Virus record (IMG/VR): IMGVR_UViG_3300005732_000010
Location: 1-35,161 of that record
Source of the DNA: a virus
Strand: one strand, 5' to 3'
DNA length: 35,161 bases
Shown here: positions 1 through 35,161 of the stretch, piece by piece
Numbering within the stretch: the stretch's first letter is position 1
Layout: each line of letters starts with the position of its first letter
Notes under the pieces: generated by a model
Database searches by the model: none
The model's input: only the letters and a program-made list of their open reading frames with translations
What the model was told of the DNA's origin: nothing
Made by a program: the position numbers and the translations under genes

Positions 1-68
1 TACCCTTCATTAAAGGACTTAGTTTGTGCATGGGCTAACATACGAGTTAACAATACGGTAGGTACTGG
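1..68. repeat. Terminal direct repeat, left copy (circular overlap)
   Basis: These 68 bases are identical to the last 68 bases of the window (35094-35161). A coding frame continues uninterrupted through the repeat, which is what an assembled circle or a terminally redundant genome gives. The length may be an assembler overlap and not a biological terminal repeat. Confidence 0.95.
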
Positions 69-1110
69 ACTGCTTGCTATCAACTCCTATCCTGCTGGGG
101 GTGTTGCTGTCCTTCAAGACGTGCTGGTGGCTGTAAATAACTCAGATGGCACTACTATTGAAGCCAATGTAGACTACACTAACAACCTAGAGATAGAATT
201 AAGCGATGCCGAGGTAGAAGATTCTGCTGGCACTTCGTTTGATAGACCTATCTGTTCTTCAATATTACTCCCAAACACCACCATTAACAGTGTCACGGTG
301 TCGGGCAACTTAATGACCATCAACACACCTACCGCGTCTGTTCCTTCTGGGATATGTTATCAAAACACACACCCTTCATTTAATGAAAGTTTTGTAGCAA
401 ATGACAGTTGGGATAGTTTTTTAGATGGGGATTACGATAGAACACCACCTACTTACCCAGAGTTTTACGCTGAAATAGACCACACAGCAACGCAAGCGGA
501 CGTAAGAGGCACACCCGCAACAGGAACAAGCGCAACAGACAACGTGGCTCCTACGATGCTAAAGGAAAACAACGCTTTTGGCACGAAGTTTAGATACACA
601 GACGACGCTGGAAACCCTTCTGATGCAACAGTAGGTTCAAATATTTGGGCGCACGTTGACTGGAATAACCATTCGTGGACAGGTGCGACTTCTTATTATG
701 TTATTGACCACCTTACAGGATGGGGATTCACGGTTAAATACGAAGACGACGCAGGAAAGGTTAATCTAAACGTTGGTGCAAACACATGGGCACAATGGAT
801 TGCCTATATTGATGCCACGCATTACGGTATGACTGGTTGGATTCCTTTAGACTTAGGGGAGTTAACCAACGCGCACGGCGCAAGAGTACAACCGAATCAA
901 GTTTGGGCTGATGAATTCTTTGAGTTTGACCCGTCTGTTTCGGGATCTACGCGTGGAGGGTTCTTAACGGGGGAAAGTTACGATGCAAGTTTCTTCTATC
1001 ACCTTTACGATAGTGGTAACGCTGACTTAGTTTTGGAGTTGACAAAGGCTACTAACTCTGGTTTCCAGTCTAGGTTGACTAATTGTTTCATGAAACGTAA
1101 ACACTACTAA
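1..1110 (+). CDS. Tail completion/fibre-like structural protein, 3' part (joins 34269-35093)
   Basis: The frame is open from base 1 and is the direct continuation of the gene starting at 34269. Joined across the circle it encodes about 644 residues, of which this part supplies roughly residues 276-644. It holds the last NSDGT-type beta-repeat (about residues 321-326) and a C-terminal domain rich in W, Y and G with two related segments (FRYTDDAGNPSD and VKYEDDAGKVN), suggesting a duplicated beta fold such as a fibre or carbohydrate-binding tip. The apparent internal GTG start at 121 is an artefact of linearisation. The stop overlaps the next start (TAATG at 1108-1112), so the genes are probably translationally coupled. 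Receptor binding is inference from composition and position. Confidence 0.85.
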   Translation, partial: YPSLKDLVCAWANIRVNNTVGTGLLAINSYPAGGVAVLQDVLVAVNNSDGTTIEANVDYTNNLEIELSDAEVEDSAGTSFDRPICSSILLPNTTINSVTVSGNLMTINTPTASVPSGICYQNTHPSFNESFVANDSWDSFLDGDYDRTPPTYPEFYAEIDHTATQADVRGTPATGTSATDNVAPTMLKENNAFGTKFRYTDDAGNPSDATVGSNIWAHVDWNNHSWTGATSYYVIDHLTGWGFTVKYEDDAGKVNLNVGANTWAQWIAYIDATHYGMTGWIPLDLGELTNAHGARVQPNQVWADEFFEFDPSVSGSTRGGFLTGESYDASFFYHLYDSGNADLVLELTKATNSGFQSRLTNCFMKRKHY

Positions 1111-1622
1111 TGAAGTTCAACGAACTACAGAAGACCGTCGGTACTTTAATAGTAGAACGCGCTCAGTTAGAGATTGGGACAACTAGGACTATCCGAGGGC
1201 GTAAGGTTAGGCGTGTAGCGAGTGATAAACTAAGAAAGGGGTTGAGTTTTGTGGTTAATGGTAAGAATATTGGTTTAACAACCGACCAAGACCACGGAGA
1301 GTTTATTCATTACGGAGTCAATGGCACGAAGCAGAAGTTTGGGAGTCAATTTTCATTCGGCACTAAACAACCACCTTCAGAACCTATATTAAGATGGATG
1401 AAACAAAAGGGTGTAAGGGTAAGAACTGCGGAAGGTGCATTTGCGAAGCAGACAGAGAGCGCAAAGAAAGGCCTTGCGTTTGTAATAGCAAGAAGTGTAA
1501 AGGAAAAAGGAATTGTTCCCCTTCCTTATTATGACATGGCTATAAAGTACGCTTTCCAAACACAACAAGACCTAATAGAAAAGGCACTAGTAAAAGACAT
1601 TGAATTAAACTTAGATTTGTAA
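1110..1622 (+). CDS. Neck / tail-completion protein, HK97 gp10-like
   Basis: 170 residues. The layout resembles the HK97 gp10-like and neck proteins of Bacteroidetes phages: an N-terminal helix, a basic segment (RGRKVRR), a beta hairpin ending in HYGVNG, a PPSEPILRWMK segment, then LAFVIARSVKEKGI and a C-terminal helix. Such proteins sit at the head-tail interface and complete the tail end. It starts within the stop of the fibre gene and ends overlapping the next start (TAATG), inside one forward operon. The assignment rests on recalled family pattern and synteny, not on a search. Confidence 0.6.
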   Translation: MKFNELQKTVGTLIVERAQLEIGTTRTIRGRKVRRVASDKLRKGLSFVVNGKNIGLTTDQDHGEFIHYGVNGTKQKFGSQFSFGTKQPPSEPILRWMKQKGVRVRTAEGAFAKQTESAKKGLAFVIARSVKEKGIVPLPYYDMAIKYAFQTQQDLIEKALVKDIELNLDL

Positions 1623-3016
1623 TGGCGATAACGATAGAGCAAAGCGCGAACAGTACGTTTAACACAGGAGCAGGAGGGAGTGGGCAAGAAGTCCTTTTGT
1701 CTCGTGCTAAACTCGTTAGCGTGTATTCGTCTACGTCCACATCCCAAACGAATTTCAAGTACCTTATTCAAGTAGAGGAAGACGGCACGGAAATATTCAA
1801 ATCGTACATAACACCTAACCCCGCTGGTAGATGTATGTTTGATTTGTCTCCTATTGTGAAAGAGAGGTTAAAAGCCCCTGTATTAGAAACGGCTTCAGAT
1901 AATTCTTCCATCCATGAAGGGTTGTTTTCTACCTTTCCGTTTAACAAATGCGAGGGAGGACAAAAGATATATGAAATTAAAGTGGGTGAGGTTTACGAAG
2001 TCTCTGGAACGCTAACGGAATTTCCAAACCTAGACAACCACGAGATGCTAGTTGTTAACGGATACCAAGACTACAAAGACTCCTTTCATTCAGCAGGTAT
2101 ACAATCACAAGACCTAGTACCCTACTCGTGCAACTACACTTCTCCAGTAGAGATTGAAAAAGGGTTCTTATCTAAGATTGACGCTAACACCTACAAGCAA
2201 ACAAAGAATAACGAGTATTTTAGAAACCTTGCAGGGGCTTCTATTGCTGTGCCAACTAGAGAAACGGACTTAGGTTGTATAGCTTGGATACACGATGATA
2301 TTTATGTGAACAATGATACCACGGAGCTGAAATATGAATGGTTTAACTCTGCTGGAACATCATTACAAGCATGGACTTATGACGCTACCGATGTAGCCAA
2401 CAACGGGCAAGCACTAAACGCTACTACTTCAGACGGAAAAGTGTTGTGCGCTCCTATGCATTGGGGTGCATTAAGTAACAACGGCTCTTTTATAGGTACA
2501 TTCACCAACGCGTTGGCGTGGGAGTATTATACTATACAGTTGATACAAGCAGATTCAAACGTGGCAAACTTCAAGTGGGCTTTTTATAAAGACTGTACGG
2601 GTAACAAGAATGAACTATATCAACTAGCATGGACTAACGGAGTTGGGTTTTGGGATTACTTCACATTTATGCCTCAGACTATGCACGAGGAAAGCGCATC
2701 TAAGAAACAGTATAACACTAATGTAGGCACTTACGGTGGTAATGACTTTATGTTGTACCCATTCGACGCAGGGACAAAGAACTATCAAGTAATTCCTAAA
2801 CGCTCATGGACGCTATCTAGCGGAAAGATAGACGAAGAGTTGAGTAAATACCTAAAAGAAATTATTAAAGCCCGTCAAGTACAGCTTATAACACCCGAGG
2901 GCGATGTACTCCCTGTTATTGTAGACACAGAGTCTACTAACTTCTACCGAGATAGAACAAACAAGCTCTACGATTTCCAAGTAAAAGTAACACTAGCGCA
3001 AAGTTTAGAGGGATGA
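1622..3016 (+). CDS. Tail structural protein, possibly distal-tail/adaptor-like
   Basis: 464 residues, acidic and beta-rich, with no signal peptide or membrane segment. The motif NGVGFWDYFTF near residue 340 followed by an R/K-rich return is a pattern I associate with tail-tip or distal-tail proteins of Bacteroidetes phages, and the C terminus (LITPEGDVLPVIVDTES) also fits. It lies between the neck protein and the 971-residue tail protein, overlapping the latter by 4 bases (ATGA). No enzymatic motif is visible. Structural role is well supported by synteny; the exact position in the tail is inference. Confidence 0.5.
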   Translation: MAITIEQSANSTFNTGAGGSGQEVLLSRAKLVSVYSSTSTSQTNFKYLIQVEEDGTEIFKSYITPNPAGRCMFDLSPIVKERLKAPVLETASDNSSIHEGLFSTFPFNKCEGGQKIYEIKVGEVYEVSGTLTEFPNLDNHEMLVVNGYQDYKDSFHSAGIQSQDLVPYSCNYTSPVEIEKGFLSKIDANTYKQTKNNEYFRNLAGASIAVPTRETDLGCIAWIHDDIYVNNDTTELKYEWFNSAGTSLQAWTYDATDVANNGQALNATTSDGKVLCAPMHWGALSNNGSFIGTFTNALAWEYYTIQLIQADSNVANFKWAFYKDCTGNKNELYQLAWTNGVGFWDYFTFMPQTMHEESASKKQYNTNVGTYGGNDFMLYPFDAGTKNYQVIPKRSWTLSSGKIDEELSKYLKEIIKARQVQLITPEGDVLPVIVDTESTNFYRDRTNKLYDFQVKVTLAQSLEG

Positions 3017-5928
3017 GAATAAATCTAAGAGTATGGGACAGCTCAGACAATCAATTCTACCTTGAGTTGTATTCTAACGACCCTATAAACCTTACTAAGC
3101 AGTTCCAAGATATACTAAGTGTAAACGCTCCTAGCGGTTCTTTTACTCAAACCTTTCGTATTCCAGCAACGGAAAACAATCAAGCGGTATTTGATAACTT
3201 TGAAGACGTTAATTCACAAGGTGATTTTAACCCTAAGAGGAAGTTAAAAGCAGAACTAGAAGCGAATACACTAACGGTGTTAAGTGGGTACGTTCAATTC
3301 GTTGCTTGCTATGTAGAAAAGGGTAAGTTCCCAGAGTACGAGATTATATTCTTTGGTGAAACAGCGAATGTATTCAGAACGATAGGAGATGATAAGTTAA
3401 GCGCGTTGGATTTATCAGACTACGACCACGAGCTAACTTATCCTAACATTCTTTCGTCATGGTCTGGTGGTTTGTTATCGGGTGATATTCGTTACGGGTT
3501 TATGGATAAAGGCAGGAATTGGGCTTTAGACGGGACTGGTAGACCTATCAATAGTGCGTTTCCTATTTATGCAGGAGATTGGACGCCCTACATTCGTGTT
3601 AGTGCTTTAGTAGATACCATCCTAAGTGATTCGGGTTTCACTCGCTCTAGTGCTTTCTTAGATTCCGCTTACGGTCAACTACTGTACGTGCCACTATTCA
3701 ACGGTAAGTTGTTTCCAGTATCAACAGATGAATCAAGCGGTGTAGATTTTAACGTAGGACTATCAACAGATGAGACAGTTACTACAGTCGGATTTCATCA
3801 ATTTGCCAACCTTTCAGATTCGGGCAACTTCTTTGATAACGGTGGAGACTATACAATAGGAGCGGACGACTACTGGACAGCACCTTACTACGGTAACTTT
3901 GGGTTTAGGGCGTGGGTAAGTGGTATTAACAATGATTCAGATACCGACACGATAAGAATACGTGTTACTAAAAACGGTAACGTTGCCTATCTTTCTAATG
4001 AAATAACCGTAGAAGCAGGAGATACGTTTTCTCAATCTGTTACTTTTGGTTTTGATTTGGAGCAAGGTGACGAATTACGCTTTGGTGTAATGACTTACGC
4101 AGATAACTTAGGAGACACGCCAGACATTACTTTTAACTCTACGTCAGCACCCGATGAACTAGAAGGTACAGGGTGGAAAATGGTTAGTAATACTTCTGCT
4201 TTTGAAGGTGTAGACGTAGACATCCAAGCCAACACCCCAGATATCAAGCAGAAAGATTTCTTATCTGGATTACAGAAGATGTTTAACCTTGTGTTTGTTC
4301 CAGACGAAAACGATTCTACAAAGATACTTATAGAGCCATTCCAAGACTACAAAGGAACAGGAGACACTTTAGACTGGACTAACTTAATAGACTACGATAA
4401 AAGCGTAAAGATTGAGCCTACTACATCCATCCAGAAAAGAGAGTACGAATGGACTTATTCTGAAGATAAAGACATAGTAAACCAGTTCTACAAAGACAAT
4501 GCAGACAGAATCTACGGTAGGTTTGAGATTGAAGACGTAGAGAATGATTTCGCTACTGGAAAGGAGACTATTAAAAACCCTTTCAGCGCTTATCCTTGCG
4601 CTTATATCAACGGTTCAAACATTGTAATACACAAAGCGTTTGATAACAACGGACAGATAATAACAGACCCTAAATGTAAAGTAGTGTATTGGGGTGGGTT
4701 GATTGATTCGGTTGATTTAATAGCACGTAATGACGATACAGATTCAAACGTAACACTCACCCAGTACCCTTATTTCGGGCATTACTCAAACCCTGTAGCA
4801 ACTATAGACGGTGAAGACTTGAATTACGGAGGTGAAACCCCACTTCACAACATAGAAGGCAACCCAAATAACAACCTGTATAACAAATACTGGAGAGAAT
4901 ACGTCAATGAGTTGTACTCTGTAGAGGCTAGGAAAATGACAGCGTTCTTTAATTTGGATTTAGTTACCTATTACTCTTTGGGGTTCGATGATTTAATCTT
5001 CATCAAGGATTCATACTGGAGAGTTCTAAAGGTAAACCAGTTCCAGCCTAACCTAGACGAACTAACGCAAGTTGAGTTGATTAAAATACTAGACACTCCT
5101 AGACCTTGTGAGTACATACCCGACACTATTTTGATAGGTGGCCTTGTTCAGTTCTTAGATTCCGCAGGTGCTACTTCTTTTGGCTCTCAGGAATGTTGTG
5201 AGTATTGGGGGTATGTTTGGAATTTAGGGAATTCAAGATGTTACGTAGAACAGTCAGGAGGGTTTATAGAGAGAATAGCCACTTCACCAAACGCATTACA
5301 AGGGTCAAATACACGCAATCTTTCTTTCGGGGTTAACAGTGTAGGCGTCGGTTCTGTTAATGGCTTAACGGTAGGTCAAAATAACTCTACAGGGTTGGAG
5401 AACTTTTACTCCGCTATGGCAGGAAGGAATAATTCAGCAGAGGACGGGATAGGTATTTACCAAGCATTTGGGCAAGATGTAAATGTATGGCAGTCTGGCT
5501 TTCACTTAGGAGGCGCGAAGATATCTATACAAGGAGATAAACAAAGCGGTGTTATTCTATTAGGCTATACGGGTGCTATGAGCGGAACGGTTACCCTATT
5601 CCCTTACTTGGATATACCTAATAACTCAACTTTAGCGATAGACATGAACTACTGTCTAAGTGAGTGGAATGTAGCGACCTCTAGGATAGTCTCAGAACAT
5701 AACTTGAGCGCAAGCACGGTGATAACTAAAGACGGCTCTGGCACTTCGTTTGTCACTCCTGTAATTATTAAGGATGTAGGTACTTCAGGCTCTGGTCACT
5801 ACACGCCAAACATAGACAATACAACTGACGCTACACAACATAGAATTCAGTTAACGAAGTCTGGTGGTGCTTTGTCTAATAACGTGAATATAGTTTGTAG
5901 AATAGAGTACACCATGACTAGGCACTAA
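3013..5928 (+). CDS. Large tail protein, probable tail tip/baseplate with receptor-binding C terminus
   Basis: 971 residues, the largest protein of the phage. The N-terminal part (about 1-130) has a compact beta domain beginning MRINLRVWD and containing the segment FTQTFRIPATENN, reminiscent of tail-tip hub-like proteins of Bacteroidetes phages. The middle is acidic and beta-rich. The C-terminal 220 residues become G/N/S/T-rich with the low-complexity look of fibre or receptor-binding regions. It is the last gene of the forward tail operon before the first reverse-strand segment. Function is inferred from length, composition and neighbours. Confidence 0.55.
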   Translation: MRINLRVWDSSDNQFYLELYSNDPINLTKQFQDILSVNAPSGSFTQTFRIPATENNQAVFDNFEDVNSQGDFNPKRKLKAELEANTLTVLSGYVQFVACYVEKGKFPEYEIIFFGETANVFRTIGDDKLSALDLSDYDHELTYPNILSSWSGGLLSGDIRYGFMDKGRNWALDGTGRPINSAFPIYAGDWTPYIRVSALVDTILSDSGFTRSSAFLDSAYGQLLYVPLFNGKLFPVSTDESSGVDFNVGLSTDETVTTVGFHQFANLSDSGNFFDNGGDYTIGADDYWTAPYYGNFGFRAWVSGINNDSDTDTIRIRVTKNGNVAYLSNEITVEAGDTFSQSVTFGFDLEQGDELRFGVMTYADNLGDTPDITFNSTSAPDELEGTGWKMVSNTSAFEGVDVDIQANTPDIKQKDFLSGLQKMFNLVFVPDENDSTKILIEPFQDYKGTGDTLDWTNLIDYDKSVKIEPTTSIQKREYEWTYSEDKDIVNQFYKDNADRIYGRFEIEDVENDFATGKETIKNPFSAYPCAYINGSNIVIHKAFDNNGQIITDPKCKVVYWGGLIDSVDLIARNDDTDSNVTLTQYPYFGHYSNPVATIDGEDLNYGGETPLHNIEGNPNNNLYNKYWREYVNELYSVEARKMTAFFNLDLVTYYSLGFDDLIFIKDSYWRVLKVNQFQPNLDELTQVELIKILDTPRPCEYIPDTILIGGLVQFLDSAGATSFGSQECCEYWGYVWNLGNSRCYVEQSGGFIERIATSPNALQGSNTRNLSFGVNSVGVGSVNGLTVGQNNSTGLENFYSAMAGRNNSAEDGIGIYQAFGQDVNVWQSGFHLGGAKISIQGDKQSGVILLGYTGAMSGTVTLFPYLDIPNNSTLAIDMNYCLSEWNVATSRIVSEHNLSASTVITKDGSGTSFVTPVIIKDVGTSGSGHYTPNIDNTTDATQHRIQLTKSGGALSNNVNIVCRIEYTMTRH

Positions 5929-6007
5929 GTGTATTAAGGACGTTTGATTACATGTAATGTTGTTAGCATTCATTAAAACGATTTAATAACACGGTATAAA
6001 ATCAATA
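5929..6007. other. Intergenic junction with palindrome, left edge of reverse segment 1
   Basis: This stretch lies between convergent genes. It contains a perfect 12-base palindrome (ATTACATGTAAT, 5947-5958) directly followed by the motif GTTGTTAGCATTCATTA (5959-5975). No T-tract follows, so it is not a clear terminator. The motif recurs with two mismatches at 9941-9957, at the same edge of the other reverse segment. Confidence 0.55.
5959..5975 (+). repeat. Boundary motif of reverse segment 1
   Basis: The 17-mer GTTGTTAGCATTCATTA matches 15 of 17 positions with 9941-9957. Both copies lie just beyond the 3' end of a reverse-strand gene. Confidence 0.6.
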
Positions 6008-6187
6008 CTAATCTTCTGCGCCACATTTAGGACAGTAGTAACATTCCGTATGAGTGTTACCTATTTCTGCTTCACTTGAACTCATATAGTGCGTAGCGTG
6101 CGCTATACTTTCATCTTGGCTATCGGTTATTAACCAGTACCACTCATACTCTCCTTCGTAATCACAATTATAGCATTTACCATTCAT
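6008..6187 (-). CDS. Small zinc-ribbon-like protein
   Basis: 59 residues read on the minus strand, ATG at 6187 to TAG at 6008. Two cysteine knuckles are visible: C5-x2-C8 at the N terminus and C49-x2-C52-x2-C55 at the C terminus (CYYCPKCG), the arrangement of a zinc ribbon, with an acidic, aromatic middle (EYEWYW). Such mini-ribbons often bind nucleic acids or RNA polymerase, but no specific family is recognised. It lies downstream of a minus-strand terminator hairpin (6215-6245), so it must be expressed by read-through or from a promoter I could not identify in the 27 bases between. It is a candidate accessory gene in the first reverse segment. Confidence 0.6.
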   Translation of the reverse strand: MNGKCYNCDYEGEYEWYWLITDSQDESIAHATHYMSSSEAEIGNTHTECYYCPKCGAED

Positions 6188-6214
6188 ACCGTACTGTTTT
6201 TATGCCTGTTCGTT

Positions 6215-6245
6215 AAAAAGGGGCTTCTACGTTTAGAACACCCCT
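6215..6245 (-). terminator. Intrinsic terminator on the minus strand
   Basis: AGGGG (6219-6223) pairs with CCCCT (6241-6245) and TTCTA (6225-6229) with TAGAA (6234-6238) around a CGTT loop. On the minus strand the hairpin is followed by a run of five T (bases 6215-6219 are A on the plus strand). It lies 58 bases past the stop of the 6303-6716 gene. Confidence 0.75.
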
Positions 6246-6302
6246 CTTATGCTTAACCAAAAATGTTGCTCTTCGCTAATATACAAATTTTATTTTAATG
6301 TT

Positions 6303-6716
6303 TCATAAAGAATACCAGTCGCCCCCTGTTCGAATACATTCAATAATAGAAACCTCTTCAGACATCCCGCAGGGTATCAAGTCTAATTGAATACCTCTAC
6401 CAGTCCAGTACCTAGCGTTCACAACAAAAACTATCTCTTCAGACACAAGGAGAGATATTAACGCGTCGCCCTCTTCTGTTAGTGGATGAAATGCCTTCGC
6501 GGTAAAAACATCCCCAACCATTGCAGATGTAGCTGTGCTATAAGTAATCTTGCACTGCTTGTTAAAAACCACGTCCAGATGCTTGTTAATTAAGTGTTTC
6601 TTAACATCCTCTATAGTACTTCTTCTGACCCACTCATGAGTTTCGCCTTTGACTTGATGTAGGTTAATTCTTTCCGTAGCACAAATCCATGTGTCAACTT
6701 GCTTTATTTCTTCCAT
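6303..6716 (-). CDS. Hypothetical protein, reverse segment 1
   Basis: 137 residues on the minus strand. Soluble, mixed alpha/beta, without signal peptide, membrane segment or a catalytic motif I recognise; notable stretches are VRRSTIEDVKKHLINKH and NARYWTGRGIQLDL. It is expressed from an excellent Bacteroidetes-type promoter at 6733-6763 and followed by a hairpin terminator, so it is a self-contained transcription unit opposing the virion operon. This is the organisation expected of an accessory (moron-like) gene. Function unknown. Confidence 0.75.
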   Translation of the reverse strand: MEEIKQVDTWICATERINLHQVKGETHEWVRRSTIEDVKKHLINKHLDVVFNKQCKITYSTATSAMVGDVFTAKAFHPLTEEGDALISLLVSEEIVFVVNARYWTGRGIQLDLIPCGMSEEVSIIECIRTGGDWYSL

Positions 6717-6732
6717 TTTCTTTTCGTTTCCC

Positions 6733-6763
6733 CAAAGGTAGCATTTTTTTCTAAACCTCCAAA
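6733..6763 (-). promoter_or_regulatory. Bacteroidetes-type promoter for the 6303-6716 gene
   Basis: On the minus strand TTTG (plus 6760-6763) is followed by exactly 19 bases and then TACCTTTG (plus 6733-6740), matching the Bacteroidetes sigma-A consensus TTTG-N19-TAnnTTTG. The start codon is 16 bases beyond the -7 element. The spacer is nearly the same as that of the promoter at 10281-10311. Confidence 0.85.
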
Positions 6764-6779
6764 TTCTTATCTTTATATT

Positions 6780-6950
6780 ATGGAAATAAAGAACGAAATA
6801 CTTTCATCTATTGAGGTTCTAGTACACCAAAAGGTAAAGTATAACACCATGCCCAAGTGGGTTAGGTTTGCCGATATACTCTTAACTGTAGTCTATTTAG
6901 TAGGGTATGGAACTATTCTTACCTCATTGGTATTATGGCTAACAAAGTAG
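6780..6950 (+). CDS. Small single-pass membrane protein upstream of tape measure
   Basis: 56 residues from ATG at 6780. An upstream in-frame ATG at 6699 would overlap the divergent gene and its promoter, so the inner start is preferred. The N-terminal half is charged and helical; residues about 30-53 form one hydrophobic segment (FADILLTVVYLVGYGTILTS). It overlaps the tape measure start by 16 bases and is probably translated with it. A weak -7-like element (TATCTTTA, 6768-6775) lies only 4 bases before the ATG, so a nearly leaderless message is possible. Role unknown. Confidence 0.6.
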   Translation: MEIKNEILSSIEVLVHQKVKYNTMPKWVRFADILLTVVYLVGYGTILTSLVLWLTK

Positions 6951-8806
6951 TTGTAGAGATAGATATAGATACAGGGGACGCTTCCAAAAAGATAGACAAA
7001 GCCGAAGCAGGAGTAAAGGACTTAAAAAAAGAGTCTAACTCTGCTAGCAAGTCATTCGGTAGTCTTGGTAGTGCCGCAGATAAAGCTACGGGTGGTATAA
7101 TCTCAGGGGCGAAGGGCGCGGTAGGTGCAGTTCGTGGTTTAGTATCTGGGTTTAAGACACTCAAATTCGCTATAGCCGCAACGGGAATAGGTCTGATAGT
7201 AATCGCTGTAACCGCTGTGATTAGTGCAGTGTCTAAATTACAGGGGGTTATGGATAAGTTCAAGCAGTTCACCGCTGGACTTAGTGCTGTAATGGATGTT
7301 CTAGGAGACACTTTAGCCTACATAGGTGAGGCTTTAATCAACGCATTTACACAACCCCAAGAAGCTCTTGAATCTGTTTCAAATGGTATAGAATCAATCT
7401 TCAACTGGATGCAACAACTCAACACCGTAATAGTAGGTAAGATTATGGGTGTTTTGTTAGGTCTTAAAAGAAACTTTTTAGAAGTTGCTATAGCCACTAA
7501 AGAGTTTTTTGGGGGTGATGCGACCGAACTAAAGAAGTCCCTAGATGAAACGAAGGAAAAAATAGAAGCGGTAGATAAAGCGGTAGAAGACGCTACTGAA
7601 AACGTTAAGCAACCCTTTATTGATGCCGCTGAAGCGGTAGGAGATTATGTTACGGAACTAAATAATGCCGCCGTAGCCGCCGCCAACCTACAGAAAGCAG
7701 AGCAAGAACTAGAAGATGCTCGTATAGGTCAGACGGTAGAACAGGCAAAGCGAAATAAGTTGATTGCAGAAGCCCGTTTAATAGCAGAGGATGAAACCAA
7801 ATCTTATGCGGCAAGAGAAGAGGCATTAAGACGCGCTATTGAACTAGAGAAGTTAAACCTTAATGAGAAGTTAGCCAACGCACAAGAGGAAGCGCGTATA
7901 GTAGCTGAAAGGAACGCACTGTCTGAATCCACAAGAGAGGATAGACAAAAGGAAGCAGAGGCGGCGGCAAGGGTTTTTGAACTTGAAGAGCAGTCTTTGA
8001 AGCAACAAAAGCGAATCTTCACGGAGTTGCAAACCTTGAGCAACCAAAGAAATGCGGAATCTAAGAAAGCACTTGAAGACCAAGCAAAGGCGCGGGCTGA
8101 AATGATGGCGTTGATTGAAGAGGATGTTTATGCAGAGGAAGAAGCAATGATTAGTGAAATGTTGGAGCATCAAAAAAACTCAGACTTAGAAGGTGTGAAC
8201 TCTTACGCCGAAGCGCAGGCAGAAAAGATACGTATTACTCAAGAGGCTAACGCAATATTAGACGCAGAACAGCAACGTCAGAACGAAGAATCAGAAAGAC
8301 TAAGGCAAAAAGAACTATCAGACGAACAAGCGTTACAGAATGCTAAGAAGAATTTAGCAGTGACTACCTTTGGAGCTATTCAAGATATCGCTGAAATGGT
8401 AGGGCAAGATGATGAGAAGAGAGCGCGTAAAGCCTTCGCGGTAACTAAAGCACTAAACACAGCGCAAGCAATCACATCTACTTACGCAGGGGTTACGGCT
8501 ATAATAAAAGACCCTACGTTACCTACTACCGCAAAACCTTTCGCAATAGCCAGTGCAATATCTACAGGACTATTGAACGTGGCTAAGATTCAGCGAACAA
8601 AGTTTAAGGGTTCAAGCGCGTCAAAAGGTAGCACACCTTCTTTTTCTGGTGGTAGTACTGGTGCTACTACAACTCCCACGCTAGACACTTCAGCACTAAA
8701 CACAGAGCCACAACAAAACATTCAAGCGTTTGTGTTAGATAAAACCATTACGCAAACGCAAGCCCAAAATCAAAAGATTGAAGAACAAGCAAACCTTGTA
8801 CTATGA
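6935..8806 (+). CDS. Tail tape measure protein
   Basis: 623 residues. The order of parts is typical of tape measure proteins: a charged Ala/Lys/Asp-rich N terminus, a hydrophobic stretch at about 78-108 (AATGIGLIVIAVTAVISAV) suited to membrane insertion at DNA ejection, a long Glu/Ala/Arg coiled coil at about 235-480, a second Ala/Thr-rich hydrophobic patch near 505-545, and a Ser/Gly/Thr-rich tail. The protein sets tail length; at the usual 1.5 angstrom per residue it would give a tail of about 90 nm if unprocessed. It is followed directly by the prohead protease (ATGA overlap), while its usual neighbour, the tail assembly chaperone, lies far away at 32465. Confidence 0.9.
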   Translation: MANKVVVEIDIDTGDASKKIDKAEAGVKDLKKESNSASKSFGSLGSAADKATGGIISGAKGAVGAVRGLVSGFKTLKFAIAATGIGLIVIAVTAVISAVSKLQGVMDKFKQFTAGLSAVMDVLGDTLAYIGEALINAFTQPQEALESVSNGIESIFNWMQQLNTVIVGKIMGVLLGLKRNFLEVAIATKEFFGGDATELKKSLDETKEKIEAVDKAVEDATENVKQPFIDAAEAVGDYVTELNNAAVAAANLQKAEQELEDARIGQTVEQAKRNKLIAEARLIAEDETKSYAAREEALRRAIELEKLNLNEKLANAQEEARIVAERNALSESTREDRQKEAEAAARVFELEEQSLKQQKRIFTELQTLSNQRNAESKKALEDQAKARAEMMALIEEDVYAEEEAMISEMLEHQKNSDLEGVNSYAEAQAEKIRITQEANAILDAEQQRQNEESERLRQKELSDEQALQNAKKNLAVTTFGAIQDIAEMVGQDDEKRARKAFAVTKALNTAQAITSTYAGVTAIIKDPTLPTTAKPFAIASAISTGLLNVAKIQRTKFKGSSASKGSTPSFSGGSTGATTTPTLDTSALNTEPQQNIQAFVLDKTITQTQAQNQKIEEQANLVL

Positions 8807-9357
8807 GAATAATTGAATTAGTAATAGATGAAAACGCTGAGGTATTCGGAATGGATACCGTTTCAATGGTAGAATTCCCAGCCATAGAAAGAAACTTTGT
8901 TGCACTATCAGAACAGAAGTCTATGTTTAAGACGGTCAACGAAGAGAAGCGCATTATCATGGGGCCAGCATTGACACCTAAGAAGCCTATCTATAGAGTA
9001 GACGACGCAGGGGAATACTATGTATATTTCTCAGAGAAGACTGTTCGTAGAGGTGCGGAACTATTCTTTAAGGAAGGCTTTCAGTCATCTGTAAATATCG
9101 AACATGATTCCCCTGTAGATGGAGTGTTCTTTTTTGAGTCATGGATAGTAGAAGGCGAACAGGACAAGTCCCGTATCTATGGACTAGATGAGCCTATAGG
9201 CACTTGGATGCTTACTGCAAAGGTAGAAAATGACGAAGTATGGAATGACTACGTAAAGACTGGCAAGGTAAAAGGATGGAGTATTGAAGGATATTTTGCA
9301 GACAAAATGCAGACTTTTTCTATTGTTGACGAATTAAAAAACATCCTAGGTGAGTGA
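8803..9357 (+). CDS. Prohead protease, XkdF-like (S78-related)
   Basis: 184 residues matching the XkdF-type phage serine protease pattern: MGPALTPKKPIYR near 53-65, YYVYFSEKTVRRGAELFFKEG at about 72-92, then IEHD with candidate catalytic His101, ESWIVEG, the PIGTWMLTAKV strand, and KGWSIEG with candidate nucleophile Ser160. The family cleaves scaffold and capsid precursors during head maturation. It overlaps the tape measure stop (ATGA), and the next gene starts inside it with GTG. Scaffold and major capsid genes follow within 2 kb, which fits the role. Confidence 0.85.
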   Translation: MRIIELVIDENAEVFGMDTVSMVEFPAIERNFVALSEQKSMFKTVNEEKRIIMGPALTPKKPIYRVDDAGEYYVYFSEKTVRRGAELFFKEGFQSSVNIEHDSPVDGVFFFESWIVEGEQDKSRIYGLDEPIGTWMLTAKVENDEVWNDYVKTGKVKGWSIEGYFADKMQTFSIVDELKNILGE

Positions 9358-9925
9358 TTTACTTACAATAGTTTTTTCTTCTGGTATAACACTCTTCTTA
9401 ACAAAGGAGGGTGTTAGTGCTTTTAAGGCATGGCGTAAACAAAAGAAGTCTAAATTTAATTCCGTGCTTCCTAAAGTTTCGGAGGTGTACGAGGAAATGA
9501 ATTCCTTATTGAACACCGTTGACGCTGGAAGAGTCATTGTTTTGAAAGCTCACAACGGAGGCGGTAGGCCATCTGTAGGAACTCAATTATACTCCAGTGC
9601 TGTCTATGAAGTTTGGGGTGACTTATCAAGCGTCAAAGACAGTTGGCAAAACCAACCACTAGACGAAGAGTACACTCAACTCTTGGTTCAATTAGAATCT
9701 AAAGGCGTTCTATACATGGATACTAAAGAAATGCAAGACGGGGTGTTAAAGCAGTTATATTTTGCTTCTCACATCCTTCATTCGGTTGTTGTTAAAATAG
9801 CACAGGACGAAAAGAACCTATACTACATGAGTATAAATTTCTCCCATCCTGTAGATTTATCTGAACCGTCTGTAAGAGAGTCTATACGTTCAAGTGTTAA
9901 CCGTCTAAAACAGTTGTGGGGTTAG
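9350..9925 (+). CDS. Membrane-anchored GAF-like protein in the head module
   Basis: 191 residues from a GTG that overlaps the protease stop by 8 bases. Residues 3-20 form a short hydrophobic N-terminal segment followed by a basic patch (WRKQKKSK), as in a type II anchored protein. The rest has an alternating alpha/beta layout with VYEEMNSLL, then RVIVLKAHNGGG, and a final YYMSINF strand, which I associate with a GAF-like domain found near head genes of several phages. No ligand residues can be named. Role in the virion or host membrane is unknown. Confidence 0.6.
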   Translation: MSDLLTIVFSSGITLFLTKEGVSAFKAWRKQKKSKFNSVLPKVSEVYEEMNSLLNTVDAGRVIVLKAHNGGGRPSVGTQLYSSAVYEVWGDLSSVKDSWQNQPLDEEYTQLLVQLESKGVLYMDTKEMQDGVLKQLYFASHILHSVVVKIAQDEKNLYYMSINFSHPVDLSEPSVRESIRSSVNRLKQLWG

Positions 9926-9940
9926 TGTCGCACGTATACA

Positions 9941-9957
9941 GTTGTTGGCATTAATTA
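9941..9957 (+). repeat. Boundary motif of reverse segment 2
   Basis: GTTGTTGGCATTAATTA differs at two of 17 positions from 5959-5975. It overlaps the stop codon of the reverse gene 9951-10178. An imperfect inverted copy (core TGCTAACA, 10189-10196) lies just upstream of the same gene's start, so the gene is bracketed by inverted motifs. Confidence 0.55.
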
Positions 9958-10178
9958 GGCAACATCATAGAAAATATTTTATACTCGCAATCTCCAGTAT
10001 TTTTTTGTTCTTTCCACCATTGTAACTGCCTGTTTATTTCTTCAATATCTGTTGATTGAGCGCATATAAAATACTTACTGTCATTTATTTGGTTTTCATT
10101 ATACTGTAAAAGCATAAAGTATTTTAGTTCGCTTTTTTTGGTTATTTCAACCTCCTTAATTTCAAGTTCATTAATCAT
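9951..10178 (-). CDS. Hypothetical small protein, reverse segment 2
   Basis: 75 residues on the minus strand, starting MINELEIKEVEI and rich in Glu, Lys, Asn and Ile, with a C-terminal WWKEQKN segment. It is more AT-rich than the flanking virion genes, consistent with acquisition. It has its own strong promoter (10281-10311) and a leader of about 100 bases. No domain recognised. Confidence 0.6.
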   Translation of the reverse strand: MINELEIKEVEITKKSELKYFMLLQYNENQINDSKYFICAQSTDIEEINRQLQWWKEQKNTGDCEYKIFSMMLPN

Positions 10179-10280
10179 AATTAACTACTGCTAACAATGG
10201 CTAAAGTTAATTGCCATGCTAGGCTTGTTTTAATTCAATGGTTAGTGTTTATAGGCTACTAACCTTAGCCTGAACGTCAA
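10179..10280 (-). promoter_or_regulatory. Long structured 5' leader of the reverse gene
   Basis: This stretch would be the untranslated leader of the 9951-10178 gene. It contains two mutually exclusive hairpins (GGTTAGT 10240-10246 with ACTAACC 10258-10264; AGGCT 10253-10257 with AGCCT 10267-10271) and a third (ATGGC 10197-10201 with GCCAT 10213-10217). Alternative pairing suggests a regulated leader or a recombination-site remnant; neither is shown. Confidence 0.45.
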
Positions 10281-10311
10281 CAAACATACACATTTTTTCT
10301 AACTATCCAAA
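10281..10311 (-). promoter_or_regulatory. Bacteroidetes-type promoter for the 9951-10178 gene
   Basis: On the minus strand TTTG (plus 10308-10311), a 19-base spacer and TATGTTTG (plus 10281-10288) fit the consensus exactly. The spacer shares TTAGAAAAAA and neighbouring bases with the promoter at 6733-6763. Confidence 0.85.
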
Positions 10312-10358
10312 GTTTGCCGATATACTTCTTTCAATGCGTCTTATAAGAAAGTATTGAA

Positions 10359-10943
10359 ATGGAAAATAAAGTAAAGACCCTAATTAAGGGGTTGTTCGAA
10401 AAACACAACGTAGACCCTAAAGAGGTTTTTGCAGAAACGCAACTAGCAGAAGCAAAGCTAGAAGACGGTACAGTAATCGTAACAGAAGGCGAATTCGCTG
10501 TAGGTGTTCCAGTAATGGTACAAACAGAAGATGGCGAAATGGTAGTGCCAGAAGGCGTTCATGTTCTTGAAGATGGTACTTCGTTTGAGGTAGACGCCAA
10601 CTCAACTATTATCGCATGGGGCGAAGCTGAAGAAGAGGAAGAGGAAGAAGAAATGTCTACACCACTCACAGAAGAGAAGGTAGAGTCAATGATTAAAGAG
10701 GCTGTATCTACAATGCTAGAAGAGTTCTCCAAGATTCAGTCTGAAAATCTAGCAGAGGCAACAAAGAAAGCCGAGGAAGCAGAGTCTAAGACTGAGGAAT
10801 TAAAGAAAGAATTAGAAGAACACTTATCTAAGGCTAGTGCTGAAAAGTCTACTAAGCCCCAAAAGGTAGTGGTTCAAAAATCATTAACTGAAATGAGCAA
10901 GAAAGAGCGCATGATGCACGCTTTCAACTCACGTAAAAAGTAA
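10359..10943 (+). CDS. Head scaffolding protein (probable)
   Basis: 194 residues, strongly acidic. The N-terminal half is beta-rich (repeated EDG turns), residues 91-98 are a run of Glu, and residues about 105-160 form a Glu/Lys/Ala coiled coil. A basic C terminus (SKKERMMHAFNSRKK) follows, as scaffolds use to bind capsid protein. It lies directly before the major capsid gene and after the protease, the usual scaffold position. A weak promoter-like element (TATACTTC, 10321-10328) precedes it. The AEE-rich run marks low complexity; no enzymatic motif is present. Confidence 0.75.
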   Translation: MENKVKTLIKGLFEKHNVDPKEVFAETQLAEAKLEDGTVIVTEGEFAVGVPVMVQTEDGEMVVPEGVHVLEDGTSFEVDANSTIIAWGEAEEEEEEEEMSTPLTEEKVESMIKEAVSTMLEEFSKIQSENLAEATKKAEEAESKTEELKKELEEHLSKASAEKSTKPQKVVVQKSLTEMSKKERMMHAFNSRKK

Positions 10944-10975
10944 ACCCTCCCGAATAGGGAATAAAAATAGACACA

Positions 10976-11944
10976 ATGTCAGATATTACAATTAGTTCAA
11001 GTACCTACGCGGGAGAGTTAGCAGAAGGCTACCTAGCAGCGGCACTTACAACAGCGGATTCAATCGCTAACAACTACGTTACTCTACATGAGAACGTTAA
11101 ATTTAAACAAGTTCTACAGGTGTTTTCACAGGACGGAAGCCTTATTCAAGCGTTTGCTTGTGATTGGGGTACAGACGGACAGTTAACACTAGCAGAACGA
11201 GTTCTAACAGTTTCAGAGTTCAAAGTAAACCTTGAGTTTTGCAAGGAACAATTCCGTTCTACATGGCAAGCGTATGAAACAGGACGTGGATTTATTGAAG
11301 ACCAGATGCCACCATCTATTGAGGACTTCATTATCATGTACGTTGCTGAAATCGTTCAGGAAAATGTGGAGTACAACCTATGGCAGGGTAACTATGACCC
11401 CGCAGGAGCATCTCCAGCGTATTCGGATTTCAACGGCATTTGCCAAATCCTAGAAGCGGATGCAGCTACTAACGATATCGACCTTCTCGACACAGACGGT
11501 ACTACACAAATCACTGCTTTCGCTAACGGTGAGCAAGTAGTATACAACATGAACCGTATTATCAACGCTCTTCCTTCAAGATTGCGTAAGCGTGAGAAGT
11601 TTAGATTCTTTGTTTCACCTAAGACTCGTGACCTATACCTACAGCGTCTCGCAGAGTTGGGGTGGCAAGATGTATACTACTCTAACGACGGTACAGCTTC
11701 TGCTCGTTTCCAGTCTTACGATGTAGTTTCTCCTGCTGGATTCCCAGACGATACACTTGTATACGGTAACTCTGATAACTTCCACGTAGGAACAGACTTA
11801 GTATCTGACCAAAACGTAGTGAAGGTGTTGGATATGTCTTCTCTTGATGGTTCTGATAACGTTCGTACAGCAATGCGTTGGACGTTTGGAACTCAGGTAG
11901 GAGTGCCTGGAGATGTTTACATGGCCTTCCCAGACGCAGTATAA
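10976..11944 (+). CDS. Major capsid protein
   Basis: 322 residues, with codon use and GC typical of a highly expressed gene. The sequence pattern (YAGELAEGYLAAAL at the N terminus, a central FRFFVSPKTRDLYLQRL, and a C-terminal AMRWTFGTQVGVPGDVYM) resembles HK97-fold major capsid proteins of Bacteroidetes phages. It follows the scaffold after 32 bases that contain a small CCCT/AGGG hairpin, and is followed immediately by a strong terminator, so a large share of transcripts should end after it. HK97 fold is inference from family and gene order. Confidence 0.85.
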   Translation: MSDITISSSTYAGELAEGYLAAALTTADSIANNYVTLHENVKFKQVLQVFSQDGSLIQAFACDWGTDGQLTLAERVLTVSEFKVNLEFCKEQFRSTWQAYETGRGFIEDQMPPSIEDFIIMYVAEIVQENVEYNLWQGNYDPAGASPAYSDFNGICQILEADAATNDIDLLDTDGTTQITAFANGEQVVYNMNRIINALPSRLRKREKFRFFVSPKTRDLYLQRLAELGWQDVYYSNDGTASARFQSYDVVSPAGFPDDTLVYGNSDNFHVGTDLVSDQNVVKVLDMSSLDGSDNVRTAMRWTFGTQVGVPGDVYMAFPDAV

Positions 11945-11956
11945 AGATTAACAAAT

Positions 11957-11992
11957 AAAAGGGGGTAACTGTTTGGCGGTTGCTCCCCTTTT
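11957..11992 (+). terminator. Strong hairpin terminator after major capsid gene
   Basis: AAAAGGGG (11957-11964) pairs with CCCCTTTT (11985-11992), and GTAAC (11965-11969) continues the stem with GTTGC (11979-11983) past one bulged T, giving 13 pairs. The T-run is part of the 3' arm. Likely a partial terminator within the virion operon. Confidence 0.8.
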
Positions 11993-12007
11993 CAAAACCC
12001 AATTAAC

Positions 12008-12604
12008 ATGGCTTGTGATTATAGCACAGGACGCGCGTTACCCTGTAAAGACGCGATAGGGGGCATTAAGTCTTTGTACTTTGTTACAGACGGCACAAGC
12101 CCTTACACTCTGACAGATGCGGACGTAACTTATACGGCTTCTACACGTCAGCAGATTGCCGATATTGATACAGCGATTACTGTTTATCAAGTTGACCTAC
12201 CAAGAAACACCGCCACATTCGCTGAGCCTATTGAGGTGTCAGACGAAAACGGTAACTTCTTCTACACACCTACGTTAGAAATTTCGCTTCATAAGTTAGA
12301 TTATGAAACGCAAGACCTTCTACACGCCATTGCAAAGAACTATCAAAGTGTGTTTGCTTTGAATGATGCAGGAAACATTTTCTGTGCAGGGTTCGAGCGC
12401 GGCATGGGTGTGTCAGGTGGTGATACTCAAGTAGGAGCAGGACTAGGAGACGGTCAAAAGTTCATGCTTACACTTTCTTCTCAATGTCAAGAGAGAGTAA
12501 AGATGTTGCCAGCACCAACAGCAGGAGCAACAGGATATCCTTTTGATGGTATTGCAACTGTAGCAAACGTAACTATCTCTGCTACGCAGATTACCCCTGC
12601 CTAA
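12008..12604 (+). CDS. Probable major tail (tube) protein
   Basis: 198 residues. The start MACDYSTGRALPCKDAIGG is a conserved opening I associate with tail tube proteins of Bacteroidetes phages; the body alternates beta strands (ITVYQVDLPRNTATF, FFYTPTLEISLHKL) with one helix (YETQDLLHAIAKNY), consistent with a tube fold, and the end is Ala/Gly/Thr-rich. It sits between two strong terminators, which would isolate a highly expressed structural gene. Its place between capsid and portal genes is unusual. A minor head decoration protein is the main alternative. Confidence 0.6.
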   Translation: MACDYSTGRALPCKDAIGGIKSLYFVTDGTSPYTLTDADVTYTASTRQQIADIDTAITVYQVDLPRNTATFAEPIEVSDENGNFFYTPTLEISLHKLDYETQDLLHAIAKNYQSVFALNDAGNIFCAGFERGMGVSGGDTQVGAGLGDGQKFMLTLSSQCQERVKMLPAPTAGATGYPFDGIATVANVTISATQITPA

Positions 12605-12624
12605 CTAAATACTAACCTAATATT

Positions 12625-12656
12625 AAGGGGGTGGGTTAATTCCTATCCCCTTTTTT
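12625..12656 (+). terminator. Hairpin terminator after tail tube gene
   Basis: AAGGGGGTGGG (12625-12635) pairs with CCTATCCCCTT (12642-12652) through 11 pairs with two G-T wobbles, followed by a T-run (12651-12656). It ends four bases before the next start codon. Confidence 0.85.
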
Positions 12657-12660
12657 AATT

Positions 12661-13047
12661 ATGATATACCTACAAAAGAACATAGCCTCGAATGATATCT
12701 ATCTCACTTTATACGAGTGGAAGAAAGATATAGCGTTTACGAATTACCTATTTAAGTTAGTTCATCAAACGTCTTTCAAAGAATACTTTTTTGTAGGGAA
12801 TGTTATAACAGATAACGAGCGTTACACGAAGATAAATGTTGATACTAATATAGACGGTACGAATAGTATTTTATTGAATGAGAACGGCTATCTTTACTAC
12901 TATGTTTACGCTCAGAATTCAGACAGTAATTTAGACCCCGCTAACGCAATACAAGAGATTGAACGCGGTATAGTATCTGTTCCTTCTGGAGATACATACT
13001 ACACGCCTAATAGCGCACCAATAGACGACACCGTATATTATGGATAA
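12661..13047 (+). CDS. Small virion-module protein (Bacteroidetes phage family)
   Basis: 128 residues beginning MIYLQKN, with alternating beta strands, repeated aromatic residues (YLYYYVYAQNSDS) and a C-terminal acidic end. A protein of this size and opening is common next to the portal or capsid genes of Bacteroidetes phages, usually annotated as unknown structural. It overlaps the portal start by 8 bases. Function not known. Confidence 0.6.
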   Translation: MIYLQKNIASNDIYLTLYEWKKDIAFTNYLFKLVHQTSFKEYFFVGNVITDNERYTKINVDTNIDGTNSILLNENGYLYYYVYAQNSDSNLDPANAIQEIERGIVSVPSGDTYYTPNSAPIDDTVYYG

Positions 13048-14875
13048 AAGAATAGAAAAATATTCCTTTGCTTCTTACAAAGAAAAGGATAGAACCGAAA
13101 AAGTAGATAGGGGTTTTGTTAAGTACGGGAAAGATAATGACTTTCCGCAGTATCTAACAGAGCTTTACTTAAATTCTTCTACTCATCATGCGTTGTGTGA
13201 TTCTATTTCTTACATGATAGCGGGTGGAGATATAGGGTATAAGAAGCCCGCAACAGGGATACAAGTTCAAAAGTTTGCACTAAACGCTTTGAAAGGGTTG
13301 TTGGCTTTTGACTTGAAAGTTCATGGTTCGTTTGCATACGAGATTATACGCGATAACAAAGGTGACGTACACTCTTTGGAGTATCTACCTATGGCTAAAC
13401 TACGTCCTCAAGAAGTAGACGTAAACGGAGATATAAAGAACTGGTTTTACTGTGAAGACTGGAGTGACAGAAAGCTAGTAAACATAGCTAAAGAAAATCC
13501 TATTCCTGTTTACGATGCAGAGTCTAAAGAAAACAAAAGCATTGTAGTCTGTAAGACACCTACTCCTGACTCTATCTATTTTTCTAAGCCTGACTATGTG
13601 GGTTCATTGAATTACATTGAACTAGAAAGAGAGATTTCTACCTTTCATGTAAACAATATTAAGAACGGGTTCTTTCCTTCTGCTATTGTAGTCAATAAAA
13701 ACGGTCTCCCTACCGTTGAAGAACGCAATTCTCACATGGCTAACATTGAAAGCGAACTAGCAGGAGCGCAGAACGCGGGTAAAATTATCAATTATTACGT
13801 CGATAGCGAAGAAGAAGCCCCCGATGTACACGCGTTTGACTCTAATGATGCCGACAAGATGTACGATTTCCTTTCTGGAGAGACTACAGACAAAATAATG
13901 ATAGGTCATAGGGTTACTACCCCTGCTTTGTTTGGTGTTAAAACAGCAGGTGAGTTAGGTAATACGCAAGAACTAGAGACGGGTTCTGTTCTATTTGAAT
14001 CGACCGTTATTCAACCTATGCGCGATATCCTAGAAAAAGGGCTAGAGACAGCGTTAAAAGCAGCAGGAGTAACGGAAGAGATTACAATACCTACAAACAA
14101 TCCTTTCATCCCTACAAACGTCAAGAAGACTTTAGAAAGCACAGAGATACAATCTATTATTGACGTAATAGGAAGGGTAGGAACAGACTTAACGCCCGAA
14201 CAAGCGCAAGGTATTTTAGGCATTATGGGCATAGGTGAGGACGTTTCTAAGACTCTATTCTCTAAACACCCATTGGACGAGTTTCACGCATCTATTCAAG
14301 ACGATTTAGAAGGGTGGGTATGTATTGATGATGATGATGCAGAAGGCGAGTTTGGCGAGTTTGATTTTGAAAAGGAACTAAACGAAGCGAGTTTGAAACT
14401 TACATCTACTGGCACGGCTAGGCCTAACTCTAAGTCCGAGCAAGACACAGAGAAAGACGGGGTAAAGTACAAGGTAAGATATTATTATAACCAAAAAAAC
14501 GGAGGCGGTAAGCACAGAGAGTTTTGTGAGAAGATGATGCAAGCAGATAAACTATACCGAAAGGAAGATATAATGAGAATGTCTACCATTCAAGTTAATT
14601 CATCTTACACAAACAAAGAAGGTAGGACTATAGGTTGGGGGCCGAATGGTGCATTAACATACGATGTTTGGCTTTATAAAGGCGGTGGTAACTGCCACCA
14701 TAGATGGTACAGAAAAATCTTCGTTGCAGAGGGTGTAAATGTAGACGTTAATTCTCCTAACGCAAAAGTAATTTCAACCACTAAGGCTAGGTCTATGGGT
14801 GTGAATATTGAAACTAATGACAGTAAGGTTTCTATCGCTCCTATTGATATGCCTAACCAAGGCTTCCTAAAATAA
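13040..14875 (+). CDS. Portal protein with C-terminal minor-head-like extension
   Basis: 611 residues. Residues about 30-420 follow the phage portal pattern: YLTELYLNSSTHHALCDSIS at 38-57, LLAFDLKVHGSFAYEIIRD (87-105), SLEYLPMAKLRP (112-123), the helical stem and the turn TTPALFGVKTAGELGNTQE (293-311). It forms the dodecameric DNA gate of the head and docks the terminase. After an acidic linker (425-470) a separate domain at about 474-565 carries CEKM, LYRKEDIMRM, YDVWLYKGGG and C552-H553-H554. That segment resembles the C-terminal part of Mu F/SPP1 gp7 minor head proteins, suggesting a fusion, and no separate minor head gene is seen nearby. Confidence 0.85.
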   Translation: MDKRIEKYSFASYKEKDRTEKVDRGFVKYGKDNDFPQYLTELYLNSSTHHALCDSISYMIAGGDIGYKKPATGIQVQKFALNALKGLLAFDLKVHGSFAYEIIRDNKGDVHSLEYLPMAKLRPQEVDVNGDIKNWFYCEDWSDRKLVNIAKENPIPVYDAESKENKSIVVCKTPTPDSIYFSKPDYVGSLNYIELEREISTFHVNNIKNGFFPSAIVVNKNGLPTVEERNSHMANIESELAGAQNAGKIINYYVDSEEEAPDVHAFDSNDADKMYDFLSGETTDKIMIGHRVTTPALFGVKTAGELGNTQELETGSVLFESTVIQPMRDILEKGLETALKAAGVTEEITIPTNNPFIPTNVKKTLESTEIQSIIDVIGRVGTDLTPEQAQGILGIMGIGEDVSKTLFSKHPLDEFHASIQDDLEGWVCIDDDDAEGEFGEFDFEKELNEASLKLTSTGTARPNSKSEQDTEKDGVKYKVRYYYNQKNGGGKHREFCEKMMQADKLYRKEDIMRMSTIQVNSSYTNKEGRTIGWGPNGALTYDVWLYKGGGNCHHRWYRKIFVAEGVNVDVNSPNAKVISTTKARSMGVNIETNDSKVSIAPIDMPNQGFLK

Positions 14876-14880
14876 ACGAG

Positions 14881-15438
14881 ATGGTAATATACGCAGATTC
14901 AGATTACATAAAAGCCTACACATACTTGAATGGAAGTATTGGAGATGATTATCTACGGGTGTCAATGCTTACGGCTCAAGATAAATGGATTAGACCGTAC
15001 CTTGGTGACAGTTTGGATGCTTACCTTAAAGCACAAATTCAAGCGGGTACTTTGTCGGGCAATTATGAGACGTTGGTAAACACTTATATTAAACCTGCTT
15101 TCGCTTGGTTTACTGTAGTTGAGTATCTACCTAATGCTTTAGTTAAGATAGATAACTCTGGGCTTGTTCAAAGGATTTCAGACGACACTACACCAGCCAC
15201 TAACGCTGATAAAAATAGACTTGTTAACCAAGCCACCGACAACGGGGAGATGTATAGACAAAAGTTAGTAGACTACTTGTGTGCTAACTCTACTTTGTTT
15301 CCTGAGTTTTCAGACAATGTCTTTCCTGAGAATTCACCTATTTACGACAACTATCAAAATGCTGGAATGACTGTTTCCAAAGGTCATAATCGTGCTACGT
15401 GGAGAGAAAGAAGAGACCCTATCTATGATGTGAGATAA
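14881..15438 (+). CDS. Head-tail connector / adaptor protein (DUF6712-like)
   Basis: 185 residues, largely helical: YIKAYTYLNGSIGDDYL, DKWIRPYLGDSLDAYL, YIKPAFAWFTVVEYLP, and a conserved MYRQKLVDYLCAN helix before LFPEF. This matches a Bacteroidetes phage virion protein family (DUF6712-type) thought to be a gp6-like connector ring below the portal. It follows the portal after 5 bases and is the last gene of the virion operon; a strong terminator starts 3 bases after its stop. Confidence 0.7.
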   Translation: MVIYADSDYIKAYTYLNGSIGDDYLRVSMLTAQDKWIRPYLGDSLDAYLKAQIQAGTLSGNYETLVNTYIKPAFAWFTVVEYLPNALVKIDNSGLVQRISDDTTPATNADKNRLVNQATDNGEMYRQKLVDYLCANSTLFPEFSDNVFPENSPIYDNYQNAGMTVSKGHNRATWRERRDPIYDVR

Positions 15439-15440
15439 AA

Positions 15441-15470
15441 AAAGGACTGGTGTTTATAACCAATCCTTTT
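15441..15470 (+). terminator. Terminator closing the virion operon
   Basis: AAAGGACTGGT (15441-15451) pairs with ACCAATCCTTT (15459-15469), ten pairs with one C-A mismatch, followed by T. An A-run precedes it, so it may also work on the other strand. The remainder up to 15603 holds no convincing gene. Confidence 0.85.
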
Positions 15471-15603
15471 GAACTTAAACTTCGAAAAATGAAGGGGTGC
15501 CCTTCTCATGAAGCAAACATACAACATACTTTTCAAATGGACAAGCGAAGAAAGAAAAATTTAATAAAGTTACGTGAATGGAAGAAGGGTAAAGGATTTT
15601 TTG

Positions 15604-15611
15604 TACCTTGC
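15604..15611 (+). promoter_or_regulatory. Possible promoter -7 element for 15632 gene
   Basis: TACCTTGC resembles the Bacteroidetes -7 element TAnnTTTG and lies 21 bases before the ATG at 15632, right after the virion terminator region. No TTTG is found at the expected -33 position, so the call is tentative. Confidence 0.4.
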
Positions 15612-15631
15612 AGGAAATCAAAAGAAAAGAA

Positions 15632-16000
15632 ATGAAAGAACAAGAATTAAAAGAACTTTACTTTAAGTTCTACGATGAACTTCCAGAGCCGTACAGAACG
15701 AAAGCCAAGGATAACTGGAACTACGAGTTTACAGGAGAGAGTTTAGTTGACGATTTAGAAGACGCGCTACTTCATGGGTTTGATTGGGAAGAGTCTCCAG
15801 AGGGTGAGGATTATTGGTGTTATGTAATCAATGGTACTTTCAAAAAAGAAACCAAGAAAGAAACCAAAGGCGAGTATTGGCAAAAGGTGATGTTCGCAGG
15901 GCAACAGATAGCCATCCTTCAAGACATGAGAGATACGGGAATGCTAACCGTTGAAGAGTTCAAAGAAGAAGTAAACAAGATACTAGATGGAGTTAACTAA
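15632..16000 (+). CDS. Conserved small phage protein with LPEPYR motif (copy 1)
   Basis: 122 residues from ATG at 15632; an earlier in-frame start at 15608 would lie within the putative promoter. The N-terminal region YDELPEPYRTKAKDNW and a later LLHGFDWEESPEGEDYW match the protein encoded at 33404-33712, so the phage has two paralogues. The C-terminal half is a Lys/Glu-rich helical region. No catalytic motif. The gene's last codons fall inside an 18-base sequence repeated at 16236. Confidence 0.7.
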   Translation: MKEQELKELYFKFYDELPEPYRTKAKDNWNYEFTGESLVDDLEDALLHGFDWEESPEGEDYWCYVINGTFKKETKKETKGEYWQKVMFAGQQIAILQDMRDTGMLTVEEFKEEVNKILDGVN

Positions 16001-16003
16001 TTT
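15986..16003 (+). repeat. 18-bp direct repeat, copy 1
   Basis: GATGGAGTTAACTAATTT is identical to 16236-16253, exactly 250 bases away. Here it encodes the end of the upstream gene in a different frame from copy 2, so protein conservation does not explain it. Confidence 0.85.
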
Positions 16004-16018
16004 TGATATAATTTTTGT

Positions 16019-16237
16019 ATGAGGTTTAGAGTAGTAGAAAGAGAAGCCAATAAGTACAAGCCTTACCACGCGCATCTAAAGTACGAGGTACAGCAGTGGT
16101 TTAGTAGCGGCTCTATAGGGTGGCAGGGTACTAAGATGTTTTTTGAAACTAAGAGACAGGCAGAGATTTGGATAAACTCAAGGCTTTACCCAATAAAAGA
16201 CGATTGGAATATTGACACAACAATATACATAGCTTGA
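16019..16237 (+). CDS. Hypothetical small protein bracketed by direct repeats
   Basis: 72 residues, basic and aromatic (KYKPYHAHLKYEVQQWF, then FFETKRQAEIWINSRLYP), consistent with a compact alpha/beta fold of unknown function. The stop overlaps the endolysin ATG (TGATG). It lies entirely within the 250-base unit delimited by the 18-bp repeats and so may be an insertion. Confidence 0.6.
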   Translation: MRFRVVEREANKYKPYHAHLKYEVQQWFSSGSIGWQGTKMFFETKRQAEIWINSRLYPIKDDWNIDTTIYIA

Positions 16238-16253
16238 TGGAGTTAACTAATTT
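16236..16253 (+). repeat. 18-bp direct repeat, copy 2
   Basis: Identical to 15986-16003. In this copy the embedded ATG is the start codon of the endolysin. Confidence 0.85.
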
Positions 16254-16596
16254 CAAAATATCAGAGTTTGATTCCCCCGACCTTAAAGGAAGTGGTGAAG
16301 AGATGAAGACTAACTTCTTAAAGAAACTACAGGAGGCCCGCACAATCGCGGGTATTCCTTTTTCTATTAACTCAGGATACAGAACAAAACGCCATAATAA
16401 AAGGGTAGGAGGCACTCCTAACAGTTCTCATTTGAAAGGGTTGGCCTGTGATATAGCGTGCAACTCTTCAACAGAGCGTGCTTTGATTATGTCATCTTTG
16501 ATTAAAGTAGGATTCAAAAGAATAGGGATAGGTTCAACGTTTATTCATGTAGACTTAGACCTAGACAAGCCACAGAATGTAATTTGGATTTATTGA
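16237..16596 (+). CDS. Endolysin, M15-family peptidase (D,D-carboxypeptidase-like)
   Basis: 119 residues from ATG at 16237; a TTG one codon earlier is less likely. The fold is that of the short M15 peptidases: SGYRTKRHNKRVGG at about 46-59, the zinc-ligand motif SSHLKGLACDI with His65 and Asp72, and FIHVDLD with His104 and Asp106. These enzymes cut peptide cross-links of peptidoglycan, here for host lysis or DNA entry. There is no signal peptide, so export would need the holin. A phosphoesterase and holin-like gene follow, consistent with a lysis block. Confidence 0.88.
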   Translation: MELTNFKISEFDSPDLKGSGEEMKTNFLKKLQEARTIAGIPFSINSGYRTKRHNKRVGGTPNSSHLKGLACDIACNSSTERALIMSSLIKVGFKRIGIGSTFIHVDLDLDKPQNVIWIY

Positions 16597-16597
16597 T

Positions 16598-16732
16598 ATG
16601 AAAGATTTTTTTTACACTTCATTTAGGTTATGCAGCAAGAGAGGTCTTAAAATGTTATCCGACCCTAAATGGTCAAACACAACTATAACCCTATTGAGGG
16701 CCAATAAGGGTTGGGATGAGATAAAATATTAA
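16598..16732 (+). CDS. Hypothetical 44-residue protein
   Basis: ATG at 16598 lies one base after the endolysin stop; TAA at 16730-16732. The sequence begins MKDFFYTSFRLCSKRG and ends RANKGWDEIKY, basic and without hydrophobic segments. The tight spacing in a dense operon supports a real gene; function unknown. Confidence 0.5.
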   Translation: MKDFFYTSFRLCSKRGLKMLSDPKWSNTTITLLRANKGWDEIKY

Positions 16733-16733
16733 C

Positions 16734-16829
16734 ATGAAGCAAGGCAGACGAATGTTTTGGGATGTAGAGACAAGCCACAAAACGTATTCTGGCTATACTA
16801 AAAAACAAAACAATGATAAAGCAAATTAG
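16734..16829 (+). CDS. Possible 31-residue peptide
   Basis: A short frame from ATG at 16734 to TAG at 16829, starting MKQGRRMFWDVE and Lys/Asn-rich at the end, overlapping the phosphoesterase start by 17 bases. It fills an otherwise empty 80-base gap. It may be only leader sequence. Confidence 0.3.
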   Translation: MKQGRRMFWDVETSHKTYSGYTKKQNNDKAN

Positions 16830-17658
16830 TAGAAATGTTCACACGCTAGAAAAGAAGCTAAAGAACAAAGAAGAGTTTCACACCCTTCAGATTTCAGACG
16901 TACACTGGGATTCGCATAAATGTGATAGAGAACTATTAACTAAGCATCTTAAAGAAGCTGAAAAGAAAAAGGCTCTAGTGTTTATCAATGGTGACTTGTT
17001 CGACGTTATGGGTATAAAGACAGACCCTCGTTCTACTTACTCAGATATCAGACCTGAGTTCCAAGTAACCAATTACTTAGACGTAGTGATAAACGGGTGC
17101 GCGGAATATCTTTCGCAGTTCAAAGTCACTTACTTTATAGGAAGGGGAAACCACGAAACAAACATTCATAAAAGACAGGGTACAGACCCTATCGATAGAG
17201 TGGTACAGTTACTTAAATTTATGGGTGTAGATGCTCACCAAGGCGGTTACTCTGGATGGATGGTCTATAAAATGCAGACGGGGAACAATAGAGCTAGTTT
17301 TAAGCATCACTATCACCACGGTTACGGAGGCAACGCACCCCGTTCTAAAGGTGTTTTGAAGGTAGATTTGAATATGATGTCAAATCCAGATGCGGATATA
17401 ATCACACGAGGGCATGACCACAACAAGTGGCACGTTCCAGTTAATGTTAAAAGGCTTTCGCCTCGTTACACTTTAGAACCTAAAACAGTACACAACCTTC
17501 AGACGGGTTCTTACAAAATGTTAGGTGATGGTTTCGGAGGATGGGCAACTGAGAAGGGATTTAACGAGCCTCGTTTAGGGGGTTGGTGGGTGTCTTTCAA
17601 AGGTGCTAAGTCAGGAGGTAAATGTAGGTGGTCAGTAAACGTAAAAGAAGCAGTATGA
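16813..17658 (+). CDS. Calcineurin-like metallophosphoesterase
   Basis: 281 residues with the full metallophosphoesterase set in order: DVH at 29-31, GD at 60-61, GNHE at 112-115, a His-rich HHYHHGYGG near 165-173, and GHDH at 200-203. These residues bind two metal ions. Substrate cannot be told from sequence; phage members may act on nucleic acids, nucleotides or phosphodiesters. The rest is Gly/Trp/Lys-rich. It overlaps the next gene by 4 bases (ATGA). Confidence 0.85.
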   Translation: MIKQISRNVHTLEKKLKNKEEFHTLQISDVHWDSHKCDRELLTKHLKEAEKKKALVFINGDLFDVMGIKTDPRSTYSDIRPEFQVTNYLDVVINGCAEYLSQFKVTYFIGRGNHETNIHKRQGTDPIDRVVQLLKFMGVDAHQGGYSGWMVYKMQTGNNRASFKHHYHHGYGGNAPRSKGVLKVDLNMMSNPDADIITRGHDHNKWHVPVNVKRLSPRYTLEPKTVHNLQTGSYKMLGDGFGGWATEKGFNEPRLGGWWVSFKGAKSGGKCRWSVNVKEAV

Positions 17659-17831
17659 AATACCCAATAACAATATTAGAGAACCATAAGCGCATCATGC
17701 GTCAAATGGAGGCTGAGTTAAAATCCAAAGGAAACTATCCACAAGAAGAGATAGACAAAGTGAATGAGTTGATGGATATGGTTGATGAAGCTATAAATAT
17801 TCTGAAAGGTGAAGAAGTTAAAGGAGACTAA
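17655..17831 (+). CDS. Small coiled-coil protein
   Basis: 58 residues from ATG at 17655, which overlaps the previous stop as ATGA; an upstream in-frame start at 17628 would lie within the phosphoesterase. Residues about 8-55 form an amphipathic Glu/Lys helix (HKRIMRQMEAELKSKG, VNELMDMVDEAINIL). Unknown role beside the holin-like gene. Confidence 0.6.
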   Translation: MKYPITILENHKRIMRQMEAELKSKGNYPQEEIDKVNELMDMVDEAINILKGEEVKGD

Positions 17832-18288
17832 AGTAGGAACATGGCTTAAAGACAAAGCCCCTAAAGTATTAGATATAGTTTCAGACCTTACAGGCATTGA
17901 AGCGTTAGACCGTGTAGGTGATTTAATCAAAGGTGAATCTATGTCGTTACAAGACAAGCTAGAGTTCGAACGTCTATTGTCAGATGAACGTATGGAAGTA
18001 ATGCGGTTAGAGGTAGAGCGAATAAAGAACGCACAAGATAGAGAAGTAGGAGTGGTTCAAGCAACTGGAAAGCCCGACTATTTCCAATGGGCTGTAGGTG
18101 GTGTTGGTTTAGGTATCTTTTCAATAATAGTAGTAAACGGGTTGTTCTACGATATTGTTAACGAAAAAGTATATTTTCACCTTTTAGGTATTGTAGAGGG
18201 GATTGTTTTAGGTATATTTGGGTACTATTTCGGCTCAAGCCTTGGGAGTAAGAATAAAGATAACCACCTTAAAAATATATTCAAATGA
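17809..18288 (+). CDS. Holin-like two-TM membrane protein
   Basis: 159 residues from GTG at 17809. An amphipathic helical N-terminal half is followed by two hydrophobic segments at about 93-113 (WAVGGVGLGIFSIIVVNGLF) and 122-145 (HLLGIVEGIVLGIFGYYFGSSLG), then a basic tail. Size, topology and position two genes after the endolysin fit a holin that releases the endolysin across the inner membrane. No holin family can be named with certainty. Confidence 0.6.
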   Translation: MKKLKETKVGTWLKDKAPKVLDIVSDLTGIEALDRVGDLIKGESMSLQDKLEFERLLSDERMEVMRLEVERIKNAQDREVGVVQATGKPDYFQWAVGGVGLGIFSIIVVNGLFYDIVNEKVYFHLLGIVEGIVLGIFGYYFGSSLGSKNKDNHLKNIFK

Positions 18289-18527
18289 AATTCACATCGT
18301 TACAGCTAGGTTTTCTAGCAAAGCATTTCCCTCAGTTCGCTGAAGAGGTATTAACCATTGAGCAATGGGCTAATATTGCTGATATTGTTAAAGAGTTTAT
18401 TGGTTTGGGAGACCCTTACGACCAAGAGTTAGTTGTAGAGGCTGTTAAGTTTGTCACCACTAAAGTACCTTCAGACAAAAGCCTTGATTACTTTGTATCA
18501 AAGGTTATCTATTGGGAAACTAAGTAG
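18285..18527 (+). CDS. Hypothetical protein of lysis region
   Basis: 80 residues, acidic and helical (FLAKHFPQFAEEVL, DIVKEFIGLGDPY, YFVSKVIYWETK), coupled to the holin-like gene by an ATGA overlap. It is the last gene before a terminator. No known family recognised. Confidence 0.6.
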   Translation: MKFTSLQLGFLAKHFPQFAEEVLTIEQWANIADIVKEFIGLGDPYDQELVVEAVKFVTTKVPSDKSLDYFVSKVIYWETK

Positions 18528-18570
18528 TTCTAGTAGCGTCTCACAGGCGCATTCATTTTTGTTTTGTTTG

Positions 18571-18596
18571 AAGCCTCCAGCGATGGGGGCTTTTTT
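18571..18596 (+). terminator. Terminator after lysis operon
   Basis: AAGCCTCC (18571-18578) pairs with GGGGGCTT (18585-18592) with one G-T wobble around loop AGCGAT, followed by TTTTTT. Confidence 0.85.
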
Positions 18597-18613
18597 CTTT
18601 CAAGAAAAAGTGT

Positions 18614-18621
18614 TACCTTCG
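18614..18621 (+). promoter_or_regulatory. Possible promoter -7 element for 18645 gene
   Basis: TACCTTCG fits TAnnTTTG at seven of eight informative or free positions and lies directly downstream of a terminator and 23 bases before an ATG with an A-rich leader (AAACAACAAAAT). The -33 region is only T-rich. Confidence 0.5.
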
Positions 18622-18644
18622 TCGAAACTATAAAACAACAAAAT

Positions 18645-18845
18645 ATGTTTGAAAAAACACAACCTACAGAGATGCATGGAGAGGTAGAAGATTTCTACAA
18701 TTTCCTTCTCGGTTTAGCGCTAGAGGAACAAAACCAAGCGATAATGTACTTAAGAGAAAAGCTATGTAATAGCAGGGCAGGAAAAATAGAAACTCTACAA
18801 AAAGAAATAGAACACACTAGAGAATCGATAGAAAGACTTACTTAG
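18645..18845 (+). CDS. Small helical protein, own transcription unit
   Basis: 66 residues from ATG at 18645; the longer frame back to 18564 would run through the preceding terminator and promoter. Mostly helical: EVEDFYNFLLGLALEEQNQAI, then a C-terminal coiled coil (KIETLQKEIEHTRESIERL). It has its own promoter-like element and a clear terminator right after the stop, the organisation of a separate early or accessory gene. Function unknown. Confidence 0.65.
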   Translation: MFEKTQPTEMHGEVEDFYNFLLGLALEEQNQAIMYLREKLCNSRAGKIETLQKEIEHTRESIERLT

Positions 18846-18847
18846 AG

Positions 18848-18869
18848 AAAGCCCTACGGGGCTTTTTTC
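18848..18869 (+). terminator. Terminator after 18645 gene
   Basis: AAAGCCC (18848-18854) pairs perfectly with GGGCTTT (18859-18865) around loop TACG, followed by a T-rich run. Confidence 0.9.
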
Positions 18870-18885
18870 TTTTTCTGTTAATAAG

Positions 18886-18917
18886 TTTGCAATAATGAAA
18901 CTTTATTCTAATCTTTG
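18886..18917 (+). promoter_or_regulatory. Bacteroidetes-type promoter for the replication region
   Basis: TTTG (18886-18889), a 20-base spacer and AATCTTTG (18910-18917, one mismatch to TAnnTTTG) lie 23 bases before the ATG at 18940. The leader is A/C-rich (ACACAAAACAAAAACAC), typical of Bacteroidetes initiation. Confidence 0.7.
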
Positions 18918-18939
18918 CGTAACACAAAACAAAAACACT

Positions 18940-19143
18940 ATGAACACATTTCACAATTATGTAAGCGCACTACGTTCTATATCTAAGAATGTAAAGGCTA
19001 GAAAAGTAGGAAGTCAAAACGAAGTAGGTATTCTATGGCGATTTGCCAATAACGAATCGTTAGAGTTAATCTATGACACTATAGGAGACTTCAACATCTA
19101 CCCAATGGGAAAACATTTATTCATATATAAATCAATCAAATGA
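18940..19143 (+). CDS. Hypothetical small protein, first gene of early operon
   Basis: 67 residues from ATG at 18940; the in-frame ATG at 18895 lies inside the promoter and is rejected. The sequence (NTFHNYVSALRSISKNVKA, LWRFANNESLELIYDTIGDF) suggests a small basic alpha/beta protein. It opens the operon that runs through the replication genes and overlaps the next start (ATGA). Confidence 0.65.
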   Translation: MNTFHNYVSALRSISKNVKARKVGSQNEVGILWRFANNESLELIYDTIGDFNIYPMGKHLFIYKSIK

Positions 19144-19340
19144 AACACAAAGTAAAATCAGAACCAACAATTAAATTGGAGTTAACGCTAGAGGAGTTCG
19201 AGCATCTTTACAGCGCAAGCTGTGTTGAAGTACCTGAACACAAACAACTCCACAAAAAATTGGTTGAAAAACCATTTAACCAAAAACTAGCTGAAAATCT
19301 AGCGGAGGAACTAGAAGAAATTCACAAATCAATAAAATAA
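19140..19340 (+). CDS. Hypothetical acidic helical protein
   Basis: 66 residues, starting MKHKVKSEPTIKLELTLEEF and ending in a Glu/Lys helix. Coupled to the upstream gene by ATGA. No family recognised. Confidence 0.6.
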   Translation: MKHKVKSEPTIKLELTLEEFEHLYSASCVEVPEHKQLHKKLVEKPFNQKLAENLAEELEEIHKSIK

Positions 19341-19343
19341 ACC

Positions 19344-19592
19344 ATGAAGTTAAAATTAGGAGTAGTTGCCAGAGACAAGGCGACAGGATTTGAAGGCACT
19401 GTTATGGGCCATGCAAAATATCTTACAGGGTGTGACCAGTATTGCCTACAGCCAAAAGTCGAAAAGTCAGGAGAGTTGCCAAGTTCACACTGGTTTGACG
19501 AGGGCCGACTAGAGGTAGTGAAGAAAGGTATTAAAAAAGAAGAAGTTAAAGGAGCTAAAAACGGGTGTGACATTGCACCACCGAAAAAATAA
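19344..19592 (+). CDS. Conserved phage protein with small beta-barrel N terminus
   Basis: 82 residues. The N-terminal segment GVVARDKATGFEGTVMGHA followed by YLTGCDQYCLQPKV and SSHWFDEGRLEVV is a pattern I recall from many phage genomes, probably an SH3/KOW-like barrel. The C-terminal 25 residues are Lys-rich. Biochemical role not established. Confidence 0.65.
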   Translation: MKLKLGVVARDKATGFEGTVMGHAKYLTGCDQYCLQPKVEKSGELPSSHWFDEGRLEVVKKGIKKEEVKGAKNGCDIAPPKK

Positions 19593-19595
19593 ACC

Positions 19596-20015
19596 ATGAA
19601 AAAATTAATCAAACAAATTCAAAGCAACGGAGACTTTGACACACAACACGGAAAACTATACTCTTTTGAGTACATCTTTGAAGACGGTTATTCTGGGTTC
19701 TGTAACCATAAAACACCACAGTCACCTTTTCAAACAGGACAGGAGGTTTTTGTAACTGACAATGGCAAGTCTCCAAGAGGTGACCAAAAGATTAAGGTAA
19801 ACAAGGAAGACCAAAGCCAATATAGTGCCCAAAATTCAACTCAAAACAATTCCGTGAAGGATGAGTCCACTCAAGACCAGATAATGCGTCAGACGTGCTT
19901 AAAATGCGCTAGTCATTTCTACAGTCAAAAAACAGTTAGTGAGAACGACGTAGTGTATACTGCTCAACGTTGGTTTGAATGGATTAAATCTGGAAACGTA
20001 ACACCTAAATCTTAA
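19596..20015 (+). CDS. Candidate OB-fold single-strand-binding-like protein
   Basis: 139 residues in three parts: an N-terminal beta domain (DTQHGKLYSFEYIFEDGYSG, then FQTGQEVFVTDNG) resembling an OB fold, a Gln/Ser/Asn-rich linker at about 70-92, and a C-terminal helix pair (QIMRQTCLKCASHFYS, VVYTAQRWFEWI). This layout recurs in phage early regions and suggests a ssDNA-binding or recombination accessory protein. It does not end in the acidic SSB tail; such a tail is found on the helicase-like protein at 21930 instead. Moderate confidence. Confidence 0.5.
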   Translation: MKKLIKQIQSNGDFDTQHGKLYSFEYIFEDGYSGFCNHKTPQSPFQTGQEVFVTDNGKSPRGDQKIKVNKEDQSQYSAQNSTQNNSVKDESTQDQIMRQTCLKCASHFYSQKTVSENDVVYTAQRWFEWIKSGNVTPKS

Positions 20016-20018
20016 GAC

Positions 20019-20210
20019 ATGACTGTAGAAGAGGCTAACGAACTAGCACTACAAACAGCAGACGCAATGAAAAAAGCGGCTGATTTACTCAACAAGTTTC
20101 ATGATGAAGCCCCACAAGGATGGGAACAATCAGGTACGCCAGAAACTCAAAAGGCAGGTGTTGCCTTTGTAGAGGCGTTAGATGAACTACAAAACGCTAT
20201 ATTCGAATGA
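20019..20210 (+). CDS. Hypothetical acidic helical protein
   Basis: 63 residues, Ala/Glu/Leu-rich and predicted mainly helical (EEANELALQTADAMKKAADL). Starts 3 bases after the previous stop and overlaps the DnaA-like gene by 4 bases (ATGA). Unknown function. Confidence 0.6.
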   Translation: MTVEEANELALQTADAMKKAADLLNKFHDEAPQGWEQSGTPETQKAGVAFVEALDELQNAIFE

Positions 20211-20539
20211 ACATAAATCCAGTAGCATACGCAGGCATTACCGACTTTTCAGTAATGAGGGACTACGGTTACGATTCTTTAATGGATAAGGCTGTAGACC
20301 ACTTCAAATTAACTAGAGAAGTTTTAGCGGGTAAATGTCGAAAGCGAAACATAGTAGAAGCTAGACAGGTTATCATGTGGGTTCTAATGGAGAAGCTACG
20401 ATTCAGCTCTTGCGAGGTGGGTAGGTTAATGGATAAAAACCACGCGACCGTATTACACGCTAAGAAGAAAGTGAATAATCTAATAGACGTAGAAAAAGGT
20501 TATAAAGAATACGTCTATAGCTTTGTAACTACGCTGTAG
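20207..20539 (+). CDS. Stand-alone DnaA domain IV-like DNA-binding protein
   Basis: 110 residues. Residues 45-90 match the DnaA box-binding domain: KRNIVEARQVIMWVLMEKL forms the first helices, FSSCEVGRLM the helix-turn-helix, and DKNHATVLHAKKKV (76-89) the DnaA signature. There is no AAA+ ATPase or domain I, so it cannot melt an origin alone. It may mark the phage origin, recruit or compete with host DnaA, or act as a regulator. It opens the replication block, and a perfect promoter for the adjacent RNA element overlaps its last codons. Confidence 0.8.
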   Translation: MNINPVAYAGITDFSVMRDYGYDSLMDKAVDHFKLTREVLAGKCRKRNIVEARQVIMWVLMEKLRFSSCEVGRLMDKNHATVLHAKKKVNNLIDVEKGYKEYVYSFVTTL

Positions 20540-20552
20540 TTTATTATATTTG
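20522..20552 (+). promoter_or_regulatory. Perfect Bacteroidetes-type promoter
   Basis: TTTG (20522-20525), a 19-base spacer and TATATTTG (20545-20552). The -33 element lies inside the final codons of the DnaA-like gene. Transcription would begin near 20558, immediately before the structured RNA. Confidence 0.88.
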
Positions 20553-20557
20553 TAGAG

Positions 20558-20639
20558 CATTGTCGGAGGTGCATTAAAGAATTGGTTAACGAACCATTAA
20601 ACCCTTGTAGGTCACTCCGACGACTTGCAGGGGTTTTTT
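20558..20639 (+). ncRNA. Structured leader or small RNA with competing hairpins
   Basis: About 82 bases between a perfect promoter and a T-run. Stem 1: GTCGGAGGTG (20562-20571) with CACTCCGAC (20613-20621), nine pairs with one bulged G. Inner hairpin: TGGTT (20583-20587) with AACCA (20592-20596). Stem 2: CCCTTGTAGG (20602-20611) with CTTGCAGGGG (20624-20633), ten pairs with three wobbles, followed by TTTTTT. Stem 1's 3' arm lies in the loop of stem 2; with only 2 bases joining the two 3' arms the stems probably exclude each other. That is the logic of an attenuator for the 20653 operon, or of a terminated small RNA. No known RNA family recognised. Confidence 0.65.
20602..20639 (+). terminator. 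Terminator arm of the 20558 RNA
   Basis: CCCTTGTAGG (20602-20611) and CTTGCAGGGG (20624-20633) followed by six T (20634-20639), 13 bases before the next ATG. May be conditional, see the RNA entry. Confidence 0.75.
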
Positions 20640-20652
20640 AATACAATAGATT

Positions 20653-21051
20653 ATGAATAAGGAAGAACTTGTAAAACACTTTGACACTAAGACCAGTTGG
20701 AACAGCAAGGAGTTGAAGTGTTTAGTTTCAGCCATGAAAAAGGAAGCGATTTCTGTTTCTCATTTTAAGGAGGGAGATGTTATAAGAAGGTCTGTAATGG
20801 GTCACCCCCAATTGATTTATAAGATAAACGATAGAGGTATCTTTTCATTTATGCTTACTTCAGATGAATCAATGGGTGTAACTTATTTCGAATCGCGGTT
20901 TTCAGACCGTAAATCTTATGTGACGCCTTGCATATTAAAGCTGGAAGCGGACGAACTGACGCTCAATCAATACTGGTATTCTATATCTAAGAAGGAACTG
21001 AAAAGGGTTAAGTCTCAAGTAGTTGAATACGTTAAAAGTGAATTACTATGA
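20653..21051 (+). CDS. Hypothetical protein of replication operon
   Basis: 132 residues, basic, with an N-terminal helical part (NKEELVKHFDTKTSWNSKEL) and a central beta region (EGDVIRRSVMGHPQLIYKI). It is the first gene behind the attenuator-like RNA and overlaps the replication gene by 4 bases (ATGA). No family recognised. Confidence 0.65.
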   Translation: MNKEELVKHFDTKTSWNSKELKCLVSAMKKEAISVSHFKEGDVIRRSVMGHPQLIYKINDRGIFSFMLTSDESMGVTYFESRFSDRKSYVTPCILKLEADELTLNQYWYSISKKELKRVKSQVVEYVKSELL

Positions 21052-21770
21052 ACCATTCATTTAACATAGAAGACGCAAAGACCTACGGGGTAAACTGCGC
21101 TGTTATCTTAGAGAACATTAGATTCTGGGTAGCAAAGAATAAAGCCAACGATAAGCACAACTACGACGGCAAGTATTGGACGTACAATTCAATCAAAGCA
21201 TTTCACGAACTGTTTCCGTATTTAACGGAGAAGCAAATTAGGACTGCCCTAGATAAACTTGTAGAGGCTGGAATAGTCCAAAAAGGTAACTATAATGAGA
21301 ATCCTTACGACCGTACTTCTTGGTATTCTACGGAGGTAAAATCCACTAGGCAAGATAGCAAAAAGGATTTGACTTTAGAAGAAACTCCATTTGACCGTGA
21401 GGGCGAATCATATAAGGTAACAGATATAAACACAGATATAAACCATATTAAAGAAGAGAATTTTCTTCATAAACAACTTGAAAGTAACACAACTACAAAG
21501 AATCTACGCGCGCCCGAATGGATGAACCAAATACCACTAGACGGAGATAACAGTTGGAGATACATCCATAGGCAAGTGAAAGGCAACAATCCAGACGCCT
21601 CGCTTGCAGAGTTAAAAAATAAGTGTACCTTGTTCACGGAACAGGAGAAAGGAACATCAACTACTCACGAATGGACTAGGCACTTTATAAACTGGTGTAA
21701 GTACCAGAAGTTTCAAAAACCGAAAGAAAGTAATTTACCAAGCGCGAGCAAATCAGACTGGAACAGATGA
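21048..21770 (+). CDS. Winged-helix replication protein (replisome organiser-like)
   Basis: 240 residues. Residues about 1-85 resemble the winged-helix N terminus of phage replication initiators of the DnaD/replisome-organiser type: VNCAVILENIRFWVAKNK, then WTYNSIKAFHELFPYLTEKQIRTALDKLVEAG with a recognition helix and YDRTSWYS wing. A polar linker follows, then a helical C-terminal part (WRYIHRQVKGNNPDASLAEL, WTRHFINWCKYQKF) that could contact the helicase. The helicase-like ATPase lies two genes downstream. The assignment is by pattern and context. Confidence 0.65.
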   Translation: MNHSFNIEDAKTYGVNCAVILENIRFWVAKNKANDKHNYDGKYWTYNSIKAFHELFPYLTEKQIRTALDKLVEAGIVQKGNYNENPYDRTSWYSTEVKSTRQDSKKDLTLEETPFDREGESYKVTDINTDINHIKEENFLHKQLESNTTTKNLRAPEWMNQIPLDGDNSWRYIHRQVKGNNPDASLAELKNKCTLFTEQEKGTSTTHEWTRHFINWCKYQKFQKPKESNLPSASKSDWNR

Positions 21771-21937
21771 AGTATACACAAAAAGAATTATTAGAAAAGC
21801 TCAACGAATTAAACTCTAGGTTAGACCTAAAAAAGAGAGAGCGTCTTGCATTATCGAGAGATATAACATCCTTGAAAAAGCAAATTATTTATTGGGAGCA
21901 AATGAGTGAACACCAAACACGCATAGACTTTGATTAA
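21767..21937 (+). CDS. Small coiled-coil protein between initiator and helicase
   Basis: 56 residues, ATG at 21767 overlapping the previous stop (ATGA), TAA at 21935-21937. Leu/Lys/Glu heptads (QKELLEKLNELNSRLDLKKR, ITSLKKQIIYWEQM) indicate a coiled coil along most of its length. Its place between the initiator and helicase-like genes suggests a loader or adaptor, which is inference. The helicase start overlaps it by 8 bases. Confidence 0.6.
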   Translation: MKYTQKELLEKLNELNSRLDLKKRERLALSRDITSLKKQIIYWEQMSEHQTRIDFD

Positions 21938-22949
21938 ATCACTAACAGACCCAGACGTTAAAAGGCGGTTAGACCACATGCACAAATACGGTGTAGATGG
22001 TGGAGACTGGCACGGCTTGAACATAGATTGTAACTGGAGAAAGAAATCAACCCTTTACATTTATGGCCCAGACCACTCAGGTAAGTCAAGACTATTCTTC
22101 TTTACTGCTTTATGTATGGCCGAAAAACACGGATGGAGGTTTTTAATCTACTCACCCGAAACAGGAGACTCAGCAGACATTTACGCCATGATAACCACTA
22201 TCTACTGTGGAACGAATAACTACATAGAGGGTAAATTCGGGATATCAAAAGAAGACCGAAAAGAAGCAGAGAAGTTTATACGTAAGCACTTTAGAACCGT
22301 GGAGTATTTCAGAGGTATAACGATGGACGATATCTACGAAGAGGCGAACAAGCTGAATAACGGATATCCAAACGAAGATGGCACGAAAGAAAAACCTTGG
22401 AAGGTAGACTGTTTATGTGTTGACCCTTTTAACGCTGTGAAGCATGATGTGGATTCAACACCAAGGGATATTTACTTAGGTGACTTTCTTTTAGACTTTG
22501 ACCAAGACGCTACGAAGAACGATAGGTTGAATGTATTGATAGTCCATCCAGCTTCGCAAGAGTTAGAAACTCAGGAGATAGACGGCAAGAAAGTAAGGTT
22601 CTACGGAGTGGCGGACAAAAGGAATATCATGTGGGGTCAAGAGTGGAGCAGAAAAGGTAAAAACTTATGGAGCGTTTGGAGACCTACTAAAAAGGATTTG
22701 AGAGACGAAAACGGGCAACCGTACCCCGATGGATATTTGTTAGTTGACGTTCAAAAGCGTAAACCAGATGCAGTAGGAAACATAGGACAATATCCCGTCT
22801 ATTTTAATTGGATGACTCAAAGGTATTATAATGATTCTAACTTAACAGACTGCCCGTTGAAAGGAATTACAACCGTTGTACAACCAGTTCAAGAAAAAAG
22901 TGTATCTTTAGATTCAAATAAAAACTTCTTAGATGAAGTACCATTTTAA
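21930..22949 (+). CDS. RecA-fold replicative helicase-like ATPase with SSB-like C-tail
   Basis: 339 residues from a TTG start overlapping the upstream stop. Walker A is GPDHSGKS at 46-53, Walker B lies at about 161-166 (CLCVDPF), and VLIVHPA at 202-208 carries the sensor-type His, the arrangement of DnaB/RepA-type RecA-fold helicases. There is no primase or zinc domain. The polar C-terminal tail ends in FLDEVPF, resembling the acidic DDIPF tip of SSB proteins that docks replication and repair partners. Probably the replicative helicase of this polymerase-less phage; a recombination ATPase is the alternative. Confidence 0.75.
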   Translation: MIKSLTDPDVKRRLDHMHKYGVDGGDWHGLNIDCNWRKKSTLYIYGPDHSGKSRLFFFTALCMAEKHGWRFLIYSPETGDSADIYAMITTIYCGTNNYIEGKFGISKEDRKEAEKFIRKHFRTVEYFRGITMDDIYEEANKLNNGYPNEDGTKEKPWKVDCLCVDPFNAVKHDVDSTPRDIYLGDFLLDFDQDATKNDRLNVLIVHPASQELETQEIDGKKVRFYGVADKRNIMWGQEWSRKGKNLWSVWRPTKKDLRDENGQPYPDGYLLVDVQKRKPDAVGNIGQYPVYFNWMTQRYYNDSNLTDCPLKGITTVVQPVQEKSVSLDSNKNFLDEVPF

Positions 22950-22960
22950 TAAATAGAAAT

Positions 22961-23167
22961 ATGAAATTTACATTTGGAAAACATAAAGGCAAAGAACTTG
23001 AAGAGGTGGCCGCTGAATACCCAAGCTACATATTTTGGATGAGAGAAAATAATGTAATGGAAATACCTGAGCATATTATGGAACTAGCAAGTGAAAGTCA
23101 AAGATTAGACTTACCTGAGCCTGACTTTGAAATGATACACGGTGATGATTGGGGTGACCGTGACTAA
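22961..23167 (+). CDS. ExoX C-terminal-like domain protein
   Basis: 68 residues. FTFGKHKGKELEEVAAEYPSY at 3-23 followed by IFWMREN is the motif of the small domain found at the C terminus of exodeoxyribonuclease X-like proteins and as a stand-alone phage protein. No nuclease residues are present, so it is probably a nucleic-acid-binding accessory. The C terminus is acidic (DDWGDRD). Confidence 0.7.
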   Translation: MKFTFGKHKGKELEEVAAEYPSYIFWMRENNVMEIPEHIMELASESQRLDLPEPDFEMIHGDDWGDRD

Positions 23168-23211
23168 ATGCACTACAACCCCGAATAAATTTAACTAAGT
23201 TTATTTAACAG

Positions 23212-23427
23212 ATGAACCTATCCGACGAAATGACAATGAAGGGCTTTGCTGAAAGTCTACAGATAGACCTTAACGAGTCTATGGATAAACTACAGGGAGA
23301 ACGAAAGGTTAAAGCCCTAAGACTTCTAAAGTATTTAGATTGGACAGCGGATGCAATAGAAGAGCTAAAAGTTAAGAACGTACATCTTCACCAAGAGATA
23401 CAGAACCTTAAAGAGCTGTTGGATTAG
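23212..23427 (+). CDS. Small coiled-coil protein
   Basis: 71 residues, helical throughout with heptads (KVKALRLLKYLDWTADAIEE, VHLHQEIQNLKELL). Separated from the ExoX-like gene by 44 bases containing a weak AATAAA/TTTATT hairpin. Unknown function. Confidence 0.6.
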   Translation: MNLSDEMTMKGFAESLQIDLNESMDKLQGERKVKALRLLKYLDWTADAIEELKVKNVHLHQEIQNLKELLD

Positions 23428-23473
23428 TAGAAATTTGAGATAAACACCTATAAACAATACTTTACGAGAAAAA

Positions 23474-23701
23474 ATGCTAAAGAAGATGAAAAAAGAAAAT
23501 ACAGTACAAGAAGCCACTAAGCCAATGGTGTATGACGCATTGGTAGGGTTAGTTGCTATAAAAGATAAACAACCAACTGAAACAGGGGACTACGAAATAA
23601 CAAGAGATGGTAAAAAGCTCTACAAATGCCATTTTGATACATTCTTTGGATGGCGATTTCTACTTAATCCAGAATTATACTATTGGCGTAAGTGCAATTA
23701 A
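23474..23701 (+). CDS. Hypothetical small protein
   Basis: 75 residues. After a charged N terminus the sequence ends in a beta-rich part with FFGWRFLLNPELYYWRKC, an arrangement often seen in small phage proteins of the DUF551-like kind (PTETGDYEI followed by YWRK), suggesting a compact beta fold. A second in-frame ATG at 23486 is equally possible as start. Confidence 0.55.
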   Translation: MLKKMKKENTVQEATKPMVYDALVGLVAIKDKQPTETGDYEITRDGKKLYKCHFDTFFGWRFLLNPELYYWRKCN

Positions 23702-23731
23702 GCACAACACCCGAACATGAAACACTAAGCA

Positions 23732-24145
23732 ATGGCACGAAGTGAAAGAATGAAAGCGGTGGACGCTTTAGACTCAATATTCTCAAAGTACATACGTTTA
23801 AGAGACTCAGATAAAAACGGGAAGTGTAAATGTGTTACGTGTTCAAAGACTGGATTCTGGACTAAAGACGGGATGCAAGCAGGACACTTCCAAACGAGAA
23901 CAAAGTATTCTACTAGATGGGACGAGAAGAACGTACACGCTCAATGCGCGGGTTGTAATATGGTAAACGGAGGTCAGCAGTATGTTCACGGGATTGAGAT
24001 AGATAAACGCTACGGACAAGGCACGGCAGATAATATTGTAAGACTATCGAATAATACAAAGAAATTTAGTACCTTTGAGTTAAGGGAAATGGTAGCTCAC
24101 TATAAAGAAGAGGTGCTAAGAATGATGAAAGAGAAAGGATTATGA
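23732..24145 (+). CDS. ninG: NinG-like recombination nuclease
   Basis: 137 residues, shorter than lambda NinG (about 200) but with the family core: CKCVTC (32-37), WTKDGMQAGHFQTR with His52, STRWDEKNVHAQCAGCN with Cys72 and Cys75, and a helical end. The cysteines form a zinc site in an HNH-like fold. NinG/Rap proteins cut recombination intermediates such as Holliday junctions. It sits downstream of the helicase and other replication genes. Confidence 0.85.
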   Translation: MARSERMKAVDALDSIFSKYIRLRDSDKNGKCKCVTCSKTGFWTKDGMQAGHFQTRTKYSTRWDEKNVHAQCAGCNMVNGGQQYVHGIEIDKRYGQGTADNIVRLSNNTKKFSTFELREMVAHYKEEVLRMMKEKGL

Positions 24146-24306
24146 ACACAGAACACTTGAATGAATTAGTAGAAAGTCTAGGTAATAATATAGGCAGATT
24201 GTCATATAACACTAAAACGGAATGTTGGGTAATTCACTACAAGAACAATCTTCCTATAGACCTAGTAGACACAGATGAACTGATAGAGTTTTTGCACACG
24301 GCTTGA
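24142..24306 (+). CDS. Hypothetical 54-residue protein
   Basis: ATG at 24142 overlaps the NinG stop (ATGA) and TGA at 24304-24306 overlaps the next TTG start. The sequence MNTEHLNELVESLGNN and DLVDTDELIEFLH suggests a small acidic alpha/beta protein. The tight coupling on both sides supports a real gene. Confidence 0.6.
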   Translation: MNTEHLNELVESLGNNIGRLSYNTKTECWVIHYKNNLPIDLVDTDELIEFLHTA

Positions 24307-24737
24307 ATCTAAAGAAATACATAGAAGATAACTATAATGAACTATGCAACTACGCACGTTCACTATCTTCTGACCCTATAGATTTAGTAAACCACACGTA
24401 TCTTAAATGCCTAAACAAAGAAGCAGAAGAACCCGAACACTATGTTAGAAGGGCTTTGTGGCTTAACGCTAAAGTAGGAGACTTCAAAAAGTCATATACT
24501 TACAGGACGTATGTTCATAGCGAAGAATCTTATATTGAAGACAGCATAGACGAAAAGTTGCACGCTGAAAGGATAGAGTTCTTTTTGTTGAACTTTGACG
24601 AACTAGATAGGGAGATATACAAACTATGGGCAGAGGGTTGGTGCATGAGAACATTCAGTAAGGAAAGCGGAATACCCGAAAGAAGTATAAACCATTCACT
24701 ACAAAAGACTAGAAACTACTTAAAAGAGAACTTATGA
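24303..24737 (+). CDS. Sigma-70-like factor (phage regulator)
   Basis: 144 residues from a TTG start. Residues about 5-60 resemble sigma region 2 (ELCNYARSLSSDPIDLVNHTYLKCLNK), and 96-142 region 4 (LDREIYKLWAEGWCMRTFSK, IPERSINHSLQKTRNYL), a helix-turn-helix that would contact the -35/-33 element. This two-domain arrangement is that of small group 4-like sigma factors. It may direct host RNA polymerase to late genes; the tail operon promoter at 34240, with an intact -7 but no -33 element, is one possible target. The match is moderate and a simple HTH regulator is the alternative. Confidence 0.6.
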   Translation: MNLKKYIEDNYNELCNYARSLSSDPIDLVNHTYLKCLNKEAEEPEHYVRRALWLNAKVGDFKKSYTYRTYVHSEESYIEDSIDEKLHAERIEFFLLNFDELDREIYKLWAEGWCMRTFSKESGIPERSINHSLQKTRNYLKENL

Positions 24738-24967
24738 CACACGAACTAAAAATATTACCCGAATACTTCAACGATTCGTTGAGGATGAAAAAATTTGAAT
24801 TACGAAAAGACGACCGTGATTATAAGGTAGGCGATACTTTAATCCTCAAAGAGTACGACAACGGGAGCTTTACAGGTGCAGAAGTCGGTTACACTATTAC
24901 CTACATCCTCAGAGACGTACCACAATACGGATTGAAAGAAGGATATGCAATACTTGGTTTACAATGA
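24734..24967 (+). CDS. DUF3850 (ASCH/PUA-like) protein
   Basis: 77 residues covering one DUF3850 domain: HELKILPEYFNDSLRMKKFELRK with the conserved FELRK-DDRDYKVGD, LKEYDNGSFTG, and the final GYAILGL strand. The fold belongs to the ASCH/PUA-like group, associated with RNA binding. Coupled by ATGA overlaps at both ends. Confidence 0.8.
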   Translation: MTHELKILPEYFNDSLRMKKFELRKDDRDYKVGDTLILKEYDNGSFTGAEVGYTITYILRDVPQYGLKEGYAILGLQ

Positions 24968-25419
24968 GAAACACACTTTTCACATCAGAAGAACAGAAGC
25001 AAGAACGCCTAGCAATATGCAGAGCGTGTGAGTTCTATGTAGAGGCAACACAATCATGTGGCACTTTTCTAGGTAAGAAACTCGCCAAACTCCAGGGAGG
25101 CGATTTAGTACAGCTTGAAGGAAGAAAGAAAAAGGTTAGGTTGTGCGGTTGCTATCTCCCTGTTAAGGCTAATCTAAAGATGAGTAGTTGCTCTCTTCCA
25201 AAGCCTTATAAGAAATGGGACGCCACAATAACCAAGAAAGATATTGCCGCTATCAAGAAGATGCTAGGCAATGAATCTCCCACAAAAGAATGGATGCAAG
25301 AGATGTTCACCACCTACAATCAAACATTCACAAGGCAAGAACCTATAAGCAGTTTGAACTGTGGTTCATGTATTAGAAGAATGATAGAGCAATTAAAAGA
25401 ACTGGTGAATGACAACTAA
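24964..25419 (+). CDS. Cys-rich metal-binding phage protein
   Basis: 151 residues. Cysteines are at 19, 22, 32, 61, 63 and 76 (CRAC, SCG, CGC, SCSLP) with a second pair at 133 and 136 (CGSC), consistent with one or two zinc sites. The N-terminal pattern ERLAICRACEFY...CGC is recurrent in phage proteins of unknown function. The middle is Lys-rich and helical. It overlaps the next gene by 11 bases. Confidence 0.65.
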   Translation: MRNTLFTSEEQKQERLAICRACEFYVEATQSCGTFLGKKLAKLQGGDLVQLEGRKKKVRLCGCYLPVKANLKMSSCSLPKPYKKWDATITKKDIAAIKKMLGNESPTKEWMQEMFTTYNQTFTRQEPISSLNCGSCIRRMIEQLKELVNDN

Positions 25420-25768
25420 CGAGATTAAGCAAGCCTTTGCAGGATGGAATCAAGAACAAGGTTTAGACAATTTGCTAGTATTAAGAAAAAACCTTAGTTT
25501 AGCAATCTACGAACTGGCTTGTGAGATAGCAGAACTAGAAGAGAAGTCTAAAGCAAAGGAAGCGGAGCGAAAGATTCAACACGCTTTTAAGGAGTTAGAA
25601 TCTGACAAGTCTACAGCAAGCGCAAGGGTGCAAGACGCAGTAGTACAAACTAGAATGATTCGTGAAGACGAGGCAAGGCTAGAAGGCGAGTTAAAAGGGT
25701 GTAGAATAAAGTTCGACGCCCTACAAAATATGAGTCATGCAATGGCCAGTTATCTAAACAAAATGTGA
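25409..25768 (+). CDS. Coiled-coil protein
   Basis: 119 residues, almost entirely helical with long Glu/Lys/Ala heptads (ELACEIAELEEKSKAKEAER, MIREDEARLEGELKG). Such proteins occur in many phage early regions without a known role. ATG lies inside the upstream gene. Confidence 0.65.
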   Translation: MTTNEIKQAFAGWNQEQGLDNLLVLRKNLSLAIYELACEIAELEEKSKAKEAERKIQHAFKELESDKSTASARVQDAVVQTRMIREDEARLEGELKGCRIKFDALQNMSHAMASYLNKM

Positions 25769-26013
25769 TGGAGGAAGAAGAGACTATAACACTAGGACAG
25801 GCACAAGCCCACAAAGACCTAGCAGAAGGTGATAAATTTCAGATAGATGCTAGAGTAGGTCTATTACAAGAGTTGAGATATTGGCTTACATCCCACCGTT
25901 ACGATGAACAAGGCATAGCGGGTGAACAACAGGCGTTCCCTTTAATCGTGAGAAACTCTGAAGAATTTAATCAGATAAAAAACAAAGCACTAGATATAAT
26001 TGAAGCACTATGA
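25768..26013 (+). CDS. Hypothetical small protein
   Basis: 81 residues from ATG at 25768, which shares a base with the upstream stop (TGATG); a GTG one codon earlier is possible. Acidic N terminus (EEEETITLGQAQ), then a helical part with WLTSHRYDEQGIAG. No family recognised. Confidence 0.6.
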   Translation: MEEEETITLGQAQAHKDLAEGDKFQIDARVGLLQELRYWLTSHRYDEQGIAGEQQAFPLIVRNSEEFNQIKNKALDIIEAL

Positions 26014-26186
26014 AAGAAGATAGGCGTATAGAAGACGAAGCGTCCATGTATTTTGGAGATGGGGATGAATTGACAACGGAAGACCTAGAACTACTAAAAA
26101 GATACAAGAATCAAGGCTACGATATATCCATTCAAATTGACGAATTTGGATTAAAGGTTTTAATAGAAAAGGAAGCAAACAAATGA
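26010..26186 (+). CDS. Hypothetical 58-residue acidic protein
   Basis: ATG at 26010 and TGA at 26184-26186, with ATGA overlaps on both sides. The sequence (EDEASMYFGDGDELTTEDLE, GYDISIQIDEFGLKVLIEK) is acidic with a C-terminal beta hairpin. Unknown function. Confidence 0.6.
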   Translation: MKEDRRIEDEASMYFGDGDELTTEDLELLKRYKNQGYDISIQIDEFGLKVLIEKEANK

Positions 26187-26383
26187 ACAAGTGGACAGAA
26201 CAACAACCAAAGAACAGGAGGCTAATAATATGCTACTACAAAGGATGTAGTCAGTTATACTGGATAGACTCAGAAGGACATTTGTGTGATGCTCATACGG
26301 GAATGATGAACATAGGAAACAAACACAGAATAGTGATTGAGACTGTTAAAAACGGATACTGGAAATATGCTGACTATGGATAA
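26183..26383 (+). CDS. Hypothetical small protein
   Basis: 66 residues, start coupled by ATGA. Contains RRLIICYYKGCSQLYWID and a Cys/His-containing turn (LCDAHTG). Possibly a small beta domain; not recognised. Confidence 0.6.
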   Translation: MNKWTEQQPKNRRLIICYYKGCSQLYWIDSEGHLCDAHTGMMNIGNKHRIVIETVKNGYWKYADYG

Positions 26384-26549
26384 AGAAACAATCTTAAGGC
26401 AATGCGCTACACTCTTTTCTAACTTAGGGATAGACTCTACAGACGACGAAAGAGAAGAAGCAAAGAAAAAGGAATGGGAGTTACTATCTAAACTCAAAGA
26501 TATAGACCCAGAAGAATACGAATTCTACAAAAGAACAAGAGACTTATGA
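26376..26549 (+). CDS. Hypothetical small acidic helical protein
   Basis: 57 residues from ATG at 26376, overlapping the upstream stop by 8 bases; longer in-frame starts (26367, 26337) overlap more deeply and are less likely. Charged helix EEAKKKEWELLSKLKDIDPE. Ends with an ATGA overlap to the next gene. Confidence 0.55.
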   Translation: MDKETILRQCATLFSNLGIDSTDDEREEAKKKEWELLSKLKDIDPEEYEFYKRTRDL

Positions 26550-26725
26550 AACCAGAATGGAAGGACGCCCCCGAATGGGCGAATTATTTAGCGATGGATA
26601 AAGACGGCACATGGTATTGGCATAAGACTGAGCCTCTTATGTCTGGTTTTGATTGGGCTTCTCCTTACTTCGCTTCGGCTGATGCAAATATACAATGGGA
26701 AAATTCACTAGAAGAAAGACCATGA
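26546..26725 (+). CDS. Hypothetical Trp-rich 59-residue protein
   Basis: ATG at 26546 (ATGA overlap) to TGA at 26723-26725. It starts MKPEWKDAPEWANYLAMDKD and continues WYWHKTEP with FDWASPYF: a DAPEWA-type phage protein in which aromatic residues and WYW form a small beta fold. Role unknown. Coupled to the exported protein gene that follows. Confidence 0.6.
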   Translation: MKPEWKDAPEWANYLAMDKDGTWYWHKTEPLMSGFDWASPYFASADANIQWENSLEERP

Positions 26726-27351
26726 ACAGACCCGACAAAACACGAGAGATAATAATATGGTTTATAACTATAGGGCTATGTATCACTTTAGCAAAGTGCG
26801 CGTTTAGTCAATGCGTGTCTGATATAGTACCTTTTCCTTACGGGGTTTATAACGAATGTTACGAAGACTCACTAAACGTAACGGACTTCTATTCTGTAGA
26901 CTGCCCTTCTTTTTATCTAGGAGGTTCGTTTGTCTATGAGTTCTATTCAAACGGAGTAGACCCTATTTCAATAGTAGTAGACTCAGAACTAGAATACACC
27001 TTTTGCGAAGATTGTGAAGTGTTCGCACACGCATTTATAACAGACGGTTGTATAGGGGAAACAATATGGAGTACGTCATCTTCATGTGTCAACTCTCCAA
27101 TGGTGAATGTTATACAAGACACTTCCCCAAGTCAAGACTGGAACTTGGATATACTTCTTCCAGAGGGGGTGTTCTATTTCCATATCGGAAACGTAGGATT
27201 AAGCCAAGTACAGAATGATGTGGTAGGATGTTATAGCTTGATAATAGGAACGGCAGGCTTATTGAATCTGGGAATTTTAGAACATAAAGGTTTGAATATC
27301 AAAGAAATTGATTATCTTTACAATATACTAGGACAAAAAATAAACAGATGA
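26722..27351 (+). CDS. Exported Cys-rich protein with T9SS-like C-terminal motif
   Basis: 209 residues from ATG at 26722 (ATGA overlap); an in-frame start at 26695 lies in the upstream gene. A signal peptide is clear: charged n-region, hydrophobic residues 10-23 (IIIWFITIGLCITLA) and a likely cleavage site near AFSQ-C. The mature part is acidic, beta-rich, and has about ten cysteines, including FCEDCEVF, as expected for disulphides outside the cytoplasm. The C terminus (EIDYLYNILGQKINR) resembles the YNLLGQKV portion of type IX secretion sorting domains of Bacteroidetes, though it stops right after it. A host-surface or exclusion role is inference. Confidence 0.7.
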   Translation: MNRPDKTREIIIWFITIGLCITLAKCAFSQCVSDIVPFPYGVYNECYEDSLNVTDFYSVDCPSFYLGGSFVYEFYSNGVDPISIVVDSELEYTFCEDCEVFAHAFITDGCIGETIWSTSSSCVNSPMVNVIQDTSPSQDWNLDILLPEGVFYFHIGNVGLSQVQNDVVGCYSLIIGTAGLLNLGILEHKGLNIKEIDYLYNILGQKINR

Positions 27352-27644
27352 AAGAACTAATTTTAGAAGGAAAAAAGGAAGAAATTATCTTCACAGAACA
27401 CACCAAGAAGGGCGACTATTGCTATGGGGTAGTAATCCTCGGCAAAAAAGGATGGATTCAACCTACAGAATACGACAGCGACAAGGTAAGCTTCTTTTCT
27501 CTTAGGGGCGGTGTTTCGTTTGGGAATGGATGGAGCTCTTTTAGAGGGGCGTTCAACAAATCATGTGAGGAATTGCTAAAGTCTGGAGATAAGATTTACC
27601 AATTTAACAACGAAAAAGAACTGTTCAAATGGCTAGCGGAATAG
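27348..27644 (+). CDS. Hypothetical protein
   Basis: 98 residues with repeated beta segments rich in Gly and aromatic residues (GDYCYGVVILGKKGWIQP, FFSLRGGVSFGNGWSSF) and a helical C terminus (NNEKELFKWLAE). Coupled to the exported protein gene by ATGA; no signal peptide of its own. Unknown. Confidence 0.6.
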   Translation: MKELILEGKKEEIIFTEHTKKGDYCYGVVILGKKGWIQPTEYDSDKVSFFSLRGGVSFGNGWSSFRGAFNKSCEELLKSGDKIYQFNNEKELFKWLAE

Positions 27645-28000
27645 ACCCTAAGATAGAAGCAAGAGAAGAGGCAAAGTATAAAGCCGAAGTTAACAAGTGG
27701 TACGCTCAGAAGGACGAAGAAGTAAAGATGGAAGGTAGACCCGAATGGATATTCCATCAAAGGCTAGAATACCTAGAGCATGGCATAAAGCAAAATTGCA
27801 GGTTCATAAGTCACAATCCTAACGGAGGTGCAAAGGTAGAGTTCCTTAACGCATTTGGAGTAGACTTCTGGCTAGACTATTCAAAGAATAACATCCCCTA
27901 CAATAAACTAACTAAGAAAGAAGGTAGGTTATACGATATAGGCGGCAACGTAACATCAAGACCTGAGAAGTTAACATGGGATAAACTAAGAGGAGCATGA
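27629..28000 (+). CDS. Hypothetical protein
   Basis: 123 residues starting inside the upstream gene (16-base overlap). A helical, charged N-terminal half (EAREEAKYKAEVNKWYAQKD) is followed by a beta part with NGGAKVEFLNAFGVDFWLDYS. No known family recognised; overlaps the next gene by 4 bases. Confidence 0.6.
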   Translation: MASGIDPKIEAREEAKYKAEVNKWYAQKDEEVKMEGRPEWIFHQRLEYLEHGIKQNCRFISHNPNGGAKVEFLNAFGVDFWLDYSKNNIPYNKLTKKEGRLYDIGGNVTSRPEKLTWDKLRGA

Positions 28001-28407
28001 AAACAATAGAACGAATAGAAGCCATTGAAAGAGAACTGGCACTACTAAAGAAAGACCTACAACCTGAAATTGAAGTGGGTAGTTGGTGGGAGTGGAAACG
28101 CTGTAAAGATAGGGTGCAGGTAATAAGGGTTGAAGGAGGTGAAGTTTGTTATAAATACGAAAGACCCGAAAAAGGTAATCGGACAATTAAATACTTTCTT
28201 GAGCGATTCACCCCATGCGACCCACCAAAAACCGAAACATGGTATCTGTGTACGGAGGATTTATTTTATGGCTGTTTCACAAGGGGTAAGGAATACAAAG
28301 CCACATGTATATACGACAATAGCATAGAGTTTAAGAACAATTTTGGCAAGCAGCACATTGTAGACGGAAAATACCTACAGTACTTCACCTCACCTATAGA
28401 AAGATGA
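27997..28407 (+). CDS. Hypothetical protein upstream of RNA candidate
   Basis: 136 residues. The N terminus is a short coiled coil (IEAIERELALLKKDLQ); two small beta modules follow, EVGSWWEWKRCKDRVQVIRV and a second with WYLCTEDLFYGCFTRGKEY, which resembles the small SH3-like G-K-x-Y barrels of phage proteins. Last gene before a 180-base gap containing a structured RNA candidate. Confidence 0.6.
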   Translation: MKTIERIEAIERELALLKKDLQPEIEVGSWWEWKRCKDRVQVIRVEGGEVCYKYERPEKGNRTIKYFLERFTPCDPPKTETWYLCTEDLFYGCFTRGKEYKATCIYDNSIEFKNNFGKQHIVDGKYLQYFTSPIER

Positions 28408-28423
28408 CGGCAAACGAAACTAA

Positions 28424-28560
28424 GAGGTGAATAAATTGAAGGGCTGGTCTGCTCGGACTTGAGGTATGCCTATTCTGCAAGTGTGCTATTCACCGACGAT
28501 TCATCTACACACAAGGATAGGAAAGAGCGTGAAGGCTACGAGAGTGCCAATTTTTAATTA
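28424..28560 (+). ncRNA. Candidate structured RNA with pseudoknot
   Basis: This is the largest gap in the dense early region and has no reading frame. CCTATTC (28469-28475) pairs with GGATAGG (28515-28521), continued by GTGTG (28481-28485) with CACAC (28508-28512). The apical loop contains TATTCACC (28487-28494), perfectly complementary to GGTGAATA (28426-28433), so a loop-to-upstream pseudoknot is possible. Competing pairings exist, for example ACTTG (28457-28461) with CAAGT (28478-28482). A weak GGC/GCC hairpin followed by TTTTT (28551-28555) lies at the 3' end. No known family recognised and no consensus promoter seen. Confidence 0.5.
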
Positions 28561-28587
28561 ACTTAGACAAAACAAAAGGTTAATAAT

Positions 28588-28773
28588 ATGATAGACAAAA
28601 CTTTATTAAAAGAGGAAAGCAACCAACCATTATTCTTGAAACATAACGGACAATGGAAAAGCTGTAAGTTTATGTGGTTTCACAAGGGCAACATAGAAGT
28701 AACAATTAACGGAACTTTACTACCTATTAAAAAACAAAGTTGGGATAAGCTATCTCTTAACGAAATTGATTGA
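28588..28773 (+). CDS. Hypothetical small protein
   Basis: 61 residues, basic, starting MIDKTLLKEESNQPLF with a beta-rich FMWFHKGNIEVTINGTLLPI. It follows the RNA candidate behind an A-rich leader (GACAAAACAAAAGG), so the RNA could be its 5' leader. Unknown function. Confidence 0.6.
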   Translation: MIDKTLLKEESNQPLFLKHNGQWKSCKFMWFHKGNIEVTINGTLLPIKKQSWDKLSLNEID

Positions 28774-28779
28774 ACAAAG

Positions 28780-29139
28780 ATGAAAAGAGAAATACTATTT
28801 AAGGCAAAGAGAGCAGACGGTGAAGGATGGGTAGAGGGTAGTTATGTTAAAGGTCGTGTTTGGAAAGCAGGAGAAGAACCGAAAGATTACTGCACCATAC
28901 ATCAAATACTTTTAGGCGTTCATGAAGTAGACCCCGAAACCGTTTGCCAGTACACTGGATTGAAGGATAAGAACGGGGTAAAGATATTTGAGGGGGATAC
29001 TGTTCTTTACAAAGAGACTTATGAAGAACCGCTGGAGGAAGCGGTAGAATGGGCTTACACGCATTATTCATTTGATGGTGACCTTTTATGTGATTGGAAC
29101 CAGCTAATCGAAGTAACAGGCAACATCCACGACAAATAA
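28780..29139 (+). CDS. YopX-like protein
   Basis: 119 residues with the YopX family pattern: REILFKAKRADGEGWVEGSYV at the start, VDPETVCQYTGLKDKNGVKI and FEGDTVLYK in the middle, and VTGNIHD at the end. YopX proteins are frequent in phages and fold as beta barrels; their activity is not established. Preceded by the small 28588 gene, spacing 6 bases. Confidence 0.85.
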   Translation: MKREILFKAKRADGEGWVEGSYVKGRVWKAGEEPKDYCTIHQILLGVHEVDPETVCQYTGLKDKNGVKIFEGDTVLYKETYEEPLEEAVEWAYTHYSFDGDLLCDWNQLIEVTGNIHDK

Positions 29140-29147
29140 CAAAACAG

Positions 29148-29390
29148 ATGAAACCCTTAGATAGATACACAGATGGTTTGGATATGAAACAATTCAAAAG
29201 GATTGATGAAATAAGCCATTACAACCACAACTATTACATAGGGCTAGACAAAGATTTATTGTTTGGTGATTGTGACGACGACAACACAACTGAATGGTGG
29301 GTTGTTTCAGGGACTACCAAACATTACCTAGGAGAATCTTATTGTAGTGATAATGAAAAGTTAACTAGGTATAAGCAACCTATCACCTAA
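29148..29390 (+). CDS. Hypothetical protein
   Basis: 80 residues from ATG at 29148, after an A-rich leader and 8 bases beyond the YopX stop; the longer frame back to 29094 would overlap YopX heavily. Acidic, aromatic (HYNHNYYIGLDKDLLFG, DDDNTTEWWVVSG). No family recognised. Confidence 0.6.
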   Translation: MKPLDRYTDGLDMKQFKRIDEISHYNHNYYIGLDKDLLFGDCDDDNTTEWWVVSGTTKHYLGESYCSDNEKLTRYKQPIT

Positions 29391-29416
29391 AGACTTAGTT
29401 ATAAAATACCTAAAAA

Positions 29417-29680
29417 ATGGCAGGAGTAAAAGGAAAGTCAGGAAGAAAGAGTAAAGACGAAGAGGATAAAGCACAAAGTAACGCTATCAAAGCTATAGTA
29501 TCTAAACTAGGTGGAGAGGTAGAAGCGTTTGAGATATTAGCACAACACGCTAAAGAAGGTAGCTTTAATCACATGAAGTTGTTACTTGAGTATGCCTACG
29601 GTAAACCTAAGGAGAGACTAGAGGTAACCGACGACAGAATGCCTGCTGAAATAACATTCAATGTAATAGAGAAGAAATGA
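29417..29680 (+). CDS. Terminase small subunit (probable)
   Basis: 87 residues. The opening MAGVKGKSGRKSKDEE is typical of small terminase subunits and related DNA-recognition proteins of phages; a helical core (SNAIKAIVSKLGGEVEAFEI, FNHMKLLLEYAYGKPKER) could carry the DNA-binding and oligomerisation functions. It lies about 0.7 kb upstream of the large subunit, its usual order. Short for the family, so moderately confident. Confidence 0.65.
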   Translation: MAGVKGKSGRKSKDEEDKAQSNAIKAIVSKLGGEVEAFEILAQHAKEGSFNHMKLLLEYAYGKPKERLEVTDDRMPAEITFNVIEKK

Positions 29681-29949
29681 AGAAGAAAACATTAATAGTC
29701 ATAGCGTCTTGTGTCGTTTGGTTTACGGCTGGGTTCTTAGTGTGTAACGCTACAACATGGAAGCACTATTATAGCGAGGGCTTTGTTAGTGGATATACCA
29801 CCTTCTCCGACACCATTCAATACTTGATGAAAGAAAAGATTGTTAGAGACACTATGGTTCTTGAGTTGAGATGGGAAAAAATAGACCACGATACGTTCTC
29901 TGTTATTCTTGGAAAGAAAATGATTGACGAAGAACTAAACAAGAAATGA
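29677..29949 (+). CDS. Small membrane-anchored protein
   Basis: 90 residues with a hydrophobic N-terminal segment at about 4-24 (TLIVIASCVVWFTAGFLVC) behind a KKK start, then a soluble periplasmic-type domain. It might be a signal-anchored envelope protein, for example a spanin component, but there is no clear lipobox or coiled coil. Overlaps the small terminase by 4 bases. Confidence 0.55.
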   Translation: MKKKTLIVIASCVVWFTAGFLVCNATTWKHYYSEGFVSGYTTFSDTIQYLMKEKIVRDTMVLELRWEKIDHDTFSVILGKKMIDEELNKK

Positions 29950-30044
29950 TTGAAGCGATAGTAGTATATGCCTTCCTTTGTGGGATTGCTTTTGGTATGT
30001 TCATGGACTGGTCAGAAGAGAGGCTAAGAGATAAATTTAATTGA
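29946..30044 (+). CDS. 32-residue membrane peptide
   Basis: ATG at 29946 overlaps the previous stop (ATGA); TGA at 30042-30044. The peptide IEAIVVYAFLCGIAFGMFM is one transmembrane segment followed by a charged tail (DWSEERLRDKFN). Paired with the preceding membrane protein it could form a small envelope complex; inference only. Confidence 0.5.
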   Translation: MIEAIVVYAFLCGIAFGMFMDWSEERLRDKFN

Positions 30045-30045
30045 T

Positions 30046-30171
30046 ATGAAGGCAAGATTAACAAACAACTGGGGAGGTGACTACTTCCATTTGGTAGGGG
30101 TGTCTTTTGGCAACAAGGGGTTTCTAGTTAGGGTTATGAATTTTACTCTTCTAATATATAGGAACAAATGA
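30046..30171 (+). CDS. Hypothetical 41-residue peptide
   Basis: ATG at 30046 one base after the previous stop, TGA at 30169-30171 overlapping the next ATG. Sequence MKARLTNNWGGDYFHLVGVS and FLVRVMNFTLLIYRNK is beta-rich and basic. The tight packing supports translation. Confidence 0.5.
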   Translation: MKARLTNNWGGDYFHLVGVSFGNKGFLVRVMNFTLLIYRNK

Positions 30172-30380
30172 TTAAAGCAATAGATAAACTCAGGTATTAC
30201 CTAACAGGGGTTGGTTATGTGATAAGTACGGATTTTCACGGAGTTACGTATTACTATTTAGGTAAGCCTTCTATGTGGACTCCATTATTAGCGGGAGCCA
30301 AAGTATACAAGACCCGACCAGATTTTGAATGGGCAACAGAAGATTATGAAATACAGAAGGTCTACACAGGAAGGAATTGA
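30168..30380 (+). CDS. Hypothetical protein preceding terminase
   Basis: 70 residues, basic and aromatic (IDKLRYYLTGVGYVISTDF, YYYLGKPSMWTPLL). ATGA overlap upstream; its stop overlaps the terminase TTG start. Unknown function. Confidence 0.6.
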   Translation: MIKAIDKLRYYLTGVGYVISTDFHGVTYYYLGKPSMWTPLLAGAKVYKTRPDFEWATEDYEIQKVYTGRN

Positions 30381-31534
30381 AGATAGACGTAACACGTATA
30401 TTCAAAGAGAACCTAAGAGCCAAAGAAGATATAATAATCAATCAAGGCGGGAGTCGTAGCTCAAAAACTTACTCTTTAGTTCAGATGATAGCCTTGTGTT
30501 ATTGCTTTGCTAATAGGGGTAAGGTTATTTCTATTGTACGTAAGACGCTACCTAGTTTGAAGCAAACGGTAATGCGTGACTTCATGGAGGTGCTTAACAC
30601 TCACGACCTATACGACAAACGCAATCACAACAAATCAGAATCTACCTACCTACTCAACGACAACCTAGTAGAGTTCGTTTCGTTAGACCAACCCCAAAAG
30701 AAAAGAGGGGCAAAGAGAGATTTACTGTACATCAACGAAGCCAATGACTTAAATTGGGACGACTTCTACCAACTCTACATGAGAACAACGGGTCAGATAT
30801 ACATTGACTTCAACCCCTCAGAAGAGTTCTGGGTACATACTAAACTACCTTTGCTAAAGGGTAAGAGTATTAAATGGATTAAGTCCACGTATAAAGACAA
30901 TCCATTCTTAGAGGATAGCATCATTGACGCTATTGAATCATTAAAGAACGTAGATGAAAACCTATGGAGGGTTTACGGTTTAGGTGAGCTTGGTATTCCT
31001 CGCGAGGTAGTATTCCCTAGGTGGCAAGAAAGAGACATTCCAGAGGGTGCTGAGTACTTAGGGTACGGAATGGACTTTGGCTACTCTAATGACCCTACGG
31101 CTGTTATTGATATGTATAAAGACGGCAATGATATCTACTTTGACGAAGTAATATACGAGACGGGACTAACAAACCCTAACATAGCCAACAAACTAAAGGA
31201 CACCCACGCGCTCAGTAATGGAGTAGCAGACTCAGCAGAGCCTAAGAGTATCACAGAACTACGTTCACGAGGGTTAAGATTAACGAAAGCCGACAAAGGG
31301 AAGGACTCAATCGCTTACGGAATAGAGTTGATTAAGTCACACAACATCTTTATCACTCCAAGAAGTAAGAACTTAATTAAGGAGGCTAAGAACTACAAGT
31401 ATAGAGTAGATAGAAACGGAGACATAACCAACGTTCCTATAGATGCTTTTAACCACGGATGGGATGCGTGTAGATACATAGCCACTAAGAGACTAAGAAG
31501 ACCTAACTTTGGAAGGTACGCTATTAGGAAATAA
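30377..31534 (+). CDS. terL: Terminase large subunit
   Basis: 385 residues from a TTG start that overlaps the previous stop (TTGA). ATPase part: Walker A GGSRSSKT at 24-31, Walker B LLYINEAN at 116-123 with catalytic Glu121, and coupling region IYIDFNPS at 141-148. RNase H-like nuclease part: Asp233 in GYGMDFGYSNDP, Asp285 in NGVADSAEP, and a C-terminal Asp in DAFNHGWDACRY at 356-367. It packages DNA through the portal. The length is at the short end for the family. Small terminase is upstream, but the portal lies far away, unlike the common terL-portal order. Confidence 0.95.
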   Translation: MKIDVTRIFKENLRAKEDIIINQGGSRSSKTYSLVQMIALCYCFANRGKVISIVRKTLPSLKQTVMRDFMEVLNTHDLYDKRNHNKSESTYLLNDNLVEFVSLDQPQKKRGAKRDLLYINEANDLNWDDFYQLYMRTTGQIYIDFNPSEEFWVHTKLPLLKGKSIKWIKSTYKDNPFLEDSIIDAIESLKNVDENLWRVYGLGELGIPREVVFPRWQERDIPEGAEYLGYGMDFGYSNDPTAVIDMYKDGNDIYFDEVIYETGLTNPNIANKLKDTHALSNGVADSAEPKSITELRSRGLRLTKADKGKDSIAYGIELIKSHNIFITPRSKNLIKEAKNYKYRVDRNGDITNVPIDAFNHGWDACRYIATKRLRRPNFGRYAIRK

Positions 31535-31562
31535 AAATAATTTCAACTTTTTTCAGTTTTTT

Positions 31563-31593
31563 ATTGTATATGTAAAATATATACCTATCTTAG
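31563..31593 (+). promoter_or_regulatory. Promoter of regulator operon
   Basis: ATTG (31563-31566), a 19-base spacer and TATCTTAG (31586-31593) give a near-consensus Bacteroidetes promoter 28 bases before the ATG at 31622. An inverted repeat occupies the spacer. Confidence 0.65.
31566..31584. promoter_or_regulatory. Putative operator (dyad) for the ribbon-helix-helix protein
   Basis: GTATAT (31566-31571) and ATATAC (31579-31584) form a perfect 6-base dyad separated by 7 bases, between the -33 and -7 elements. A repressor bound here would block RNA polymerase. The ribbon-helix-helix protein encoded second in this operon is the obvious candidate. Confidence 0.6.
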
Positions 31594-31621
31594 CAGTATA
31601 GAAACTTCAAAACAGATAAAA

Positions 31622-31861
31622 ATGAGAAATTTAGCAAAAACCAGTATGACAATATCAGAAGCAAAGCAGTTTCTGAAAGAACTATGTGGTAATGATTCTT
31701 TTGGAAAACAGTTGCAAGATGAGTGTTTCGGGAGAATATTTGAAGTAGGTTATTCAGTTAGTAAAGGTGAGTTTGGGGCAAGAAGCACAGTTTTTGTTAA
31801 TGATTTTAATCATGCCTCATTGACAAATCACTACAAAATAATTTTAAGGTCTTACGAATAA
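31622..31861 (+). CDS. Hypothetical protein co-transcribed with RHH regulator
   Basis: 79 residues: a helical N-terminal half (ISEAKQFLKELCGNDSFGKQ) and a beta-rich C-terminal half. It shares TAATG with the next gene. In size and position it resembles the partner gene in a two-gene toxin-antitoxin or autoregulated module, but no toxin family is recognised. Confidence 0.6.
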   Translation: MRNLAKTSMTISEAKQFLKELCGNDSFGKQLQDECFGRIFEVGYSVSKGEFGARSTVFVNDFNHASLTNHYKIILRSYE

Positions 31862-32001
31862 TGAAAAAGAAACTAATCGAAATTCCAGCGGAGCTATTTG
31901 AAAAGATAGCTTCGTTGGCTTCCGAAAACGATAGGAGCGTAAACAAGCAAATCAACTTCCTCTTAAAAAAGAGCGTAGGAAATAACGAAAAAGAATTGTA
32001 G
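31861..32001 (+). CDS. Arc-like ribbon-helix-helix DNA-binding protein
   Basis: 46 residues, ATG at 31861 (TAATG overlap) to TAG at 32001. A short basic beta strand (KKKLIEIPAEL), helix A (LFEKIASLASEND) and helix B (SVNKQINFLLKKSV) follow the Arc/MetJ ribbon-helix-helix layout; Arc-type proteins bind palindromic operators as dimers. The dyad at 31566-31584 is a probable target, so the operon may be self-repressed. Confidence 0.75.
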   Translation: MKKKLIEIPAELFEKIASLASENDRSVNKQINFLLKKSVGNNEKEL

Positions 32002-32022
32002 GTTTGCTTAAAACGATGAGAT

Positions 32023-32253
32023 ATGAATGAACAGCAAATATTAAACAGTGTAATATCGAGGCTTGACTACATACCTAAACCAAGAGAGGGTAAAACAATT
32101 ACAGCATATTTCGATTACACTAATGAGTTGAGAATCGCTTTTAAGTACGCAAGACAGGTTCAATATTCTCAAAACATTAAAGAGATGCGGGACAACTACG
32201 CTGTTTTTGACAAGTATATAAACAGCATTACAGACAATATTGATAACCCATGA
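32023..32253 (+). CDS. Hypothetical protein upstream of tail chaperone
   Basis: 76 residues, mixed (SRLDYIPKPREGKTITAYF, then KEMRDNYAVFDKYINS), soluble. Overlaps the next gene by 4 bases (ATGA). Unknown. Confidence 0.6.
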   Translation: MNEQQILNSVISRLDYIPKPREGKTITAYFDYTNELRIAFKYARQVQYSQNIKEMRDNYAVFDKYINSITDNIDNP

Positions 32254-32468
32254 AAGAATTCTGTATTGAAATAAACGAGAACCAACCGCTAGACAAGGTT
32301 GAGGCTAAACTGAAGGAGTTGGGGTATAAAGAAAACGATATTGAGTGGAACAATGATTGGTCTCCTATCGCTAATTATGCCTACGCGTATTTAGACGGAA
32401 CGTACCTTTTACACCGCCACGATTCGGTTGACGGCTCAATTGAGATTCTAACCCTAGACAAACTATGA
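32250..32468 (+). CDS. Hypothetical protein
   Basis: 72 residues, acidic (LDKVEAKLKELGYKENDIEW, YLDGTYLLHRHDSVDG). ATGA overlaps at both ends; directly precedes the tail assembly chaperone. Unknown role. Confidence 0.6.
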   Translation: MKEFCIEINENQPLDKVEAKLKELGYKENDIEWNNDWSPIANYAYAYLDGTYLLHRHDSVDGSIEILTLDKL

Positions 32469-33007
32469 AGATAAAAATACCTACCAACTTCCAAGACGTA
32501 ACGTTGTGGCAGTGGATGCGATATAAGAAAGAATTAAGCCCTATAGACAAACTAAAACTGTTTTGGGATGGCAATATATCAGCGGTATCTATTAACGCCC
32601 TACAAACGTCTGTCGACACCATAGACGAACTAATGGAAGAAGACCCTAGATTCTTTAAGATAATAACCCACAACGGGAAGGAATACGGGTTTGTTAATGA
32701 TTGGGACAAGTTCACTACGGGAGAATGGATAGACGTTGAAACATACATTAAAGATTTAACGTTAAACGCTCATAAGGTAATGAGCATCTTATACAGACCT
32801 ATCAAGTCAAGAGCAGGGGATAACTACGAGATAGAACCTTACAAGGGTTCGCACGAAGAGTTCAAAGATGTACCCGCTAGTTTCTTCTTAGGAATGATGG
32901 TTTTTTTTTGCGAGAGCAAGAGCAAATACTTAACCAGTTTTCAAGTCTCTTTGATGGAGAAGGCAAAGCAGATGCTTTCACCCAACGATGGTACTGGTAC
33001 GACTTAA
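32465..33007 (+). CDS. Tail assembly chaperone, short (gpG-like) form
   Basis: 180 residues. The pattern ends of the conserved part match tail chaperones of Bacteroidetes phages: FVNDWDKFTTGEWIDVETYI, MSILYRPIKSRAG, YEIEPYKGSHEEF and FFLGMMVFF. The protein would coat the tape measure with the frameshifted long form during tube assembly. Near residue 147 the gene crosses nine consecutive T (32901-32909), where ribosomes can shift by -1 into the overlapping frame ending at 33138. In the zero frame a Ser/Lys-rich tail follows. Confidence 0.7.
   Translation: MKIKIPTNFQDVTLWQWMRYKKELSPIDKLKLFWDGNISAVSINALQTSVDTIDELMEEDPRFFKIITHNGKEYGFVNDWDKFTTGEWIDVETYIKDLTLNAHKVMSILYRPIKSRAGDNYEIEPYKGSHEEFKDVPASFFLGMMVFFCESKSKYLTSFQVSLMEKAKQMLSPNDGTGTT
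32901..32909 (+). other. Programmed -1 frameshift slippery site (T9)
   Basis: Nine T containing T-TTT-TTT in the zero frame lie between GATGATGG and GCGAG. A -1 slip moves reading to the frame that stays open from at least here to 33138. This is the layout of lambda G/G-T. Confidence 0.75.
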
Positions 33008-33138
33008 TATTCAAGTTAGCGGGTGAATCTATTGTAGACATGGAGAAGGTGGAAGGTATGCCTATAAAGCAAGTATTCACTCACTTGGCTTATTCTTCAG
33101 ATAAGTACGCAAGCGAAAAGAATACTCAAGTTGGATAA
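32908..33138 (+). CDS. Tail assembly chaperone T domain, read by -1 frameshift
   Basis: A 76-residue frame, -1 relative to the chaperone gene, with no good start codon of its own (TTG at the slippery site). Shifting at the T-run joins 148 residues of the first frame to this segment, giving a 224-residue fusion. The segment (QILNQFSSLFDGEG, RWYWYDLIFKLAGESIVDM, FTHLAYSSDKYASE) resembles the gpT-type extension that recruits the tail tube protein. It overlaps the zero-frame stop by 100 bases, as in other phages. Confidence 0.7.
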   Translation: MREQEQILNQFSSLFDGEGKADAFTQRWYWYDLIFKLAGESIVDMEKVEGMPIKQVFTHLAYSSDKYASEKNTQVG

Positions 33139-33160
33139 TTCAAAAAAAGGTTTAACTTTG
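33130..33160 (+). promoter_or_regulatory. Bacteroidetes-type promoter of accessory unit A
   Basis: GTTG (33130-33133), 19 bases, and TAACTTTG (33153-33160). The ATG at 33177 follows an A-rich leader (GAAAACAAAACGAG). The -33 element lies inside the end of the chaperone frame. Confidence 0.75.
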
Positions 33161-33176
33161 TAGAAAACAAAACGAG

Positions 33177-33407
33177 ATGAAACGAAAATTAACAGCGGTG
33201 TTACACACACTGTTCTTTATAACCATAGTGATAGCGAGTCCACTTTTCATGGAGTGGTACGCAGTCGATGTCCTACATAAAACAGACGAGGTAAAAACCA
33301 TCCCATTCTTTGTTTGGGTGTTGTCTTTACTCTTGTTTTTTTGGCAGGTAGCTCTAAGTTTTTACTTATGGGTTAGGTTTTTTGACGATAAAACAAAACA
33401 ATTATGA
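33177..33407 (+). CDS. Two-TM small membrane protein
   Basis: 76 residues with hydrophobic segments at about 7-26 (AVLHTLFFITIVIASPLFM) and 43-67 (IPFFVWVLSLLLFFWQVALS), charged at both ends. Own promoter at 33130; overlaps the next gene by 4 bases. It could be a second holin-like or superinfection-exclusion protein; both are guesses from topology. Confidence 0.6.
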   Translation: MKRKLTAVLHTLFFITIVIASPLFMEWYAVDVLHKTDEVKTIPFFVWVLSLLLFFWQVALSFYLWVRFFDDKTKQL

Positions 33408-33712
33408 AACCAATATTAGAATGGTACGAGCAATTACCAGAGCCTTACAGGAGTCAGGCGATTGCTAATTATGATGGTAAGAGAAAAGAAGCAAATTCTT
33501 TAGAACGGGCTATCGTTCACGGTTTTGTCTGGAGCCATACTCCAAAACACCAAGGGAAGAATTATTGGTTAGATATTAGTGACAAAGCAAAGCGAGGTGA
33601 ATTCACCAAACCCACCCTCGAACAAACCCTCAAAGAAGTAGAGGCAACACTAAACGAAGTTAAACAAGCACTTGAAGAGGTGCGTAAAGCAATAAGAAAT
33701 GAAAGTAACTAG
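33404..33712 (+). CDS. LPEPYR-motif protein (copy 2)
   Basis: 102 residues. WYEQLPEPYRSQAIANYD and AIVHGFVWSHTPKHQGKNYW parallel the protein at 15632-16000, so the two are paralogues with a shared N-terminal domain of about 65 residues. The C terminus here is a coiled coil (LKEVEATLNEVKQALEEV). The ATGA overlap with the membrane protein suggests co-expression. Confidence 0.65.
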   Translation: MKPILEWYEQLPEPYRSQAIANYDGKRKEANSLERAIVHGFVWSHTPKHQGKNYWLDISDKAKRGEFTKPTLEQTLKEVEATLNEVKQALEEVRKAIRNESN

Positions 33713-33902
33713 AAACAAAGAATTCACGCCCATCACGATAACTCTTGAAACAGAGGAAGAAGCTATTGCTATGTGGGCTAAACTTGCTTTGTCAAGTAAT
33801 AAAGCAGTTGAAGAAGCGTCGAGGGATGGAGTAAAGACCGACTACGAAACCTGCTTCAGACTATTCACTAATTTCGACGAAGTATTCGACCCAAGAAAGT
33901 AA
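33699..33902 (+). CDS. Conserved small phage protein
   Basis: 67 residues with FTPITITLETEEEAIAMWAKL, a pattern I recall as a widespread small phage protein of unknown function. It overlaps the previous gene by 14 bases and ends the accessory unit. Confidence 0.6.
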   Translation: MKVTRNKEFTPITITLETEEEAIAMWAKLALSSNKAVEEASRDGVKTDYETCFRLFTNFDEVFDPRK

Positions 33903-33920
33903 TCCTACCTAACCTAACTA

Positions 33921-33956
33921 AGCCCCATTCCTTAACTGGTCTGGGGTTCTTTTTTT
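33921..33956 (+). terminator. Terminator of accessory unit A
   Basis: AGCCCC (33921-33926) pairs with GGGGTT (33943-33948) with one wobble, then TTCTTTTTTT. Loop of 16 bases. Confidence 0.75.
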
Positions 33957-33963
33957 AGAAAAG

Positions 33964-33994
33964 TTTGGTAGTTATAAAAAAAGTTCTATCTTTG
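33964..33994 (+). promoter_or_regulatory. Perfect Bacteroidetes-type promoter of accessory unit B
   Basis: TTTG (33964-33967), exactly 19 bases, TATCTTTG (33987-33994). An AAACAAAC-rich leader precedes the ATG at 34022. Confidence 0.9.
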
Positions 33995-34021
33995 AGTATC
34001 AAACAAACAAAACAAACAGTT

Positions 34022-34204
34022 ATGGCTTACACGAAAAAATTTGATTTTAGAAGACAACTAAAAGAAATGAGTTTAGAGGATTTAATCTCATTTAGAGAAG
34101 AACACATCGACTATATGTTGGATTTCGCTGGTATTAACGACAACGAAGCGTCAAAGTACTCTAGGTATGTTGGTTATATTGAAGCAGAGATTGAAAGGAG
34201 ATAG
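34022..34204 (+). CDS. Small helical protein, monocistronic accessory gene
   Basis: 60 residues from ATG at 34022; the frame back to 33965 runs through the promoter and is rejected. Charged and helical (FRRQLKEMSLEDLISFREEH, YSRYVGYIEAEIERR). Bounded by its own perfect promoter and a terminator 6 bases past the stop. Unknown function. Confidence 0.7.
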   Translation: MAYTKKFDFRRQLKEMSLEDLISFREEHIDYMLDFAGINDNEASKYSRYVGYIEAEIERR

Positions 34205-34210
34205 CATAAG

Positions 34211-34236
34211 ACCCGCCTAAAAGCGGGTTCTTTTTT
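34211..34236 (+). terminator. Terminator of accessory unit B
   Basis: ACCCGC (34211-34216) pairs perfectly with GCGGGT (34223-34228) around CTAAAA, then TCTTTTTT. Confidence 0.9.
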
Positions 34237-34239
34237 GCC

Positions 34240-34247
34240 TATATTTG
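34240..34247 (+). promoter_or_regulatory. Promoter -7 element of the tail operon
   Basis: TATATTTG is a perfect -7 element, 22 bases before the ATG at 34269, but the expected -33 position falls in the preceding terminator stem and shows no TTTG. It may need an activator or the phage sigma-like factor. Confidence 0.6.
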
Positions 34248-34268
34248 TAGTAAATAGTCTTATAAGTG

Positions 34269-35161
34269 ATGATAAGCTACAATAACCTAGTAGAGACGTT
34301 TGAGCAATTTGTAGAGAACCACTTCTTTTTGAAGACGTTTACTCACGGCTCACAAGAAGATGTTGACCAAGGCAAGAATACAGAGATGCCCTTGCTTCAT
34401 TTGTTCTATTCTGGAGCAAACTACCAAGATGGTCTAAAGACGTTCACTCTTGAAGTATTTATACTAGACAACCCACTAGACAAAGAAGATAAAACTTCAT
34501 TCCAAAAAGAGGTTATATCAGACTGTGAGAAATGCGCTGAAGATATTATAAACGATATCACCAACGGTTTTAACATCTTCACGTGGGCAAAAGGAACTAC
34601 AATACTATCTGCTTCTACTCAGGCAATAGAAGAAGAAACTAAGAACGTACTAGCAGGGGTATTACTTTCAATAGGTGTTCAAGTGCCTTACGAGTATGAT
34701 GCTTGTGATTTGCCTTTAACTCCAGTTGTAACACCTCCAAGTGGAGACTGTCTCCCTGCTACTTACATGAACTCGGACGGTTCTTTTACTGTAGAGATTC
34801 CAGCGGGCAATACTTACACTTCAGCGAACATAACCGTAACCCAAGCAGACGGTTCGACAGATTCAGAGCCTAGCAACGTAAATATTACATGCACATTTCC
34901 TTCTCTTACTCTAAAGAACAGCGATGATACCACTATAGGGACGGTATCTAGTTATCCCGTAGATGGGGAGGTAGATGTGATTGACACGCCTATAAAAAAC
35001 TCTGATAGCTCTACAAGTTTGGTAGCTCCTAGTGGGGCTGACTACATCACGCCAGATATTGATTTAACAGAAGTAGACGGCAGTACAACAACCTACCCTT
35101 CATTAAAGGACTTAGTTTGTGCATGGGCTAACATACGAGTTAACAATACGGTAGGTACTGG
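34269..35161 (+). CDS. Tail completion/fibre-like structural protein, 5' part (continues at 1-1110)
   Basis: The frame is open from ATG at 34269 to the end of the window and continues in phase at base 1, giving about 644 residues. Residues 1-150 form a compact alpha/beta domain ending in YDACDLPL, a motif I associate with tail-completion-like proteins of Bacteroidetes phages. From about 165 short beta modules repeat with NSDG/NSDD/NSDS motifs at about 168, 217, 243 and 321, as in fibres. It joins a head-tail interface domain to a fibre, so it may be a neck whisker or a tail-side fibre. It opens the tail operon behind a -7 element and terminator. Confidence 0.85.
   Translation, partial: MISYNNLVETFEQFVENHFFLKTFTHGSQEDVDQGKNTEMPLLHLFYSGANYQDGLKTFTLEVFILDNPLDKEDKTSFQKEVISDCEKCAEDIINDITNGFNIFTWAKGTTILSASTQAIEEETKNVLAGVLLSIGVQVPYEYDACDLPLTPVVTPPSGDCLPATYMNSDGSFTVEIPAGNTYTSANITVTQADGSTDSEPSNVNITCTFPSLTLKNSDDTTIGTVSSYPVDGEVDVIDTPIKNSDSSTSLVAPSGADYITPDIDLTEVDGSTTTYPSLKDLVCAWANIRVNNTVGT
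35094..35161. repeat. Terminal direct repeat, right copy (circular overlap)
   Basis: Identical to bases 1-68; see the left copy. The coding frame is in phase across the junction because 35094 is the first base of a codon counted from 34269. Confidence 0.95.

Follow-up and report, generated by a model that had tools for sequence, protein, structure and literature searches.

Lambda oop is a small terminated RNA that lies beside a replication gene and is antisense to cII. The RNA considered here, from a 35-kb virus record (the window, meaning the whole stretch of DNA analysed), differs from oop in being sense to the replication operon and in its loop-loop pairing. It resembles the antisense attenuation systems of plasmids pIP501 and pT181 and the kissing RNA I and RNA II of ColE1, which also lie before replication initiator genes, rely on loop-loop pairing and have loops that diverge among relatives while remaining complementary (PMC4485353). 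In plasmid systems, new incompatibility groups arise through changes in the loops (PMC4485353). Unlike the plasmid systems, however, a single sense transcript here contains both partner loops, of which one is a terminator loop, and the carrier is a phage. Plasmid-type attenuation also involves an RNA from an opposing promoter, and no paired antisense promoter was found in any of the 11 phage types described below, the interval covered being from the RNA start to 150 nt beyond the T-run; the antisense side held one isolated promoter match, in the relative L031, without a -33 partner.

Kissing interactions also occur in phi29 prohead RNA (pRNA), where two complementary loops kiss and lead to head-to-tail assembly (PMC7357161). 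The present RNA is likewise a phage RNA with two complementary loops, and its self-complementarity would also permit dimers, but it lies at a replication module rather than at a packaging gene, is much shorter and has its own terminator. In the Guanidine-II riboswitch (mini-ykkC), the loops of two small hairpins of the same RNA are believed to kiss (PMC7357161). This intramolecular design is shared, whereas here there is no conserved ACGR loop pair, the loop sequences are free to vary and Rfam gives no match. Searched against Rfam 15, the window had no match at the gathering cut-off, the best sub-threshold match being His_leader with 17.3 bits (cut-off 49), and the records L002, L031, L038, L043 and L044 returned tRNAs only. 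No prior description of the kissing-loop leader was found in a limited literature search, with subscription journals mostly outside its coverage.

Anatomy of the proposed leader RNA and its neighbourhood

The element is codirectional with, and directly 5' of, a replication gene or its operon (Table 1). A first-pass annotation had proposed a perfect promoter driving a structured, terminated RNA directly 5' of the replication genes, and both proposals are supported: the promoter is a perfect match to the Bacteroidota type, and the predicted RNA of about 85 nt forms three hairpins (HP1, HP2 and the terminator) with a folding energy of -30.3 kcal/mol, as good as none of 200 dinucleotide shuffles (z -4.5). 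The 9-pair stem of that annotation exists, though at shifted coordinates (20560-20568, UUGUCGGAG, with 20615-20623, CUCCGACGA), and its terminator with T6 is present, with a stem of 15 pairs instead of 10. It had also correctly placed the 3' complementary segment in the terminator loop, while missing hairpin 2 and the fact that the 5' segment is an apical loop too, that of hairpin 1.

Table 1. Features of the proposed leader RNA and adjoining genes in the window
Feature	Position	Strand	Remarks
DnaA C-terminal DNA-binding domain protein	20207-20539	+	PF08299, E 2e-15; upstream neighbour; stand-alone domain
Bacteroidota-type promoter	20522-20552	+	TTTG 20522-20525, 19-nt spacer, TATATTTG 20545-20552; read from sequence
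Hairpin 1 (HP1)	20557-20572	+	Stem 20557-20561/20568-20572, loop 20562-20567 (GUCGGA); MFE fold
Kissing element, 5' side (GUCGGAG)	20562-20568	+	7-nt complement to 20615-20621; covaries in relatives
Hairpin 2 (HP2)	20583-20596	+	UGGUU-AACG-AACCA; MFE fold
Intrinsic terminator	20599-20639	+	15-bp stem 20599-20613/20622-20636, 8-nt loop 20614-20621, T6 20634-20639
Kissing element, 3' side (CUCCGAC)	20615-20621	+	Inside terminator apical loop
First gene downstream, 132 aa	20653-21051	+	No family found; start codon 13 nt past T-run
Replication initiation protein	21048-21770	+	phrog_11233, E 5e-39
Conserved replication-module protein	21930-22949	+	phrog_5482, annotated function unknown

The terminator has the G+C-rich stem and following T-run of an intrinsic terminator, and the last 6 nt of its loop, ACUCCGAC, complement the hairpin 1 loop; an extra pair (20568/20615) is possible beyond these six. 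Six-pair kissing helices are well documented (PMC7357161), and known kissing complexes are similar in size to the pairing predicted here, 6-7 nt between loops of 6-8 nt. The complementarity between the apical loops of two hairpins, together with its covariation, identifies a predicted kissing loop and, since the complementary segment lies in the terminator loop and not in its arms, not a mutually exclusive attenuator.

Between the T-run and the following start codon there are only 2-43 nt in all 11 phage types (the start codon of L002 included), which leaves no space for a promoter of the first gene. Its mRNA must therefore cross the terminator, having started at the leader promoter or at one further upstream. 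Within the replication module, a GPDHSGKS motif in the phrog_5482 protein reads as a P-loop. Short DnaA-domain genes are also annotated in Cellulophaga phi19:3, Polaribacter P12002L, Harreka_1 and the tooticki and mumin phages. Upstream of the replication region, the window contains two more intrinsic terminator-like hairpins (18564-18600 and 18845-18875), for which the scan found no kissing partner.

Covariation and distribution in Bacteroidota phages

Two metagenomic relatives, L002 and L031, carry the same RNA, and all three members fold alike. The DnaA-domain protein of L002 is 81% identical to that of the window, and a neighbouring replication-module protein of L031 is 72% identical to its counterpart. 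A model-based alignment of these three members contains 31 pairs, those of the loop-loop helix among them, that are intact in all three sequences; 10 of these pairs are changed on both sides, a result matched by none of 500 shuffles. The compensatory changes that the first-pass annotation had set as a test in relatives with the same genes are found in the loop-loop helix (four of six pairs), hairpin 2 (two) and the terminator (four); hairpin 1, conserved in L002 and L031, shows a single one-sided change. Because the alignment was fitted to the nested stems and not to the loop-loop helix, the latter constitutes an independent test, and pairing falls to 40-54% when the partner is slid out of register. 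The stem of hairpin 2 is conserved, with compensatory change in L031, and no hairpin 2 is seen in the folds of distant phages. Phages vary in the gene that separates the RNA from the DnaA-domain gene, and the L031 initiator has a different N-terminal domain; the RNA is therefore a unit of its own. A DNA methyltransferase-like gene in L031 (4226-4959) appears as two adjacent ORFs, perhaps frameshifted, and is absent at the corresponding spot of the window.

Exact patterns from the window sequence matched only L002 in the viral collection. A looser terminator pattern also returned L031 and two plain terminators (L032:10776-10812 and L034:4176-4213), which have the same CCCTTGTAG...GCAGGGGTTTT stem without a matching upstream loop, so that the stem sequence alone is no family marker. 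When bacterial genomes were scanned by pattern, the four matches, in Alphaproteobacteria and Paenibacillus, were judged to be chance.

Covariance models reach the close group only, and more distant members were assigned by architecture and position instead of alignment scores. The Flavobacterium phage elemoE gives a weak covariance-model match (17.9 bits, E 0.12) and has a promoter, a hairpin and a terminator with matching loops just 5' of its replication protein. The same layout is found in elemoA, elemoB and elemoD, in Olleya phage Harreka_1, in Flavobacterium phages 11b, tooticki6-1, hemulen9-1 and mumin6-1, in Cellulophaga phi19:3 and phi13:2, and in Polaribacter phage P12002L. The element is present before the replication genes of about ten other Bacteroidota viruses, and the phage types compared number 11. 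The -7 element of the promoter (TAnnTTtG) and the terminator stem with its T-run are conserved in all members, whereas TTTG at -33 is missing in L002, 11b and P12002L. Terminators of the distant group are typically built from an outer stem and a short inner stem with an internal loop between them, the inner stem presenting the loop that pairs; hairpin 1 is weak in the Cellulophaga phages. The loop pairs are GUCGGAG/CUCCGAC (window), GUCACGG/CCGUGAC, GUAGGAGG/CCUCCUAC, GUGGAGG/CCUCCAC, UGAGAGC/GCUCUCA, GUGGUGG/CCACCAC, CGGGCAGG/CCUGCCCG, GUGAGACG/CGUCUCAC, GUGGAACG/CGUUCCAC, CUCUCACAA/UUGUGAGAG and GGUCGUAG/CUACGACC. The RNAs of tooticki6-1 and mumin6-1 are near-identical, and two compensatory changes separate their loops (GTGAGACG/CGTCTCAC to GTGGAACG/CGTTCCAC), while the replication module of mumin6-1 differs, with a helicase and a VapE-like gene. 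The RNA persists before replication proteins of several families (phrog_11233, phrog_19415 and phrog_270-like, besides helicase/VapE in mumin6-1). The distant members have no common sequence except the promoter, and the window group and the distant group may possibly have converged on one design.

The specificity of this architecture was assessed with a descriptor combining the promoter with a hairpin loop and a terminator loop that share a complementarity of 7 nt or more; it was written after the first distant members had been seen, which the specificity tests answer in part. When both strands of 17 phage sequences (423 kb) were scanned, its only matches were the present element and the counterparts, a single one in each phage that has it, and five rounds of shuffled sequence gave one match in total. 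When the 5' parts and terminator loops of ten RNAs were tested in all combinations, own pairs reached 7-9 nt and the 90 swaps at most 6 nt. The element is not universal, as the scan found none in the Riemerella PT33 region, Nonlabens P12024L or Croceibacter P2559S, and these absence calls are soft because the scan missed P12002L, which was spotted by eye and then folded. Applied to 19 other regions lying upstream of matched genes, a loose two-loop descriptor gave 11 matches where 5.5 per round were expected, and these were not counted except for one Bacteroides phage, C3_41T2LP. In this phage, two hairpin pairs (L040:5430-5545 and 5600-5710), complementary over 10 and 9 nt (AGGTGATAGT, TGGTGGCGA), lie upstream of an HTH gene and a replication protein homologue, the second without a T-run, and are possibly a Bacteroides form of the element. 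On the minus strand of L011 (2317-2450), a strong hairpin with loop AGTAGTGTCT is followed by a terminator-like hairpin with AGACACTACT, a 10-nt complement, and no gene comes directly after.

Competing readings and the proposed control of the replication module

Comparative analysis establishes the predicted hairpins, their loop-loop pairing and their constant position before replication genes. We consider it reasonably probable, from the sequence comparisons, that the element is a leader RNA of the replication module that starts 5' of hairpin 1, mostly ends at the terminator and has its ends joined by the loop-loop helix. Transcription would begin at the promoter immediately preceding hairpin 1 and in most cases end at the terminator, yielding the RNA of about 85 nt, whose two ends would be tied by the kissing helix between the hairpin 1 and terminator loops. 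Given that first-gene mRNA must cross the terminator, the leader would set read-through into the module; the RNA would probably govern when the replication genes are made, and its position makes the gating of these genes, already raised in the first-pass annotation, likely. We infer that the kissing pairing sets terminator efficiency. Hairpin 1 could capture the loop of the terminator while this emerges from the polymerase, delaying stem closure and causing read-through, or it could clamp the finished terminator. Since the predicted terminator fold is better than the nested alternative by 7.6-11.7 kcal/mol, read-through would depend on kinetics or on a factor. It counts against the leader reading that the later replication genes could be supplied by a promoter within the first gene downstream.

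Released RNA copies could also titrate the loops of new transcripts and thereby report genome copy number. This one-transcript sensor, in which released RNA with both loops would compete in trans and tune termination before the replication genes, is suggested by the matched loop rewriting that recalls plasmid incompatibility groups, and we regard it as fairly unlikely. If it were true, rapid matched rewriting would give each phage its own specificity, much as in those groups, and loop specificity could exclude or spare co-infecting phages.

A stand-alone trans-acting sRNA is the alternative to which we give some weight, although we think it doubtful. The kissing helix would then only close the RNA and protect both ends, the target would be a protein or an RNA of host or phage, and the location at the head of the replication module would be incidental. 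Consistent with this, the RNA has its own promoter and terminator and a compact fold with both ends tied, and it is kept in mumin6-1, where the downstream replication genes are replaced. However, the distant members share promoter sequence only, which argues against a constant base-pairing target, and the RNA always heads the replication module, immediately 5' of a gene.

Plasmids and lambda offer precedents for origin-linked transcripts. A role as part of the replication origin, with the transcript priming or activating the origin and the loops serving dimerisation or primer ending, would agree with the initiator and DnaA-domain genes that adjoin the RNA in several phages, but it is improbable: DnaA-box-like sites are not enriched (33 seen against 40 expected), no iterons were found and there is no skew change at the element within the window. 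The role in origin firing suggested at first pass finds no support here. Still less credible, and very improbable in our judgement, is the view favoured there of a classical attenuator or riboswitch, in which the 5' segment and the terminator would be mutually exclusive and switched by a ligand or by translation. Prefix folding does yield a transient nested long-range stem of 9-12 bp at lengths 67-78, before the terminator forms, yet this is the weaker alternative mentioned above. The complementary segment is confined to the apical loop in all 11 phage types, with a terminator arm included or sequestered in none; no stable antiterminator is predicted to pair with the 5' arm of the terminator, and there is no conserved ligand-like core. 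The idea of an ordinary intergenic terminator whose complementarity arose by chance, for which the CCCTTG..CAGGGG stems of L032 and L034 might speak, is contradicted by the covariation, the cross-combination test and the scan specificity, the first of which already refutes it, and has almost no probability left.

To our knowledge, little is known of how replication genes are controlled in phages of the abundant phylum Bacteroidota. The leader RNA appears to represent an undescribed RNA family common to distantly related phages of this phylum, its distant members being recognised by architecture and position, and the range covers podovirus-like elemo phages, siphoviruses, Aggregaviridae and Pachyviridae, with several members belonging to cultured phage-host pairs. 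In these phages the terminator loop, besides the stem, is under a pairing constraint, and the RNA is retained while the adjoining replication proteins are exchanged.
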